Source: Acidobacteriota bacterium
Lineage (GTDB): Bacteria; Acidobacteriota; Vicinamibacteria; Vicinamibacterales; UBA2999
DNA length: 57,120 nt
Assembly: GCA_030650395.1 (NCBI GenBank)
Contig: JAUSDY010000073.1
Location: forward strand, 1-57,120
Reading direction: 5' to 3'
The notes under the pieces were generated by a model. The model was given only the letters and a program-made list of their open reading frames with translations, made no database searches and was not told the origin of the DNA. Below, piece after piece: positions 1-57,120 of this stretch. Position 1 is the first letter of the stretch. Each line of letters begins with the position of its first letter. The translations under genes and the position numbers were made by a program.

Positions 1-603
1 GTGGCCCGGCGTGCCCGGCAGCGTTTCGGGCACGCTGCTCGGCAGGATCAACAGGTCCTCGAACACCACGCCAGGTGTGCTGGCGCTCACGCTGAGGCCT
101 TCGGCCGGCCTGCCAAGTCCTTCGCGCAAGTCGATGCGGCCCTGCGCGCCGAACGACACGATGGGTTGCCCGGTGGTCTTATTAAGCGCCCAGAGAAAGT
201 TTCGATAGCTGACGAACACGCGATCGGCGTGCACCGTCACGCCGCGATGCCGGAAGCGGGTGCGCGCGCCGCTGCCGCCGCTCGGATCGAACTTCCAGAT
301 CTCCCGCCCCGTCTCCGCGTTCACCGCCACCACCTTCATCGTCGGCGTCGTCGCAAACAGCACTCCATCCACCACGATGGGGTTGCTTTGCATCTCGGAG
401 TCTTTGAAAGCGTCCTGGCTGTCGTAGGTCCAAGCCACTTGCAAGTTGCGGACGTTACTGCGATTGATTTGATCGAGCGGCGAATAGCGGATGTTCCCTT
501 CACCGCCATTCACGGTCCAGTTGACGTCGCCCGTCTGCGCATAGGCTAGCGCCCCAGCGAGGGCGCCGACACACAAGGCTGCGATGCAAGTAGTCTTGCC
601 CAC
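1..603 (-). CDS. PQQ-dependent dehydrogenase, N-terminal part (runs off the left edge)
   Basis: Reading the minus strand from a GTG at 603 gives an open frame to the window edge. It starts with a hydrophobic signal-like stretch (CIAALCVGALAGALAYA) and then NGGEGNIRYSPLDQINRSNV, the usual opening of secreted or periplasmic pyrroloquinoline-quinone dehydrogenases. Propeller-type repeats follow (VVAVNAETGREIWKFD, a tryptophan-docking repeat). The family oxidises alcohols or sugars in the periplasm; the substrate cannot be read from this piece. The GTG lies 8 bases after the stop of the acyl-CoA ligase gene, so the two are probably co-transcribed. The C-terminal majority of the protein is outside the window. 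Confidence 0.8.
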   Translation of the reverse strand, partial: MGKTTCIAALCVGALAGALAYAQTGDVNWTVNGGEGNIRYSPLDQINRSNVRNLQVAWTYDSQDAFKDSEMQSNPIVVDGVLFATTPTMKVVAVNAETGREIWKFDPSGGSGARTRFRHRGVTVHADRVFVSYRNFLWALNKTTGQPIVSFGAQGRIDLREGLGRPAEGLSVSASTPGVVFEDLLILPSSVPETLPGTPGH

Positions 604-610
604 GCTGTAA

Positions 611-2254
611 TCAACTCGGACGGTCGGCGGCTTCCGGAAGCTTGTAATCGGCGAACTTCGTTCGCAGCTCGCGCTTGAGCACCTTGCCCGTTGCGCCGAG
701 TGGCAGCGCGTCGATGAACTCGATCGCATCGGGCAGCCACCACTTCACGAGCTTGGTTTGGAGGAACTTGTGCAGCTCCTCCTGGCTGACGTCCTTGCCG
801 GGCGCCTTCACGACAATCAGCAGCGGCCGCTCCTGCCACTTCGGATGCGGCAGGCCGATCGCGGCGGCGTGCTGCACTGACGGATGGCTCATCGCGGCGT
901 TCTCGAGGTCGATGCTGCTCACCCACTCGCCGCCGGACTTGATCACGTCCTTGCTGCGATCGGTGATCTGCATGTAGCTGTCGGGATCGATCGTGGCGAT
1001 GTCGCCGGTGTAGAACCAGCCGTCCTGGTGCGCCTCGTCGCGCTCGCGCTTGTAGTACGAGCCGGCGACCCACGGTCCGCGTACCTGCAGATGCCCCGAC
1101 GTTTTGCCATCGTGCGCGACCACCGCCCCGTCGTCATCCACCAAGCGGAGATCCACGCCGAACACCGGGCGGCCCTGCTTGCGCTTGAACGCAAAACGCT
1201 CGGCATCGGGCAGCGCCTCGTGCTGCGGCAACAGCACGCCGGTCGTGCCGACCGGGCTCATCTCGGTCATGCCCCACGCGTGGATCACGCGGGCATCGTG
1301 CTCCTTCTCCCAGGCCTCGATCATGTACGGCGGACACGCCGATCCGCCGATGACGACCTTTTTGACCGAGGTCATCTTCTTGCCCTGTGCCCTCGCGTGG
1401 TTCAGCAGCGCCATCCATACCGTCGGCACGCCAAGCAGGTTGGTCGCCTTTTCGGTCTCGATCAACTCCAACAGGTTGACGGGGTCGAGTCCAGGCCCTG
1501 GCAACACCAGCTTCGATCCGGTCATCGCGGTGGCGTACGGAATGCCCCACGCATTGACGTGAAACATCGGCACGACCGGCAGCGTGACGTCGGCCGTGCA
1601 AATACCGAGCGCGTCCGCCATGCAGATGGCGTACGAGTGAATCACCGTCGAGCGGTGCGAGTACAACACGCCTTTCGGGAATCCGGCCGTGCCCGAGGTG
1701 TAGCAGAGAGACGAAGCCGTGTTCTCGTCGAACGTGGGCCACGTGAACTGATCTGACTCGTCCGCGATCAGGCCTTCGTAATCACGCAGGCCCTGGATGC
1801 CTGAATCGGCAGGCAGGTGCGCGGCGTCGGTCAAAGCGACGTAGTGGCGTAAAGGGTTGGGTTGCGCGGCCAGGAACTGTGCCAGCTTCAGGAACGTCGT
1901 GTCGAAGAACAGCGCGACGTCTTCGGCATGGTCGACGACGTAGCGCAGTTGATCGAGCGGAAGGCGCGGGTTGATGGTGTGCAGCACAGCGCCAAAACTC
2001 GAGACCGCGAAATAGACCTCGAGGTGGCGGTGCGTATTCCACGCCAGCGTGGCCACGCGGTCGCCGCGCTTGATGCCCATCGCCTGCAGCGCGTTGGCGA
2101 GCTGCTTCGCACGGCGCGCCGTCTCGCCCCAGCTGGATCGGTGGATCGGCCCCTCGACCGTCCGGGTCACGACCTCGACCGAATTGAAGAATCTGGCTGC
2201 GAACTCGATCTGGCTCGAGATCAGCAGCGGGGTGTCCATCATTTGTCCAAGCAT
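611..2254 (-). CDS. Long-chain acyl-CoA synthetase / AMP-dependent ligase
   Basis: An ANL-superfamily enzyme of about 547 residues that adenylates a fatty acid and transfers it to CoA. The ATP-binding loop YTSGTAGFPKG lies near residues 185-195, and the GWFYTGD motif is present further on, followed by the small C-terminal domain with the conserved lysine region (LGATGKVLKREL). I chose the ATG at 2254 (MLGQMMDTPLLISSQI) because this matches the normal start of medium/long-chain acyl-CoA synthetases; an in-frame upstream start at 2296 would add 14 unrelated residues. The gene is complete, with a PQQ dehydrogenase directly downstream and a divergent cupin gene upstream. Substrate chain length is not determinable. 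Confidence 0.88.
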   Translation of the reverse strand: MLGQMMDTPLLISSQIEFAARFFNSVEVVTRTVEGPIHRSSWGETARRAKQLANALQAMGIKRGDRVATLAWNTHRHLEVYFAVSSFGAVLHTINPRLPLDQLRYVVDHAEDVALFFDTTFLKLAQFLAAQPNPLRHYVALTDAAHLPADSGIQGLRDYEGLIADESDQFTWPTFDENTASSLCYTSGTAGFPKGVLYSHRSTVIHSYAICMADALGICTADVTLPVVPMFHVNAWGIPYATAMTGSKLVLPGPGLDPVNLLELIETEKATNLLGVPTVWMALLNHARAQGKKMTSVKKVVIGGSACPPYMIEAWEKEHDARVIHAWGMTEMSPVGTTGVLLPQHEALPDAERFAFKRKQGRPVFGVDLRLVDDDGAVVAHDGKTSGHLQVRGPWVAGSYYKRERDEAHQDGWFYTGDIATIDPDSYMQITDRSKDVIKSGGEWVSSIDLENAAMSHPSVQHAAAIGLPHPKWQERPLLIVVKAPGKDVSQEELHKFLQTKLVKWWLPDAIEFIDALPLGATGKVLKRELRTKFADYKLPEAADRPS

Positions 2255-2313
2255 GGCGCCGGGGATGATAGCGCGAAGCGCGGGGAAAGTCGCCACGGAT
2301 TAGAATGTCGCCC

Positions 2314-2693
2314 ATGTCCCGATTCACATTGCTGGCCGTCGGCGCGCTCCTCGGCGGGCTCGCCACCGCGGCGTCGACACGCGCGCTAACCGTCGTGCAG
2401 GATGCCGTCGCGGTCTCGCCGCAGCTCTACAAGGTGCGGCTCGAGAACGATCGCGTGCGCGTGCTCGAATTCCGGATGAAGCCCGGCCAGACGGAGCCGA
2501 GGCACGACCATCCGCCCTACGTCGTCTATTTCCTGGACGACGCAGTGGTGCGCTCGACGGCGGCTGACGGAACGCAGTCGGAGACGAAGGTCGCGCGCGC
2601 GACGTGGGGTGGCGTGACAACACGACCCACTCGATCGTGAACGCTGGAACCACCGAGATTCACGTGCTCATCATCGAGCCAAAGGCGCGGTAG
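2314..2693 (+). pseudogene. Small secreted cupin-domain protein, frameshifted near the C-terminus
   Basis: The frame starts MSRFTLLAVGALLGGLATAAST, a likely signal peptide, followed by a cupin core (RVLEFRMKPGQTEPRHDHPPYVVYFL, here shortened in mind to the RHDHPP metal-site region). In the annotated frame it stops at 2640 after an unrelated tail. Switching frame at the G run near 2605-2609 restores a convincing end, THSIVNAGTTEIHVLIIEPK, with a stop at 2691-2693. One missing G would explain it. Whether this is a real mutation or a sequencing error cannot be told from one sequence. An ATG at 2305 is an alternative start. The function of this small cupin group is unknown. Confidence 0.6.
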
Positions 2694-2700
2694 GACGGAC

Positions 2701-2750
2701 GACAAACCTAAAGGTTTGTCGCCACAACCTAAAGGTTTGTCGCCACAACG
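2701..2750. repeat. Palindromic repeat with a tandem copy (GACAAACCT / AGGTTTGTC)
   Basis: Positions 2701-2720 form an inverted repeat with 9-base arms GACAAACCT and AGGTTTGTC around AA. The right part, CCTAAAGGTTTGTCGCCACA, is repeated directly after it. It lies between the convergent cupin gene and the propeller-gene remnant, so it may also help end transcription. A relative with the same outer arms is inserted inside mutS2 (about 23113-23165). Confidence 0.7.
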
Positions 2751-2752
2751 GG

Positions 2753-3256
2753 TCAGCGCGGCCGCACGATGCGCGGGACCTTCAGCCTCGCGATCTCGTC
2801 GTTGAGCGCGGCGAGATCGCCGCCCAGCGCGCGGTCCAGTTCGGTCGAGAGCGCCTGCTGATCCTTGCGCGCGGCGTCGAGCCGCTGCCGCTGGCTGATG
2901 GTCGGTCCCGTCAGCGAGCCTTGATGGATCCCGGATCCGTCGAGCTCCGAGAACAGGTTGCCTACACGACCTCGAAGCCCGCCGCCTCCGCCGCCACCAC
3001 CACCCTCTTCGCCGCCGCCTCCACCGCCGCCGCCAAAGCGTGATTGCAGCTCGGCGAGGTTCTTTGCGAGGCGGGCGACGCCGTCAACCACGGACGCGGG
3101 TGGCGACGGCTGCCTCTTCAACTGATCTTGCAAGGGCGTCAGCTGGTCGCGGACGGCGCGAAGCTCGTTCCCGGCTTGCGCGAGATCGGCCTGCAGCTTG
3201 AGCGCCTCGGTCAGGTGCGTGAAGCGTGAGGCCCGCTCGGCATCGGTCAGCGGAAA
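2753..3256 (-). pseudogene. Detached C-terminal remnant of the VPS10/sortilin-like protein
   Basis: The minus frame reads DPAFPLTDAERASRFTHLTE, then a helical, charged segment and a long glycine run, ending KVPRIVRPR. Large bacterial VPS10-like proteins normally carry a helical C-terminal region beginning with a similar DPR-type motif, about 200 residues after the propeller. Here it begins immediately where the upstream propeller frame ends, but in a different reading frame. The simplest reading is an internal deletion near 3255 that removed the linker domain and shifted the frame. No independent start codon or ribosome site is convincing; the first ATG in frame is at 3133. Confidence 0.55.
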
Positions 3257-5496
3257 TGCGGGATCAGCACGTAGATGGCGCGGCCATGAGTGGCGACGAC
3301 CAGGTCGTTATCGCGCGGATGAATCACGAGGTCGTCAACCGGCACCGTCGGGAAACCGTGCGTGAAGCGCGTCCAGTCCGTGCCGGTGTTGAACGACACG
3401 AACAGCCCGGTCTCGGTGCCGGCAAACAGCACGGCGGGGTTCTTCGGGTGTTCTTTCACGACGTTGATCCAGCCAACCGACGGCAGGCCGCCGGCCAGCG
3501 CCGTCCACGTCTCGCCGAAGTCGCGCGACATGAACACGTACGGCGCAAAGTCATCGTCCTGGTGTCGATCGAGTGAAACGAAAACCGCGCGCGCGTCGGT
3601 GTGGGACGGCTCGACGCGGCTGATGCGTCCCTTCCTCGCGGGGCCAGGTATGCGATCGGTGACGTCTCTCCACGTCTGCCCGCCGTCGCGCGACACCTTC
3701 ACGAGGCCATCGTCGGTGCCCGCCCACAGCAGCGCGGCTTGCACCGGAGATTCGGCCAGCGTGGTGATCGCGCCCCAGGCGCTCACGCCGTCGTTTCTCG
3801 ACAACATTTCGGGACCCGGCTTCTGTCCCATGATCGAAAAGGTGTTGCGATCTTCGCCGCGCGTGATGTCGGGGCCGGCCGTCCAGGTGTCGCCGCGATC
3901 GGTCGAACGGAACACCTGATTGCCGCCGAAGTACAACGTCTTGGAATTGTGCGGCGAGATCACCAGCGGCGACGTCCAGTTGAAACGGTACGGACGCTCT
4001 CCCGCCGGCGGCGCCGGACGAATCGGCTTGCGATCGCCGGTCGGCCGATGGAAGCGCGAGAGGTTGCCATCCTGCGACTCCGTGTAGATGGTGTCGGGGT
4101 CGTTGGGATCCGCCTGCGCGTACATGCCGTCGCCGGTATTGATCTGCACCCAGTCGCCGTTGAGGATGCCGAGATAGTGCCGCGTCGCGCTGGGACCGCC
4201 GAACGAATGGTTGTCCTGCAGGCCGCCGTAGATGTTGTACGGCGTCGCCATGTCGACGCTGATGCCGTAGAACTGGCCGATCGGGATGTTGTTGACCTTG
4301 TCCCACGTGATGCTCGCGTCGAACGAGAAGTACAGCCCGCCGTCGTTGCCCAGGATCAGATGCTTCGGGTTGGCCGGGTTGATCCACAGGGCGTGATGAT
4401 CGCCGTGCACGCCCACGTCGTAGGTGGGGCTCATCACCTCGTTGGCGCCGGCGCGGCCGGTGGCCGGGTCGGCGAACGTGCGGCCGCCGTCTTCGGAAAC
4501 GAACAACGACGCGCCGAGAATGTAGATGCGCCGATCGGTGGTGGGATCGATGTGAATCTTGCTGTAGTACATAGGCCGCGGGTTGACAGTGCTCATCTTC
4601 CGCCACGTGTCGCCGCCATCGTCCGATCGAAACGTGCCGCCGCCATCGCGGTGCTCGACGGTGGCGTAGAGGATGCGCGGGTCCTTCCGCCAGATGGCGA
4701 GGCCGATGCGGCCGATGATGCCTTCGGGCAATCCGCGCGTGAGCTTGGTCCACGTGCGGCCGCCGTCGCCGGTCTTGTAGATGCCGCCGCCTGGACCGCC
4801 GCCGCTGAATCCCCACGGCGCCCGCCGGCGCTGATAGGCCGACGCATACAGGATGTTCCGGTTGTTCGGATCCATCACCATGTCGACGAAGCCGGTGTCT
4901 TGATCGATGAACTTGACGTTGGTCCACGAGCGCCCGCCGTCGGTGGTCTTGTAGACGCCGCGCTCGGGGCTCGGCCCCCACAGCTTGCCGAGGGCCGCGA
5001 CATAGACCGTCTCGGAATCCACGGGATCGATGATCACGCGCCCGATGTGCTGCGTCTCGCGCAGGCCCATGTGGCTCCACGCCCGGCCGCCGTCGATCGA
5101 CTTGTAGACGCCGTCGCCGAAGCTGGAGCTCTGGCGGTTGTTGGGTTCGCCCGTGCCCACCCACACCAGGTCGGGGTTCGACGCGCTCAGGGCGACGTCG
5201 CCGATCGAGGCGACGCCTTCGCGATCGAACAGCGGCGTCCACGTCGTGCCGGCATTGATCGTCTTCCAGACGCCGCCCGAGGCCGCGCCGACATAGATCG
5301 TGGACGGGTTGCGCTCGTCCACCGCCACATCGTCGATGCGGCCGCCCATCACGGCCGGGCCGATCGCGCGCCATTCGAGCTGCCGGAGCGCGGCTTCGTT
5401 CAGTCTCTCCACCTTCGCGCTCTGCGCTACGGCGGACAAGTGCGCGGAAGGCGCGGCGATCGCCAGCAGCACGAACGCGAGCGTGAGCCGTATCAC
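3247..5496 (-). CDS. Secreted VPS10/sortilin-like beta-propeller protein (C-terminally shortened)
   Basis: A 749-residue protein with a signal peptide (MIRLTLAFVLLAIAAPSAHL) and many BNR/sortilin-type repeats of the form GVYKSTDGGRTW (for example GGVWKTINAGTTW, GVYKTTDGGRSW, GIYKTGDGGRTW). These build a large beta-propeller. Relatives in Acidobacteria and Gemmatimonadota are about 1000 residues and are often labelled glycosyl hydrolase, though the activity is not established. This copy stops at HGRAIYVLIPHFR, just after the propeller. The usual C-terminal part lies behind it out of frame (2753-3256). It overlaps the gamma-glutamyltransferase gene by 4 bases (ATGA), so the two form an operon. 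Confidence 0.82.
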   Translation of the reverse strand: MIRLTLAFVLLAIAAPSAHLSAVAQSAKVERLNEAALRQLEWRAIGPAVMGGRIDDVAVDERNPSTIYVGAASGGVWKTINAGTTWTPLFDREGVASIGDVALSASNPDLVWVGTGEPNNRQSSSFGDGVYKSIDGGRAWSHMGLRETQHIGRVIIDPVDSETVYVAALGKLWGPSPERGVYKTTDGGRSWTNVKFIDQDTGFVDMVMDPNNRNILYASAYQRRRAPWGFSGGGPGGGIYKTGDGGRTWTKLTRGLPEGIIGRIGLAIWRKDPRILYATVEHRDGGGTFRSDDGGDTWRKMSTVNPRPMYYSKIHIDPTTDRRIYILGASLFVSEDGGRTFADPATGRAGANEVMSPTYDVGVHGDHHALWINPANPKHLILGNDGGLYFSFDASITWDKVNNIPIGQFYGISVDMATPYNIYGGLQDNHSFGGPSATRHYLGILNGDWVQINTGDGMYAQADPNDPDTIYTESQDGNLSRFHRPTGDRKPIRPAPPAGERPYRFNWTSPLVISPHNSKTLYFGGNQVFRSTDRGDTWTAGPDITRGEDRNTFSIMGQKPGPEMLSRNDGVSAWGAITTLAESPVQAALLWAGTDDGLVKVSRDGGQTWRDVTDRIPGPARKGRISRVEPSHTDARAVFVSLDRHQDDDFAPYVFMSRDFGETWTALAGGLPSVGWINVVKEHPKNPAVLFAGTETGLFVSFNTGTDWTRFTHGFPTVPVDDLVIHPRDNDLVVATHGRAIYVLIPHFR

Positions 5497-7247
5497 CGCT
5501 GCACTCTGCGCGTCACCAGCTCGAACACCGGCGGCGCCTGCGGGATCGCCGCGCCGTCATGACGCGGCTCGGAGGCGCCGAAATGAACGCCGCCCGGGCC
5601 GCTCATCACCGCCTGGCCGTAGCCGAACGTGCCGCTGCGCGGTTGCACGACACGCAGCTCGTGTCCACGCGCCGTCAGCTCCGCGCGCGTCTTATCCGGA
5701 ACCAGCGATTCGATGTTCAGGTCGCATCCTTCAAACGTGCCTTTCGTGAATCGCCCGGCCTCGAGCGCCTGCTGGATCGTCATGCCGTAGTCGACGATGT
5801 TGGAGACGAACTGGGCGTGGGCCTGCCCCTGGTTCCATCCACCCATGATGCCGAACCCGATGCGCTGTTCGCCCTTCTCCATGAATGCCGGGATGATGGT
5901 GTGCAGCGGACGCTTGTGCGGCTCGAGCGTGTTCGGCTGGTTCTTCTCGAGCGAGAACAGCCCGCCGCGATTCTGCAACATGAAGCCCGTGCCCGGCGGC
6001 ACCAGGCCGGAGCCGAAGCCGCTGTAGTTGCTCTGGATCAGCGAGACGATGTTGCCGTCTTTGTCGATCGCTGACATGTAGATGGTGTCGTTGCCCTGCG
6101 CATCGGTGATGCCGGGCAGCTTGGCGGGCTCGACCCGGCACGCCGCCTTCGCTGCATCAATCAGCTTCGCGCGATCCGCCGCGCGCGGCTTGCTCAAGAG
6201 TGCGTCGACCGGGTTGCGCGAAAACCGCGGGTCGCCGATGTAGCGCAGCATGTCGGCGTATGCCAGCTTCTTCGCCTCGATCATTACGTGCAGCGCATTG
6301 GGGCTGTGAAAGCCGTACTCCGCCATCGGGTACGGCTCCATCAGGTTCAGCATCATCAGCGCGGAGATGCCCTGCGTTTGCGGCCCGATTTCGTAGACGT
6401 TCCAGCCGCGGTAGCTGGTCTTGATGGGCGTCACCCACTCGGGCGAAAACTCCGAGAGATCGGCGGCGGTCATGGTGCCGCCCTGCTCGCGCGAGATCTG
6501 CAGAATCGCTTCAGCGGTCTTGCCCTTGTAATAACCGTCGCGGCCCTTCTCGGCGATCAGCCGCAGCGATCCGGCCAAATCGGGATTGCGAAACACTTCG
6601 CCGGCCTTTGGCGCGCGCTTCCCGTCGACGAGATACGTGTGGCGCGAATTGGGATGCTCGCTGAGCATCTTCTCGGAGCGCCCCCAACCCGCGGCGATCG
6701 TTTCCGAGAGCGGGAAGCCATTCTCGGCGTAGTAGATCGCCGGTGCGAGCAGCTCCGACAACGGCTTGGTGCCGAACTTCTCGCGCATCGCGTACCAGCC
6801 CGCGGCGACGCCAGGCACCGTCACGGAATAGATGCCGCGCTGCGGCATCCTAGTGATGCCTTTCGAGGCGAGGTAATCGACCGTAAAGCCGGTCGGCGCC
6901 CATCCACTCGAGTTGAGGCCATGGACGGTGCCTGTCTTGGCCTCGTAGTAAATGATGAAGAGGTCGCCGCCCAGCCCGTTGCCGGTCGGCTCCATCAGGC
7001 CGATGGTGGCGTTGGCCGCAATCGCCGCGTCGATGGCATTGCCGCCGCGCTCCAGAATCTGCACGCCGGCGCGTGCCGCCAGCGGCTGGCTTGCCGCGAC
7101 GATGCCGAAGGTCGTCGCGACCACCGAGCGGCCGACGAGCGGCGCTTGCGGGCGCGCGGTGTCCTGCCGCGCAACCACCGGGTTCGAACCGCCCGCCCCC
7201 GCGAGCGCAATCATCAGGAACAGAACGGCGACGTGTCGGATCTTCAT
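5493..7247 (-). CDS. Gamma-glutamyltransferase family protein
   Basis: A 584-residue Ntn-hydrolase family protein that would cleave itself into two subunits and hydrolyse or transfer gamma-glutamyl groups. It has an N-terminal signal peptide and the GRGGNAIDAAIAANATIGLMEP-type N-terminal region (seen as ERGGNAIDAAIAAN). The processing site is NDTIYMSAIDKDGN, in which the Thr would become the catalytic nucleophile, and SGFGSGLVPPGTGFMLQNRG follows. The GFGIMGGWNQGQAHAQ motif is also present. The motif spelling is closer to YwrD-like members than to classic GGT. A strong ribosome site, GGGAGGGG, precedes the ATG at 7247. Likely periplasmic or secreted. Confidence 0.88.
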   Translation of the reverse strand: MKIRHVAVLFLMIALAGAGGSNPVVARQDTARPQAPLVGRSVVATTFGIVAASQPLAARAGVQILERGGNAIDAAIAANATIGLMEPTGNGLGGDLFIIYYEAKTGTVHGLNSSGWAPTGFTVDYLASKGITRMPQRGIYSVTVPGVAAGWYAMREKFGTKPLSELLAPAIYYAENGFPLSETIAAGWGRSEKMLSEHPNSRHTYLVDGKRAPKAGEVFRNPDLAGSLRLIAEKGRDGYYKGKTAEAILQISREQGGTMTAADLSEFSPEWVTPIKTSYRGWNVYEIGPQTQGISALMMLNLMEPYPMAEYGFHSPNALHVMIEAKKLAYADMLRYIGDPRFSRNPVDALLSKPRAADRAKLIDAAKAACRVEPAKLPGITDAQGNDTIYMSAIDKDGNIVSLIQSNYSGFGSGLVPPGTGFMLQNRGGLFSLEKNQPNTLEPHKRPLHTIIPAFMEKGEQRIGFGIMGGWNQGQAHAQFVSNIVDYGMTIQQALEAGRFTKGTFEGCDLNIESLVPDKTRAELTARGHELRVVQPRSGTFGYGQAVMSGPGGVHFGASEPRHDGAAIPQAPPVFELVTRRVQR

Positions 7248-7270
7248 GGGCCCCTCCCGTTGGCCGGATT

Positions 7271-8258
7271 CTACCGCTGAACCGTCAGCTCCGCGGCCGC
7301 AATGCCCTGCTCGCCGCAGAACGAATAAAACAGAAGCGTGCGGCCGTTCTCCTCGAAGATCGCGGGATCGCGTAATTGCCGCACGGGAACTTTCACATCG
7401 CCCGCCGCCGACGGCGCATTAGGCAGCGTCAGGCACTCGTAGGGGGCCTCCGGCTGTAACACCTCGACCGGCGCCGACAAGGTCCACCTACTCCAATCGC
7501 CCGACAGGCTGATCGTCGACATCAGGATCCGTTCGGGCGCGTCGCCGATCGCCGTGAAGAAGACGTACATCAAGCTGCCGCGCTGAACGAGCGCGACATG
7601 GCGGACGCGGTTGGCGTAAGCGCCGCCGCGAAACGGGTTGGGCCCGGGTTCAAACGCCGAAAGCGGATCCGTCGATCGCCATAGCTGTCCGAGCCGTCCC
7701 ATTCCGAACCGGGCGCCGTTGCCTCCACACGCGCAGATAGGATGTCCTGGTGATCGGCGGCTGCGCGGCGAAGTGCAGCCCATCGTTTGATGTGGCGGAC
7801 TGCGTGAACTGCGAATAGCCATTGGCGCGCGCCCACTCGCGCGCCGCCGGTTCGCCAACGGGCCACATCTTTCCTTCGGTCCACCAGCCGTGAAACCACA
7901 ATACCAGGCGCTGACGCTCGTGATCGATCTCGATGTCGGGCGAGGCGACGTGCGTGTAGAAGTTCTCCAGGTTCTCGGGCGGATCGGGTTGCGGCCGGAA
8001 CAACGCGGTCTCGCGCACCGGCATGACGCCCGGCTCGTGGATCGTCCACGGCCCTTCAATCGCATCCGCGTAAGCAAGTCGAATGAACCCGCCCATGTGG
8101 TGGGCGAAGTACATGTAATAGCGCCCGAGCGGCTGCTTCACCCAGCCCGGGACGCGAATGACGGTGGGACCGTTGATGTTGTCGCCGAGGGAGGCGGAGG
8201 TGCGCGTCGTGATCAAGGGACCAGGCGCCGGCACCCGTCTCACCTGTTGCGACGCCAC
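7271..8258 (-). pseudogene. Glycosidase-like (five-bladed propeller type) protein, frameshifted
   Basis: Two minus frames together make one protein. The N-terminal part (8258 to about 7720) reads GDNINGPTVIRVPGW ... RYYMYFAHHMGGFIRLAYAD, typical of secreted proteins with glycosyl-hydrolase family 43-like propellers. The C-terminal part (about 7720 to 7271) continues GARFGMGRLGQLWRSTDPL ... RDPAIFEENGRTLLFYSFCG. The frames switch around 7715-7725, needing one extra or two missing bases. The 5' end also looks cut: the frame starts with a weak GTG at 8258 and no signal peptide. The enzyme activity and substrate are unknown. Confidence 0.6.
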
Positions 8259-8302
8259 GCGATTGGTCGCGAGCCGAGCCCCTGCGCTATCCGGACCCCG
8301 AC

Positions 8303-9196
8303 GTGGTCGCGCTCGATCCGCGCTTCCGCCCGTACATCGTCCGCAACACTCCGATCATGCGACTGCACGTGGGAACGATGTGGGCCGAAGGTCCGGCATG
8401 GAACGGCGTGGGGCGATACCTGGTCTGGAGCGACATCCCGAACAACGTGCAACACCGTTGGATCGAAGACGATGGCCGCGTCACGGCATTTCGTCGCCCC
8501 GCCGGCAACAGCAACGGGAACACGTTCGACTACGAGGGCCGGCAGCTCTCGTGTGAACACAGCGGACGGGCGCATGGTGCGCTACGAGTCGAACGGGACC
8601 GTTACCGTGATCGCCGACAAGTTTCAGGCAAGCGTCTGAATTCGCCGAACGATGCCGTGGTGCATCCTGACGGCGGGATCTGGTTCACGGATCCGAGCTA
8701 CGGGATCCGCGGCAACTACGAGGGCATCAAGGGCGAGTCGGAAACGAAAGAAGCGGTCTATCGCGTGGACCCGAAGACGCTGCAGATCGACAAGGTGAAC
8801 GACGAGGCCGGTCAGCCCAACGGCCTGTGTTTTTCGCCGGACTACAAAAAACTCTACGTCGCGGACACCGGCTCGGGACGCGATATCCGCGTCTACGACG
8901 TGGACGGGAAGGCGCTCAGGAACGGGAAGCGGTTCGTCGTCCTGGATGTGCCTGGGAGCGGCGCGCCCTCGTACGCGGATGGCATCCGCTGCGACGCGGA
9001 CGGAAACATCTGGTGCGGAGCCCCTCCAGGCGTGCAGGTCGTCGCGCCGGGCGGCGAGCGCATCGGGATGATCCGTCTGCCAGAGACGTGCGCGAATGTG
9101 TGTTTCGGCGGTCAGCGACGCAACCGCTTGTTCATGACCGCGAGCCAGTCGCTGTACGCGCTCTACGTCGAAACCACGGGCGCGCACATCGCGTGA
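8303..9196 (+). CDS. SMP-30/gluconolactonase-like protein with an internal out-of-frame segment
   Basis: A six-bladed propeller of the SMP-30/gluconolactonase/LRE type, seen in RLHVGTMWAEGPAWNG, LVWSDIPNNV, KRLNSPNDAVVHPDGGIWFT, GQPNGLCFSPDYKKLYVAD and SYADGIRCDADGNIW. Between about 8556 and 8630 the annotated frame is unrelated, while the +1 frame reads ADGRMVRYESNGTVTVIADK, the expected family sequence. Two compensating frameshifts therefore flank that segment. The frame is open upstream from about 8212 and encodes AEPLRYPDPDVVALDPRF, normal family sequence, but contains no ATG or signal peptide. GTG 8303 is only the first available start. Likely once secreted; may be nonfunctional. Confidence 0.6.
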   Translation: MVALDPRFRPYIVRNTPIMRLHVGTMWAEGPAWNGVGRYLVWSDIPNNVQHRWIEDDGRVTAFRRPAGNSNGNTFDYEGRQLSCEHSGRAHGALRVERDRYRDRRQVSGKRLNSPNDAVVHPDGGIWFTDPSYGIRGNYEGIKGESETKEAVYRVDPKTLQIDKVNDEAGQPNGLCFSPDYKKLYVADTGSGRDIRVYDVDGKALRNGKRFVVLDVPGSGAPSYADGIRCDADGNIWCGAPPGVQVVAPGGERIGMIRLPETCANVCFGGQRRNRLFMTASQSLYALYVETTGAHIA

Positions 9197-9242
9197 GAAG
9201 CGACCATGTCGCCCTGGAGAAATACATATCAAATCTGTGATG

Positions 9243-9278
9243 TTGACATCTGGTAGGCATATGAATAGTATATTTTGT
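9243..9278 (+). promoter_or_regulatory. Sigma-70 promoter of vapBC, apparently leaderless
   Basis: TTGACA (9243-9248) is followed by a 17-base spacer and TAGTAT (9266-9271). The start codon of vapB begins 8 bases after the -10 box, where transcription should start, so the message would have no leader. The stretch is markedly AT-rich against its surroundings. Confidence 0.7.
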
Positions 9279-9485
9279 ATGCGAACGACCTTGGATTTAC
9301 CGGAAGCGTTGGTGGATGACGCGCGCGCTGTTTTGGGCTTCAAGTCCAAGACCGACACCGTGGTCTATGCGTTAAGGGAAGTGGTGCGCCGCGGCCACGT
9401 TGAAGGCTTGAAGGCCCTCTTCGGGAAAGTCCACATCGACTTGGATCTCGCCAAGGTCAGGGGACGACGCCGGGCCCGGCCGTGA
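9279..9485 (+). CDS. vapB: VapB-family antitoxin
   Basis: A 68-residue protein starting MRTTLDLPEALVDDARAVLG, the ribbon-helix-helix opening of DUF2191/VapB antitoxins, with the SKTDTVVYALREVV helix and a basic C-terminal tail. It should bind DNA as a dimer and neutralise the VapC nuclease encoded directly after it (overlap of 4 bases). I prefer the ATG at 9279 over the GTG at 9237 because the upstream codons cover the promoter boxes and the family starts at MRTT. Autoregulation by the VapBC complex on the AT-rich promoter is typical of the family and is inferred here. Confidence 0.85.
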   Translation: MRTTLDLPEALVDDARAVLGFKSKTDTVVYALREVVRRGHVEGLKALFGKVHIDLDLAKVRGRRRARP

Positions 9486-9877
9486 TCGTCGTCGACACGT
9501 CCGTGTGGATCTTCGCTCTTCGGTCGGCGTCAGGGCCCGAGGCCACCACGCTTCGGTCGCTCCTCGACGCCGACGAAGTCGCGCTGGCGGTTCCGGTTCG
9601 AACGGAGCTGCTGATGGGTGCCCGCGCGAGCGATCGGGTGAAGCTGGAGAAAGAACTGAAAGGCCTGCCGCTGCTCTACCCCACCGACGAATCGTGGCGG
9701 ACCATCGATCGCTGGACCGACCGCGCATCGCGCGCCGGCGTCTCATTCGCGATCGGCGACCTGCTGATTGGTGTGCTCGCGGCGGATATCGGGGGGCTGG
9801 TGTGGTCGCTCGACAGCGACTTCGATCGGATGGAGAAACTGAAGCTGGTCGATCGCTTCACCGGTCCCAAGACCTAG
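9482..9877 (+). CDS. vapC: VapC-family PIN-domain ribonuclease toxin
   Basis: A 131-residue PIN domain. Candidate metal-binding acids are D5 (MIVVDTSVWI), E42 (RTELLMG), D93 (AIGDLLIG) and D111/D113 (SLDSDFDRM), the expected four-acid arrangement. The family cleaves tRNA or rRNA when the antitoxin is degraded. It starts with GTG overlapping the vapB stop (GTGA), which shows translational coupling. The pair sits at the edge of the lasso-peptide locus, a common place for toxin-antitoxin genes in acquired islands. Confidence 0.88.
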   Translation: MIVVDTSVWIFALRSASGPEATTLRSLLDADEVALAVPVRTELLMGARASDRVKLEKELKGLPLLYPTDESWRTIDRWTDRASRAGVSFAIGDLLIGVLAADIGGLVWSLDSDFDRMEKLKLVDRFTGPKT

Positions 9878-10033
9878 CCGTACTGGCGCGGCAGCGGAAA
9901 ATTGTGAGGGAAATAAGGTATGACAGTGCACATCGGGAGGCTGACCGGAGAGTCACGATGGAGTCCGGGCTTAACGTGACTGCGTGGCCCCATGCCGCGC
10001 GCTTCTCTCCGAGTGATTCGAAGGAGCTAATCG

Positions 10034-10204
10034 ATGGATCTACCGATCAACGACGATCGTGAAAACGCCAGGGGCGACGAAGACCGGGTGCAGAAGAAGA
10101 TCTGGTGCACGCCAGTTTTGATCATCGCGGATGTGAGTACCAGCGGCGCCTCGAAAATACAGCAGCAAAACGAGGCGGATCATACCCGTGGCCCGAGTTC
10201 GTGA
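10034..10204 (+). CDS. Lasso peptide precursor 1
   Basis: A 56-residue peptide with a very good ribosome site (AAGGAG, 7 bases before ATG). The leader (1-38) contains IWCTPVLI, which fits the [Y/W]xxPxL signature recognised by the PqqD-like B1 protein. The predicted core is ASKIQQQNEADHTRGPSS (39-56). Counting from Ala1, Glu falls at position 9, as needed for a nine-residue macrolactam ring, and the last residue is Ser. Precursor 2 keeps the same register. The leader would be cut after STSG, with Ser rather than Thr at position -2. The cut site and ring are predictions. Synthases, kinase and peptidase are encoded downstream. Confidence 0.8.
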   Translation: MDLPINDDRENARGDEDRVQKKIWCTPVLIIADVSTSGASKIQQQNEADHTRGPSS

Positions 10205-10283
10205 GCAAAGAGCCACAATTGCCACGGGCACACCCTCAGGACTGAGTCCTGTCGACAGATTCCAGTAGACCGACGTACACGTC

Positions 10284-10517
10284 ATGCCCCCTCCATGGCG
10301 GCTGTGGCTCTCCGGCCGCTTCGCTTTTGCCCACTACGGCTTTCCGTTCTCACTGACGACCCCGACGACCCCCGTGGCGCAGTTGCGCGCGATGGGTTTT
10401 TGCGCCCGCGCGACGATCCGGAATCCGCTCAAGCGGTGGCTGCGCGGTCCCGCCAACGGAAGGCGCGGCGGCGGAACAATTCTGGACTGCACCAAAAGCG
10501 CACATCTGGAGTCTTGA
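10284..10517 (+). pseudogene. Relic 5' end of a second ATP-grasp gene
   Basis: The frame begins MPPPWRLWLSGRFAFAHYGF and continues as a near copy of the first 55 or so residues of the intact ATP-grasp protein (MPATWRLWLSDRFAFAHYGF). It then departs after WLRG into an unrelated tail ending at 10517. It lies in the same place relative to precursor 1 as the intact gene does relative to precursor 2. It is best read as what remains of a duplicated gene. A short translated peptide from it is possible but no function is suggested. Confidence 0.72.
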
Positions 10518-10610
10518 GCGGACAGTATGTAGGGTCTGGAGCCTAACGTGGTAGGCTCAGAGCTTCGAATGCGGTGGCCTCTACCGATCGATTCGAGGAA
10601 CCGGACCCGG

Positions 10611-10772
10611 ATGATGAATGACGAACGTGAAAACACCGATGGCGACAACGGGCGGGTGCAGAAGCAGATCTGGCGCACGCCGCTGTTGATCATGGCGGAT
10701 GTGAGCATTAGCGGCGCGGGGAAAGCTACCGAGACCACCGAGACACAACCAAACCCCGGCCCGGCTTCGTGA
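10611..10772 (+). CDS. Lasso peptide precursor 2
   Basis: A paralogue of precursor 1, 52 or 53 residues depending on whether ATG 10611 or 10614 is used. The shared leader core RVQKxIWxTPxLIxADVSxSG contains the W-x-x-P-x-L signature. The predicted core peptide is AGKATETTETQPNPGPAS, again with Ala1, Glu9 and a C-terminal Ser. A register starting at the preceding Gly would place Glu at position 7, but precursor 1 has no acid at 7-9 in that register, so Ala1-Glu9 is preferred. GAGG lies about 12 bases upstream, a weaker ribosome site than precursor 1 has. An upstream in-frame GTG at 10548 is less likely. Confidence 0.8.
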   Translation: MMNDERENTDGDNGRVQKQIWRTPLLIMADVSISGAGKATETTETQPNPGPAS

Positions 10773-10878
10773 GCCGAGCGGCCAAAATTGCGGGCACACC
10801 TCCAGTAGATCAACGCTTACCCTTGCTGTCTCGCGCATCGCTTCGTGGAGGATCGCTCCGGTCAGCGGTGTAGCCGTC

Positions 10879-12087
10879 ATGCCCGCAACATGGCGGCTGT
10901 GGCTCTCCGACCGCTTCGCCTTTGCCCACTACGGCTTTCCGTTCTCACTGACGACCCCGACGACCCCTGTAGCGCGGTTGCGCGCAATGGGGTTTCGTGC
11001 CCGCTCGACGGGCCGGAATCCGCTCAAAGGGTGGCTGCGCGGTGCGGCCATGATGATATCGTGGCCGATCGGTGCGTTCCTCGATGCGCTCCGCGACGCC
11101 CGCGCGATCGCGACCGCGGACTCCCGTGTGCATCTGGTCACCACGCTCGTCGACATCTACGTCCTGGCGCTGACGCGCAATATTCCTCCACTGGAATACA
11201 AGCTGTATCGCTTCCATGAGCCCGCCGGTCGGGCGGACATGCACCAGTATCTCTATTGGACCGACCTCTCCGCGCTCGCTGCGCTGAACGCGAGGCATGG
11301 CGCCGAGAATCGCGATGTGCAGGATAAGCATTGCTTTGCGGATATTTGCGCTCGCCACGGACTTCCGTATGTGCCGACATTCGCCGTGTTCGAGCACGGA
11401 CGACAGACGGCGCCCGATCGGCCCTTCGCTCCGGAGCAATCGCGCCTGTTCGTCAAGCACCTCCGGGGAAAAGGGAGCATGGGCGCGGAACGCTGGACAC
11501 GCGAGGGCAACTGCTATCGCAACACGCAAGCTGTCGCCGTGCCGGCCGCCGACCTCCCCGAACGCTTGCGTAGAACCGATTGCATTGTTCAGCCGTGCCT
11601 CGATAACCATTCATCGCTGGCGACGCTCACCAACGGCGCGCTGGCGTGCCTGCGCATCGTCACGGGCATCAATCGCGGGAACCAGGCGGAATTCATCTGG
11701 GCGATGTTGATCCTGCCCTTCGGCACGCTCAAGAGCTCAACGTCGGGCATCATCTGCCGCGTCGATCCGCAGACGGGTACGATCACGCGTGCGCTCAACA
11801 TCTGGACCGAGCGCGACATTACGGACCATCCGGATACCGGCGCCGCGCTCATCGGATTCGCCGTGCCATTCTGGCGCGAAAGCGTCGCGCTGGTCAGACA
11901 AGCGCATGCCCTCGCGTTCGGACGATTTTTCTCCCTTGGATGGGATGTGGCGTTGACGGAAACCGGGCCGTTGCTGCTCGAAACGAATGCCGGCTGGGGG
12001 GCACTTCATCATCAGATACTGGACGGTCCAATCGGCCGCACCGTTTTTTCGCGGCTGGTGGAGGAGGAGTTGAACGGGTGCGGCTGA
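10879..12087 (+). CDS. ATP-grasp protein (sugar-transfer-associated type) in the lasso cluster
   Basis: A 402-residue protein resembling the sugar-transfer-associated ATP-grasp group (PF14397-like). Supporting segments are DKHCFADICARHGLPYVPTF, the nucleotide-binding VKHLRGKGSMGAERW, IVQPCLDNHSSLATLTNGAL, RIVTGINRG and the metal/ATP-site LLETNAGWG. Such enzymes join a carboxylate to an amine or other nucleophile using ATP. Its place between the precursors and the cyclase, and a 10-base overlap with the cyclase gene, suggest it tailors the peptide, for example ligation at the C-terminus or a side chain. That is inference. The first 55 residues are duplicated in the upstream relic. A start further in (for example MGFRAR) is possible. 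Confidence 0.72.
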   Translation: MPATWRLWLSDRFAFAHYGFPFSLTTPTTPVARLRAMGFRARSTGRNPLKGWLRGAAMMISWPIGAFLDALRDARAIATADSRVHLVTTLVDIYVLALTRNIPPLEYKLYRFHEPAGRADMHQYLYWTDLSALAALNARHGAENRDVQDKHCFADICARHGLPYVPTFAVFEHGRQTAPDRPFAPEQSRLFVKHLRGKGSMGAERWTREGNCYRNTQAVAVPAADLPERLRRTDCIVQPCLDNHSSLATLTNGALACLRIVTGINRGNQAEFIWAMLILPFGTLKSSTSGIICRVDPQTGTITRALNIWTERDITDHPDTGAALIGFAVPFWRESVALVRQAHALAFGRFFSLGWDVALTETGPLLLETNAGWGALHHQILDGPIGRTVFSRLVEEELNGCG

Positions 12088-13958
12088 TCTGTGGCGTCTG
12101 GCACCTTGACGGGCGACCGGCTTCGGCGCGAACGCTCGACGCCATGACGCGCGAAATGATCGCGCCGGGCCTGAGCTCGCAGCTTCGCACCTGGCGCGAG
12201 GGCCCGCTCGGCCTCGCGGTGGTTGATTTTTCTCAAGAAGCCGGCGCCAGCACGTCGCTGCCGCGCGATGCGGAAGGCCGCGTGCTTGCCGCGGACGTTC
12301 GCCTTGACGAACCGGACGCGCTTGCACGCAGCCTCAATCGCGCGCCCTCCGACGACGACGCGCTGCTCCTGGCAGCTGTCAGCCGTTGGGGCGCGGAGGC
12401 ACCACGGCATGTCTTGGGCGATTACGCGTTCGCCGCGTGGGATGTGAAAACGCGAACGCTGCTGTGCGCGCGCGATGCGCTCGGTGTCAGGCCCTTGGTT
12501 TATCTCCATCAGCCGGAGAGACTCTTCGCCTTCGCCTCCTTGCCGCGCGCGATCCATGGCGCCGATCTGATCGCGCGACGGCTCGACGAGACCGCCCTGG
12601 CGCGTCGGATCATGCTCACACGGCGAGCGGACGATACGCTGTGCCAGGACGTGCGCCGCCTGCCGGCCGCGCACGTGCTCGAGGTCTCGGCCGGGGGGGT
12701 GTCGGTTCGGCCCTATTGGCAACTCAGCCGCGAACGGGCGGGCACGCGCCGAATCGCGCCGGAGGAGGCGGCGCAGGAGTTGCGGCGTCTCATTGACGAG
12801 GCGGTGCGATGCCGGCTCCCCGCCGATGGGCCGGTCGCCGCACACTTGAGCGGCGGCCTGGATTCATCCGCAATCGCGATTCTTGCCGCGCGTCGCCTAC
12901 GTGCTGACCACCGCGCGTTCCTGACCTATTCCTTTCTCGCGAGGCAATCAGACGGCACACCGACTGAAGACGAGACGCCGTTCGTAGGCGCCGTGCGCAC
13001 GCAGGAACCAGACCTCGCCTGGATGCCGATCCATGCGCCGCCCTTTGACCGTGGCCTTGCCGCCCGAATGGACGTCGATCGTCTGCTCTCGATCGAAGCG
13101 GACGATCCCGAGAATGCCATTTGCGCTCACGCTGCGGCGCAGGGCGCGCACGTCGTTCTCTCCGGCTGGGGCGGTGACGAGGGCCCGACGTTCAACGGAC
13201 GCGGCGCGCTGGCCGAAGGCTTCCTGCGTGGGCGCTGGCGCTATGTGGCCGCCGAACTTTCGGCGCTGCACCGCACACGCAGCTGGTCGTTCACCGCCAT
13301 TTGCCGCGGCGAGATTCTGTCCTATCTCATCCCGCAACCGCTGATGAACGCCCAGCGCCGCCTGCGCCGTCGTCCCGTTTCTTTCGTCGATCAACTCTGT
13401 CCTCTGGTGGCATCCGCGCGGGCCGCCAGCCTGGGCGGCAGCGACCTGGAAACGCTTGGCATGGGACCCGATGCGCGCGAGAATCAGATGCGCTTGTTGT
13501 CGAGCCCGCACCTCGCCGAGCGCACCGAGAACTGGGCATCGATCGGCGCGCGCTACGGGATGGCGTTCGCGTTTCCGATGCTCGACCGGCGGGTCCTCGA
13601 ATTCGCGGTCTCGCTGCCCAGTGCACTCTTCTTGCGCGGAGGATACAGGCGCCGCGTGTTTCGTGATGCGATGGAGGGCGTGCTGCCGGAAGCGATTCGC
13701 TGGCGGCACCAGAAGCTTATGCCGTTACCAGATTTGCTCACGATGGCGGCTGGACATCGCGACGAGATCCTGCAGTATCTGGATGCGGTGGCCGACCATT
13801 CGCGCGTCCGCACGTTGTTCGACCTCGACGGCGTGCGCGCCGTGGCCGCATCCTTGCCGTCGCCCGACGCGGTCCGCGCCGGAACCGCCGATGTGACGGG
13901 ATTAATCGTCGTGCTGCACTTCTTACCGGCCATCGCGTACCTCGAACAGCACTACTGA
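12078..13958 (+). CDS. Lasso peptide macrolactam synthetase (asparagine-synthase-like, C protein)
   Basis: A 626-residue AsnB-type protein. The N-terminal half resembles the glutaminase domain, but the Cys sits at position 5 (VRLICGVWHLDG), not 2. The synthetase half carries the PP-loop SGGLDSS (258-264), and GWGGDEG and MLDRRVLEFAVSLPS follow. In lasso clusters this enzyme adenylates the Asp/Glu side chain and closes the ring on the core N-terminus. The GTG start at 12078, preceded by GAGGAGG, was chosen because the protein homology begins there; the open frame extends upstream only through the ATP-grasp gene. It overlaps the methyltransferase gene by 1 base (TGATG). Confidence 0.88.
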   Translation: MRLICGVWHLDGRPASARTLDAMTREMIAPGLSSQLRTWREGPLGLAVVDFSQEAGASTSLPRDAEGRVLAADVRLDEPDALARSLNRAPSDDDALLLAAVSRWGAEAPRHVLGDYAFAAWDVKTRTLLCARDALGVRPLVYLHQPERLFAFASLPRAIHGADLIARRLDETALARRIMLTRRADDTLCQDVRRLPAAHVLEVSAGGVSVRPYWQLSRERAGTRRIAPEEAAQELRRLIDEAVRCRLPADGPVAAHLSGGLDSSAIAILAARRLRADHRAFLTYSFLARQSDGTPTEDETPFVGAVRTQEPDLAWMPIHAPPFDRGLAARMDVDRLLSIEADDPENAICAHAAAQGAHVVLSGWGGDEGPTFNGRGALAEGFLRGRWRYVAAELSALHRTRSWSFTAICRGEILSYLIPQPLMNAQRRLRRRPVSFVDQLCPLVASARAASLGGSDLETLGMGPDARENQMRLLSSPHLAERTENWASIGARYGMAFAFPMLDRRVLEFAVSLPSALFLRGGYRRRVFRDAMEGVLPEAIRWRHQKLMPLPDLLTMAAGHRDEILQYLDAVADHSRVRTLFDLDGVRAVAASLPSPDAVRAGTADVTGLIVVLHFLPAIAYLEQHY

Positions 13959-15585
13959 TGATCCCACCAGCGATGGAGGTCCTTCTTGTCGAGATCCAGG
14001 AACGCCCGCACGACAGGTTGCTGCACGAAGAGGGCGTCCAATTACTGACGGATCTCAGCGATGGCGCGTCCGGGAGACCTGCAATTCAGTCGCAGCTCAT
14101 CTCCGATCTCCTGGCGACGCTGTTCGAACACGATCTCATCGATCATCAGGAGATTGCGTCGTGTGCGATCGGCCAGCTGAAGCGCAGATACGGAATCGAC
14201 TCCAACACCGCGCCGGCCGAACCTCTGGCGCAGTCGCTGGCTCAAGACAATCTCTTCCTCTCGACGCTTCGGCGCATCATCAACATCGACCCTGAATTCG
14301 AGATCTTCCTGAGGCAGGCACGACGCTTTCTGTTGTTCCACTATCAGGGCGAGCGGGCTCTCTCCCGGCGTCTTCTGCCTCTCATCGAGGCGCTGGCGCA
14401 GCAGGGTTTCAACAACGAATACATTCTCCACGAGGAAGAGGATGAGCGCCGTGCGGTGCACGAGATCGAGGCGCAGCTCGAGCAGACCTTCAATGGGGAC
14501 GACATGAGGGACAGCGAGCTCCCCTTGCTTGTCGTCGGCATGTATCGTCCGCTCGCGAGCCTCCCCTTCGTACACCGAATCGAGGACGTAGCCATCGAGA
14601 CCATCTCAAAAGAAGCCCGCGCGGCGATGACCCGAATGATTCGTGAGCCTCTGGAGGAGAAAAGACTGTCGCGACGGATCCCTTCATTCGGTACCATCAC
14701 GCGTCCGACGTCCGAAGCGGTGCGCGCCCAGTACGAAGAGCATCCCTACCCGCGATGGTTCACGTTGGGTAGAACGAAAGCGCTGGAAAGTAGACTCAAG
14801 GGACTGGGTTCCGAATTCTCGTGGCCCTTCTCTTCAGCGGAACGGCTGGAGATTCTGGTACCCGGGTGTGGCACCGGCCGGCACCCGCTCTCGATTGCGG
14901 CGGGCACTCCTGATGCCCGCGTCCTGGCTTTGGATCTAAGTAAGGCCAGTCTGGCCTACGGGCAGCGCATGGCGGAAAAGCTGCAAATCCGCAATGTCAC
15001 ATTCGTGCATGGTGATTTGCTGGAACTGTCGACGCTCGGTAAGCGGTTTCATCACATCGATTGCATCGGGGTGCTCCATCATCTGAAAGATCCGATGGCC
15101 GGGTGGCAGGTGTTGGACCAGGTGCTGCTTCCAGGCGGGACCCTGCACGTCAGTGTGTACAGTACCGTGGCCAGGATGCACATCGAATTCTTGCGGAATG
15201 AGATCGCAAGACTCCAGATCCAACCAACGATCGCCGGCATGAAGGCATTTCGTCATCGGCTCTTGAATGATGAAAGATATAGGCTCTTCCTCCAGTACCT
15301 GCAGATAAAAGATTTCTTCAGCCTTAGAGCGGCTTTCGAGATTATCTGTTTCACGCCAGCGAGTACCGGTACCAGCTCGCGGAAATACGGCGTATCATCG
15401 ACCACTTCGGGTTCAGATTTCTCGGGTTCAGGGTGCCATCGCTGAAAGCCAAGTACCGCGAAATGTTTCCAGACCATCCAGCGATGAACAGCCTGGAGCA
15501 CTGGTGCCGATTTGAACGTCATTACGCAGGAAGCAATGCGCTATTCCAGTTATGGCTCCAGAAGCCGCTCTGCACCGAAGGTTGA
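13958..15585 (+). CDS. SAM-dependent methyltransferase of the lasso cluster, frameshifted near the C-terminus
   Basis: A protein with a helical N-terminal half, the QYEEHPYPRW motif (259-266), and a class I methyltransferase domain with motif I VPGCGTG (301-307), ALDLSKASL and CIGVLHHLKDP. The annotated frame ends at 15445 in nonsense. From about 15331 the next frame continues FRDYLFHASEYRYQLAEIRR and LFQLWLQKPLCTEG, ending at 15585, 5 bases before the kinase gene. One missing G near 15331 explains this. Methyltransferases in lasso clusters can esterify the C-terminus; the target here is unknown. Without the frame repair the last 80 or so residues are lost, probably harming function. Confidence 0.75.
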
Positions 15586-15590
15586 GGAAT

Positions 15591-16535
15591 ATGTGGCATT
15601 ATCGGATCGCCGGGCTTGGGGTGGCGTGCGAGATTCCGCTGCCGGGCATGCTGCCGTCCGACCCGATCGGAAGCGCCCCGGACGTGGTGATACGTCGCGC
15701 AGCGATACCCCCTGCGCTTCCAACCGCGACGTCGTCTGGACCCGATTGGGCCATGGCAGAGGGCCGGTTTCTCCTCGTCATTGCCGGCGTCGCGCGCATC
15801 CTGATCAGCGGCGGCAGGGACATCGCATTCGACATCGACGCCAATGCGGAGGAACGCGACGCGGCAATCTTTCTGCTCGGCACCGCCTTCGGCATCCTGC
15901 TGCAGCAGCGCGGCCACCTGGTGCTCCATGCCAGCGCGGTGGCGGTGAACGGCCGCGCCGTTCTTTTTTGCGGGCCGTCCGGCGCCGGGAAATCGACGCT
16001 CGCGGCGGCGTTGTCGCGCGAGGCGTGCTCCTTCGTCACAGACGATGTCTGCCACGTGGCGTTCGACGCGGAGGGCAGACCCACCATCGCGCCCGACGGG
16101 CGCATGTTGAAACTGTGGGCCGATGCGCTGAACCATCTATCGCTCGGCCACGCCAAGGGCGACGCGGTGCGTGGGCGCATGGAGAAGTACTATGTGCCGC
16201 CAACCCGATTAACTGAGCCGTCCGGTTTGCCCCTGGCGGCCGTCTACTTTTTGCGCGACGCCCGCCCGTCGCTGACCATCGGGATCGAACGGGTGAACGT
16301 CGCCGAGGCGGCGGCGCTCCTGGCGTCGAACGCCTATCGTCCGGAGTTGACGGAAAAGATGGGGCTCGTGAAGTCCTACTTCTTCGATGCGGCCAAGGTG
16401 TGGCGGCATGCCCGCCTCTTCCTCCTCACCCGCCCGCTCGATTTTGCCGTGATGCCGCAGGTGGTTCGTGATCTCGACGCGCATTGGCGGGCGTTGGGAC
16501 TCTTGCCTGCCACGGGCACGGCGGGAGCGCCATGA
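15591..16535 (+). CDS. HPr-kinase-like lasso peptide kinase
   Basis: A 314-residue protein with the C-terminal HPr kinase fold: HLVLHASAVAVNGRAVLF, a P-loop GPSGAGKST (128-136) and FVTDDVCHV. Relatives in paeninodin-type lasso clusters phosphorylate the C-terminal Ser of the precursor. Both precursors here end in Ser, which fits. I chose ATG 15591 (MWHYRIAGLG), preceded by TTGAGGAAT; the longer frame from 15552 overlaps the methyltransferase end. It overlaps the B1 gene by 4 bases (ATGA). The lack of any PTS genes nearby speaks against a carbon-catabolite role. Confidence 0.85.
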   Translation: MWHYRIAGLGVACEIPLPGMLPSDPIGSAPDVVIRRAAIPPALPTATSSGPDWAMAEGRFLLVIAGVARILISGGRDIAFDIDANAEERDAAIFLLGTAFGILLQQRGHLVLHASAVAVNGRAVLFCGPSGAGKSTLAAALSREACSFVTDDVCHVAFDAEGRPTIAPDGRMLKLWADALNHLSLGHAKGDAVRGRMEKYYVPPTRLTEPSGLPLAAVYFLRDARPSLTIGIERVNVAEAAALLASNAYRPELTEKMGLVKSYFFDAAKVWRHARLFLLTRPLDFAVMPQVVRDLDAHWRALGLLPATGTAGAP

Positions 16536-16816
16536 CACTCAGCCGATCGTCAACGGTGCGACGCAATCCCGACCTGCTGCACGCCGTGGCAGGCGACGAC
16601 ATCCTGATGATGAGCGTCGAGGCGGGAACCTATTTCGGCCTTGAACAAGTGGGCGCGCGCATTTGGGAGCTGGTCGCCGACCCGATCACCGTCGAACAGA
16701 TTTGCGCGCGTCTGATCGACGAGTATGACGTCGGCTCGGACGTCTGCGAAGCCGAGGTGCTCGCCTTTCTCGCCCATCTGGCCGAACAGCACATCATTTA
16801 TGTCGCTCAGGAATAA
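16532..16816 (+). CDS. PqqD-like lasso leader-binding protein (B1, RRE)
   Basis: A 94-residue PqqD-family protein: VRRNPDLLHAVAGDDILMMS, YFGLEQVGARIWELVADP, and CEAEVLAFLAHLAEQHII. This winged-helix fold (RiPP recognition element) binds the precursor leader, here presumably the W-x-x-P-x-L motif, and presents it to the peptidase and cyclase. The ATG at 16532 overlaps the kinase stop. The B2 gene overlaps its end by 17 bases. Separate B1 and B2 genes are common in lasso clusters outside the microcin J25 type. Confidence 0.9.
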   Translation: MTLSRSSTVRRNPDLLHAVAGDDILMMSVEAGTYFGLEQVGARIWELVADPITVEQICARLIDEYDVGSDVCEAEVLAFLAHLAEQHIIYVAQE

Positions 16817-17237
16817 GCTGTCGCGCGTTCGCCAGATGTCGGGCGCGGAGCGCTGGCTCATTGCCGAAGCGGTCGTCTCGCTCGGCGCCGCGCGCGCCAT
16901 GATCCTCCTGATGCCGTTTCGCTGGATCGCTCCCTGGCTCGAGCGCAAGCCGCGAGGCTCGGGACGACCCGCCGTACCGGATCCAGTCTTGACTGGAAGC
17001 GTCCGGCGCGCCGTGACGATTGCCGCGAACCATGTTCCCTGGAACGCGGTCTGCCTGCCGCAAGCCATGGCCGCGAAATTCATGCTTGCGCTTCGCGGCT
17101 GTCCCTCGACGCTCCATCTCGGCGTCGCGCGAACGGGGGCGGCTCTGACCGCGCATGCGTGGCTCGAAGCTGGAAACGTCATCGTCGTCGGTGAAAAGGG
17201 CGTTGACGCCGTGACGCCTGTCGCGCGTTTCGGATGA
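16800..17237 (+). CDS. Lasso leader peptidase (B2, transglutaminase-like)
   Basis: A 145-residue protein of the transglutaminase-like superfamily. The catalytic Cys is C85 in WNAVCLPQAMAAKFML and the His is H119 in LTAHAWLEAG; this spacing and the CLPQA and HAWLE wording are typical of lasso B2 proteases, which remove the leader before ring closure. It starts at ATG 16800 inside the B1 gene. It is the last gene of the plus-strand operon; a convergent gene ends 12 bases beyond its stop, so little room is left for a terminator. Confidence 0.9.
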   Translation: MSLRNKLSRVRQMSGAERWLIAEAVVSLGAARAMILLMPFRWIAPWLERKPRGSGRPAVPDPVLTGSVRRAVTIAANHVPWNAVCLPQAMAAKFMLALRGCPSTLHLGVARTGAALTAHAWLEAGNVIVVGEKGVDAVTPVARFG

Positions 17238-17249
17238 CAACGCCGGCCG

Positions 17250-18506
17250 CTACGGTTCTGCGAGAAACTCTCGAAGCGCGATGCTGCGGCGGTCAAGTTC
17301 CGTCAGGGCTGCGTCTCCGCGCTGAAGACGGACCGCGGTTCGCCAGTGGTGTTTCACGAGGTCCTTCAGGCGAGTCGCGTAGACGAGGCGAGAGAATCGA
17401 GGCAGGTTATACATGTGAGTGAGCTGATCCTTCGGGAGGAAGATTCGGCTCCAGTACGTCCGCAGCCTGCCGGCAAGGGTGTGCTGGTTCCACGCCTGCA
17501 CGAACGGGACATTCAATCCACTGTTTCTGTGCCGCTGTAACATCGCCAGCCTCAGGATGCGCTCATCGAACCCGGCCGGCCTGAGCGACTCCAGCACGTC
17601 GTCTGGAACGGCTGCGCCGAGGAGATCTCTTGCCAGCCTGAGCGCGAGGTAGGCGCCTCGCCGGCACCGCCAGCGGCCGGCACGGGCGACAATCTGTACC
17701 CAATCCATCGATTCGCCGTGCCGACGGATCGTCTCGGCCAGGTCGCACCAGGGCCGGGCCGAGAACTCGCAGAGGTGCTGGTAGGTGGCGTGGAAACAGA
17801 GATGAAGCAAGAGGTCTTCGTGTGAGAAGACCAGTACATCGAGGCCGGCGATGCGCGCCGGGACGGCTCGGTCCCACACGTCCCGGACGTCAATCGAAAG
17901 GGTCGAGTCCGGGCCGACGATGTGCCAGTGAATCTCGACGGGGGTCGCCCCAGGCTTCATGAACCGCGGCAGGTGGGGATCACAATACGGCAGGGCGCGA
18001 CTGCTGACGTGGTAAGCAGTCAGCGGTGCGTAGCCCAGTTCCTCGACCACCGCTCCAGCGCTGATCAAATCCCTGGCCGGCACGAGCAGGTCGATGTCAC
18101 CCGTGGTGCGCAGTGCCAAGTCGCCGTAGACGAGGCTGATGAGATGAAGGCCTTTGAGCGCGATGACGGGGATGGCGCGTTCGTGCAACGCCAACACCAC
18201 ACGGCGGAAGTCGCTGTGGATGCGCATGTTGGCCATGGCCGTGCGCCGTTGCGACTCGCCCGCGATTTGTCTGAGCTGATCCGGAAGCGCCGGCGTGAAG
18301 GCCGGTGACAGAAGCCGATGCCGAAGTGTCGGTCCCACCATCAGTTCGTCCGCCAAGTCGACGAGCGACGTCCACTCCTGGTCTGACAGGGTCTTCAGTT
18401 GTTCGAGCGTGGCGGCGTGATCTCGAGCGCGGAGGCAATCGAACAGGATGCGTTCGAGCGCTGTGAGGCGGTCGTTCTCCTCGCCGACAGGGCGAGTGTG
18501 GATCAC
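17250..18506 (-). CDS. Nucleotidyltransferase-family protein convergent with the lasso operon
   Basis: A 418-residue protein resembling the uncharacterised nucleotidyltransferase group PF14907. It has IPVIALKGLHL (112-122), RTTGDIDLLVP (133-143, with the metal-binding acids D137 and D139) and VEIHWH. Members occur in lasso clusters beside the HPr-like kinase, where they are thought to add nucleotide groups to the peptide phosphate, and also in unrelated polysaccharide loci. It is on the opposite strand, and its GTG start lies 4 bases after the GT2 gene stop. It may therefore be transcribed with that glycosyltransferase. Its membership of the lasso pathway is likely but not proven. Confidence 0.72.
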   Translation of the reverse strand: MIHTRPVGEENDRLTALERILFDCLRARDHAATLEQLKTLSDQEWTSLVDLADELMVGPTLRHRLLSPAFTPALPDQLRQIAGESQRRTAMANMRIHSDFRRVVLALHERAIPVIALKGLHLISLVYGDLALRTTGDIDLLVPARDLISAGAVVEELGYAPLTAYHVSSRALPYCDPHLPRFMKPGATPVEIHWHIVGPDSTLSIDVRDVWDRAVPARIAGLDVLVFSHEDLLLHLCFHATYQHLCEFSARPWCDLAETIRRHGESMDWVQIVARAGRWRCRRGAYLALRLARDLLGAAVPDDVLESLRPAGFDERILRLAMLQRHRNSGLNVPFVQAWNQHTLAGRLRTYWSRIFLPKDQLTHMYNLPRFSRLVYATRLKDLVKHHWRTAVRLQRGDAALTELDRRSIALREFLAEP

Positions 18507-18510
18507 TGGG

Positions 18511-20007
18511 CTAGGCTTCTTTGCCCTGCGCCACTTCGACGACGGCGTCGCCGCCGTACTGCTGGAACAGCGACAGCATGCCGGTATAAAGGAAGCCGAC
18601 CTGGAACAGCATCAGGAACGGCACGGTGCCGTAGATGCCGTTGATCAGCGCGTAGAACAGCGTCGCCGTGAAGTAGAGGCCGAGCGCCAGCTCGATCATC
18701 GGCTGCACCGCCACCGACTGGCGGTACTTCTTCTGGCTCCACTCGTCGTTGCTGCCTTCGACGGCGTACTTCGGCGTGCGCACGAACTCGCTCGGCTTGT
18801 GGAACAACGCTTCGAACACCGCCTTGGTGTTGTTGACCGCCAGGCCGATGCCGATGGACATCAGGAACGGCAGGTATTTCAGGCGCTCGGTCCAGGTGTT
18901 GGGATAAAGCTCGCGCTGGCACACCATGTAGAAGTTGGCCACCGACGCCGTCGCTGCGAAGAACAGCGGGATGTCGATGAGCAACATCTCGTACCAGCCC
19001 ATGTTGTAGCGGATCACCATCGACGGGGCCATCAGCACCGACAGCACGCACATCAGCGGGTAGTTGAAGTTCGCCGAGAGGTGGAAGAACGCTTCGGCCT
19101 TCACCTTGAACGGCTGATCCGACTGCAGGATGCGCGGCATCAGCTTCATGAAGGTCTGGATGGAGCCCTTCGCCCAGCGGTGCTGCTGCGACTTGAAGGC
19201 GTTCATCTCGACCGGCAGCTCCGCCGGCGCGACGTGATCGGTCACGAAGACGAACTGCCAGCCCCTCAGCTGGGTGCGGTAGCTCAGGTCGAGATCTTCG
19301 GTCAGCGTGTCGTGCTGCCACCCGCCGCCATCGGCAATGGCGTCTTTGCGCCACACGCCGGCGGTGCCGTTGAAGTTGAAGAAGCAGCCGCCGCGGTTGC
19401 GGCTACCGTGCTCGAGCACGAAGTGCGCGTCGAGCAGCACGGCCTGGATCTTGGTGAGCAGCGAGTAGTCTTCGTTGATGTGCCCCCAGCGCGCCTGCAC
19501 CAGCGCGACCTTCGGGTCGGTGAAGTAGTGCACCGATCGCATCAGGAAGTCGGGCTTGGGAATGAAGTCGGCGTCGAAGATCGCGACCAACTCGCCGCGC
19601 GACACCTTCAGGCCCTCGTCCAGCGCGCCGGCCTTGTAACCGGTGCGATCCTCGCGGTGGATGTACTTGATGTCGATGCCCTGCAGCGCATGGCGCCGCA
19701 CGGCGAGCTCGGCGATCTGCCGGGTCTCGTCGGTCGAATCATCGAGGACCTGGATCTCCAGCTTCTCGCGCGGGTAGTCGATCAGGCACACCGAATCGAC
19801 CAGCCGATCGACCACATACATTTCGTTGTAGAGCGGGAGCTGGATCGTGACGACCGGAAGCTCGTCGAACACGCCCTTGGGGACGGGCTGTTCGTGCTTG
19901 TGCTTCATGTAGACGTACACCAGGTAGTACCGGTGCCATCCGTAAACGGCCAGTATCAAGAGGACAAAAAAATACGACGCGAGTATGAGCGTTTCGACTG
20001 CGGTCAT
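18511..20007 (-). CDS. Processive family 2 glycosyltransferase (cellulose-synthase-like), membrane-bound
   Basis: A 498-residue GT2 enzyme with an N-terminal membrane segment ([18 protein letters not shown]) and the full catalytic set: LDDS (88-91), DAD (145-147), TEDLD (236-240) and QQHRW (274-278). These are the D,D,D,QxxRW residues of processive synthases. Further membrane segments lie around 308-360 and 430-485. It probably makes a beta-linked glucan or mannan at the inner membrane; the sugar is not predictable. No accessory bcs genes are nearby. Upstream lies a repeat-rich leader. Confidence 0.85.
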
Positions 20008-20033
20008 CTAATGGTATGTATGCTCGATAAGCC

Positions 20034-20118
20034 CAGGGGCCGTTCCGTAGGAACGGCCCGGAGTCCGTTGGCCGAGCGACGCTGCTCGTTTCTTCGGATC
20101 CGTTGATACGCTCCACTG
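20034..20118. repeat. Copy A of an 85-bp dispersed element ending in a GGCCGTTCC palindrome
   Basis: On the minus strand it starts AGTGGAGCGTATCAACG and ends with arms GGCCGTTCC and GGAACGGCC. The same start and the same palindrome, with similar spacing and GC(T)CGxCCAAC in between, recur at 50923-51008 in the mraZ-rsmH spacer. It lies in the leader of the GT2 gene. Confidence 0.72.
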
Positions 20119-20143
20119 ATATGGGGACTTCTGCCCCGTATCC

Positions 20144-20157
20144 TGTCAATCATTATA
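20144..20157 (-). promoter_or_regulatory. Candidate minus-strand promoter boxes before the GT2 gene
   Basis: The AT-rich divergent spacer (20120-20200) contains a perfect TATAAT on the minus strand (20157-20152) and a TTGACA (20149-20144). They do not pair with each other at 17 bases, and the -35 for the TATAAT box is poor (TTGTTG). Treat as candidates. An inverted repeat, ATAtGGGG...CCCCgTAT, lies just downstream at 20120-20142. Confidence 0.35.
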
Positions 20158-20200
20158 GTTCTTCTAGTTAAGGTCAACAAAACACGGACGATAGAGGCAC

Positions 20201-20956
20201 ATGACACCGGCAGAACTGCGCACCCTGCTCGACCAGGTTCGAGACGGCCGTACCGACGCGGGCCATGCCTACGAACGGCTGTTGGCGGCCTTTCGGGAGC
20301 AACCCTTTGAGGACCTTGGCTTTGCGAAGGTCGACCACCAGCGCACGATGCGGCAGGGCTTTGCGGAGGTCATCCTCGGACTCGGGAAAACGCCGGCGCA
20401 AATCGCCTCGATTGCCGTCGAAATCGTCGGCCGCGGCCACCCCTTACTCGTGACCCGTGCGGATGAGGCGGCATGGCAGGCGGTAAAGGCGCTGCTGCCC
20501 GAGGCCGAGTACCACCAGCTCGCCCGCGCCATCACGCTGAAGCGCGATGTGCCGGCCGGAGTGGGGACGATCGTGCTGTGCTCGGCAGGAACCTCGGACG
20601 TGCCGGTGGCTGAGGAAGCGGCGGTCACGGCCGAGCTGATGGGCAATACCGTCGATCGCATGTACGACGTCGGCATTGCCGGCATTCACCGCTTGTTGAA
20701 ACAGCGGCCTCGCCTCGAGTCCGCGCGCGTCATCATCGTGGTGGCGGGCATGGAAGGAGCGCTGCCGAGCGTCGTCGCCGGAATGGTGAGCGTGCCGGTG
20801 ATCGCCGTGCCGACCAGCGTCGGCTATGGCGCGAGCTTCGGCGGCGTCGCGGCGCTGCTCGGCATGCTCAACTCGTGCGCCAACGGCGTGTCGGTCGTGA
20901 ACATCGACAACGGTTACGGTGCCGGGTGTATTGCGTCGATGATTAATCACTTGTAG
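20201..20956 (+). CDS. larB: Nickel pincer cofactor biosynthesis protein LarB
   Basis: A 251-residue protein with the LarB signature GTIVLCSAGTSDVPVAEEA, the DVGIAGIHRLL and VVAGMEGALPSVVAGMV segments and GYGAGCIASMIN at the end. LarB carboxylates and hydrolyses nicotinic acid adenine dinucleotide at the start of synthesis of the nickel pincer cofactor of lactate racemase. larC and larE are not in the window, so the pathway partners must lie elsewhere. The C-terminal domain resembles PurE. The gene is followed by a heptamer-repeat spacer and mutS2. Confidence 0.9.
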   Translation: MTPAELRTLLDQVRDGRTDAGHAYERLLAAFREQPFEDLGFAKVDHQRTMRQGFAEVILGLGKTPAQIASIAVEIVGRGHPLLVTRADEAAWQAVKALLPEAEYHQLARAITLKRDVPAGVGTIVLCSAGTSDVPVAEEAAVTAELMGNTVDRMYDVGIAGIHRLLKQRPRLESARVIIVVAGMEGALPSVVAGMVSVPVIAVPTSVGYGASFGGVAALLGMLNSCANGVSVVNIDNGYGAGCIASMINHL

Positions 20957-21021
20957 CGATCAGGTCTCAGGGCTCAGGGGTCAGCGCATCCCGATCCCTG
21001 AGTCGCTGATCCCTGATCCCT
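20957..21021. repeat. Seven-base-period repeat spacer (GTCTCAG / GGCTCAG / GGGTCAG, then TCCCTGA)
   Basis: After the larB stop the spacer reads as heptamers GTCTCAG, GGCTCAG, GGGTCAG, and after a short centre as TCCCTGA-type units (the reverse complement of TCAGGGA). It directly abuts the mutS2 ATG. No ribosome site is evident there apart from the repeat itself. Confidence 0.65.
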
Positions 21022-23451
21022 ATGTTGGCCCTTCGTACGCTGGAATTTGATCGCATTGTCGACGCGGTCACCGCGCTGGCGCTGACGCCGCTCGGCACGG
21101 CTGCGCTCTCTGATCTCGAGCCGTCGACCGATCCCAAGGTGGTGGTCGCCGCGCAAGCCGCGACCAGCGAGACAGTCAACTTTCTCGAACGGCATCCGCT
21201 GTTCCCGCTTCGTGCCGGCGGGAGCTTGCCGGATGCGCTCGAGGGGCTGGCGATCACCGGGCGACCGCTCGAGCCGCTGCAGCTGCGGATGGTGGCGGAC
21301 TTCGTGGATTCAGTGGATCAAACCCGCGCGAGCGTCATGCGCGCCGGCGACGCGTTCCCGATTCTCGGCGCACTGGTCGCAAAGGTCACGGCGTTCAAAG
21401 ACGAAGTGGCGGCCGTTCGCCGCGCGATCGATCCGGGCGGCGACGTGCTCGACGCTGCGAGTCCTGAGCTGAAGCGGGTCCGCAACGAGCTGCGCCAGAA
21501 GCGACAGAAGCTGCGCGGCACGCTCGAGCAATACACCCGCGGCAAGGACTCGGCAAAGTACCTGCAAGACGAGGTCGTGACCGAGCGAAACGGCCGCTAC
21601 GTGCTGATGGTGCGCGCGGAACATCGCGGCAACGTGCCGGGGATCGTGCACGGCAGCTCCGCCAGCGGCGCCACCCTCTTTCTCGAGCCGGCCGCCACCG
21701 TCGAAATCAACAACGACATCGTCGAGCTCGAGGATCGCGAGCGCGAAGAGATCCTGCGCATCCTGCTGGCGTTGACGGATCGGTTCCGCGCCCGTCCGGC
21801 CGACCTGGAGATCACCGAACGGGTCGCGCGGGAAGTCGACGTGCTGCAGGCCAAGGCACGCTATAGCGCGAAGGTCAACGGCATCCCGCCGGAGTTCACC
21901 GGTGACACCACCCTCGAGCTGAAAGCGGCACGGCATCCGATGCTCGAGCGGCCGGTGCCGGTCGACGTGCTGCTCGATCCGCCGAACCGCGTCTTGCTGA
22001 TCACGGGCCCGAACACGGGCGGCAAGACGGTGGCGCTGAAGACGGCGGGCCTGTTTGCCTTGATGGCGCAAGCCGGCCTGCACCTGCCGGCGACGCTGGC
22101 GCGGCTGCCGGTGTTCCGCTCCGTCTTTGCCGACATCGGCGACGAACAGTCGATCGAAGCGAGCTTGAGCACGTTCTCGTCGCACATCACGAACCTGGTG
22201 GCGATGGAACGCGAGCTCGAGCTCCCCGCATTGGTGTTGCTCGACGAAGTGGGCACGGGCACCGATCCCAATGAAGGCGGCGCGCTCGCGACGGCGATCG
22301 TGCAGCACTTCCGCCAGCGCGGCGCGCTGGTAATGGCCACCACGCACTTCGATCCGGTGAAGACATGGGGCATCGGCACCGACGGCGTGGCGGTGGCTGC
22401 CTTCGCGTTCGATCCGCAGAACTTCGCGCCAACCTATCGGCTGGTCTACGGCGCGCCGGGCCGCAGCCTGGCCATCGAGATGGCGCAGCGGCTCGGCATG
22501 CCGCAGGCGGTGATCGCCGCGGCGCGCGGCTACCTCAGCGACGATCAGAAGCGCCTTCAGGCCCACCTGTCGCGGCTTGATGCGCAGGCGCGCACGCTCG
22601 AAGCCGAGCGCATCAAGCTGGAGCGCGAACGCCGCACCTTCAACGAAACGAACGCAGAGCTGACCAAGCGGGAGCGCAGCCTCGCCGAACGCGAAGAGGT
22701 CTTCAAGAAGCGGCTGAACGAGCGGCTCGACGAACGCTTGCGGCAGGCGAAGCGCGACGTTGACGCGGTGATCGATCAGCTGAAGGAAAAATCGGAGGCG
22801 CTGGCCGAGAAGGCGTCGCTGCGTGCGGCCATCAACACCGGTGAGTCAGGCGCGGCGCGCGCCGAGGCGCGCTCGCAAATCGATCGGATCGTCGAGGATC
22901 TGCGGCATCCCGACACCACTGCGAGGGGGTCAGACCCCTCGGGAGAACCTGCCTCGGGGTCAGACCCCACCGTAGGTGCGCGAGTCAGTGTCGGGATGGG
23001 GCTGGAAGGCATTCTCGTGTCGATCGACGGTAATCAAGCCGAGATCGACGTGCGCGGCAAGCGCATGCGCGCGAAGGTCAAGGACCTGCGCGTGATCGGG
23101 TCTGCTCCCCCCGACAAACCTTCCGCCTTCGCGCCAGGCGCTTCGGCGGACAAGAAAGGTCTGTCCAGGGTCCGCGTCAACGTGGATCTGAAGCCGCGCG
23201 AAGGATCGCTCAGCGAGCTGAACGTGATCGGCCTCACCGTGGACGAAGCCGTCGATCGCGTCTCGCGCTTTCTCGACGACACGCTCGTAACCGACGTGCA
23301 GGAAATCCGGATCGTGCACGGCCACGGCACCGGCGCGCTGCGCAAAGGACTGCAGACGTTCTTGAAGACGCACCCGCAGGTGCAGAAGTTCTATCCGGCC
23401 CCCGACAACCAGGGCGGCGGCGGCGCAACGATCGTCGAACTCAAGGAATGA
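21022..23451 (+). CDS. mutS2: Endonuclease MutS2
   Basis: An 809-residue MutS2. It starts MLALRTLEFDRIVDAVTALAL. The ATPase domain has the Walker A motif GPNTGGKT (about 329-336) and LVLLDEVGTGTDPNEGGALA; a long coiled coil (about 510-600) and a C-terminal Smr nuclease domain (ELNVIGLTVDEAVDRV ... IVHGHGTGALRKGL) follow. MutS2 suppresses homologous recombination and acts on collided ribosomes in some bacteria. Unusually, the linker between coiled coil and Smr domain contains two in-frame palindromic repeat insertions (about 634-650 and 694-714), which lengthen it without breaking the frame. Confidence 0.92.
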   Translation: MLALRTLEFDRIVDAVTALALTPLGTAALSDLEPSTDPKVVVAAQAATSETVNFLERHPLFPLRAGGSLPDALEGLAITGRPLEPLQLRMVADFVDSVDQTRASVMRAGDAFPILGALVAKVTAFKDEVAAVRRAIDPGGDVLDAASPELKRVRNELRQKRQKLRGTLEQYTRGKDSAKYLQDEVVTERNGRYVLMVRAEHRGNVPGIVHGSSASGATLFLEPAATVEINNDIVELEDREREEILRILLALTDRFRARPADLEITERVAREVDVLQAKARYSAKVNGIPPEFTGDTTLELKAARHPMLERPVPVDVLLDPPNRVLLITGPNTGGKTVALKTAGLFALMAQAGLHLPATLARLPVFRSVFADIGDEQSIEASLSTFSSHITNLVAMERELELPALVLLDEVGTGTDPNEGGALATAIVQHFRQRGALVMATTHFDPVKTWGIGTDGVAVAAFAFDPQNFAPTYRLVYGAPGRSLAIEMAQRLGMPQAVIAAARGYLSDDQKRLQAHLSRLDAQARTLEAERIKLERERRTFNETNAELTKRERSLAEREEVFKKRLNERLDERLRQAKRDVDAVIDQLKEKSEALAEKASLRAAINTGESGAARAEARSQIDRIVEDLRHPDTTARGSDPSGEPASGSDPTVGARVSVGMGLEGILVSIDGNQAEIDVRGKRMRAKVKDLRVIGSAPPDKPSAFAPGASADKKGLSRVRVNVDLKPREGSLSELNVIGLTVDEAVDRVSRFLDDTLVTDVQEIRIVHGHGTGALRKGLQTFLKTHPQVQKFYPAPDNQGGGGATIVELKE
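22923..22968. repeat. Two GGGGTCAGACCCC palindromes inside mutS2
   Basis: GGGGTCAGACCCC occurs at 22926-22938 and again at 22956-22968, 30 bases apart and therefore in the same reading frame. Each is read as GSDP, giving GSDPSGEPASGSDP in the MutS2 linker. Confidence 0.85.
23107..23166. repeat. Nested palindromic repeat inserted in mutS2
   Basis: Outer arms ACAAACCTT and GAAAGGTCTGT enclose TTCCGCC...GGCGGACAAG. The outer arms resemble the repeat at 2701. On the minus strand the inner part reads TTGTCCGCCGAAGC, also present at 28650. It is translated as PDKPSAFAPGASADKKGLS. Confidence 0.65.
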
Positions 23452-23610
23452 GGATCAAGGACGCCGCGATTCGCGCGTTCTGGGGCAATGAGTTTTACCG
23501 TCTGATGGGAGACCCTGACCCGCCTGATCGGCGCGGCCGGATTCGCGCTCGACGGACCCGTAGACTTCGGCGTCGAACAGGAGTACTCCGCCCGGCCGCT
23601 GGCCCTGCCG

Positions 23611-24135
23611 ATGGACGCCTTCGCGGTGCCTCACGTCGTGCTCCGCAACTTCCACACGATCTACACGTCGATTGCCCTGTTTCTGATGAAGCCGACAGGG
23701 CCGGATCAGGTACGGAATGCCCGGGTCGCCGACGAGGTCGACGAACCCTCGGAGCCCTATCGTTACGGGGCGGAGATCGTGACCGTTGATCCGCCTTTTC
23801 GGGTCAAGCCGGGTGAGGCGATCGGAATCACGATCACGGTGCGCAACACGGGCGACGCTGTCTGGTACGCGAGCCCTTCAATCAGCCACGTGGTCCGGCT
23901 CGGCGTCTGGTTCTCGACGAGCGACGGGCGCAACATCACCGGCGAACCAGTGCGAATCGGGCTGCCGGACGATGTCAGGCCTGACGAGTCAGTGACACTG
24001 CAGGTGACCATTGACGCCCCGGCTGTTCCGGCCGGAAGCGTGCAGATGCATGTCGGGGTGGTGAAGGAGCAGTGCTTCTGGTTTCGAGACAAGGGCTCGG
24101 CCGATCACATCGTTTCGATAGAAGCAGTAAGCTGA
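23611..24135 (+). pseudogene. 5'-truncated gene ending in an Ig-like (NBR1-type) domain
   Basis: The frame is open from about 23488 and reads ETLTRLIGAAGFALDGPVDF before the first ATG at 23611, so the true start is missing. The C-terminal half is a beta-rich domain with FRVKPGEAIGITITVRNTGD, SHVVRLGVWFSTSDGR, LPDDVRPDESVTLQV and a final FWFRDKGSADHIVSI. It resembles Ig-like domains attached to methyltransferases or glycosyltransferases. In another frame an ATG at 23448, overlapping the mutS2 stop, begins MRIKDAAIRAFWGNEFYRLM. That is plausibly the original N-terminus, separated by a deletion near 23505. Function unknown. Confidence 0.45.
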
Positions 24136-24150
24136 AAGCCGATAGCTGAG
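24130..24150. repeat. Three heptamers AGCTGAA-AGCCGAT-AGCTGAG before dnaG
   Basis: Three adjacent 7-base units span the stop of the preceding frame and touch the GTG start of dnaG at 24150. They follow the same 7-base period as the larger arrays elsewhere in the window. Confidence 0.5.
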
Positions 24151-25931
24151 TGGCCCTTTTCCCCCAGAACTTCATCGACGAAGTCCGTGCGGCGGCCGAC
24201 ATGGTCGCGGTGGTGTCCGACTCGGTGTCGCTGCGCAAGGCGGGATCCACCTACAAAGGCCTCTGCCCTTTTCACGGCGAGAAGACGCCGTCGTTCACCG
24301 TCAATCGCGACAAGGGCTTCTTCCATTGCTTCGGCTGCGGCGTCGGCGGCGATGTCTTTAAGTTCGTCGAGCTCCAGGAAAAAGTCGGCTTCCAGGAATC
24401 GGTGCGAATTCTCGCGCAGCGCTTCGGCATTCCGATTCCCGAGCTGGAGGCCGGCGGCGAAGGCCGTGAGACCGCGGCGGAGCGCGAAGCGCTCGTCAAG
24501 ATCCACGAGGTGGCGGTCGCCTACTTCCGCGAGCATCTCGCGACACCGGCGGGCGCGCCGATTCGCGAATACCTGCTGGCTGAACGCGGCCTCAAGCAGG
24601 AGACGATCGACACGTTGCAGATCGGCTACGCGCCGCAAGGACGCGACGTGCTTCGCCAGCGGCTACTCAAGCAGGGCTTCTCGCCGCTGCAGCTCGTGAC
24701 GAGCGGCTTGATCAGCAGGCGAGACGATGGCAGCGAGGTGGATCGGTTTCGGAACCGATTGATGATTCCGATCGCGCGCGATACCGGGACGGTGATCGCG
24801 TTTGGCGGCCGCGCCCTCGAGAAGGATCAGCAGCCGAAATACCTGAACTCGCCTGAAACGCCGATCTACACCAAGAGCCGGTCGTTGTACGGGCTCAATC
24901 TCACCAAGGGCGAGCTGCGCAAGGTGCGCTACGCGCTGATCGTCGAAGGCTATTTCGATTTCGCGCAGGTCTATCAAGCCGGCGGCTTCCCGGTCGTCGC
25001 CACGTGCGGAACGGCGATGACCCCGCAGCAGGCGCAGATGCTGCGGCGCTTCGCGTCGAAGGCGGTGCTCTGCTACGACCCCGACCGCGCGGGACAGGCC
25101 GCCGCCGAGCGCAGCTCGGAGCTGATGGTGGCTGAGGGCTTCATCGTGAACGTGATGCAGCTCGAAGGCGGCGACGACCCCGACACCTTCATGCAGAAGC
25201 GCGGGCGCGACGCGTTCCAGGAGCAGCTGAAGCACTCGCGTCCGTATCTCGAGTACCTGCTCGATCGCGCCGCGGCCGAACACGACCTGACCCGCGACGA
25301 CAGCCGGCGTGACTTCCTGACCCGCATGCTCGGGGTGGCGGCGCGCATTCCGGATGCGAGCGCGCGCGATCAATTTGCGGATCGGCTGGCCCACAAGGCC
25401 AGGGTCACGGAAGGGGTGGTTCGAGCCGAAATAAGGAAAGCCGCGGCGGCCCGCAAGACCGAGCTGCCGGCCGAGCGGGTGCCGACGCTCCAGGGCCATG
25501 TCCGGAAAGCCGAAAAAGGGCTGATCTGGACGCTGGTGCACGACCCGGTGGGGTCGATGCCCTGGCTGTTGCAGCTTGAAGATGTTGATTTAAAGGGACT
25601 TAGCACGGAAAATATCCTGCGGACCGCGCGTGAACTAAAAGTTTCGCCGGCCGATGTGCCAAGTGCGCTCATGGAGCGTCTAAGTACTGAGGAGGCCAGG
25701 CTGCTGGCCTCGGTAGCGGCCGAACCCTTTCCCCCTGCTGTTCTGCCCGGTCTGTGCGTCCTGGCGCTCAAGTACGTGCGCCTCGAACGCGAGCTGGCAG
25801 AAGTGCAGCGCGAGCTTAACCGCCTGCAAAGTGTGGGGGATAGCGGCCCGGCATCTACGGCGCTGCTGCACCGCAAGCAGGCCATGATCCGCGCTCTGGA
25901 GGCCATGAAGCTGCCAAAAGAGCTACAATAG
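24150..25931 (+). CDS. dnaG: DNA primase DnaG
   Basis: A 593-residue primase. The N-terminal zinc finger is [13 protein letters not shown] ... [11 protein letters not shown] (C-x2-H and C-x2-C). The TOPRIM core has [16 protein letters not shown] and [15 protein letters not shown], and the helical C-terminal domain that binds the DnaB helicase follows. It synthesises RNA primers for the replication fork. The start is GTG 24150 (read [19 protein letters not shown]), matching the family. It is followed after 41 bases by rpoD, the common dnaG-rpoD pairing; rpsU is not present upstream. Confidence 0.95.
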
Positions 25932-25972
25932 CCGGCTCGGCATTCTTTCGTCGGCAGGGAGACTCTTTAGCT

Positions 25973-27683
<1,711 letters not shown>

Positions 27684-27685
<2 letters not shown>

Positions 27686-27749
27686 GAATCTCAGATCGCA
27701 GATCTCAGATTGCAGATCTGAAATCTAGAATCTGAGATCTGAGATTCTT
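27684..27749. repeat. Heptamer-repeat hairpin between rpoD and the tRNA gene
   Basis: Arms AAGAATCTCAGATC (27684-27697) and GATCTGAGATTCTT (27736-27749) are exact complements, and the interior continues in 7-base units (AGATCGC, AGATCTC, AGATTGC, AGATCTG). It begins inside the rpoD stop codon. The stem could end rpoD transcription, although no clear T-run follows. Confidence 0.8.
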
Positions 27750-27753
27750 CTGA

Positions 27754-27827
<74 letters not shown>

Positions 27828-27833
27828 CTTTTG

Positions 27834-27861
27834 AATAACGAAGAACGAAGAACGAAATAAA
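27834..27861. repeat. Heptamer array AATAACG-AAGAACG-AAGAACG-AAATAAA
   Basis: Four adjacent 7-base units in the spacer between the tRNA and the zinc-ribbon gene. Only one direction of arm is present, so it does not form a hairpin. Confidence 0.65.
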
Positions 27862-27870
27862 GAAACCAGG

Positions 27871-28623
27871 ATGCTTCCGGATCTCGCAAGGCTGATCGAA
27901 CTGCAAGAGATCGAAAGCAAGGCCGCGGTGGCTAACAAAGCCATCGCGGATGCTCCGGGCCGAATCGCCGCGCTCGACGCCCTCCTTCACGACGCCACCG
28001 CCGCCCTCGACAACGCCAAGCACGCCCTTGCGGAAAGCAAGACTCGCCGCGGTTTTGTCGACAAGGATCTGGCCGCCGTCCAGCAGCGCCAGAGCAAATA
28101 CAAAGACCAGTTGATGCAGGTGAAGACCAACGACGAGTTCCGCGCGATGCAACACCAGATCGAAGCGGCGGCCGCCGATGTCGGGCAGTACGAAGAGAAG
28201 ATCCTGATCAACATGATGGAGGTGGACGAGATCAACGCCACCATCAAGAAGGCCGAAGCGGCGCTCAAGGCGGCGCAATCGAAAGTGTCGGCCGAGCGCG
28301 GCGCCATCGAACAGGACGTCAAGACCCAGCAGGGCGTGCTCGCCGAAACCACCGCCGCACGCGCGAGACTGGTGGCCGCGATGGACAACAAAGGCGTGGT
28401 CGAGAGCTTCGAGCGCATCGCCAAGGTCCGCGGCACCGCCGTCGCCCGCGCCGAGGGCGAGCGCTGCACGGTGTGCCAGGTGCGGTTACGGCCCGCGGTG
28501 TTCGTCCAGGTGCTCAAGAACGATCAGATCGTGCAGTGCGACAGCTGTAACCGAATCCTGTATTTCGTGCCGCCGTCCGCACCCGCCTCACCCGCCTCCG
28601 CCTCCGCTCGCAATGGCTCGTAG
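27871..28623 (+). CDS. Coiled-coil protein with C-terminal zinc ribbon (CdsZ/CT398 type)
   Basis: A 250-residue protein. The first 190 residues are a long antiparallel coiled coil (LARLIELQEIESKA ... YKDQLMQVKTNDEFRAMQHQ, the latter a family hallmark). Residues from about 196 hold the zinc ribbon: CTVCQVRLRP and CDSCNRILYF give the four cysteines. The tail PPSAPASPASASARNGS runs into a palindromic repeat. It pairs with RNase HI here, as in many bacteria. The molecular role is not settled; chlamydial relatives act in secretion and transcription. Confidence 0.85.
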   Translation: MLPDLARLIELQEIESKAAVANKAIADAPGRIAALDALLHDATAALDNAKHALAESKTRRGFVDKDLAAVQQRQSKYKDQLMQVKTNDEFRAMQHQIEAAAADVGQYEEKILINMMEVDEINATIKKAEAALKAAQSKVSAERGAIEQDVKTQQGVLAETTAARARLVAAMDNKGVVESFERIAKVRGTAVARAEGERCTVCQVRLRPAVFVQVLKNDQIVQCDSCNRILYFVPPSAPASPASASARNGS

Positions 28624-28705
28624 CGAGCTACGGCGAGACCTCGCCGACTTGTCCGCCGAAGCTTCAGCGGAGGCGGAAGCGGCCTCCGGCCGCGAAGGCG
28701 GGCCG
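28604..28705. repeat. Palindromic repeat cluster between the zinc-ribbon gene and rnhA
   Basis: Contains GGCGAGACCTCGCC, TTGTCCGCCGAAGC with AGGCGGAAGC, and GCGGCCTCCGGCCGC, three adjacent stems. The middle one shares TTGTCCGCCGAAGC with the insertion in mutS2. The last codons of the zinc-ribbon gene and its stop lie at the edge. Confidence 0.6.
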
Positions 28706-28710
28706 CACGA

Positions 28711-29109
28711 GTGATCACCGCGTATTTCGACGGCGGCGCCCGGAGCAATCCAGGCCCGGCCGGATATGGCGTCTACATCGTTGACGACCAAGGGACGGTG
28801 CTCGCGGAGCTGAACGGCGCGCTCGGGATCGCCACCAACAATATTGCGGAGTATCGCGGGCTGATCGCGGCGCTGCAATGGGCGGTCGATCACGACGTGA
28901 CGGAACTCAACGTCAAGGGCGACTCGCTGCTGATCATCGAGCAGATGCGCGGCAACTACAAAGTCAAGAACGAAGGCCTCCGGCCGCTGTATCACCAGGC
29001 GCGAATGCTGGTCATGCAGATCGGCAACGTGAAGTTCGAGCACGTGCCGCGCGAGAAGAACACGGACGCCGACCGGCTGTCGAACGTCGGCATGGACGCG
29101 AACGTTTAA
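28711..29109 (+). CDS. Ribonuclease HI-family protein
   Basis: A 132-residue RNase H fold: ITAYFDGGARSNPGPAGYGV carries the first Asp, TNNIAEYRGLIAALQWA the Glu, LNVKGDSLLIIEQMRG the second Asp, and REKNTDADRLSN the last. These are the four metal-binding acids. It would cut the RNA of RNA-DNA hybrids. Size and wording match the short RNase HI found next to zinc-ribbon coiled-coil proteins. The start is GTG 28711. Confidence 0.9.
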   Translation: MITAYFDGGARSNPGPAGYGVYIVDDQGTVLAELNGALGIATNNIAEYRGLIAALQWAVDHDVTELNVKGDSLLIIEQMRGNYKVKNEGLRPLYHQARMLVMQIGNVKFEHVPREKNTDADRLSNVGMDANV

Positions 29110-29124
29110 CGATGCGGCAGTGAT

Positions 29125-30324
29125 TTACGGAAGCCAGTTCACGAGTAGTGTCGCAACAAGCCCTTCGGTTGTCGCAGCCGGTAGGCGTAGAAGGAATGTC
29201 TTCGCTCCGGGGCCAACCGCATAGTGATCGAGGTTGTAACTGGGAGTGATTCCCGTTTTGAACAGCGGCACCGGTACCGACGGGTCTGGCCGTCCATCGC
29301 GAACCGCCATCTTCACTGCCATCAGCGTGCCGTCAGGTGCCAGGTAATACAGTTCCCCGCCATCCTCACGCCACCGGGCGGAGGTGCCACCGGCGGTGGA
29401 GATCTGAATGCGCTCGCCCGTGGGAGGGACTGGCGACACGTACACCTCGTTGCGATCCGACAACGCGGCGTTGAACGCGAGCCATCGCCCGTCAGGGGAG
29501 AGACGCGTCTCGTCGATGAGCTTCAGGTTCGATGCCAGGATCATGGGCTTCTCTTGGCCTTCGATGGGCAAACGGAGCACCTGACGGTCGTCGCCTACGT
29601 TAGTCATCGCGATCAGATACTTGCCGTCATCCGACCAATGTTCCAGGGAGAGCGTTTGACCCGTGGGAGCGGTGAAGACCGTGTGCGGATCGCCGCCGAG
29701 CGCAGCCTGCACGTCCAGGCGCCGTCGCTGCACCACGTAGGCCACCCGCCGGCCCTCCGGAGAGATCACCGAATCGCCGGCTGGCGATGTCGTCAACCGC
29801 GACCGCAAGCCGCGAGAAAGGTCCAGCACGAACACACCGGGATTAAGTGTGCCTGCAACGCTGTTGACGCCCAGGCGGGCGTCCCGTGACAAGTCGAGGC
29901 CGACCCCTGGTCCCGGCTGCAACGGTTGGGAGAGCCGCTTGCCGTCGCGGGAGAACCAATAGAGTTCTGACGTAGGAGCCGAAAATGACGCGATAAAGGC
30001 GATCAGGCCGTCTTCTGAGATTGCAGCCGCCACCGCGGCGGGATCCAACCCGGTAGCGACCGAATCTGACAGGTCCACCGTCTCGCCAACGAGGGTCCCA
30101 TCCCGCGGGTTGAACCGCTGTGCCTGGAGCCGGCCGTCCGGCGCCGTGAGCAGCGACATGTGCCCTCGTGCGTAAACGAATCCCCGTGCCTTTGTCAGGA
30201 CGGTTGCCGCCGGCCCGTCAATCGATAGCGGATGGTTCCGGCGGCTCGTGATCCTGCCAAAACCTAAGGAATCCCTAAGAACTTGAGTCGATCGGTGCCC
30301 GTAGAATCCATCGAGAGTACGCAC
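29125..30324 (-). pseudogene. C-terminal PD40 propeller fragment, probably from a Ser/Thr kinase
   Basis: From about 30240 inwards the frame reads as a TolB/PD40-type propeller: AISEDGLIAFIASF, GVFVLDLSRGLRSRLTTSPA, SVISPEGRRVAYVV, RLSPDGRWLAFNAAL, GGTSARWREDGGELYYLAPDG, and it ends VATLLVNWLP. This is the usual C-terminal half of acidobacterial protein kinases or transcriptional regulators with a propeller. The kinase or DNA-binding N-terminus is absent. The first 30 residues of the open frame look like non-coding sequence. Likely a remnant. Confidence 0.6.
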
Positions 30325-30345
30325 GTCTTGGCCTGCCGAAAGCCG

Positions 30346-30907
30346 GCGGCCGCCGATGAACGCCGGCGATTTCCAGGCGGCGGCCGTCGCGATCTACGCG
30401 ATCAAGCACTACACCCCCGCGGGAGGGGAAGAGAGCAGCGAGCAGGCCATTGCGAAAGCCGTCGCGTGGCTCGAGCGCGCCCACCCGAAGACGACCCAGG
30501 ATCGCGCGTTCCAAGCGCTGGCGCTGGCGTGGGCGAATGACGGGTCGGAAAGCGCGCGGCGCTCCGCGCGATCACTCGTCGCCAGGCCGCGGATAGACGG
30601 CGGATGGAGTCAGATCACAGGCATGCACTCTGACGCCTACGCCACCGGACAGGTGCTGTTTGCGCTCAGCGTCGCTGGAAGAATGCCGGCGTCGGATCCC
30701 GTGTTCCAGAAAGGGATCGACTACCTGCTTCGGACACAAGCCGCCGACGGCACGTGGCACGTGAAGTCGCGATCGATCTGGCTGCAGCCGTATTTCGAAA
30801 GCGGCTTCCCCTACGGGCGCGACCAGTTCATCTCAACCGCCGGCACGGCGTGGGCGTCCATGGCGTTGGCCACGGCCTGGCAGACGCCCATGACATCGCA
30901 ACGCTAA
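30346..30907 (+). pseudogene. C-terminal fragment of a squalene-cyclase-like repeat protein
   Basis: The frame reads SRRPPMNAGDFQAAAVAIYA, then WLERAHPKTTQDRAFQALAL, GGWSQITGMHSDAYATGQVL, YLLRTQAADGTWHVKSRS and TAGTAWASMALATAW. This is the alpha/alpha-barrel repeat pattern of prenyltransferase/squalene-oxidocyclase-like proteins, often fused to cytochrome or heme domains in soil bacteria. An ATG at 30356 exists, but family sequence begins before it, so the 5' part is lost. It overlaps the end of the next fragment by 4 bases. Confidence 0.6.
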
Positions 30908-31212
30908 CGGTTGGGTTTCAGGTTGAGTGCGGCCATCCAGTTCACGACAACGGTGACAGCTGAAGAATTCGCGGCGGCGCGTTCCCGCAGGACGACAAAT
31001 CGCTGACCATCGGGCGAAGCGTTATAGGGATAGACGTTGGAAGAAAAGATGTCGACTTGGCTCGGAAGTTCAAATAGCGGCGTTGGTTCGCCAACCTCGA
31101 ACCGCGGGTTGGTCCTGACCGGGACCGCCCATAACCGCTGGCCAACGACAAAGAAAATCTCACGGCCATGCGGCATTCCTGGCGGCGGGCTGCGCCCAGA
31201 CGCCAACCTCAC
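30904..31212 (-). pseudogene. Extreme C-terminal PD40/kinase fragment
   Basis: About 100 residues: GREIFFVVGQRLWAVPVRTN, FEVGEPTPLFELP and YNASPDGQRFVVLRERAA, ending VVVNWMAALNLKPNR. This is the last blade and tail of a PD40-propeller protein like the one at 29125, but not a copy of it. Everything upstream has been lost, and the junction lies against a lipoprotein fragment on the other strand. Confidence 0.6.
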
Positions 31213-31457
31213 CCACCACCACGGGCGCCTCGGCAGGACTGCTGCGATGGGATGTCGTCACACCCGGCTGCGCCGCGACATCGGCGCCGACACCCAAGCC
31301 GGATGTCACCACAGCGAAGCTGCGCCAGGAGCCGGACGGATCGATGACCGCGAGCTGGTCTTACGAAGTCTTGGGACGACCGGTGCTACTGCACGCGCGC
31401 TTTGTCGAATTTGGCGGCGTCTGGGGTATGTGCAGCTGGGATACGAGTGACGTCTAG
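31173..31457 (+). pseudogene. 5'-truncated small lipoprotein
   Basis: The frame reads AFLAAGCAQTPTSPTTTGAS, with LAAGC as a lipobox, then RWDVVTPGCAATSAPTP, LRQEPDGSMTASWSYEV and FVEFGGVWGMCSWDTSDV before the stop at 31457. The hydrophobic signal before the lipobox is missing and there is no in-frame start codon; the sequence turns into the opposite-strand propeller fragment instead. Likely a relic of a small acidobacterial lipoprotein of unknown function. Confidence 0.45.
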
Positions 31458-31458
31458 T

Positions 31459-31604
31459 TAGTTGAAAGTTGTAAGTTGAAAGTTGGAAGTTTCAGTTCAG
31501 AGTTTTAGTTTCAAGTTCCAACTTGAAGCTTGGAACTAACACTGAAACTGAAAACTGAACTTTGAACTGAAACTTTCAACTGTCAACTTTCAACTTTCAA
31601 CTTG
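31459..31604. repeat. Large inverted array of heptamers (GTTGAAA arm, TTTCAAC arm)
   Basis: The left part is a run of GTT-initial 6- and 7-base units (GTTGAAA, GTTGTAA, GTTGAAA, GTTGGAA) and the right part holds their complements (CTTTCAA, CTGTCAA, CTTTCAA, CTTTCAA). The centre near 31525 is exact: AGTTCCAA, an 8-base loop, TTGGAACT. The right arm overlaps the 3' end of pgeF and supplies its last codons and stop. It is AT-rich against the surrounding GC-rich DNA. Confidence 0.85.
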
Positions 31605-32378
31605 GTGCGGCACTTGTATCAACGCGGCCATCCGGCCGGCGCCCTCGCCTTCAGCTCGAAACGAATCGAAGACTTCGGTGTGCGCGCGTGTGCTCAAGCG
31701 GCTCGTGAAGATGCGATCGGGCGAAACGCCAGCCGCAACGAGCTGATCGCGATTGGCCAGCCACAAATCGAGAAGCAGTCGCGATGCGCGACGGACGAAC
31801 CACTGCGCGAGGTCCTGGGGGGAATGGCCGGCGTTCTTGAACGCATCGACCAGCGACTCGCCCACTTCGTAGTCGTCCGGTCCGATGCTTGGTCCGATCG
31901 CCGCGATCACGTCATCAGGCCTGGTGCCGAATTCGGTGGTCAGCCGCTCGACCGCAGCGGGCGCGACCCGCGCGGACGTCCCTCGCCATCCCGCATGCAC
32001 CGCCGCCGCCGCTCCACCCTTGCGATCCGCCAGGAGTATCGGCACGCAGTCGGCGACCATCACCGCCAGGACGAGGCCCGGCTCGTTAGAGACGATCGCG
32101 TCGCCGTCAGGCCGCTCGCCGCTCGACGCCGGAGTGACCTCACCGCGCTTCAGAACCCGCACGACATTGCCGTGAACTTGCTTCACGCGCATCACGCGTT
32201 CGGGCGCCGCCCCTAACGAAGCGGTTGCAGCCGCCCACCCAGTCTCGTTGACGCGTAACTGCAGTTGCCTCGATGTAAACAAATGTTGCGCGGCGGTGGC
32301 GAGGCCGTCGCAACGCAAAGCGGGCCCCCAAGGCTCATGGCTCCAATGAAATGCGGGATCCGGCGCGGGCAGTGTCAT
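31590..32378 (-). CDS. pgeF: Peptidoglycan editing factor / purine nucleoside phosphorylase (YfiH-LACC1 type)
   Basis: A protein of about 262 residues with the multicopper-polyphenol-oxidase-like fold. It has MRVKQVHGN, VMVADCVPILLADR, AAVHAGWRGTSARV with the zinc-site His, and AAIGPSIGPDDYEVGESL. Family members act on purine nucleosides or remove wrongly incorporated amino acids from peptidoglycan precursors. The ATG at 32378 (MTLPAPDPAFHW) is preferred; 32402 would add 8 residues. The last residues (HQVES) and stop are encoded by the heptamer array, so the original 3' end has been replaced or extended. Confidence 0.88.
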   Translation of the reverse strand: MTLPAPDPAFHWSHEPWGPALRCDGLATAAQHLFTSRQLQLRVNETGWAAATASLGAAPERVMRVKQVHGNVVRVLKRGEVTPASSGERPDGDAIVSNEPGLVLAVMVADCVPILLADRKGGAAAAVHAGWRGTSARVAPAAVERLTTEFGTRPDDVIAAIGPSIGPDDYEVGESLVDAFKNAGHSPQDLAQWFVRRASRLLLDLWLANRDQLVAAGVSPDRIFTSRLSTRAHTEVFDSFRAEGEGAGRMAALIQVPHQVES

Positions 32379-32504
32379 GCGCGGCCCGCCAATCGGCGGC
32401 AACCAGGGTTGCGATCGGTTTCGCCACGACCGCGAAAGTCGGCGCGTTTTCGCGATTTCGCTGTGGCACCGCCCTTGATACTCCGTCGGTCAGCGAACGA
32501 ACCG

Positions 32505-32843
32505 ATGACGAGATCGAGTCTCGTCGGACTGGAGACGAACATGGTGGTCAAGATCATGCCGAACGACAAGGGTACCCCGAGCGGAAAGCTGGCGGATGCC
32601 GAAGTGCACTTCACCGATGGAGAAATGGAGGGGCTGCGGCTGCTCGGCTTCGCCGTCTGGGAACGCCGTAACGGCTCCGGCCGCAACGTCACGTTTCCCG
32701 CCCGAACCTATTCGGTGAACGGCGAGCGCCGCAGCTTCTCGTTGCTGCGGCCGGTCAGCGACGCGAACTCGCAAGAGAAGGTGCGCGACCTGGTGCTGCG
32801 CGCTTACTCCGACTTCGAGGCGCAGGCTGCGGTCGCCAGCTGA
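32505..32843 (+). CDS. Small hypothetical protein
   Basis: A 112-residue frame, MTRSSLVGLETNMVVKIMPN, with SGKLADAEVHFTDGEMEGLRLLGFAVWER, a middle reading GRNVTFPARTYSVNGERRSFSLLR, and KVRDLVLRAYSDFEAQ at the end. The alternation of beta strands with a closing helix suggests a small folded domain similar to SpoVG-like or other stress-related proteins, but I do not recognise it. A start at 32541 (MVVKIM) is also possible. It is divergent from pgeF and convergent with the radical SAM gene. Confidence 0.6.
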   Translation: MTRSSLVGLETNMVVKIMPNDKGTPSGKLADAEVHFTDGEMEGLRLLGFAVWERRNGSGRNVTFPARTYSVNGERRSFSLLRPVSDANSQEKVRDLVLRAYSDFEAQAAVAS

Positions 32844-32878
32844 AAGGCGCGGAGGCGGCCTCGGTTGTCATGCCGAAT

Positions 32879-32935
32879 GTAGGGGCGGGGTGTAGGGGCG
32901 GGTCTTTAGACCCGCCCGTTAGCCCCTTAGCTCAA
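32879..32935. terminator. GGGCGGGTC / GACCCGCCC hairpin repeat
   Basis: Arms GGGCGGGTC (32896-32904) and GACCCGCCC (32909-32917) around TTTA, preceded by a direct repeat of GTAGGGGCGGG. It sits between two convergent genes, where it could end both transcripts, though there is no T-run. It also has the look of a dispersed palindromic repeat. Confidence 0.55.
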
Positions 32936-34672
32936 CACCGGCAGCAGCCGCGCGTTCTCTTTGGCCCGCTTCGGCGGCAGCGTCCACTCGGCGCGAGTGC
33001 TCTTCTCGAATTCCGCTCGGAAGAATGGCTCTTTCATGCCGCCGTCGATGATGTTCCACGGCAGCACCGCGTCGGCCGAGCGATCGCGATAGATGTAGAA
33101 GTCGCCGTCGATGCCGGAATCAGCGAGCGCCTTGCGCCACTGGCCGCCGTTTTCTTCGGCCAGCTCGATCGCCGGCGCAATGCGGCGATCGCCGAGCGAC
33201 AGCAGCGCCTGGTAGTACGAGTGCCGCTCGCTCTTGATGTTGAAGTAGACGTTGTCGATGCCGGCGACGAGCGATCGCATCCGCTTCATCTTGCGCTCGA
33301 TCACGTCGGTGCGCTCCATCGGCAGCCATTGATAGGCGGTGCCGGGCTTGGGCACGAGCGGGTTCACGCTGGCGACAATGCGGCCGATGCGGCCGCGCGG
33401 GCGCGCATGCTTGAGCATGATCTCGTGCAGCTGCAACGTCAGGTCGCGGATGGCGACCAGGTCCTCGTCCTCCTCGGTGGGGAGGGCGATCATGTAGTAG
33501 AGCTTCAAGCTCTCGATGCCGCTCGAAAAGATCAGCTCGGCGCGGTCGAGGATCTCTTCGTTGGTCACGGTCTTGTTGATCACGCGGCGCAGGCGATCGG
33601 AGCCGGTTTCGGGCGCAATGGTCAGCGTGCGCTCGCCACTGTCTTTGAGCAACGACACGATCGTCGGCGTGAGGTCGTCGAGACGAAGCGAGGCCGGGCT
33701 GATCGAATAGCCCATGTCCTTGAGGCTGCGCAGGATGTGCTCGATGTCGGGGTGGTCGCAGAGCGCAATCGACACCAGGCCGGCGCGCGACGAGTGCGCG
33801 CGGGCCTGCTGCGCGAGCTCGAGTATCCGGTCGGTCGGAAACGCGCGGACCGGCAGGTAGTTGTAACCGGCCCAGCAGAACCGGCACAGGTTGGCGCACC
33901 CGCGCACCACCTCGATCAGGAAGCGCGAGCCGAACTCGGTATCGGGCGTGAAGATCGTGGTGCACGGCGGGTCGACGGCATCGGTCGACTTGAGCGCCGC
34001 CTTCTTGACGATCGGCGGCGCGCCGGTGCCTTCGCGCGGCACGTATCGCGCGATGGTCCCGTCTGCCGCGTATTCGACGTCGTAGAACGACGGGATGTAA
34101 TAGCCGCGTGCCTGGGCCAGGCGCTTCAGCTGCTCGGATCGCGACGAGGTGCCAAACGCATCGACGAGCGCGGGCACCAGCGTTTCGCCTTCGCCGGCCG
34201 CGATCACATCCGCAAAAGGCGCGAGCGGCTCGGGGTTGACGAACGTCACGGCGCCGCCGATGACGACGAGGGGGTGGCGATAGTCGCGGTCGGCCGCGCG
34301 TAACGGCACGCCCGCCAGGCGCAGAAGCGTGAGCACGTTGGTGTAGTCCCACTCGAACGACACCGAAAACGCGATCACGTCGAACTCGGCGACGGGTGTC
34401 TGCGACTCGAGCGTCACGATGCGGGTGCCGGCTTCACGCAGCGCGGCGAGCTCCTGCTTCGGCGGCAGGAACACGCGCTCGCACACGATGTCCGGCTGAT
34501 CGTTGAAGAGGCGGTAGATGGTCTGGAATCCGAGGTTCGACATCCCCACGAAGTAGGTGTTGGGGAACACCAGGGCCACGCGCAGCCGGTTGGCGTGCGG
34601 CTTGGTGACGTAGCCGACCTCGCGGGAAAGGATGTCTTGTGCGAATTCGCGCTGTTGCCTTGGTTTCATCAA
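32927..34672 (-). CDS. B12-binding-domain/radical SAM protein (TIGR03960-like)
   Basis: A 581-residue protein. The N-terminal region is a cobalamin-binding-like Rossmann domain (RVALVFPNTYFVGMSNLGFQ, VIGGAVTFVNPEPLAPFADV, AAGEGE). The radical SAM domain has RGCANLCRFCWAGYN (C-x3-C-x2-C near 258-265) for the 4Fe-4S cluster, and SLRLDDLTP and LTIAPETGSDRLRRVINK follow. It is the N-terminal unit of a two-part family often fused or paired with a DUF2344 protein, which is not seen here. The role is unknown. It lies downstream of ftsZ on the same strand. Confidence 0.85.
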   Translation of the reverse strand: MMKPRQQREFAQDILSREVGYVTKPHANRLRVALVFPNTYFVGMSNLGFQTIYRLFNDQPDIVCERVFLPPKQELAALREAGTRIVTLESQTPVAEFDVIAFSVSFEWDYTNVLTLLRLAGVPLRAADRDYRHPLVVIGGAVTFVNPEPLAPFADVIAAGEGETLVPALVDAFGTSSRSEQLKRLAQARGYYIPSFYDVEYAADGTIARYVPREGTGAPPIVKKAALKSTDAVDPPCTTIFTPDTEFGSRFLIEVVRGCANLCRFCWAGYNYLPVRAFPTDRILELAQQARAHSSRAGLVSIALCDHPDIEHILRSLKDMGYSISPASLRLDDLTPTIVSLLKDSGERTLTIAPETGSDRLRRVINKTVTNEEILDRAELIFSSGIESLKLYYMIALPTEEDEDLVAIRDLTLQLHEIMLKHARPRGRIGRIVASVNPLVPKPGTAYQWLPMERTDVIERKMKRMRSLVAGIDNVYFNIKSERHSYYQALLSLGDRRIAPAIELAEENGGQWRKALADSGIDGDFYIYRDRSADAVLPWNIIDGGMKEPFFRAEFEKSTRAEWTLPPKRAKENARLLPVLS

Positions 34673-34691
34673 AAGTCCAAGGGACTGTCGA

Positions 34692-34711
34692 GTTGTCTCT
34701 CCGTAGACAAC
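34692..34711. other. Small hairpin downstream of ftsZ
   Basis: GTTGTC and GACAAC arms around TCTCCGTA, in the 76-base spacer between ftsZ and the radical SAM gene. No T-run follows on the minus strand, so termination is uncertain. Confidence 0.35.
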
Positions 34712-34748
34712 GCTCGCGGCTCCCCTGGATCTGTCTACTGTATCAGTC

Positions 34749-36032
34749 CTATCCCTCGTTACGCCGCAGGAAGGCCGGCACCTCCAGGTCGAGATTCAAG
34801 TCGAATTCTCCGAATTCTGCCGGCAGCGTGGCGGACGGCTCGGCCAGCGGCATGTCGGCGGCGGTCTGAACGACCGCGGCCTTCGGCGCCGCATACGGCA
34901 TGTCGAGCCCGGCCCTCCGGGTGATCGTCGGCCGCGACTGCGCGGCGGAGGAAGCCGCCGGCTCCACGCGCAGCTGCGACGAGTACGAGGTCATGTCGAC
35001 CGGCGTCTGCAGCGGCGCATTTGCGGGCGTCGACCGATCCGTCCGGGCGTGCTCGAACCCGGTGGCAATCACCGTGATCTTGATCTTGCCCTTCAGCGCC
35101 GGGTCGACCACCGCGCCGAAGATGATGTTGGCGTCGTCGTGCGCCGACTCCTGGATGATCGTCAGCGCCTCGTTGACCTCGAGCAGCGACATGTCGGGGC
35201 CGCCGGTGACGTTGATGATCACCCCGCGCGCCCCTCGCACCGAGGCGTCCTCGAGCAGCGGGCTCGAGATCGCGCGGTTGGCCGCATCGATCGCGCGTGA
35301 CGGGCCGTCGGCCATCGCCGTGCCCATCATCGCCACGCCCATGCCCGACATGATCGTCTTGACGTCGGCGAAGTCGAGGTTGATGAGGCCGGGCACCAGG
35401 ATCAAATCAGAGATGCCCTGGATCGCCTGCCTCAGCACATCGTCGGCCGTCACGAACGCGTCGAGCATCGAGGTGTTGCGATCGATCACCGCGAGCAGCC
35501 GCTCGTTGGGAATGGTGATAACGGTGTCGACCGCTTCGCGGAGTGCGTCGAGGCCGTTTTCGGCCTGCTCGAATCGCTTCTTGCCCTCGAACTTGAACGG
35601 CTTGGTGACGACCGCAATCGTCAACGCGCCGAGCTCGGTCGCGAGGCTCGCGATCACCGGCGCCGCGCCCGTGCCGGTGCCGCCGCCGAGCCCCGTGGTG
35701 ACAAACACCATGTCGGCGCCCGACAGCGCCTGGATCAGCGCGTCGGTGTCTTCGAGCGCAGCCTGCCGGCCGACGTTCGGATCCGCGCCGGCGCCCAGGC
35801 CCTTGGTGAGCTTGCCGCCGATCTGGATCTTCACCGGCGCGGGGTTGTTCTTGAGCGCCTGGGCGTCTGTGTTGGCGACCATGAACTCCACGCCCGAGAT
35901 GCCGGCCTGCACCATCCGCGACACGGCATTGCTGCCGCCGCCGCCGACGCCGATCACCTTGATCCGCGCGCCCATGCGCGTCTCTTCATCCAGCGCAAGC
36001 CGCAGTGCCTCGTAGCCGTCCTTTTCCGCCAT
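34749..36032 (-). CDS. ftsZ: Cell division protein FtsZ
   Basis: A 427-residue tubulin homologue. It contains [17 protein letters not shown], the signature [15 protein letters not shown], the NERLLAV segment and the catalytic-loop region [21 protein letters not shown] variable linker (about 325-405) precedes the C-terminal peptide VPAFLRR that binds FtsA and other partners. It polymerises with GTP into the division ring. It is the last gene of the division cluster; a palindromic repeat separates it from ftsA. Confidence 0.97.
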
Positions 36033-36047
36033 CGTGCCTCCTGTCTA

Positions 36048-36094
36048 CCCTGAGCGAGGTCGACTTCACCCGTGAAGTCGGCCGAGTCGAAGGG
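36048..36094. repeat. CCCTGAGCG...GTCGAAGGG palindromic repeat between ftsA and ftsZ
   Basis: Outer ends CCCTGAGCGAGG and CGAGTCGAAGGG flank an inner stem CGACTTCACCCGTGAAGTCG. It fills most of the ftsA-ftsZ spacer, ending directly at the ftsA stop codon. Related copies lie at 39692, 47512 and 47757. Confidence 0.7.
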
Positions 36095-37327
36095 TTAGAA
36101 AAACTCCTTGAACACCGTGCGCAGCCGGCCCATCACCCGGGTCAGCGCGCCGCCGCCGCCGGCCGCCGCGTTCGGTCCGCGATGACGAGCGGCGTACAAC
36201 ACCAGTCCGACCGACGTCGCGTACGCCGGGTTGCTGACATGATCGGCAAGGCCGCCGACTCCGGTCGGCGAACCGCGCCGGATCGGCAGGTCGAAAATCT
36301 GCTCCGAGATCTCGGACATGCCCTCGAGCACGGCACCGCCGCCGGTCAGCACGAGCCCGGAGTTCAAGGACTTCTCGTAGCCGGCCTTGCTGATCTCGTC
36401 CCAGATCAAGTGGAACATCTCTTCGGCCCGCGGCTGGAGGATGTCCGAGAGAATTCGGCGCGCCATCACGCGCGGCCGCCGGCCGCCGACGCTCGCGACC
36501 TCGATGGTCTCGTCTTCTTCAACCATCGACGACAGCGCGCACCCGGCGCGGCGCTTCACTTTTTCCGCGTCCGGGATCGGCGTGCGCAGGCCGACGGCGA
36601 TGTCGTTGGTGAAGTGATCGCCGCCGACCGCGATCACCGCGGTGTGCCACAGGCTGCCGCGCTCGAAGATCGCGAGGTCCGCGGTGCCGCCGCCGATGTC
36701 GACGACGGCGACGCCGAGCTCTTTCTCGTCGGGGGTCAGCACGGTTTCGGAGGCGGCAAGCTGGCCGATCACCGTGTCGATCACCTCGACGCCGGCGCGA
36801 TTGACGCACGCCACGAGATTCTGCGTGGCGGTCTGGCTGCCGGTGATGATGTGCACGTTGACTTCGAGCCGCGCCCCGATCAGCCCGACCGGCGCGCCGA
36901 TGCCCTCCTGCTCGTCAACCACGAAGTCTTGCGGCAGCACGTGGAGGATCTCGCGGCCGGCCGGCAGCGACACCGCCCGCGCCGCATCGATCGCGCGCCG
37001 CACATCGTCTCGCGTCACCTCGCGGTTCTTGCCGGCCACCGCCACGACGCCGCGGCTGTTGAAGCCCTTGATATGAGGCCCGCTGATCGCGAGGTGCACC
37101 GAGCCGACCTCGACGCCGGCCATGAGCTCGGCCTCTTCGATCGATTTCTTGATCGACTCGACCGCGGCCTCGAGATTGACCACGACCCCGCGCTTGAGCC
37201 CCTTTGATTCGGCCACGCCGATGCCGATCACGTCGACACCGCCCTCGTCCAGCAACTCGCCGACCACGGTGCACACCTTGGTCGTGCCGATGTCGAGCCC
37301 CACCACGTAGCGTTCCTGTCGTGCCAC
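36095..37327 (-). CDS. ftsA: Cell division protein FtsA
   Basis: A 410-residue actin-like ATPase. It has VVGLDIGTTKVCTVVGEL, the SHS2-type insert (GSVHLAISGPHIKGFNSRG), VVDIGGGTADLAIF, GLVLTGGGAVLEGM and an amphipathic C-terminal tail (VMGRLRTVFKEFF) that anchors FtsZ to the membrane. It overlaps the ftsQ stop by one base. It links FtsZ to the membrane and to downstream division proteins. Confidence 0.95.
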   Translation of the reverse strand: MARQERYVVGLDIGTTKVCTVVGELLDEGGVDVIGIGVAESKGLKRGVVVNLEAAVESIKKSIEEAELMAGVEVGSVHLAISGPHIKGFNSRGVVAVAGKNREVTRDDVRRAIDAARAVSLPAGREILHVLPQDFVVDEQEGIGAPVGLIGARLEVNVHIITGSQTATQNLVACVNRAGVEVIDTVIGQLAASETVLTPDEKELGVAVVDIGGGTADLAIFERGSLWHTAVIAVGGDHFTNDIAVGLRTPIPDAEKVKRRAGCALSSMVEEDETIEVASVGGRRPRVMARRILSDILQPRAEEMFHLIWDEISKAGYEKSLNSGLVLTGGGAVLEGMSEISEQIFDLPIRRGSPTGVGGLADHVSNPAYATSVGLVLYAARHRGPNAAAGGGGALTRVMGRLRTVFKEFF

Positions 37328-38175
37328 TAGTCCTCCACCGTCATTTTTTTCGCCGGCGCTTTCACCGGACGCACGTACAACCGTTCGTCGAACCGCAGAT
37401 CCACGTAATCGATCGCCGCCATGCGCTCGTGCAGCGCCGGCGCCAGGTCGAGGTATTGCTGCAACCGCGCCACGAAATCGGTGTCGCCGATCCGCAGCAG
37501 CGCCGTGTCACCGTCGAGGATCACGACCGCATCGTGCAGATCGGCGACGTCGATCTGCGACACGCGCCTGGCGATCTCGGGCCGCACCGCCAGCGCGGCG
37601 ATGACGCGGCCGGCAAACTCGGCGCGCAGCGGATCGACCAGCGAGCCGCCCTCCTGCGGCGACGTGCCCAGGCCGTCGATGATCGGCAGGTCGACGTCGG
37701 CGTAGGCAGGCCCGTATTCGTCGACGATCACGCCCTGGCCGTCGATCAGGTACAGCGCGGTGCCGATGCGGCCGATCCCCATCGGCCGGCGCTCGTGCAC
37801 GGTGATCTCGACGGTCGAAGGCAACACGCGGCGAATCGTCGCGCGGTCGACCCACGGCGAGGCCAGCAGCCGCTGCCGCCACTGGTCCAGCCGCACCGTG
37901 AGGATGTTCTGCCCGCGCAAGCCGTCGACGAGGGCCAGCACTTCGCCGGCCGACAACCGTTCGTGGCCGCGCACGACGAGATGACCAATCTGCAGCGTCT
38001 GCGCATCGGCGACCAGCGCGACGCCGCGGTAGCCGCCGTAGATCAGCAGCGCGCACACCACGGCTGAACGCGCGGCCAGCCAGGCCTGCTTCAACGCGAG
38101 GCTGCGCTTGCGCGCGGGCTTGACGCGGGCGCGGCGGAACCGCTTGTCGGTGCCGGTGGCGAGGGCTTGCATCAC
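37327..38175 (-). CDS. ftsQ: Cell division protein FtsQ/DivIB
   Basis: A 282-residue single-pass membrane protein. It has a basic N-terminus ([18 protein letters not shown]), a membrane segment ([19 protein letters not shown]), and a POTRA domain starting [20 protein letters not shown] and including [20 protein letters not shown]. The FtsQ beta domain follows, ending near [17 protein letters not shown]. It joins FtsL and FtsB to regulate septal synthesis. It overlaps murC by 4 bases (ATGA). Confidence 0.92.
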
Positions 38176-39683
38176 CGCACCTCCTTCGGCCCGTGACGCC
38201 GTTCGAGCTCGCTGACCAGGGAAGACGCCAGGCCGCCGATCGATCCGGCGCCGAGCGTGAGCACGAGATCGCCGGGGCGCGCGAGGTCCGCCACCGCGGC
38301 AGCCACCTGATCCAACCGCGGCACCAGGTGCACCGGCGTTTTCCGGCCGCCATTCACGGCGGCCGCAAGCGCTTCGATGGTGATGCCGGGGATGGGATCT
38401 TCGCTGGCCGCGTAGATGTCGGTCAGCACGACCTCGTCCGCGGTGGCCAGCGCCGTTGCGAATTCCGCCATCAGGTCGCGGGTGCGGGTGTAGCGGTGGG
38501 GCTGGAAGGCCACGACCACGCGCGACGGCTTGGCCGCCCGGGCGGCCGCGAGCACCGCCGCAATTTCGGTCGGGTGGTGGCCGTAATCATCGACGACGGT
38601 GATGCCCCCGATGACGCCGCGACGCTCGAAGCGTCGCTCCGCGCCGCCAAATTCCGCCAGCGCCGACACGATGCGATCGAACGGCGCATCGAGCTCGAGG
38701 CCCACGGCAATCGCCGCAAGCGCGTTCTGCACGGAATGCCGTCCGGGCACCGCGAGGGCGAGCGTGCCGAGTGTCGATTCGCTGACGCCGCCGCGCCGGG
38801 TCCGCCGCACGACAGTGAATCGCGATCCGAAACCCTCGAGCGTGACATCCTTCGCGCACAACTCGACGAACGCCTGAGGCACCCCCAAAGAAGGGGGTGC
38901 CTCCACAGCAGTCTCGGTTGTGGGGGCAACCCCTTTTTTGGGGTTGCCCTCTGATTGGGCCGGACCATCCTCAATGCCGTAGGTGATCACCCGCCGCGTG
39001 AAGCGCGGGATCACGCGACAGAGCTCCGCGTCGTCGGCGCACGCCACCACGGCGCCGTAGAAGGGCACCTTGTTGGCGAAGTCGACAAACGCCTGCTGCA
39101 GGTCGGCGAACCCGCCGTACGCATCCATATGTTCGCGATCGATATTCGTAATCACCGCCACCGACGGCGACAGCTTCAAGAACGAGCGGTCGCTTTCGTC
39201 GGCCTCCACCACCATGCACTCGCCGCGGCCGAGCCGCGCGTTGCTGCCAAACGCGCTCAGCCGGCCGCCGATCACCGCCGTCGGATCCAGCCCGGCGCGC
39301 TCGAGCACGAGCGCGATCATCGAGGTCGTACTCGTCTTGCCGTGTGCGCCCGCCACCGCGATGCCAAACCGCAGCCGCATCAGCTCGGCCAGCATCTCGG
39401 CGCGCGGAATCACCGGGATCCGCCGCCCCCGCGCCTCGACCACCTCGGGGTTGTCGGGGCGCACCGCCGACGACACCACCACGACATCAGCGCTGCCGAC
39501 GTTGGCCGCCGCGTGGCCGATGCCTACCACCACGCCGAGCGATTCAAGCCGTTCGGTCACCGCCGATCGCTTCGCGTCCGATCCCGACACCGCGTATCCC
39601 AGGTTGGCGAGCAGCTCCGCGATCCCGCTCATGCCGATGCCGCCAATGCCCACGAAGTGGACGCGCCGCGTTTTACCCAGCAC
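38172..39683 (-). CDS. murC: UDP-N-acetylmuramate-L-alanine ligase MurC
   Basis: A 503-residue ligase that adds L-Ala to UDP-MurNAc using ATP. It has [35 protein letters not shown] (P-loop), [21 protein letters not shown] and [12 protein letters not shown] use GTG 39683, where homology begins, not the open frame extending to 39908 inside murG. Residues about 243-269 are an extra segment made of two palindromic repeats inserted in frame before the glycine-rich middle domain resumes ([16 protein letters not shown]). It overlaps the murG end by 11 bases. Confidence 0.93.
38876..38949. repeat. Two perfect hairpins inserted within murC
   Basis: Hairpin 1 has arms GAGGCACCCCC and GGGGGTGCCTC around AAAGAA (38876-38903). 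Hairpin 2 has arms GGGCAACCCC and GGGGTTGCCC around TTTTTT (38924-38949). Together they add about 25 codons and keep the murC frame open. Confidence 0.85.
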
Positions 39684-40797
39684 GTTGTCCGCCCTGTCCC
39701 GAGCGCAGTCGAGGGGCCAACTGCTCAACCCGATCCGCGATTCGCTCGGCCGCGTCAGGCCGCGCCAGCGTGCGCGCCGCCGCCGCCATCCGCATCCGCC
39801 CTTCGCCGTCGGCGACCAACCCCCCGATCGCCGCAGCCAGCCGCTCGCCCGACAGGTCCCGTTCCTCGACGACCAGCGCCGCCCCCGCCCGCGCGAGCAC
39901 CTCGGCATTCTTCCGCTGGTGGTCGTCGGTGGCGGTCGGCAGCGGCACGAGAATCGCCGGCCGTCCTGCCGCGGTCAGTTCCGCGAGGGTGGTCGCACCC
40001 GCGCGGCAAATGACCAGGTCGGCCGCCTTCATCTCTCCGTCGATTTCGAAGATGAAGGCTTCGACTCGGGCCGCGACCTCGGCACGCTGGTACGCGGTGC
40101 GCACCAGATCCAGATCGCGCTCGCCGGTCTGGTGGGTGATCGCAAGGCGTACCCCGGTGGCTGCCAGCCGCGACGCTGCCTCCACCATGGCCACGTTGAT
40201 CGCGTGCGCGCCCTGAGAACCGCCAAAGATCAGAACCCGTGCCGCAGCACGCGGCGTGTCAGCTTGAGCATTCGACTCCTTGTCGTTGGCTTGAAAGAAC
40301 TCTGGCCGCACCGGGTTTCCAGCCACGAAGCCGGTGCGGGGGAAATAGCGCAACGCCGCCTCGAAGTTCACCGCCGCGGCCCGCACCATTGGCGCGAGCA
40401 GCCGGTTGGTGATGCCGGGCAGTGCGTTCTGCTCCAGCAACAGGGTCGGGTAGCCGCGCACCGCCGCGAGCGCCAGCACCGGCCCCGACGCGAAGCCGCC
40501 GACGCCGACCACCACGTCGGGGGCATGACGTGAGATCACGCGCCACGCATCGACTGCCGCGATCGGCAGCAGCAGAAAGCCGCGCAGCCGATCTGCGCGC
40601 GACTTGCCCTTCAAGCCCGCCACCCGAATCAACTCCAACCGAAATCCCTCGCGCGGCACCACGCGCGCCTCGATGCCCGGCGCCGTCCCGACAAACACGA
40701 TCTGCGCGCCTGGATCGCGCCGCAGCAGCTCGCGCGCGAGCGCGATTCCCGGGTACAAGTGCCCACCGGTGCCTCCCCCAGCGATCAGGACGCGCAC
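39673..40797 (-). CDS. murG: UDP-GlcNAc transferase MurG
   Basis: A 374-residue GT28 enzyme that converts lipid I to lipid II at the inner membrane. It has [66 protein letters not shown]-type wording ([17 protein letters not shown]) and [22 protein letters not shown]. The normal end is near [11 protein letters not shown]. The last residues [13 protein letters not shown] come from a CCCTGTCCCGAGCG...GTCGAGGGG repeat (about 39692-39718), so the 3' end has been extended by repeat DNA. Confidence 0.94.
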
Positions 40798-40800
40798 AGC

Positions 40801-41910
40801 TCACGCGGCTCCCGTCTCCATGTCGGAGTGCTGCGAAATGTTCAGCAGCACGCCGACGCCCAGCAGGTTGATCAGCATCGACGAGCCGCCGTTGCTGACA
40901 AGCGGCAGCGGGATGCCCTTGGTCGGCATCAGGCCAAGCACGACGCTGATATTCACGAGCGCCTGCAGCACGAGCATCATCGTGATGCCGAGGGCGAGGA
41001 ATGCGCCGAAGCCGTCGGGCGCGTTGAGCGCCGCGCGCAGGCCGCGCCACCCGATCACGCAGAAGCAGAGCAACACCAGCGTGGCGCCGATCAACCCGGT
41101 CTCTTCCGAGATCACGGCGTAAATGAAATCGGTGTGCGGCTCGGGCAGGTAGAACAGCTTCTGCACGCCGTTCATCAGCCCTTTCCCGAACACGCCGCCG
41201 GTGCCGACGGCGATCAGCGATTGGATGATCTGGAAGCCGTCGCCGAGCGGATCCGCCCACGGGTCCATGAAGCTCAGCAGCCGACGCCGGCGGTAATCAG
41301 CCTGCATCAGGATCACGTACAGAGCGGGCAGCGCCAGCAGCAGCGCGCCGAGCATGTAGCGGTAGCTGAAGCCCGCGGCGAAGATCATCACGCCGATTAC
41401 GGCCAGCAGCGACACCGCCGTGCCGAAGTCGGGCTCGAGCAGGATCAGGCCGGCGAGGCCGCCGACGATCACGCCGATCGGCAGCAGCGCGTAGCCCAGC
41501 TCGTTGATGCGGTGGCGGCGGCGCTCGAGGATCATCGCCGTGAAAAAGATCGCCGAGAGCTTGGCCAGTTCAGATGGCTGGATGCCGAAGCCGCCGATGC
41601 CGAACCAGCGGCGCGTGCCGTTGACCGGCCGCGAGAACAGCACGGCGACGAGCAGCAGACCGACCATGCCGAGCAGCCCCCAGATCAGCTTGTCGTTGCG
41701 ATAGGTCCGGTAATCGATGCGCATCACGATCGACAGCACCGCGACGCCGACCGAGGCCCACATGATCTGCCGCGTGACGAACAAGTACGGCTGCTGGTAG
41801 CGCTCGAGCGCCACCAGCGCCGAGGCGCTGTACACCATGACCACGCTGGTGCAAATCAGCGCCAGCGTCGCCAGGAACAACCACTTGTCAGACGAAAGCT
41901 TCCTTGCCAT
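40801..41910 (-). CDS. ftsW: Lipid II polymerase FtsW (SEDS family)
   Basis: A 369-residue protein with about ten membrane segments. It has MVYSASALVALERY, RPVNGTRRWFGIGGFGIQPSELAKL, LEPDFGTAV, FMDPWADPLGDGFQIIQSLIA and the closing KGIPLPLVSNGGSSM. SEDS proteins polymerise glycan strands together with the septal penicillin-binding protein FtsI. I use ATG 41910 (MARKLSSDKW), preceded by AGGAG. The open frame from 42099 would be translated from the repeat-rich spacer and is unlikely. Confidence 0.94.
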   Translation of the reverse strand: MARKLSSDKWLFLATLALICTSVVMVYSASALVALERYQQPYLFVTRQIMWASVGVAVLSIVMRIDYRTYRNDKLIWGLLGMVGLLLVAVLFSRPVNGTRRWFGIGGFGIQPSELAKLSAIFFTAMILERRRHRINELGYALLPIGVIVGGLAGLILLEPDFGTAVSLLAVIGVMIFAAGFSYRYMLGALLLALPALYVILMQADYRRRRLLSFMDPWADPLGDGFQIIQSLIAVGTGGVFGKGLMNGVQKLFYLPEPHTDFIYAVISEETGLIGATLVLLCFCVIGWRGLRAALNAPDGFGAFLALGITMMLVLQALVNISVVLGLMPTKGIPLPLVSNGGSSMLINLLGVGVLLNISQHSDMETGAA

Positions 41911-42131
41911 ACTCCTGGCCCTCTCAATGAGGGGACTAAAGTTTCGCGGCGTCGACTCGATACATGGGTTGCACGTCGAAGCCCACCTTCGCACTGGTGC
42001 TTCGGTGGGCAAGCAGTCAGTAGTCGCCAGTCGACCAGGGAATTGAGACACCAGCCTCGCAGACCGGGGCAGCCTGCGCTCCCAGCGACCAGCTCTCAAT
42101 TGCGTCTAACCGGCTGACGACTACTCACTGC
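41911..42131. repeat. Repeat-rich spacer between murD and ftsW
   Basis: Contains three inverted structures and no gene. These are CCCTCTCAATGAGGGG, then GCCCACC...GGTGGGC (about 41980-42012), and a large imperfect hairpin with arms AAGCAGTCAGTAGTCGCC and GACGACTACTCACTGCTT. The latter also pairs GGAATTGAGA with TCTCAATTG. The outer arm reads in heptamers (AGCAGTC, AGTAGTC, GCCAGTC). It is the only long gap in an otherwise tightly packed operon. Confidence 0.65.
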
Positions 42132-43499
42132 TTACGTGCGATCCGCACTCACAAGCCGCCGCACCTCCTCTTTGAACCGCCGCCCGCGATCGGCGTAATC
42201 CACGAACATGTCGAAGCTCGAACACGCCGGCGCGAGCAGCACCACGCCGTCCGGCACGGCGAGGTCCCACGCCCGCCGCACCGCGTCGGCGAGCGTCTCG
42301 GCCTCTTCGACCGGCACGACACCGGCAAGCGCCTGCCGTACCAGCGGTCTCGCTTCTCCGATCGCGATCACCGCGCGTCCGTGTGCGCGGAGCGGTCCGG
42401 CCAGATCCGCGAAGTCGCCGCCCTTGAAACGTCCGCCGACGATCGCCACCACCTTGTCGAAGCTCTCGATCGACCTGGCGGCCGCATCGACGTTGGTCGC
42501 CTTCGAGTCGTTGATGAAACGCACGCCGCCTTTGGCGCCCACCGGCTCCATCACGTGCTCGAGGCCGGTGAAGCCCTCGAGCGCCCGCGCGAGCGAGTCG
42601 TCTGTCGCGCCCGCGAGATGGCTGATCGTCGTCGCCGCCGCGACGTTGCTGAGCATGTGGCGCCCGGCCAGGTGCACGGCCGCAAGCGGCAGCAAGGGCA
42701 CATCGCCCTCGGAGGTCCGCTGCCACACGAACCCGCGGCCGACGTGGACGTCGGCGTTGGCCGTGTTCTCGACGGCGTAGCGCATCACTTGCGATCGCGC
42801 CTGCTCCGACATGCGCATCGCCTCGGGGCTGTCGGCGTTGACCACCGCCCAATCGCGCGGCTGCTGATTCGCGAAGATCCGGATCTTGGCGGCGGCGTAC
42901 GCGGCCACATCCGGATGGCGATCGAGATGGTCGGGCGAAAAGTTCAGGAGCGCGGCAATCCAGGGCCTGAACGTGTCGGTCGCTTCGAGCTGGAAGCTGC
43001 TGGCCTCAACCACATGAACCGTGTCGGGGGTCGAGGCCTCGACCTGCGCGCTCAGCGGATAACCGATGTTGCCGCCGACCAGCACCTTGCGCCCCGACGC
43101 TTCGAGCATCCGTCCCACCAGCGTGGTGGTGGTCGACTTGCCCTTGGTTCCCGTGATGGCCACGATCGGTCCGCGCAGCCATCGCGACGCGAGCTCGAGC
43201 TCGCCAATCACCGGCACGCCGAGCGCGCGGGCGCGCGTCACCTCGGGCATGTCGAGCGGCACGCCGGGGCTCATCACGATCAGGTTCGCCGTTTCGAAAG
43301 ACGAGGCGACGTGGCCGCCCAGTTCGAGGGCGACGCCGGCGGCCCGCAGCTCCGCCGCTTCCGGGATCTGCGGTTTCCGATCGGTCAGCGTCGTGATGGC
43401 GCCACGCCGCGCCAGCAGCCGTGCAGCGGCGACACCGCTCCTCGCGGCGCCGACGACGAGCACCTGCTGCCCGCTCACGGAAAAGGTCTGGCCTGTCAT
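42132..43499 (-). CDS. murD: UDP-N-acetylmuramoylalanine-D-glutamate ligase MurD
   Basis: A 455-residue Mur ligase that adds D-Glu. It has QVLVVGAARSGVAAARLLA, IVAITGTKGKSTTTTLVGRML (P-loop), NFSPDHLDRHPDVAAYAAAK and RFINDSKATNVDAAARSI. The C-terminus contains VLLAPACSSFDMFVDYADRG, with the family's SPaxaSfD-like wording. It overlaps mraY by 4 bases and is followed by the long repeat spacer before ftsW. Confidence 0.95.
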   Translation of the reverse strand: MTGQTFSVSGQQVLVVGAARSGVAAARLLARRGAITTLTDRKPQIPEAAELRAAGVALELGGHVASSFETANLIVMSPGVPLDMPEVTRARALGVPVIGELELASRWLRGPIVAITGTKGKSTTTTLVGRMLEASGRKVLVGGNIGYPLSAQVEASTPDTVHVVEASSFQLEATDTFRPWIAALLNFSPDHLDRHPDVAAYAAAKIRIFANQQPRDWAVVNADSPEAMRMSEQARSQVMRYAVENTANADVHVGRGFVWQRTSEGDVPLLPLAAVHLAGRHMLSNVAAATTISHLAGATDDSLARALEGFTGLEHVMEPVGAKGGVRFINDSKATNVDAAARSIESFDKVVAIVGGRFKGGDFADLAGPLRAHGRAVIAIGEARPLVRQALAGVVPVEEAETLADAVRRAWDLAVPDGVVLLAPACSSFDMFVDYADRGRRFKEEVRRLVSADRT

Positions 43500-44581
43500 C
43501 GCAGCTTCAACGTCAGCAGGCTGAGCAGGGCGAAGATGATCGCGACGATCAGGAATCGCGTGATCACTTTCGGCTCCTCCCAGCCGCTCAGCTCGAAGTG
43601 GTGATGGAGCGGCGCCATCTTAAAGATGCGCTTGCCGCGAACCTTGAACGAGACCACCTGCAGCACGACCGAGGCGGCTTCGATCACGAAGACGCCGCCG
43701 ACGATCACCAGCAGCAGCTCCTGCTTGATCAGGATTGCGACCGTGGCGAGCGCGCCGCCGAGGGCGAGCGAGCCGACATCGCCCATGAAAATTTCAGCCG
43801 GGTGCGCGTTGTACCAGAGGAAGCCGAGGCTCGCGCCGACCAGCGCGCCGCAGAAGATGGTGAGCTCCCCTGCCGGCGCGAAGCGCACCAGCAGCAGGTA
43901 ATCGGCGAACACGCGATGGCCGACGATGTACGAGAGCGCGGTGAAGGCGCCCGCCGCCACGGCGAACGTGCTGATCGCGAGACCATCGAGGCCGTCGGTC
44001 AGGTTCACCGCGTTGCTCCAGGCCACGAGGACAAACACCGCGAACGGCACGTACCACCAGCCGAGATCGGGGATGAGCTGCTTGAAGAACGGGAAGATCA
44101 GCCTGGTGTTGTAGAGGTTCTTGCTCGCAAGCCACATCAACACCAGGCCGACCGCCAGGCCGACCAGCATCTGAAGGGCGATCTTGTAGCGGGGCCTGAG
44201 GCCGCCCGACGAGCGCTTGGTCACCTTCAAGTAATCGTCGAGGAAGCCGATGGCGCCGAACGACGCCGTCGACAGTACCGCGATCCACACGAACGGGTTC
44301 GTGAGATCCGCCCACAACAACGTCGGGACCAACGCCGCGGTCAGGATCAGAATACCGCCCATCGTCGGCGTGCCCGCCTTGGCGAGATGCGACTGCGGCC
44401 CTTCTTGCCTGATGACCTGGCCGATCTGAAAATCGCGAAGACGCCGGATCAGCCACGGGCCCATCACGAGGCTGATGAGCAGCGCCGTCATGCTCGCGGC
44501 CGCGGTGCGGAACGTGATGTAGCGCGCCACGTTGAAGACGGGGACCTGCGGGACGAACGAGACGAGGAGGTGATACAGCAT
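43496..44581 (-). CDS. mraY: Phospho-MurNAc-pentapeptide transferase MraY
   Basis: A 361-residue membrane enzyme that makes lipid I from UDP-MurNAc-pentapeptide and undecaprenyl phosphate. It has the GTPTMGGILIL signature, FGAIGFLDDYLKV (the DDxxK active-site acids), NAVNLTDGLDGLA and IFMGDVGSLALGGAL. About ten membrane helices are visible, and MAPLHHHFELSGW near the end is the typical HHH motif. Confidence 0.96.
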   Translation of the reverse strand: MLYHLLVSFVPQVPVFNVARYITFRTAAASMTALLISLVMGPWLIRRLRDFQIGQVIRQEGPQSHLAKAGTPTMGGILILTAALVPTLLWADLTNPFVWIAVLSTASFGAIGFLDDYLKVTKRSSGGLRPRYKIALQMLVGLAVGLVLMWLASKNLYNTRLIFPFFKQLIPDLGWWYVPFAVFVLVAWSNAVNLTDGLDGLAISTFAVAAGAFTALSYIVGHRVFADYLLLVRFAPAGELTIFCGALVGASLGFLWYNAHPAEIFMGDVGSLALGGALATVAILIKQELLLVIVGGVFVIEAASVVLQVVSFKVRGKRIFKMAPLHHHFELSGWEEPKVITRFLIVAIIFALLSLLTLKLR

Positions 44582-45978
44582 CAGCCGAATACCGTCGTGA
44601 GCTGTTCGACCACGAGATCCGTCCGCGTTCCGCGCGAACCCTTCACCAGCACGACATCGCCCGACGTCAGTTGCGACGGCAGCGCCCGGGCCGCCTCGTC
44701 GCTGGTGTCGAAGTGCGACACCGTGGCCGCGGGCATGCCGGCGTCGATGGCGGCGGCGCCGAGTGCGCGCGCGGCAGCGCCGCCGACGGTGATCAGTCGC
44801 AGCAGCCCGCTGCCGGCCGCGGCGCGGCCGCAGTCTTCATGGAGCTCGGTCGACAAATCGCCGAGCTCGAGCATCTCGCCGACCACGGCAATGCGCCGCG
44901 CGGCCCAGGTGTGGGCGAGCACGTCGAGCGCGCGCTTCAAGGCAGACGGGCTGGAGTTGTAGGAGTCATCGATCACCGTCACGCCTTTGGGCAGCCGCAG
45001 CACCGCACCGCGGCGCGCGGATGGCTGAAGGGTGGCGGCGGTGGCGACAACGTGGTCGAGGTCGACCCCCATTTCGAGAGCCACAGCGGTGGCGCCCAGC
45101 ACGTTCGACAAGTGCCCGCGTCCGAGCAACGCCACGCGGAGCTCGCGCTCGCCCTGGCTCGTGATCAATCTGGCGCGCGAGCCGGCGAGGCCCAGGTCTT
45201 CGACGTCGACCGCGCGCACCTCCGCCCCTTCGGCCAGGCCGAACGTGATGCGGCGTCCCGCGAAGGCCGGCACCCGCGCCATCACGCGCGCGTCGTCGGC
45301 ATTGGCCACGAGCACGTCATCGCTCGAGGCGTTCTCGAGGATCTCGGCCTTGGCGTCGGCAATCGCGTCTGCCGATCCGAAGTGCCCGATATGTGCCTCG
45401 CCGACATTGGTCCAGACGCGGACCTCCGGCGTGGCGACGTTCACCAGCGTCCGGATTTCACCCGCGTGATTCATGCCCAGCTCCATTACCGCCACGTCCG
45501 CGCCGTGCCTCAGCTCCAGCAACGACAGCGGCAGCCCCAGGTGGTTGTTCAGGTTTCCCCGGTTCTTCACCACCCGGTAGCGCGCGCTCAACAACTCCGC
45601 AATCGCGTCCTTGGTCGTGGTCTTGCCGGCACTGCCGGTAATGGCCACAACCTTGGCGCCCGACTTCTGGCGCACGAACCGCGCGAGGTCCTGCAATCCG
45701 CGCGTCGTGTCGCCGACCTCGATCACGAACGACTCGGCGGCGTCCGGCACCGTGACCGGCCGGCTCACCACGACACCCGCGGCAGGACGCTTGAACGCCG
45801 CGCCGAGAAAGTCGTGGCCATCGCGCGCCGCCACGATCGCGAAAAACAGATCGCCCGAGGCCAGCGTCCTCGTGTCGATCGAAAACCCAGTGACGTAGTG
45901 CTCGCTGTCACCGGCCACCAGCCGGCCGTTCATCACGCCGGCAATCGTCTCGGCCGCGAGCGGAATCGCCCCTGCCAC
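44581..45978 (-). CDS. murF: UDP-MurNAc-tripeptide D-Ala-D-Ala ligase MurF
   Basis: A 465-residue Mur ligase that attaches D-Ala-D-Ala. It has VVAITGSAGKTTTKDAIAEL (P-loop), NLNNHLGLPLSLLEL, VMELGMNHAGEI, and VIDDSYNSSPSALKRALDVL followed by AVVGEMLELGDLS-type wording (IAVVGEMLELGD). The start is GTG, overlapping the murE stop by one base. It lies between murE and mraY in the usual order. No ddl gene is in the cluster, so D-Ala-D-Ala is made by an enzyme encoded elsewhere. Confidence 0.95.
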   Translation of the reverse strand: MAGAIPLAAETIAGVMNGRLVAGDSEHYVTGFSIDTRTLASGDLFFAIVAARDGHDFLGAAFKRPAAGVVVSRPVTVPDAAESFVIEVGDTTRGLQDLARFVRQKSGAKVVAITGSAGKTTTKDAIAELLSARYRVVKNRGNLNNHLGLPLSLLELRHGADVAVMELGMNHAGEIRTLVNVATPEVRVWTNVGEAHIGHFGSADAIADAKAEILENASSDDVLVANADDARVMARVPAFAGRRITFGLAEGAEVRAVDVEDLGLAGSRARLITSQGERELRVALLGRGHLSNVLGATAVALEMGVDLDHVVATAATLQPSARRGAVLRLPKGVTVIDDSYNSSPSALKRALDVLAHTWAARRIAVVGEMLELGDLSTELHEDCGRAAAGSGLLRLITVGGAAARALGAAAIDAGMPAATVSHFDTSDEAARALPSQLTSGDVVLVKGSRGTRTDLVVEQLTTVFG

Positions 45979-47489
45979 TAACCCGCCTTCGTCCGGTCCT
46001 GCCGGCGTTTAGTCAGCGCAGCCCTCGCCACCTCGCCGTCGTCAAACGGCAGCACGCGGTCGCCAATCTGCTGGTACTTCTCGTGGCCCTTGCCCGCGAT
46101 CAGCACGACGTCGCCGGCGTTCGCTGTCATCACGGCGCGCTCGATCGCTTCGGCGCGGTCGACGACGGAGACGACCGATGGCGCGCGGCTGGCCGACTGG
46201 CTGCCGGCCGGAATGCCGCGCTCGATCTCTTCGATGATTCGCGCCGGATCTTCCGTGCGCGGGTTGTCGGATGTGATCACGACGACATCGCTCAGGCGGG
46301 CCGCCACCATTCCCATCAACGGACGCTTGCTGCGATCGCGATCGCCGCCGCACCCGAACACCGTGACCAGCCGCTTGGCGGCGAGCCGGCGCGCGGTCTC
46401 GAGCAAATTGCGCAGTGCGTCGTCGGTATGTGCGTAATCGACGACGACGGTCACTTCATCGTCCGGCTTCGACACGACTTCGAAGCGGCCGGGCACTCCG
46501 GCGAGGCCGGCGATGCCGCGCTCGATCGCGTCCAGCGGCACGTCAAGTGACACGGCGGTCGCCGCGGCGGCGAGGATGTTGTAGACGTTCGGCTTGCCAA
46601 CCAGCTTCGCCGTCACCTGCACCGGGCCGCGCGGCGTGGCGATCTCGAATTTGAGTCCGCCAAGGGTCATGTCGATCGGGCCCGGGCGGACGTCGGCCGC
46701 CGCGGTGATCGCGTAGGTGACCGGCCGTCCGGTGATCGCGGCCAGCTCGGGTCCGCGCGGATCGTCGAGATTGATCACTGCAGGCGCATCGCGCGGCAGC
46801 ATCTCGAAGAGGCGCCGCTTGGCGGCGAAGTACGCCTCCATGTCTTCGTGGAAGTCGAGGTGATCGCGCGTGAGGTTGGAAAACACCGCGGCCGCGAAGC
46901 GCATGCCGTCGACGCGCTTCAGCGACAGGGCGTGCGATGAGACCTCCATGACCGCCGACTTGCAGCCGTGCTGCAGCATGTCGTTCAGCAGCTGCTGCAC
47001 ATCGGGCGCCTCGGGTGTGGTGCGCGAGGCCTCGCGATCTTCACCGCCGATGCGATACGCCACCGTGCCAAGCATGCCGGCCTTCAGCCCCGCGGCGTCG
47101 AGCATCGAGCAGAGCAAGTACGCCGTCGTGGTCTTGCCGTTGGTCCCGGTGACGCCGACCACCGGCATGCGCCTGCTCGGACTTTCGAAAAAGCGATCGG
47201 CCAGCAGCGCCAGGGCCAGGCGCGCATCGCGGACAACAATCCACGGCACCGAGATGCCGGCAGGACGAGGCGATTCCGATACGACCGCCTGGGCGCCTCG
47301 TGCCACGGCCTGCTCGGCAAACGCCACGCCGTCGGCTTTGAGGCCCTTGAGTGCGACGAAGACCGCGCCGGCCGTGACACGGCGCGAGTCGTACGCGATC
47401 GCAGACACCGCGCGATCCGGCGCGAGTCCCGACGGCGCTCGGTCCACCGCAAGCTCGCGCACGGTGTCGATCACGTCACCGAGGGTCAC
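45978..47489 (-). CDS. murE: UDP-MurNAc-dipeptide third-residue ligase MurE
   Basis: A 503-residue Mur ligase adding the third amino acid. It has VGVTGTNGKTTTAYLLCSML (P-loop), MEVSSHALSLKRVDGMRF, FSNLTRDHLDFHEDMEAYFA and VTVVVDYAHTDDALRNLLE. The C-terminal motif is SDNPRTEDPARI: the DNPR wording is the one associated with meso-diaminopimelate, so a Gram-negative type peptidoglycan is likely. The start is GTG (47489), overlapping the ftsI stop. Confidence 0.95.
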   Translation of the reverse strand: MTLGDVIDTVRELAVDRAPSGLAPDRAVSAIAYDSRRVTAGAVFVALKGLKADGVAFAEQAVARGAQAVVSESPRPAGISVPWIVVRDARLALALLADRFFESPSRRMPVVGVTGTNGKTTTAYLLCSMLDAAGLKAGMLGTVAYRIGGEDREASRTTPEAPDVQQLLNDMLQHGCKSAVMEVSSHALSLKRVDGMRFAAAVFSNLTRDHLDFHEDMEAYFAAKRRLFEMLPRDAPAVINLDDPRGPELAAITGRPVTYAITAAADVRPGPIDMTLGGLKFEIATPRGPVQVTAKLVGKPNVYNILAAAATAVSLDVPLDAIERGIAGLAGVPGRFEVVSKPDDEVTVVVDYAHTDDALRNLLETARRLAAKRLVTVFGCGGDRDRSKRPLMGMVAARLSDVVVITSDNPRTEDPARIIEEIERGIPAGSQSASRAPSVVSVVDRAEAIERAVMTANAGDVVLIAGKGHEKYQQIGDRVLPFDDGEVARAALTKRRQDRTKAG

Positions 47490-49588
47490 CGTTGATCTCC
47501 CACTGGCGGTCTACCCTGAGCACGCCCGTTGGACGAGTCGAATCGGTTCAGTATGAGCGTGCACGTGCCGCCGGGTTCGACCGGCGCACCCGCCGGCGGA
47601 TCTTGTTCGACAACGACCCCGACGCCCTGCATGCGCGCAGCGAGGCCCAGACGCGCCAGCTCGCGCAGCGCGTCGCGCGCGCCAAGACCGCGAAGGTCCG
47701 GAAGGGCGCCGCCGTGATGCATGCTCGCCGGCATCGAGACGATGGTCGGCGGCCTGCCCTGAGCGAGTCCGGCGGGCGGGCCTTGGGTACGCTCGGCGGA
47801 CGAGTCGAAGGGCGACATCGCGGCCGACGCGGTCGTGACCGGCTGGTCCCGGTTGCGCGCCACCAGCACGGGAGGCGCGGGATTGATCGTGGGCACGACG
47901 CCCAGCTGCCGCAGGCTCGCGTCGGCGATGCGCTGGAAGATCGGCGCGGCGATCACGCCGCCGGTGTCGCCGCCGACGCGCGGCGAGTCGATCATCACGA
48001 TCACCGTCAACACTGGATTGCGCGACGGCACGAATCCGACAAACGACACGTTCTGCTGCGACGGCGAGTAGCGGCCGTTGACGAGCTTGTCGGCGGTGCC
48101 GGTCTTGCCCGCCACCGCATAGCTTGCCAGCTTGGCCCGCTTGCCGGTGCCGTCTTGCACGACCGACTCCATGATGGTCGTCAGCGTCGCGGCGGTTTCG
48201 GGTAGAATCGCGCGCCGCACGGCTTTCGGCAGCACCACGGTGCGGATGTCGCCCTTGATCACCGCGCGCACGACATGGGGCTCGTACAAGGTGCCGCCAT
48301 TCGCAACAGCGCTTGCCGCGGCGGCCATCTGCAACGGGGTGACACCGACCTGGTAACCCATCGACACCGACGCCAGCGCGCTGTCGTCGAGCTTCGACGA
48401 GTCCCACACGATGCCGGGACTCTCACCTGGGAAGTCAGGAGACGAGGGCCGCCCGAAACCAAAGCGACGGATATACAGACCCATGCGCTCGCGGCCGACC
48501 TTCAATCCCACCTTGATCGCGCCGACGTTGCTCGACTTCACGATCACATCCGCGAACGACAAGATGCCGTAGGAATGGCCCATGTCGGTGATCGGCTTGC
48601 GGCCCGGGAACTTGATCATCCCGGCGCTGACGTCGATGAGGTCCTCGGGCTTGAACACGCCCTCTTCGATCGCGGCCGATGCGGTGACGAGCTTGAACGT
48701 CGAGCCGGGCTCGTAGAGATCCTGCACGGCGCGATTACGGCGCGCCTCCACCTTCGAGAGGTTGTACTGATTGGGATTGAACGTCGGCCAGCTCGCCATC
48801 GCGAGGATCTCGCCGTTGTGCGGATCCATCACCACTGCCGTGCCGCCATCCGCGCGTGCCGATTCGACTCCGGCGCGCAGCTCGCGCTCGGCGATGTATT
48901 GCAGATGCTCGTCGATCGTGAGCTGGATCGATGCGCCCGCCGTGGGCGATCGCTCGAGCCGGCTGAAGGCGTGGCCGCGCGCATCGGTCTGCACCAGCAC
49001 CTTGCCCTCGCGCCCGCGCACCGTCGTGTCGTAGGTCGACTCGACGCCGTGCAGGCCGACATTGTCGACGCCGACGTAGCCAATCAACTGCGCGGCAAGC
49101 TCGCGGTTCGGGTAGAAGCGCTTGCTCTCCTTCATGAAGCCGACGCCTTCGAGCTCGAGCGCGGCGACCCGCTTGGCTTCAAACGGCGCCGCTCGCCGCT
49201 TCACATACACGAAGGCGCGCTTCAGGCTGAGCCGCTCGAGCAGCTGATCCCGATTTTTCTTGTCGCAATCATCGAGGGCGCGGCAGAGATCGTCCGCGGC
49301 CTTCTTCTTGTCGGCGATCTCGGTGGGGACCGCGTAGATGGTGTCGGCATCCACGCTGTACGCGAGCAGCCGCCCGTGACGATCGAAAATGTCGCCGCGC
49401 TTGGCAGCCGTGGTCTGGGAATCGCTGTGCTGACGATCGGCGCGGGCCACCAGGTCGTCGTGCTGCCACACCTGCAGCACGATCAGCCGCGTCTCGATCC
49501 CAACGGCCCAGAACGCAAGCACGCCCGCCGCCACCAGCAGGCGGCGCTTGAGCGTGGGGCGCCAGGCGAGATCGGGCTGAACGGCCAC
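47486..49588 (-). CDS. ftsI: Septal penicillin-binding protein FtsI with PASTA domain
   Basis: A 700-residue class B PBP. It has an N-terminal membrane anchor (LLVAAGVLAFWAVGIETRLI), a dimerisation domain (AKRGDIFDRHGRLLA), and a transpeptidase domain with EPGSTFKLVTA (nucleophile Ser near 295), KSSN and AGKTGTADKL. A single PASTA domain follows (LPDLRGLGARDALRELARLG). The GTG at 49588 follows the ftsL stop by 5 bases; the longer open frame to 49840 lies inside ftsL. Repeat-derived segments (FDSSAERTQGPPAGLAQGRP and the tail FDSSNGRAQGRPPVGDQR) flank the PASTA domain. Confidence 0.94.
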   Translation of the reverse strand: MAVQPDLAWRPTLKRRLLVAAGVLAFWAVGIETRLIVLQVWQHDDLVARADRQHSDSQTTAAKRGDIFDRHGRLLAYSVDADTIYAVPTEIADKKKAADDLCRALDDCDKKNRDQLLERLSLKRAFVYVKRRAAPFEAKRVAALELEGVGFMKESKRFYPNRELAAQLIGYVGVDNVGLHGVESTYDTTVRGREGKVLVQTDARGHAFSRLERSPTAGASIQLTIDEHLQYIAERELRAGVESARADGGTAVVMDPHNGEILAMASWPTFNPNQYNLSKVEARRNRAVQDLYEPGSTFKLVTASAAIEEGVFKPEDLIDVSAGMIKFPGRKPITDMGHSYGILSFADVIVKSSNVGAIKVGLKVGRERMGLYIRRFGFGRPSSPDFPGESPGIVWDSSKLDDSALASVSMGYQVGVTPLQMAAAASAVANGGTLYEPHVVRAVIKGDIRTVVLPKAVRRAILPETAATLTTIMESVVQDGTGKRAKLASYAVAGKTGTADKLVNGRYSPSQQNVSFVGFVPSRNPVLTVIVMIDSPRVGGDTGGVIAAPIFQRIADASLRQLGVVPTINPAPPVLVARNRDQPVTTASAAMSPFDSSAERTQGPPAGLAQGRPPTIVSMPASMHHGGALPDLRGLGARDALRELARLGLAARMQGVGVVVEQDPPAGAPVEPGGTCTLILNRFDSSNGRAQGRPPVGDQR
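47512..47813. repeat. CCCTGAGC...GACGAGTCGAA repeat copies at two sites in ftsI
   Basis: Copy 1 (about 47512-47540) reads CCCTGAGCACGCCCG then GGACGAGTCGAA. Copy 2 (47757-47813) reads CCCTGAGCGAGTCC, a GGCGGGCGGGCC middle and CGGACGAGTCGAAGGG. Both are in the same reading frame and give FDSS...QG...RPP. Only the two ends of the interval are repeat; the PASTA domain lies between. Confidence 0.65.
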
Positions 49589-49593
49589 TCGTT

Positions 49594-49989
49594 CTACCGG
49601 GCGGCGACGATGGACTTGGCCGGCGCGGGCTGGGGCGTCACCCGCTCGAGCACGACCGCTTCGTCGGCGCCGGGCGAGACCATGCCGAGCCGTTCGGTGG
49701 CCAGCTTCTCGATGCGCTGCGGCGCGCGCAGCGTTTCCATTTCGAGTCGCAGATGCCGGTTGATGTCGTTCTCGGACGCCCGCTCGCGCTGCATCTGTTC
49801 GAGCTTGTAGCCATGGCGCAGCAGCTCGAAGTGCTGCCACGCCGAGAACAGCAGTACGAGCACCAGCAGGATGCCGATGCCGAGCGATTGCCAGAGGTCG
49901 CGCAGGCGGCGCTCATCCACCTCCCGCACAATCTGGTTGTTGCGGAAGTCCTTGCGAATCTCGTATTCGAAGGTGCCTGACTTGTCCAT
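49594..49989 (-). CDS. ftsL: Cell division protein FtsL
   Basis: A 131-residue single-pass protein with an N-terminal cytoplasmic part (MDKSGTFEYEIRKDF), a membrane helix (LGIGILLVLVLLFSAWQHF) and a periplasmic coiled coil (LLRHGYKLEQMQRERASEND) ending TERLGMVSPG, the usual FtsL closing motif. It scaffolds FtsQ, FtsB and FtsW/FtsI. The ATG at 49989 is supported by GGGGAGG; the open frame to 50097 lies over the rsmH end. Confidence 0.85.
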   Translation of the reverse strand: MDKSGTFEYEIRKDFRNNQIVREVDERRLRDLWQSLGIGILLVLVLLFSAWQHFELLRHGYKLEQMQRERASENDINRHLRLEMETLRAPQRIEKLATERLGMVSPGADEAVVLERVTPQPAPAKSIVAAR

Positions 49990-50004
49990 CCGCGCCTCCC
50001 CTAG

Positions 50005-50029
50005 GCGAAATCGTTGATACGCTCCGCTA
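50005..50029. repeat. Partial copy of the 85-bp element start at the rsmH stop
   Basis: On the minus strand it reads CTAGCGGAGCGTATCAACG, matching the first 17 or so bases of the element at 20034-20118. The rsmH stop codon TAG is part of it. Confidence 0.5.
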
Positions 50030-50920
50030 GGCCACTCGAACCGCGGCGCGAAGCTTGGCGCTTCGGGCGCGCGGGTTGACGGCCGCCTCTGCATCACTAG
50101 CGATCACCGGGTGCTTGGTCAGCACCGTGATCGCCGCCTCGTCTCTGCGCGCTAGTTCACGCAGCGTGTGTTTCACCACTCGATCCTCGAGCGAGTGAAA
50201 CGCGATCACCGCGAGCCGCCCGCCGGGCTGGAGTCGTGCGGCCGAGGTGCCGATAAACGACTCGAGCCCGTCCAGCTCGCCATTCACCCAGATGCGCAAG
50301 GCCTGAAACGTGCGCGTGGCCGGATCGATCCGCTGCCACCCGCGCGCCGCCACCCCGCGCCGGACAATCTCCGCCAGCCGCCCCGTGGTCGTGATCGGCG
50401 ACTGCGCGCGCGCCGTCACGATGCCGCGCGCGACTTGCCTCGACCTTCGCTCTTCCCCGAACCGATAGATCAGGTCGGCCAGCTCGGTTTCGTCGACCCG
50501 ATCGATCAACTCCGCCGCCGTCTCGCCCTGCGTGCGATCCATCCGCATGTCGAGCGGCTCATCACGCTTGAAGCTAAAACCCCGCCCGTCGCTATCGAGC
50601 TGCATCGACGACACGCCGAGATCCGCGAGCACGCCAGACACCGTGGTCTCACCTTGCGCGTCGAGCACGTCCGCCAGGCTTCGATAGTCGGCGTGCACGA
50701 ACGTGACGCGATCGCCGAACTCCGCGAGCGACGCGCGCGCGATCGCCAGCGCGTCGGTGTCGCGATCGATCGCGATGAGCCGCGCCGCGCCGCCCTCGAG
50801 CAACATCCGCGCGTGCCCGCCGAGCCCAACCGTGCAATCGACGAACGTGCCGCCCCGCTCCGGGAGCAGGAGCGATCGCACCTCGTCGAGCAGAACCGGA
50901 ACGTGCGTCGGCTGTTCCAC
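50027..50920 (-). CDS. rsmH: 16S rRNA m4C1402 methyltransferase RsmH (MraW)
   Basis: A 297-residue methyltransferase. It has THVPVLLDEVRSLL, TFVDCTVGLGGHARMLLE (SAM site), VSGVLADLGVSSMQLDSDGRGFSF, PLDMRMD and TFQALRIWVNGELDGL. GGRLAVIAFHSLEDRVVKHT is near the end. It N4-methylates C1402 in the ribosomal P site. The start is GTG 50920. It lies between mraZ and ftsL, the usual order, but is flanked on both sides by copies of one repeat element. Confidence 0.95.
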   Translation of the reverse strand: MEQPTHVPVLLDEVRSLLLPERGGTFVDCTVGLGGHARMLLEGGAARLIAIDRDTDALAIARASLAEFGDRVTFVHADYRSLADVLDAQGETTVSGVLADLGVSSMQLDSDGRGFSFKRDEPLDMRMDRTQGETAAELIDRVDETELADLIYRFGEERRSRQVARGIVTARAQSPITTTGRLAEIVRRGVAARGWQRIDPATRTFQALRIWVNGELDGLESFIGTSAARLQPGGRLAVIAFHSLEDRVVKHTLRELARRDEAAITVLTKHPVIASDAEAAVNPRARSAKLRAAVRVA

Positions 50921-50922
50921 CT

Positions 50923-51008
50923 AGTGGAGCGTCTCAACCGTTACTCGCGATCGAGGATCGTCTCTCGACCAACTCTTAGCGGCCGTTCCTACGGAACGGC
51001 CCTCGGGC
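50923..51008. repeat. Copy B of the 85-bp dispersed element (mraZ-rsmH spacer)
   Basis: Reads AGTGGAGCGTCTCAACCG at its start and ends with arms GGCCGTTCC and GGAACGGCC, then CTCGGGC. It aligns along its whole length with 20034-20118 read on the other strand. It fills nearly all of the 106-base gap between mraZ and rsmH. Confidence 0.72.
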
Positions 51009-51026
51009 AAATCGACCATCACGCCG

Positions 51027-51467
51027 TTAGATCCCGAAATCGGAGAGCGCGCGCGCATCGTCGTCGGTAAACGGCTCGGTGAGCAGCCGTGTGACGAAGC
51101 GCTCGTGGTTCCAGACCTCGAGGTAGTTCTGCTGCCCCAGCACGTCGACCTCGCCCGTCATCAGCGCGCTGTCACGCAGCCGCGGCTGGATCAGGACGCG
51201 GCCTTGCGGATCGAGCTCGGCGGGCTGGCCGTAAAAATTCACGCGGTCCAGGTATTTCTGCCGCGCGGGATGAGTGGAGGGCATCTTCGCAATGCGGGTT
51301 TCAATCTCGACCCATACCGGCATCGGATAAATGCGTACGGACTGCCCCGTCAGGCTCGTCACGAAGAGTTCTGAGCCGTGATCCTTTTGAATCACGGCCC
51401 GAAAACCGTTCGGGACCTTGAGCCGGCCCTTATCATCAATTTTCGCCGGCGAGTTGCCCCGGAGCAC
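51027..51467 (-). CDS. mraZ: Transcriptional regulator MraZ
   Basis: A 146-residue protein with two SpoVT/AbrB-type halves. The first is LRGNSPAKIDDKGRLKVPNG and the second is YGQPAELDPQGRVLIQPRLR; the D-x-x-G-R signature appears in both. MraZ forms a ring and binds repeats in the promoter of its own operon, controlling the division cluster. It starts at GTG 51467 with GGAG upstream. Three TGGA repeats at 10-bp spacing lie directly before it. Confidence 0.95.
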   Translation of the reverse strand: MLRGNSPAKIDDKGRLKVPNGFRAVIQKDHGSELFVTSLTGQSVRIYPMPVWVEIETRIAKMPSTHPARQKYLDRVNFYGQPAELDPQGRVLIQPRLRDSALMTGEVDVLGQQNYLEVWNHERFVTRLLTEPFTDDDARALSDFGI

Positions 51468-51476
51468 GTCAGTTAC

Positions 51477-51500
51477 TCCACTTCACTCCATAAAAATCCA
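51477..51500 (-). promoter_or_regulatory. MraZ operator: three TGGA direct repeats at 10-bp period
   Basis: On the minus strand TGGATTTTTA, TGGAGTGAAG and TGGAGTAACT follow each other, so TGGA recurs exactly every 10 bases (plus-strand TCCA at 51497, 51487 and 51477). Known MraZ sites are short G-rich direct repeats with the same helical spacing. It lies just downstream of the promoter, fitting repression. Confidence 0.75.
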
Positions 51501-51505
51501 CTCGG

Positions 51506-51534
51506 ATGGTAGACGGGCTGGTCCGGCTTGTCAA
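51506..51534 (-). promoter_or_regulatory. Sigma-70 promoter of the mraZ operon
   Basis: On the minus strand TTGACA (51534-51529), a 17-base spacer, and TACCAT (51511-51506). Transcription would start near 51499, inside the operator repeats. It would drive the whole division cluster. Confidence 0.7.
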
Positions 51535-51546
51535 CGTCCAAAATTG

Positions 51547-51573
51547 GTAAACGACTATCTGTCTATCGTTTAC
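51547..51573. promoter_or_regulatory. Perfect inverted repeat GTAAACGA-N11-TCGTTTAC
   Basis: Two exact 8-base arms with 19-bp centre-to-centre spacing, in the divergent spacer between mraZ and the YchF-like gene. It looks like an operator for a dimeric regulator. The protein that might bind it is not evident. Confidence 0.5.
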
Positions 51574-51718
51574 GCCTTTGTTTCGCCAACAATGCGAAGG
51601 TGTGTCAATTTTTTGACTACCACATACTGGCGAGGGGCGAAAGGCTGTGAAGGCCCATGCTACGATTGCCGTTTCTCGTAGGGCGTCCTTTACGGGGTGC
51701 CGGCCCAAAAAATCCCCC

Positions 51719-52804
51719 ATGCTGCATGCCGCGCTGATCGGTTTCCCCTCCACCGGCAAGTCGACCTTGTTCCAGTTGATGACGAGCGCGAAGGACGCCC
51801 CGCGAGGCAAGGCCGAAACCGTCGTCGGCATCTCGAAGGTGCCGGACCCACGGCTCGATCGCCTCACGGCGATGTTCAATCCGAAAAAGCGCGTGCCCGC
51901 TACGATCGAATTCACCGACATGGTCGCGCCCGGACGCAGCGGGGCCGCCGCGCTGGTGGATGTCGCCGGTTACAAGAACGCCGATGCGCTGGTGCACGTG
52001 GTCCGCGCCTTTCGCGATGAGGCCGTCGCCCATCCCTCCGGATCGGTCAACCCCGCGCGCGATGCCCAGGCGATGGAAGACGAGTTGATCCTTGCCGACC
52101 TCGGCGTGGTCGAACGCCGGCTCGAGCGCATGGAGAAAGACCTCAAGAAGAACAAGTCGCCCGATCTCGACAAGGAAAAGGATCTGCTGGTCAGGTGCCG
52201 CACCGCGCTCGAGAACGGGCAGCCCTTGCGATCGCTCGGCCTTGCGGGCCAAGACCTGCGGCGGCTGCGCGGGTTCCAACTGCTCTCGGCCAAGCCGCTG
52301 CTCGTCGTGCTGAACATGGACGAGGCCGACGTCGAGTCGGCGACCAGCGTTGAACGGGCCGCCGAAAAGACCGGGATGACTGCGTTCCTGTCACGCGAAG
52401 GCACGAGGGCGGTGCCGGTGTGCTCGAAGATCGAGCTCGAAATCGCCGCGCTCGAGCCGGCCGACGCCGAAGCGTTCCTGAAGGATCTCGGGCTCGCGGA
52501 ATCGGGGCTCGATCGCGTGATCCGCGGCAGCTACGACCTGCTCGGCTACCTGTCGTTCTTCACGGTGGGCGAAGACGAGTGCCGGGCCTGGTCGATCCGC
52601 CGCGGCACGATTGCGCTCGACGCGGCCGGCGAGATCCACAGCGACATCTCGCGCGGGTTCATCCGCGCCGAGGTGGTCGGCTACGATGCGTTCATCGCGC
52701 GCGGCTCGATGCAGGCCTGCCGCGATCACGGCGAGCTGCGGCTCGAGGGCAAGGAGTACGTGGTGCAGGACGGCGACATCATCAACTTCCGGCACGCCAC
52801 ATAA
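51719..52804 (+). CDS. ychF: YchF/OLA1-like GTPase with C-terminal TGS domain
   Basis: A 361-residue P-loop protein. The Walker A is GFPSTGKST (8-16) where most YchF proteins have GxPNVGKST. It has ETVVGISKVPDPRLDRL, a helical insert (YchF-type coiled coil, about 120-170) and LLVVLNMDEAD. The C-terminal part SFFTVGEDECRAWSIRRG ... KEYVVQDGDIINFRH is the TGS/DUF933 domain. YchF hydrolyses ATP and associates with ribosomes. The start at ATG 51719 is chosen because homology begins at MLHAALIGF. The altered loop suggests a divergent subgroup. Confidence 0.85.
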   Translation: MLHAALIGFPSTGKSTLFQLMTSAKDAPRGKAETVVGISKVPDPRLDRLTAMFNPKKRVPATIEFTDMVAPGRSGAAALVDVAGYKNADALVHVVRAFRDEAVAHPSGSVNPARDAQAMEDELILADLGVVERRLERMEKDLKKNKSPDLDKEKDLLVRCRTALENGQPLRSLGLAGQDLRRLRGFQLLSAKPLLVVLNMDEADVESATSVERAAEKTGMTAFLSREGTRAVPVCSKIELEIAALEPADAEAFLKDLGLAESGLDRVIRGSYDLLGYLSFFTVGEDECRAWSIRRGTIALDAAGEIHSDISRGFIRAEVVGYDAFIARGSMQACRDHGELRLEGKEYVVQDGDIINFRHAT

Positions 52805-52809
52805 GACCG

Positions 52810-53670
52810 ATGGCCGCGCCGCAATTTGTCACCATCGTCGTGCCCGCCTTCAACGAGGGCGCCAGCATTGGATCGGTCGTGGCCGCGCTGCGGTCGGCCG
52901 CGCCGTGGCACGAAGTGCTCGTGGTGGACGACGGGTCGACCGACGGCACCGGGCAAGCGGCCCGCGACGCCGGCGCGCGGGTCATCGTCCATCCCTACAA
53001 CAAGGGCAACGGCGCCGCGGTCAAGACCGCTATCCGGGGCAGCGACAGTGAATGGCTGCTGGTGTTCGACGCCGATGGCCAGCACCGGCCGGACGATGCG
53101 ATTCGGCTCGCTGCGCGCCTGGGCGAGTTCGATTTGGTGGTCGGCGCGCGATCGGCCGAGACGCAGGCGACCACGGGCCGGCGGCTCGGCAACGCCGTGC
53201 TCAACAGCCTTGCGAGCTACCTCACCGACCGGCCCATCCCGGACCTGACGTCCGGCTTCCGCGGCGCGCGGCGCGAGTACCTGCTCGAGTTCATCCACCT
53301 GCTGCCGAACGGCTTTTCGACGCCGACAACCAGCACGCTCGCCTTCATCAAGGCCGGTTACAATGTGGCGTTCGAACCGATTGGCGCCCTGCCGCGGGTC
53401 GGCACGTCGAAGATTCGACTCGCGAGCGACGGCGCCAAATTTTTCCTCATCCTGCTGAAGGTCATCACCATTTTCAGCCCGCTGCGCATCTTCGCTCCCA
53501 TCAGCGCCGTCACCTTCGTCCTGGGCGGCGCGTACGGATTGTGGAACTTCGCGTATCACGCCCGCTTCCCCAATGGCGCGGTCTTGCTGATCATGTTTTC
53601 GGTGATGGTGTTGCTCGTCGGCCTGGTGTCTGAGCAGATTTCGTCGCTGCGGTTCGAGGGCCGCCGGTAG
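52810..53670 (+). CDS. Family 2 glycosyltransferase with two C-terminal membrane helices
   Basis: A 286-residue GT2 enzyme: VTIVVPAFNEGASIGSVVAA, VLVVDDGSTDGTGQAARDAG and LLVFDADGQHRPDD (the D-x-D site), then PIPDLTSGFRGARREYL. The C-terminal part has two membrane helices (about 225-245 and 255-275). It resembles polyisoprenyl-phosphate hexose synthases such as dolichyl-phosphate mannose/glucose synthases. The start is ATG 52810, 6 bases after the YchF stop. It begins a tight run of glycan genes. Confidence 0.82.
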   Translation: MAAPQFVTIVVPAFNEGASIGSVVAALRSAAPWHEVLVVDDGSTDGTGQAARDAGARVIVHPYNKGNGAAVKTAIRGSDSEWLLVFDADGQHRPDDAIRLAARLGEFDLVVGARSAETQATTGRRLGNAVLNSLASYLTDRPIPDLTSGFRGARREYLLEFIHLLPNGFSTPTTSTLAFIKAGYNVAFEPIGALPRVGTSKIRLASDGAKFFLILLKVITIFSPLRIFAPISAVTFVLGGAYGLWNFAYHARFPNGAVLLIMFSVMVLLVGLVSEQISSLRFEGRR

Positions 53671-53675
53671 CGGAC

Positions 53676-54413
53676 ATGAAGACGCTGGTCCTCGTCCCGA
53701 CCTACAACGAGCGCGAGAACATTCCGCTGCTCGTGAAGGACATCCTGCTCATTCCCGGAACCGTGGTGATGGTACTCGACGATCAGTCTCCGGACGGCAC
53801 AGGCGCGGTCGCCGATGCACTGGCCGGCGAATACCCCGGCCGTGTCGAGGTGCTGCACCGCACCGGACAGCGCGGCCTGGGCGTCTCGTATCTCGAAGGC
53901 TTTCAGCACGCGATCAAGAGCGACGCCGACTACGTGGTGCAGATGGACGCCGACCTGTCGCACGATCCGAAGTATCTTCCCGAGCTGATCAGGGTCGCGG
54001 CGGCGGGCGCGGATCTGGTGATCGGGTCGCGCTACCTCAACGGCATCAGCGTCGTGAACTGGCCGCTGCACCGGATCATCCTCAGCTCGTTTGCCAACTT
54101 CTACATCCGCACGGTCACGGGCCTCGGGCTTCGCGACATCACCACCGGCTATCGCTGCTGGCGGCGGCCCGCGCTCGCCCGGCTGCCGCTCGACAAGATC
54201 GTCTCCGAGGGCTACGCCTTTCTCCTCGACGTGACGTTCATGGCCGCCCACGCCGGCCTGCGGATCGAGGAGTCGCCGATCATTTTCATCGAGCGCCGCC
54301 AGGGCGCCTCGAAACTCTCGGGCGGTGTGCTGCTCGAATCGCTGTTGACGCCGTGGAAGCTGATCCTGCGGCACGGCCGGATCCGGGCCCGGCGGCACGG
54401 AGGTTCGGAGTAA
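53676..54413 (+). CDS. Polyprenol monophosphomannose synthase-like GT2
   Basis: A 245-residue soluble GT2: LVLVPTYNERENIPLLVKDI, VMVLDDQSPDGTGAVAD, VVQMDADLSHDPKYLPELI and GSRYLNGISVVNWPLHRIIL, then RDITTGYRCWRRPAL and EGYAFLLDVTFMAAHAG. This is the Dpm1 short form without membrane helices, which transfers mannose from GDP-mannose to polyprenyl phosphate. It lies 5 bases after the preceding gene. It probably supplies lipid-linked mannose for cell-surface glycans or protein mannosylation. Confidence 0.87.
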   Translation: MKTLVLVPTYNERENIPLLVKDILLIPGTVVMVLDDQSPDGTGAVADALAGEYPGRVEVLHRTGQRGLGVSYLEGFQHAIKSDADYVVQMDADLSHDPKYLPELIRVAAAGADLVIGSRYLNGISVVNWPLHRIILSSFANFYIRTVTGLGLRDITTGYRCWRRPALARLPLDKIVSEGYAFLLDVTFMAAHAGLRIEESPIIFIERRQGASKLSGGVLLESLLTPWKLILRHGRIRARRHGGSE

Positions 54414-54414
54414 A

Positions 54415-55179
54415 GTGGCCCCCATGCCCGGCCTGAGCGTGTTCTTTCCCGCGTACAACGACGCCGGCACGATCGCGAGCCTGGTGATCACCGCGGTCCA
54501 GGTCGCCGCTACGCTCACGCCCGATTTCGAAGTGATCGTGATCAACGACGGCAGCCAGGACGACACGCCGCGCATTCTCGACGAGCTCGCCCGCGTCTAT
54601 CCCGATCGCGTGCGCATCGTGCACCACGCCGCCAACCGCGGCTACGGCGGCGCGCTGCGCTCGGGTTTCTCCACCGCCTCCAAAGACTTCGTCTTCTATA
54701 CCGACGGCGACGCGCAGTACGACCCGGCGGAAATGACGGTGCTCTGGGATCAGATGACCAACGATGTCGATTGGGTGAACGGGTGGAAGATCAGCCGATC
54801 CGATCCGCTGCATCGCATCATCATCGGCCGCATCTACCATCACACCGTGAAGCTGCTGTTCGGCTTGAAGGTCCGCGATGTCGATTGTGATTTCCGCCTG
54901 ATGCGCCGGTCGATCTTCGAGGTGGTTCGCCTCGAGAAAGACAGCGGCGTGATTTGCCTGGAGATGATGAAGAAATTCCAGGACGCCGGCTTTCGCGTCG
55001 CCGAGACGCCGGTGCACCACTATCACCGCGCCCACGGCCAGTCGCAGTTCTTCAACTTCGCGCGGATCTTCCGCACCGGCATCGACGTGCTGAAGCTGTG
55101 GTGGCTGCTGGTCGTCAAGCGCGAGCACCGCACGGCGAAGCCGGTCACGGACGCAAGGCCCCAGGCGAGGCGCTCATAG
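54415..55179 (+). CDS. Family 2 glycosyltransferase
   Basis: A 254-residue GT2: LSVFFPAYNDAGTIASLVIT, VIVINDGSQDDTPRILDELA, NRGYGGALRSGFSTASKDFV, FYTDGDAQYDPAEM (the D-x-D site), and VRDVDCDFRLMRRSIFEV. It resembles polyprenyl-phosphate glycosyltransferases and undecaprenyl-linked sugar transferases without C-terminal helices. GTG 54415 gives MAPMPGLSV; ATG 54424 is an alternative. It abuts the epimerase gene with no gap. Confidence 0.84.
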   Translation: MAPMPGLSVFFPAYNDAGTIASLVITAVQVAATLTPDFEVIVINDGSQDDTPRILDELARVYPDRVRIVHHAANRGYGGALRSGFSTASKDFVFYTDGDAQYDPAEMTVLWDQMTNDVDWVNGWKISRSDPLHRIIIGRIYHHTVKLLFGLKVRDVDCDFRLMRRSIFEVVRLEKDSGVICLEMMKKFQDAGFRVAETPVHHYHRAHGQSQFFNFARIFRTGIDVLKLWWLLVVKREHRTAKPVTDARPQARRS

Positions 55180-56187
55180 ATGTCGGCCGCTGATTTCTAT
55201 CGCGGCCGGCGCGTGATGATCACGGGCGGGCTGGGCTTCATCGGCAGCAACCTGGCCCATCGCCTGGCGGCGCTCGGCGCCGACGTGCTGCTCGTCGACT
55301 CGCTGATTCCCGACTACGGCGGCAACCTCTTCAACATCGCCGGCATTGAAGACAAAGTGCGCGTCAACGTCGCCGATGTGCGGCAGGCGAGCACCATGAA
55401 TTACCTGGTGCAGGATCGCGATGTGATCTTCAACCTGGCGGGCCAGGTGAGCCACATCGACAGCATGCGCGATCCGCACACCGACCTCGAGATCAACTGC
55501 CGCAGCCAGCTCACGCTGCTCGAGGCGTGCCGGCATCACAACGCGCGCGCGAAAGTCGTCTACGCCAGCACGCGGCAGATCTACGGCCGGCCCGATCACC
55601 TGCCGGTCACCGAGCGCCACCTGGTGCGGCCGACCGACGTCAACGGCATCAACAAGGCGGCCGGCGAGTACTACCATCTCGTCTACAACAACGTGTTCGG
55701 CGTGCGCGCCTGCGCGCTTCGGCTCACCAACGTCTACGGCCCGCGGCAGCTGCTCCGCCACAACCGCCAGGGCTTTATCGGATGGTTCATCCGCCTCGTG
55801 CTCGAAAACCGCGAGATCGACGTGTTCGGCGACGGCTCGCAGGTGCGCGATTTTGTCTACGTGGAGGATGCGGTCGAGGCGTTTCTGACGGCGGGAGCGA
55901 CCGATGCCGTCAACGGCGAGGCCTTCAACGTCGGCGGCGACGAGCACATCGCGCATCGCGATCTCGTGAAGCTGCTCGTCGAGCTGGCCGGCACCGGCCG
56001 TTATCGTTTCGTCGACTGGCCCGCCGACAAGCAGGCGATCGACATCGGCAGCTTCTACGCCGACTCGTCGCTGTTCAAGGCGCGCACCGGGTGGGCGCCG
56101 GCGGTGGTGCTGAAGGACGGTTTCGCACGCACGCTCGATTACTACCGCAAGCACCTTCCCCACTATGTCGGCGCGAGTTCCGTTTAA
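55180..56187 (+). CDS. NAD-dependent epimerase/dehydratase (SDR) with altered active-site motif
   Basis: A 335-residue extended short-chain dehydrogenase. It has VMITGGLGFIGSNLAHRLAA (NAD site), FNLAGQVSHIDSMRDPHTDL, VYASTRQIYGRPDHLPVTE, LRLTNVYGPRQ and VRDFVYVEDAVEAFL. Where the family normally has the catalytic Y-x-x-x-K (YGxSK), this protein reads VNGINKAAGEYY, so the Tyr position is Asn. The fold and nucleotide-sugar binding are clear. The exact product is not. It overlaps the aminotransferase gene by 23 bases. Confidence 0.84.
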   Translation: MSAADFYRGRRVMITGGLGFIGSNLAHRLAALGADVLLVDSLIPDYGGNLFNIAGIEDKVRVNVADVRQASTMNYLVQDRDVIFNLAGQVSHIDSMRDPHTDLEINCRSQLTLLEACRHHNARAKVVYASTRQIYGRPDHLPVTERHLVRPTDVNGINKAAGEYYHLVYNNVFGVRACALRLTNVYGPRQLLRHNRQGFIGWFIRLVLENREIDVFGDGSQVRDFVYVEDAVEAFLTAGATDAVNGEAFNVGGDEHIAHRDLVKLLVELAGTGRYRFVDWPADKQAIDIGSFYADSSLFKARTGWAPAVVLKDGFARTLDYYRKHLPHYVGASSV

Positions 56188-57120
56188 CGCCCTCACGCCG
56201 GGCGAAGACGCCGCGGCCGTGCGGGCCGCGATCGATCGCGTGATCGCGAGCGGCTGGTTCGTGCTCGGCCCGGAAGTCGAGGCGTTCGAGGCAGAGTTCG
56301 CGGCGGCCTGCGGCGCGCCGCATGCCGTCGGCGTCGGCACCGGGACCGACGCGATTACGTTGATCCTGCGCGCGCTCGACATCGGCCCGGGCGACGAGGT
56401 CATCACGCCGCCGCTGTCGGCGGCGTATTCGGCACTCGCGGTGATCATGGCCGGCGCACGACCGGTGTTCGCTGATATCGATCCCGAACGGCTCACCCTC
56501 GACCCCGCCGCGATCGAGCAGGCGATCACGCCGCGCACCAGGGCGCTGCTGCCCGTGCATCTCTACGGCCAGCCCGCCGATATGCGTCAGATCGAAGCCA
56601 TCGCCAGTCGTCATCACCTCGCGATCGTCGAAGACGCGGCGCAAGCGCACCTGGCGACGTCAGATGGCCGGCACGTCGGCACCATCGGCGTCGCGGGCGC
56701 CATCAGCTTTTATCCGACCAAGAATCTAGGCGCGTTGGGAGACGGCGGCGCCGTGATCACGCGCGATGCCGCGCTGGCGGCACGGATCAAACGCCTGCGC
56801 AATGGTGGACAGACGTCCCGGTATCACCACCAGGAAGCGGGCGCCAACAGCCGGCTCGATGAAATGCAGGCCGCGATTCTTCGCGCGCGGTTGCATTACC
56901 TCGGCGGCTGGACGGCGCGGCGGCGCGCCATCGCCGCTGCATACCGATCCGGCCTCGACGGCGCCGCGCTCACGGTGCCGCGCGAATTCGACGCCGGCCA
57001 CGTCTATCACCTGTTTCCCGTGCTGACGCCGCATCGCGACGCCTTCATGGCGCACATGTCGGAACGCGGCATCGAGACGCTGATTCACTATCCCGTGCCG
57101 ATTCCGCAGCAGCCAGCTCT
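56165..57120 (+). CDS. DegT/DnrJ/EryC1/StrS-family sugar aminotransferase (cut at right edge)
   Basis: At least 318 residues of a PLP enzyme: MSARVPFNALTPGEDAAAVR, WFVLGPEVEAFEAEFAAACG, GVGTGTDAITLILRAL and PVHLYGQPADM. EDAAQAHLA holds the PLP-ring residues, and FYPTKNLGALGDGGAV has the Schiff-base Lys. NSRLDEMQAAILRARL follows. These enzymes convert keto-sugars to amino-sugars on a nucleotide carrier. With the upstream SDR, an aminosugar pathway for surface glycan is likely. The ATG at 56165 lies inside the end of the SDR gene; the C-terminus is beyond the window. Confidence 0.88.
   Translation, partial: MSARVPFNALTPGEDAAAVRAAIDRVIASGWFVLGPEVEAFEAEFAAACGAPHAVGVGTGTDAITLILRALDIGPGDEVITPPLSAAYSALAVIMAGARPVFADIDPERLTLDPAAIEQAITPRTRALLPVHLYGQPADMRQIEAIASRHHLAIVEDAAQAHLATSDGRHVGTIGVAGAISFYPTKNLGALGDGGAVITRDAALAARIKRLRNGGQTSRYHHQEAGANSRLDEMQAAILRARLHYLGGWTARRRAIAAAYRSGLDGAALTVPREFDAGHVYHLFPVLTPHRDAFMAHMSERGIETLIHYPVPIPQQPA

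Follow-up and report, generated by a model that had tools for sequence, protein, structure and literature searches.

Organization of the locus

The window, a 57,120-nt stretch of DNA from an Acidobacteriota bacterium, carries at 10034–17237 a single tight operon for two small precursors, an ATP-grasp protein, the cyclase C, a methyltransferase, an HprK-like kinase, and the proteins B1 and B2. Every gene named in the earlier note was found in its place; the note had overlooked the partial ATP-grasp copy, the PF14907 gene and the methyltransferase frameshift. The features are as follows:

10034–10204, + strand: precursor A1, 56 aa, leader WCTPVL; alignment with 11 other precursors
10284–10517, + strand: partial second copy of the ATP-grasp 5' end, 77-aa ORF; nucleotide identity and a gapped alignment of both units
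10611–10772, + strand: precursor A2, 52–53 aa, leader WRTPLL; precursor alignment
10879–12087, + strand: ATP-grasp ligase; PF14397 match, alignments and AF2 model
12078–13958, + strand: lasso cyclase C, AsnB-like; SGGLDS motif, family models and tree
13958–15445, + strand: class I methyltransferase with an N-terminal extension; family match; frameshifted
15591–16535, + strand: HprK-like kinase; family match; alternative start at 15552
16532–16816, + strand: B1, PqqD-like leader-binding protein; family models and solved relatives
16800–17237, + strand: B2 leader protease; NF033537 match and conserved Cys/His
17250–18506, − strand: NTP_transf_5 (PF14907) protein; family match; convergent

The ATP-grasp and C genes overlap, as do kinase and B1, and B1 and B2, while the C stop and the methyltransferase start share one base. 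AAGGAG stands upstream of the A1 start, and the operon shows no transporter gene. The GC minimum among the 1-kb steps of the window (0.599 and 0.589) falls at 14001–16000, the methyltransferase stretch, whose low GC would fit a later arrival; the base composition of the cluster otherwise mostly resembles the remaining DNA. Promoter-like sites numbered 1 against 1.3 expected and terminator-like sites 12 against 5.6 expected.

Positions 10275–10455 and 10870–11050 are 88% identical over 181 nt. The duplicate copy of the ATP-grasp 5' end spans 10284–10455, about 57 codons including the conserved GFPF, after which the sequence is unrelated, and the 77-aa ORF is probably a remnant. A1 and A2, at 79% nucleotide identity over 112 nt, are indeed the two paralogous small genes with W-x-x-P-x-L leaders noticed earlier. 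As judged from these alignments, the pair evidently arose through a tandem duplication that also copied the 57 or so ATP-grasp codons.

Lasso core genes and precursors

C, B1 and B2 are encoded together, and the best models of all three are lasso models. C matched Asn_synthase (4.7e-32) and, best among NCBIfam models, lass_lactam_cya (3.3e-87; 293.6 bits, below the cut-off of 525); in the cyclase tree, it nests within a 100/100 clade of ATP-grasp clusters. B1 matched the lasso PqqD chaperone model NF033536 (2.6e-21; 75.6 bits, below the cut-off of 80), with the lasso PqqD chaperone 9x90 (2.9e-15) and TbiB1 (3.9e-10) as solved relatives. B2 matched lasso_biosyn_B2 (NF033537) at 7.2e-28, above the curated cut-off, and its Cys110 and His144 (numbering from 16725) are kept in 8/8 aligned rows. 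The kinase matched HprK-related kinase A (3.2e-10; 39.6 bits, far below the cut-off of 200) and Pfam Hpr_kinase_C, likewise below cut-off. Its His113, Lys134, Asp151 and Asp152 are invariant in 11 aligned rows and correspond to the paeninodin-type H-K-D-D set, described for lasso kinases that have a C-terminal Ser as their target (PMC9266682). These lasso core matches and retained catalytic residues bear out the earlier view of a lasso pathway with an HPr-like kinase.

The PF14907 gene on the opposite strand ends 12 bp beyond B2, is the sole match found in the genome and has counterparts in 29 of the 80 class regions examined around other B2 genes; its product is a probable partner of the cluster. 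We take this family to include PsmN-type nucleotidyltransferases.

No Pfam or NCBIfam model matched A1 or A2, so their identity rests on the alignment with precursors elsewhere; they presumably resemble the paeninodin precursor, a likeness to which we give no evidential weight. Both combine the aromatic-x-x-P-x-L leader of lasso precursors with an acidic residue within core positions 7–9 (Glu at +9 in the inferred register) and the C-terminal Ser of the paeninodin type. The proposed A1 core is ASKIQQQNEADHTRGPSS, with Ala1, Lys3, Glu9 and the C-terminal Ser, and that of A2 is AGKATETTETQPNPGPAS. This register aligns gaplessly with the precursors of loci L136 and L144, whereas the Glu stands at +8 in L137 and would have to be at +10 in L139. 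It would place Ser in A1 and A2, and Ala in L136, at the penultimate leader position, against the usual Thr. Since Ser is accepted at −2 (PMC9064862) and exceptions to Thr(−2) are described (PMC10368454) in the passages bearing on this position, the departure weakens the register, not the lasso membership. A Thr(−2)/Gly1 register (STS/GASK, SIS/GAGK) was also considered; the shared Glu would fall at +10 and A1 would lose its acidic residue at 7–9, so the Ala1–Glu9 register is preferred.

The ATP-grasp lasso family across genomes

One genome per species was scanned with only two short motifs, so clusters lacking these motifs were missed, and 26 loci were returned. All ten loci with a near full-length ATP-grasp relative (30–52% identity) carry C, B1, an HprK-like kinase and a sulfotransferase, with B2 within the flanks at 7/10, whereas the 16 loci with a distant relative are all without C, B1, kinase and sulfotransferase. 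Two of the ten (UR115 and G250) had been in the query alignment; the eight outside it agree (8/8). These clusters occur in Pseudomonadota and Acidobacteriota (the window's and one other acidobacterium), and hosts include Sphingomonas sp. Root720 and Methylomonas fluvii EbB, whose records carry no MAG label. Against plasmids, the UR115 cyclase was covered to 80% by its own record only. A diversity-generating element was considered in L136 because of a reverse transcriptase frame, and rejected, as no template/variable repeat pair was found there.

Precursors were picked by eye, one ORF per locus, from a script that demanded [YWF]xxP with K/R before it, and not W over Y/F, Lys, Glu or Ser; its output held many spurious frames, some of them Ser-ending. 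The picked frame lies directly upstream of the kinase in seven loci (L137, L139–L143 and L145) and between B1 and C in L144; the choice in L136 and L138 went by resemblance, which gives their Ser less weight. Across the 12 precursors from 11 clusters, W and P of the W-x-x-P leader, a Gly and the C-terminal Ser are invariant (12/12). Lys stands at core position 2/3, 17–18 residues past the leader W, in 12/12, and is followed by Glu after 6 (8/12) or 7 residues (4/12). Nine of the 12 proposed cores contain a single acidic residue, and the L144 core has two extra Lys.

The 10/10 linkage and the conserved precursor residues in 11 clusters together argue for a lasso family of the phosphorylation (paeninodin-like) type in which an ATP-grasp ligase is conserved, and our literature search found no description of such a family. 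The window's cluster is an outlying member, with a methyltransferase in the sulfotransferase's place.

Within the class, 83 B2 matches were found outside genome G000, and 80 regions, which cover 82 of these matches and omit G031, were searched with family profiles at E ≤ 1e-4. The ATP-grasp gene occurs in 0/80 of these regions, several of which are short contigs that make their absences soft, and in 0/8 other genomes of the genus; the expectation of the same gene order in class relatives thus failed. The earlier note had staked its reading on conserved precursor homologues beside B1/B2/C genes in relatives; such partners exist, though not as expected, since they lie in Pseudomonadota and the one other acidobacterium. 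The 80 regions hold one sulfotransferase (L096, in which no precursor was found) and 41 kinases. The idea that kinase clusters in general are marked by a C-terminal Ser was discarded for the class: of two Ser-ending candidates, both seemingly spurious, L046 13004–13174 lies on the strand opposite B1 and kinase, and L087 4299–4442 has a TTG start on the strand opposite the kinase. The remaining candidates listed do not end in Ser, and several have W leaders, so a W leader alone is unspecific.

The ATP-grasp ligase

The ATP-grasp protein matched ATPgrasp_ST (PF14397) at 1.4e-32, and its K193, R259, E368 and N370 are invariant in 11 aligned rows. The operon gene is the only PF14397 match in the genome; the family was matched in 7/14 control genomes, above cut-off in 2. 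Searched by sequence, the solved structures yielded a single match, at E 0.77, and hence no relative. The AF2 model (pLDDT 85.5, built from 10 of 11 sequences) has ArgX/LysX (best Z 14.1 over 225 residues, 4.3 Å), RimK (Z 13.9) and D-Ala ligases as fold neighbours. Foldseek TM-scores were 0.32–0.38 among the matches listed. The fold leaves the reaction unfixed because the resemblance is broad and weak, with inositol-phosphate kinases and PurK likewise reaching Z 12–13. RimK, LysX and ArgX ligases add amino acids to a protein C-terminus or terminal Glu. Although the predicted fold resembles theirs (Z about 14), identity is 11–16% in the best structural rows and the window's protein has a long helical N-terminus with the GFPF motif. 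Pheganomycin provides a precedent for a RiPP ATP-grasp enzyme performing peptide ligation (PMC7794033).

The methyltransferase

The methyltransferase is frameshifted near 15345 (codon 463), and the missing C-terminal stretch runs in another frame to about 15585; relative to a homologue, the in-frame part corresponds to residues 543–919 and the other-frame tail to 919–993 (E 3.5e-13). It had no match in the 10 other ATP-grasp clusters at E ≤ 1e-3 and was, on that absence, dropped from the conserved set. The earlier combination of kinase, methyltransferase and ATP-grasp gene therefore stands in part: kinase and ATP-grasp are conserved, while their companion is a sulfotransferase (10/10) and the methyltransferase occurs in 1/11, frameshifted. 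Matches listed in the class reached 1e-22 at most and covered only portions of the methyltransferase domain region. Matches were present in 20 plasmid records, and in three that were examined, their neighbours are metal-efflux or glycosyltransferase genes.

Its three best solved relatives are 8hkr (2.4e-14), 3mgg (2.2e-13) and 5doo (8.8e-9), of which 8hkr and 5doo are labelled protein lysine methyltransferases and 3mgg only methyltransferase. We regard it as rather doubtful that the enzyme is a lassomycin-like C-terminal O-methyltransferase instead of a Lys N-methyltransferase. In its favour, PMC9266682 describes lasso methylation as C-terminal methyl esters, and the solved relatives include the RiPP methyltransferase LahSB (7.6e-5); against this stand the two lysine labels, the invariant Lys of the core and a FliB-like lysine methylase frame in the other acidobacterial cluster (NF038110, 2.8e-22; 79.8 bits against a cut-off of 85). 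As in the lassomycin type (StspM), the gene lies within a lasso operon, but it is frameshifted and has lysine-labelled relatives.

Proposed pathway and alternatives

We consider it likely that the operon makes two phosphorylated lasso peptides on which the ATP-grasp enzyme installs a further amide. Genes, motifs, conserved residues and the ATP-grasp/lasso linkage are observed; from here on, we infer all reactions, as we do the exact core boundary. B1 would bind the A1/A2 leader through W-x-x-P-x-L, and the HprK-like kinase would phosphorylate the C-terminal Ser on the linear peptide. While the peptide is still linear, the ATP-grasp ligase would turn a peptide carboxylate into an acyl phosphate and couple an amine, with the C-terminal carboxylate and a free amino acid or amine as the favoured, RimK/LysX-like pair. 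B2 would then cleave ahead of Ala+1, and C would close a 9-residue ring between the Ala1 amine and the side chain of Glu9, which leaves a tail of 9 residues. For such lassos, the calculated [M+H]+ is 1935.927 (A1) and 1738.824 (A2) before tailoring, and 2015.893 and 1818.791 once a single phosphate is attached. PsmN adds hexose, and the nucleotidyltransferase may in a similar way extend the phosphate; the methyltransferase may act on the conserved ring Lys, provided that its frameshift is spurious. We know of no product for any of the 11 clusters. BsfK, from a related system, phosphorylates Ser3 and not the C-terminus (PMC10368454), which counts against this pathway.

A lasso–graspetide hybrid seems improbable. 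Here, the ATP-grasp enzyme would form an amide from the ring Lys to the Glu 6–7 residues on or to the C-terminal carboxylate, so that a further macrocycle would accompany or replace the lasso ring. Graspetide precursors carry repeated ring motifs. The window shares with graspetides a precursor adjoining an ATP-grasp ligase and Lys and Glu in the core, and this pair is invariant at near-fixed spacing in 12/12 precursors while other ring residues vary; it differs in having lasso genes, one conserved Lys/Glu pair and ArgX/LysX, RimK and D-Ala ligases as listed fold neighbours of its PF14397 protein, a list from which graspetide synthetases are absent, which excludes nothing. Graspetide ligases link Ser, Thr and Lys side chains to Asp/Glu (PMC9576775), and engineering work has brought a graspetide synthetase together with a lasso scaffold (PMC13003496, PMC13352647). 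However, because C requires for the lasso ring the single acidic residue present in 9/12 cores, a Lys–Glu amide and that ring would compete.

Somewhat less probable still is a decaying cluster. The truncated ATP-grasp copy and the methyltransferase frameshift could reflect decay, and the missing transporter and absence of the ATP-grasp gene from the 8 other genus genomes point the same way; yet catalytic-type residues are kept in kinase, B2, C and ATP-grasp, A1/A2 leader differences fall mostly at third codon positions (7/4/12), and, with the genome in 180 contigs, misassembly may account for the frameshift. Least likely is an ordinary phosphorylated lasso peptide left untouched by an ATP-grasp enzyme serving immunity, a surface sugar or a small molecule, as the breadth of PF14397, named "sugar-transfer associated", and its distant members away from lasso genes (16/26 loci) might suggest, given that the gene overlaps C within the operon, had its 5' end duplicated along with a precursor and has all ten near full-length relatives found in lasso clusters.

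Comparison with known systems and significance

The preferred reading, phosphorylated lasso peptides with an added amide, is closest to the paeninodin/pseudomycoidin type (pade, psm), which likewise has split B1/B2, C, an H-K-D-D HprK-like kinase and Ser-ending precursors. The new family differs in the ATP-grasp gene beside C, the invariant ring Lys and the leader W, as compared with the described YxxPxL, and the window in its methyltransferase in place of the sulfotransferase that, with nucleotidyltransferase genes, is a known companion of such clusters (PMC9266682, PMC8498205). Bsf-type clusters (Bradymonas, Ile(−2)), reported also from Acidobacteriaceae, share a kinase and an unusual penultimate leader residue, but the Bsf kinase targets Ser3, and no ATP-grasp gene is named in the passages describing them (PMC10368454). 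The acidobacterial metagenomic BGC 482.1 has two A genes, B1, B2, C and a kinase, so this combination is not new; its kinase is aminoglycoside phosphotransferase-like, and the genes listed for it include no ATP-grasp (PMC9064862).

The novelty lies in the ATP-grasp enzyme, possibly the hallmark of lasso peptides of a kind not yet described. The lasso tailoring repertoire as summarized in PMC9266682 is short: phosphorylation, hexosylation, methylation, acetylation, hydroxylation, epimerization, citrullination and similar. A literature search found no natural lasso peptide with a second ATP-dependent amide, whether from tail to ring Lys or to an added C-terminal amino acid. As a tentative possibility, somewhat short of even, the clusters would represent a new lasso branch in Acidobacteriota and Pseudomonadota with such an amide, either between tail and ring Lys (doubly locked) or to an amino acid after phospho-Ser. 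Retention of the ligase gene with lasso genes in 11 clusters from two phyla, along with the co-conserved precursor residues, points to an undescribed dedicated modification, and it provides a rule for genome mining: PF14397 beside C, a W-x-x-P leader, a ring Lys and a terminal Ser.

Gene content of the lasso cluster

The window constitutes an entire contig (G000:C50) of a 5.4-Mb genome in 180 contigs and carries the following features, with adjacent genes of the operon overlapping or abutting:

9237-9877 (+), VapB-like antitoxin (PF09957) and PIN-domain toxin (PF01850), immediately upstream of A1
10034-17237 (all +), two small ORFs, ATP-grasp, lasso cyclase (C), methyltransferase, HprK-like kinase, PqqD-like B1 and Transglut_core3 B2
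10034-10204 (+), small ORF A1
10611-10772 (+), small ORF A2

In family profile searches, B2 scored over the curated cut-off of its model and was the single PF13471 match in the genome. C and B1 had lasso models as their best matches, with scores below those models' cut-offs, and HprK models matched the kinase, in all cases below cut-off. With C, B1 and B2 found together, the lasso pathway that an earlier note had proposed is, as judged from sequence, real. The GC minimum among the 1-kb steps of the contig (0.599 and 0.589, window 14001-16000) lies over the methyltransferase gene.

A1 and A2, the two precursor genes, are, by nucleotide comparison, products of a tandem duplication: positions 10045-10156 match 10613-10724 at 79% and 10275-10455 match 10870-11050 at 88%, and a gapped alignment spans both pieces and stops within the ATP-grasp gene. 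Because the duplicated stretch ends inside that gene, a truncated copy of the ATP-grasp 5'-end stands after A1. Differences between the two leaders were distributed 7/4/12 over the codon positions, which fits a leader under selection; the cores are far more divergent than the leaders.

Relatives of the ATP-grasp protein

A genome scan with the single protein yielded no confirmed matches. By tblastn, eight plasmid records matched, one of them with a relative (40% over 96% of length) on a megaplasmid of Hyphomicrobiales bacterium UR115. A phylum search of 396 genomes gave matches in 12, including the window's own, besides which genome G250 was the sole strong match (31%, 7.4e-34), the others being 1.2e-15 or weaker. 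The G250 gene is interrupted by a TGA. C, B1, kinase, sulfotransferase and a W-leader precursor lie beside both the UR115 and the G250 gene.

The window, UR115 and G250 sequences, the last with its C-terminal half only, were then aligned as the query for a two-motif scan of genome_contigs, in which 99 stretches matched and 26 were confirmed. Ten of these loci, two of them (UR115 and G250) known before the scan, were near full-length, with matches covering at least 342 of 402 residues at 30-52% identity. With neighbours called by phmmer at E <= 1e-3 in flanks of up to 8 kb, some contigs being short, C, B1, kinase and sulfotransferase were present in all ten and B2 in seven. The three loci without B2 in the flanks were UR115, where it lies on the same replicon about 230 kb from the cluster, G250, where it is on a different contig, and L143. 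The other 16 loci had shorter, weaker ATP-grasp matches, and C, B1, kinase, sulfotransferase and B2 were found in none of them.

All-against-all comparison of the 11 clusters, window included, found C, kinase, ATP-grasp and B1 common to all, B2 in eight and the sulfotransferase in ten, the window being the one without it. The ATP-grasp enzyme is conserved within a branch of phosphorylation-type lasso clusters that crosses phylum borders. From the tailoring set of kinase, methyltransferase and ATP-grasp in the earlier note, the kinase and ATP-grasp are shared by all clusters (11/11), and the methyltransferase is a local, possibly broken, addition.

Additional genes were observed in the related clusters. 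In L136, the nearest cluster, a reverse transcriptase frame (RVT_1; 3563-4645, +) lies between sulfotransferase and precursor; its best NCBIfam model is a group II intron, below cut-off, and no TR/VR-like repeat was found. Loci L138, L139, L140 and L145, four of the ten clusters, each have three related genes in tandem nearby; at L138 and L139, the two tested, these encode Phage Tail Collar domain proteins (PF07484). One further gene is common to these four loci and is GNAT-like in L138. L141, L142, L143 and L145 have a common gene upstream of ATP-grasp, 2OG-Fe(II) oxygenase-like in L141. At L128:14176-17027 (-), in the G250 cluster, a FliB-like lysine methylase frame lies between two HprK-like kinases.

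Origin and distribution

A tree was computed from 56 cyclases, comprising the window, the 10 ATP-grasp clusters and 45 from the window's class. The window C fell into a clade with 100/100 support whose other members, from nine ATP-grasp clusters, all carry the label Pseudomonadota; by identity it was nearest to that of L136 (52%). The G250 C joined this clade next, with weak support (93/49) and a long branch, followed by that of L096, a B2 locus of the same order (100/99). The ATP-grasp gene was absent from the eight other genomes of the genus, and elsewhere in the class only two genomes matched, both weakly (5.7e-14 and 2.1e-11). Movement of the cluster by horizontal exchange is the simplest reading. 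B2 had no match in seven other genus genomes; one further genome of the genus, G111, holds five (contigs C1, C30 and C75) and no ATP-grasp match.

Precursor signature

Across 12 aligned precursors, for which the choice of ORFs carries bias into the counts, the W, P, Gly and C-terminal Ser are invariant, and a Lys stands 17-18 residues from the W in every case. An acidic residue follows at 23-24 from the W in 11/12 (25 and 26 in L139); Lys and Glu are spaced by 6 in eight precursors and by 7 in the other four. We infer a cut register with Thr at -2, where the window has Ser and L136 has Ala; it would put the Glu at +8 in L137, at +10 in L139 and at +9 in the remaining ten. Doubled tandem W-x-x-P leaders were seen at L142:13144-13329 and L143:13236-13466 (-), WTTPEIRKAWTTPEIR; WSKPALKTWTKPAIR, and perhaps provide two B1-binding sites.

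Conserved residues and predicted reactions

In the family alignments, His113, Lys134, Asp151 and Asp152 of the kinase, the SGGxDS of C, and K193, R259, E368 and N370 of ATP-grasp were kept in 11/11 rows, and the Cys and His of B2 in 8/8.

The ATP-grasp structure model (pLDDT 85.5, pTM 0.85), for which 10 of the 11 sequences served as input, had ArgX/LysX, RimK and D-Ala-D-Ala ligases as best structural neighbours. These enzymes, whose fold it resembles, form amides on amino acids or protein ends. Because inositol-phosphate kinases and PurK trail by 1-2 Z units and Foldseek TM-scores are just 0.32-0.38, an amide-forming reaction type is graded as likely.

Two of the three best solved relatives of the methyltransferase are labelled protein lysine methyltransferases, and the FliB-like frame of G250 scores slightly below cut-off. 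Together with the invariant precursor Lys, these suggest Lys methylation in both acidobacterial members, the window and G250.

The PubMed Central literature, covered mostly at title and abstract level, yielded no paper describing naturally occurring lasso clusters that include an ATP-grasp ligase; subscription literature, including the RODEO survey, may hold earlier notice. Within that coverage, the lasso/ATP-grasp links were solely a combination made by engineering (PMC13003496; cited also in PMC13352647) and, in a lasso review (PMC8498205), a graspetide example in vitro.
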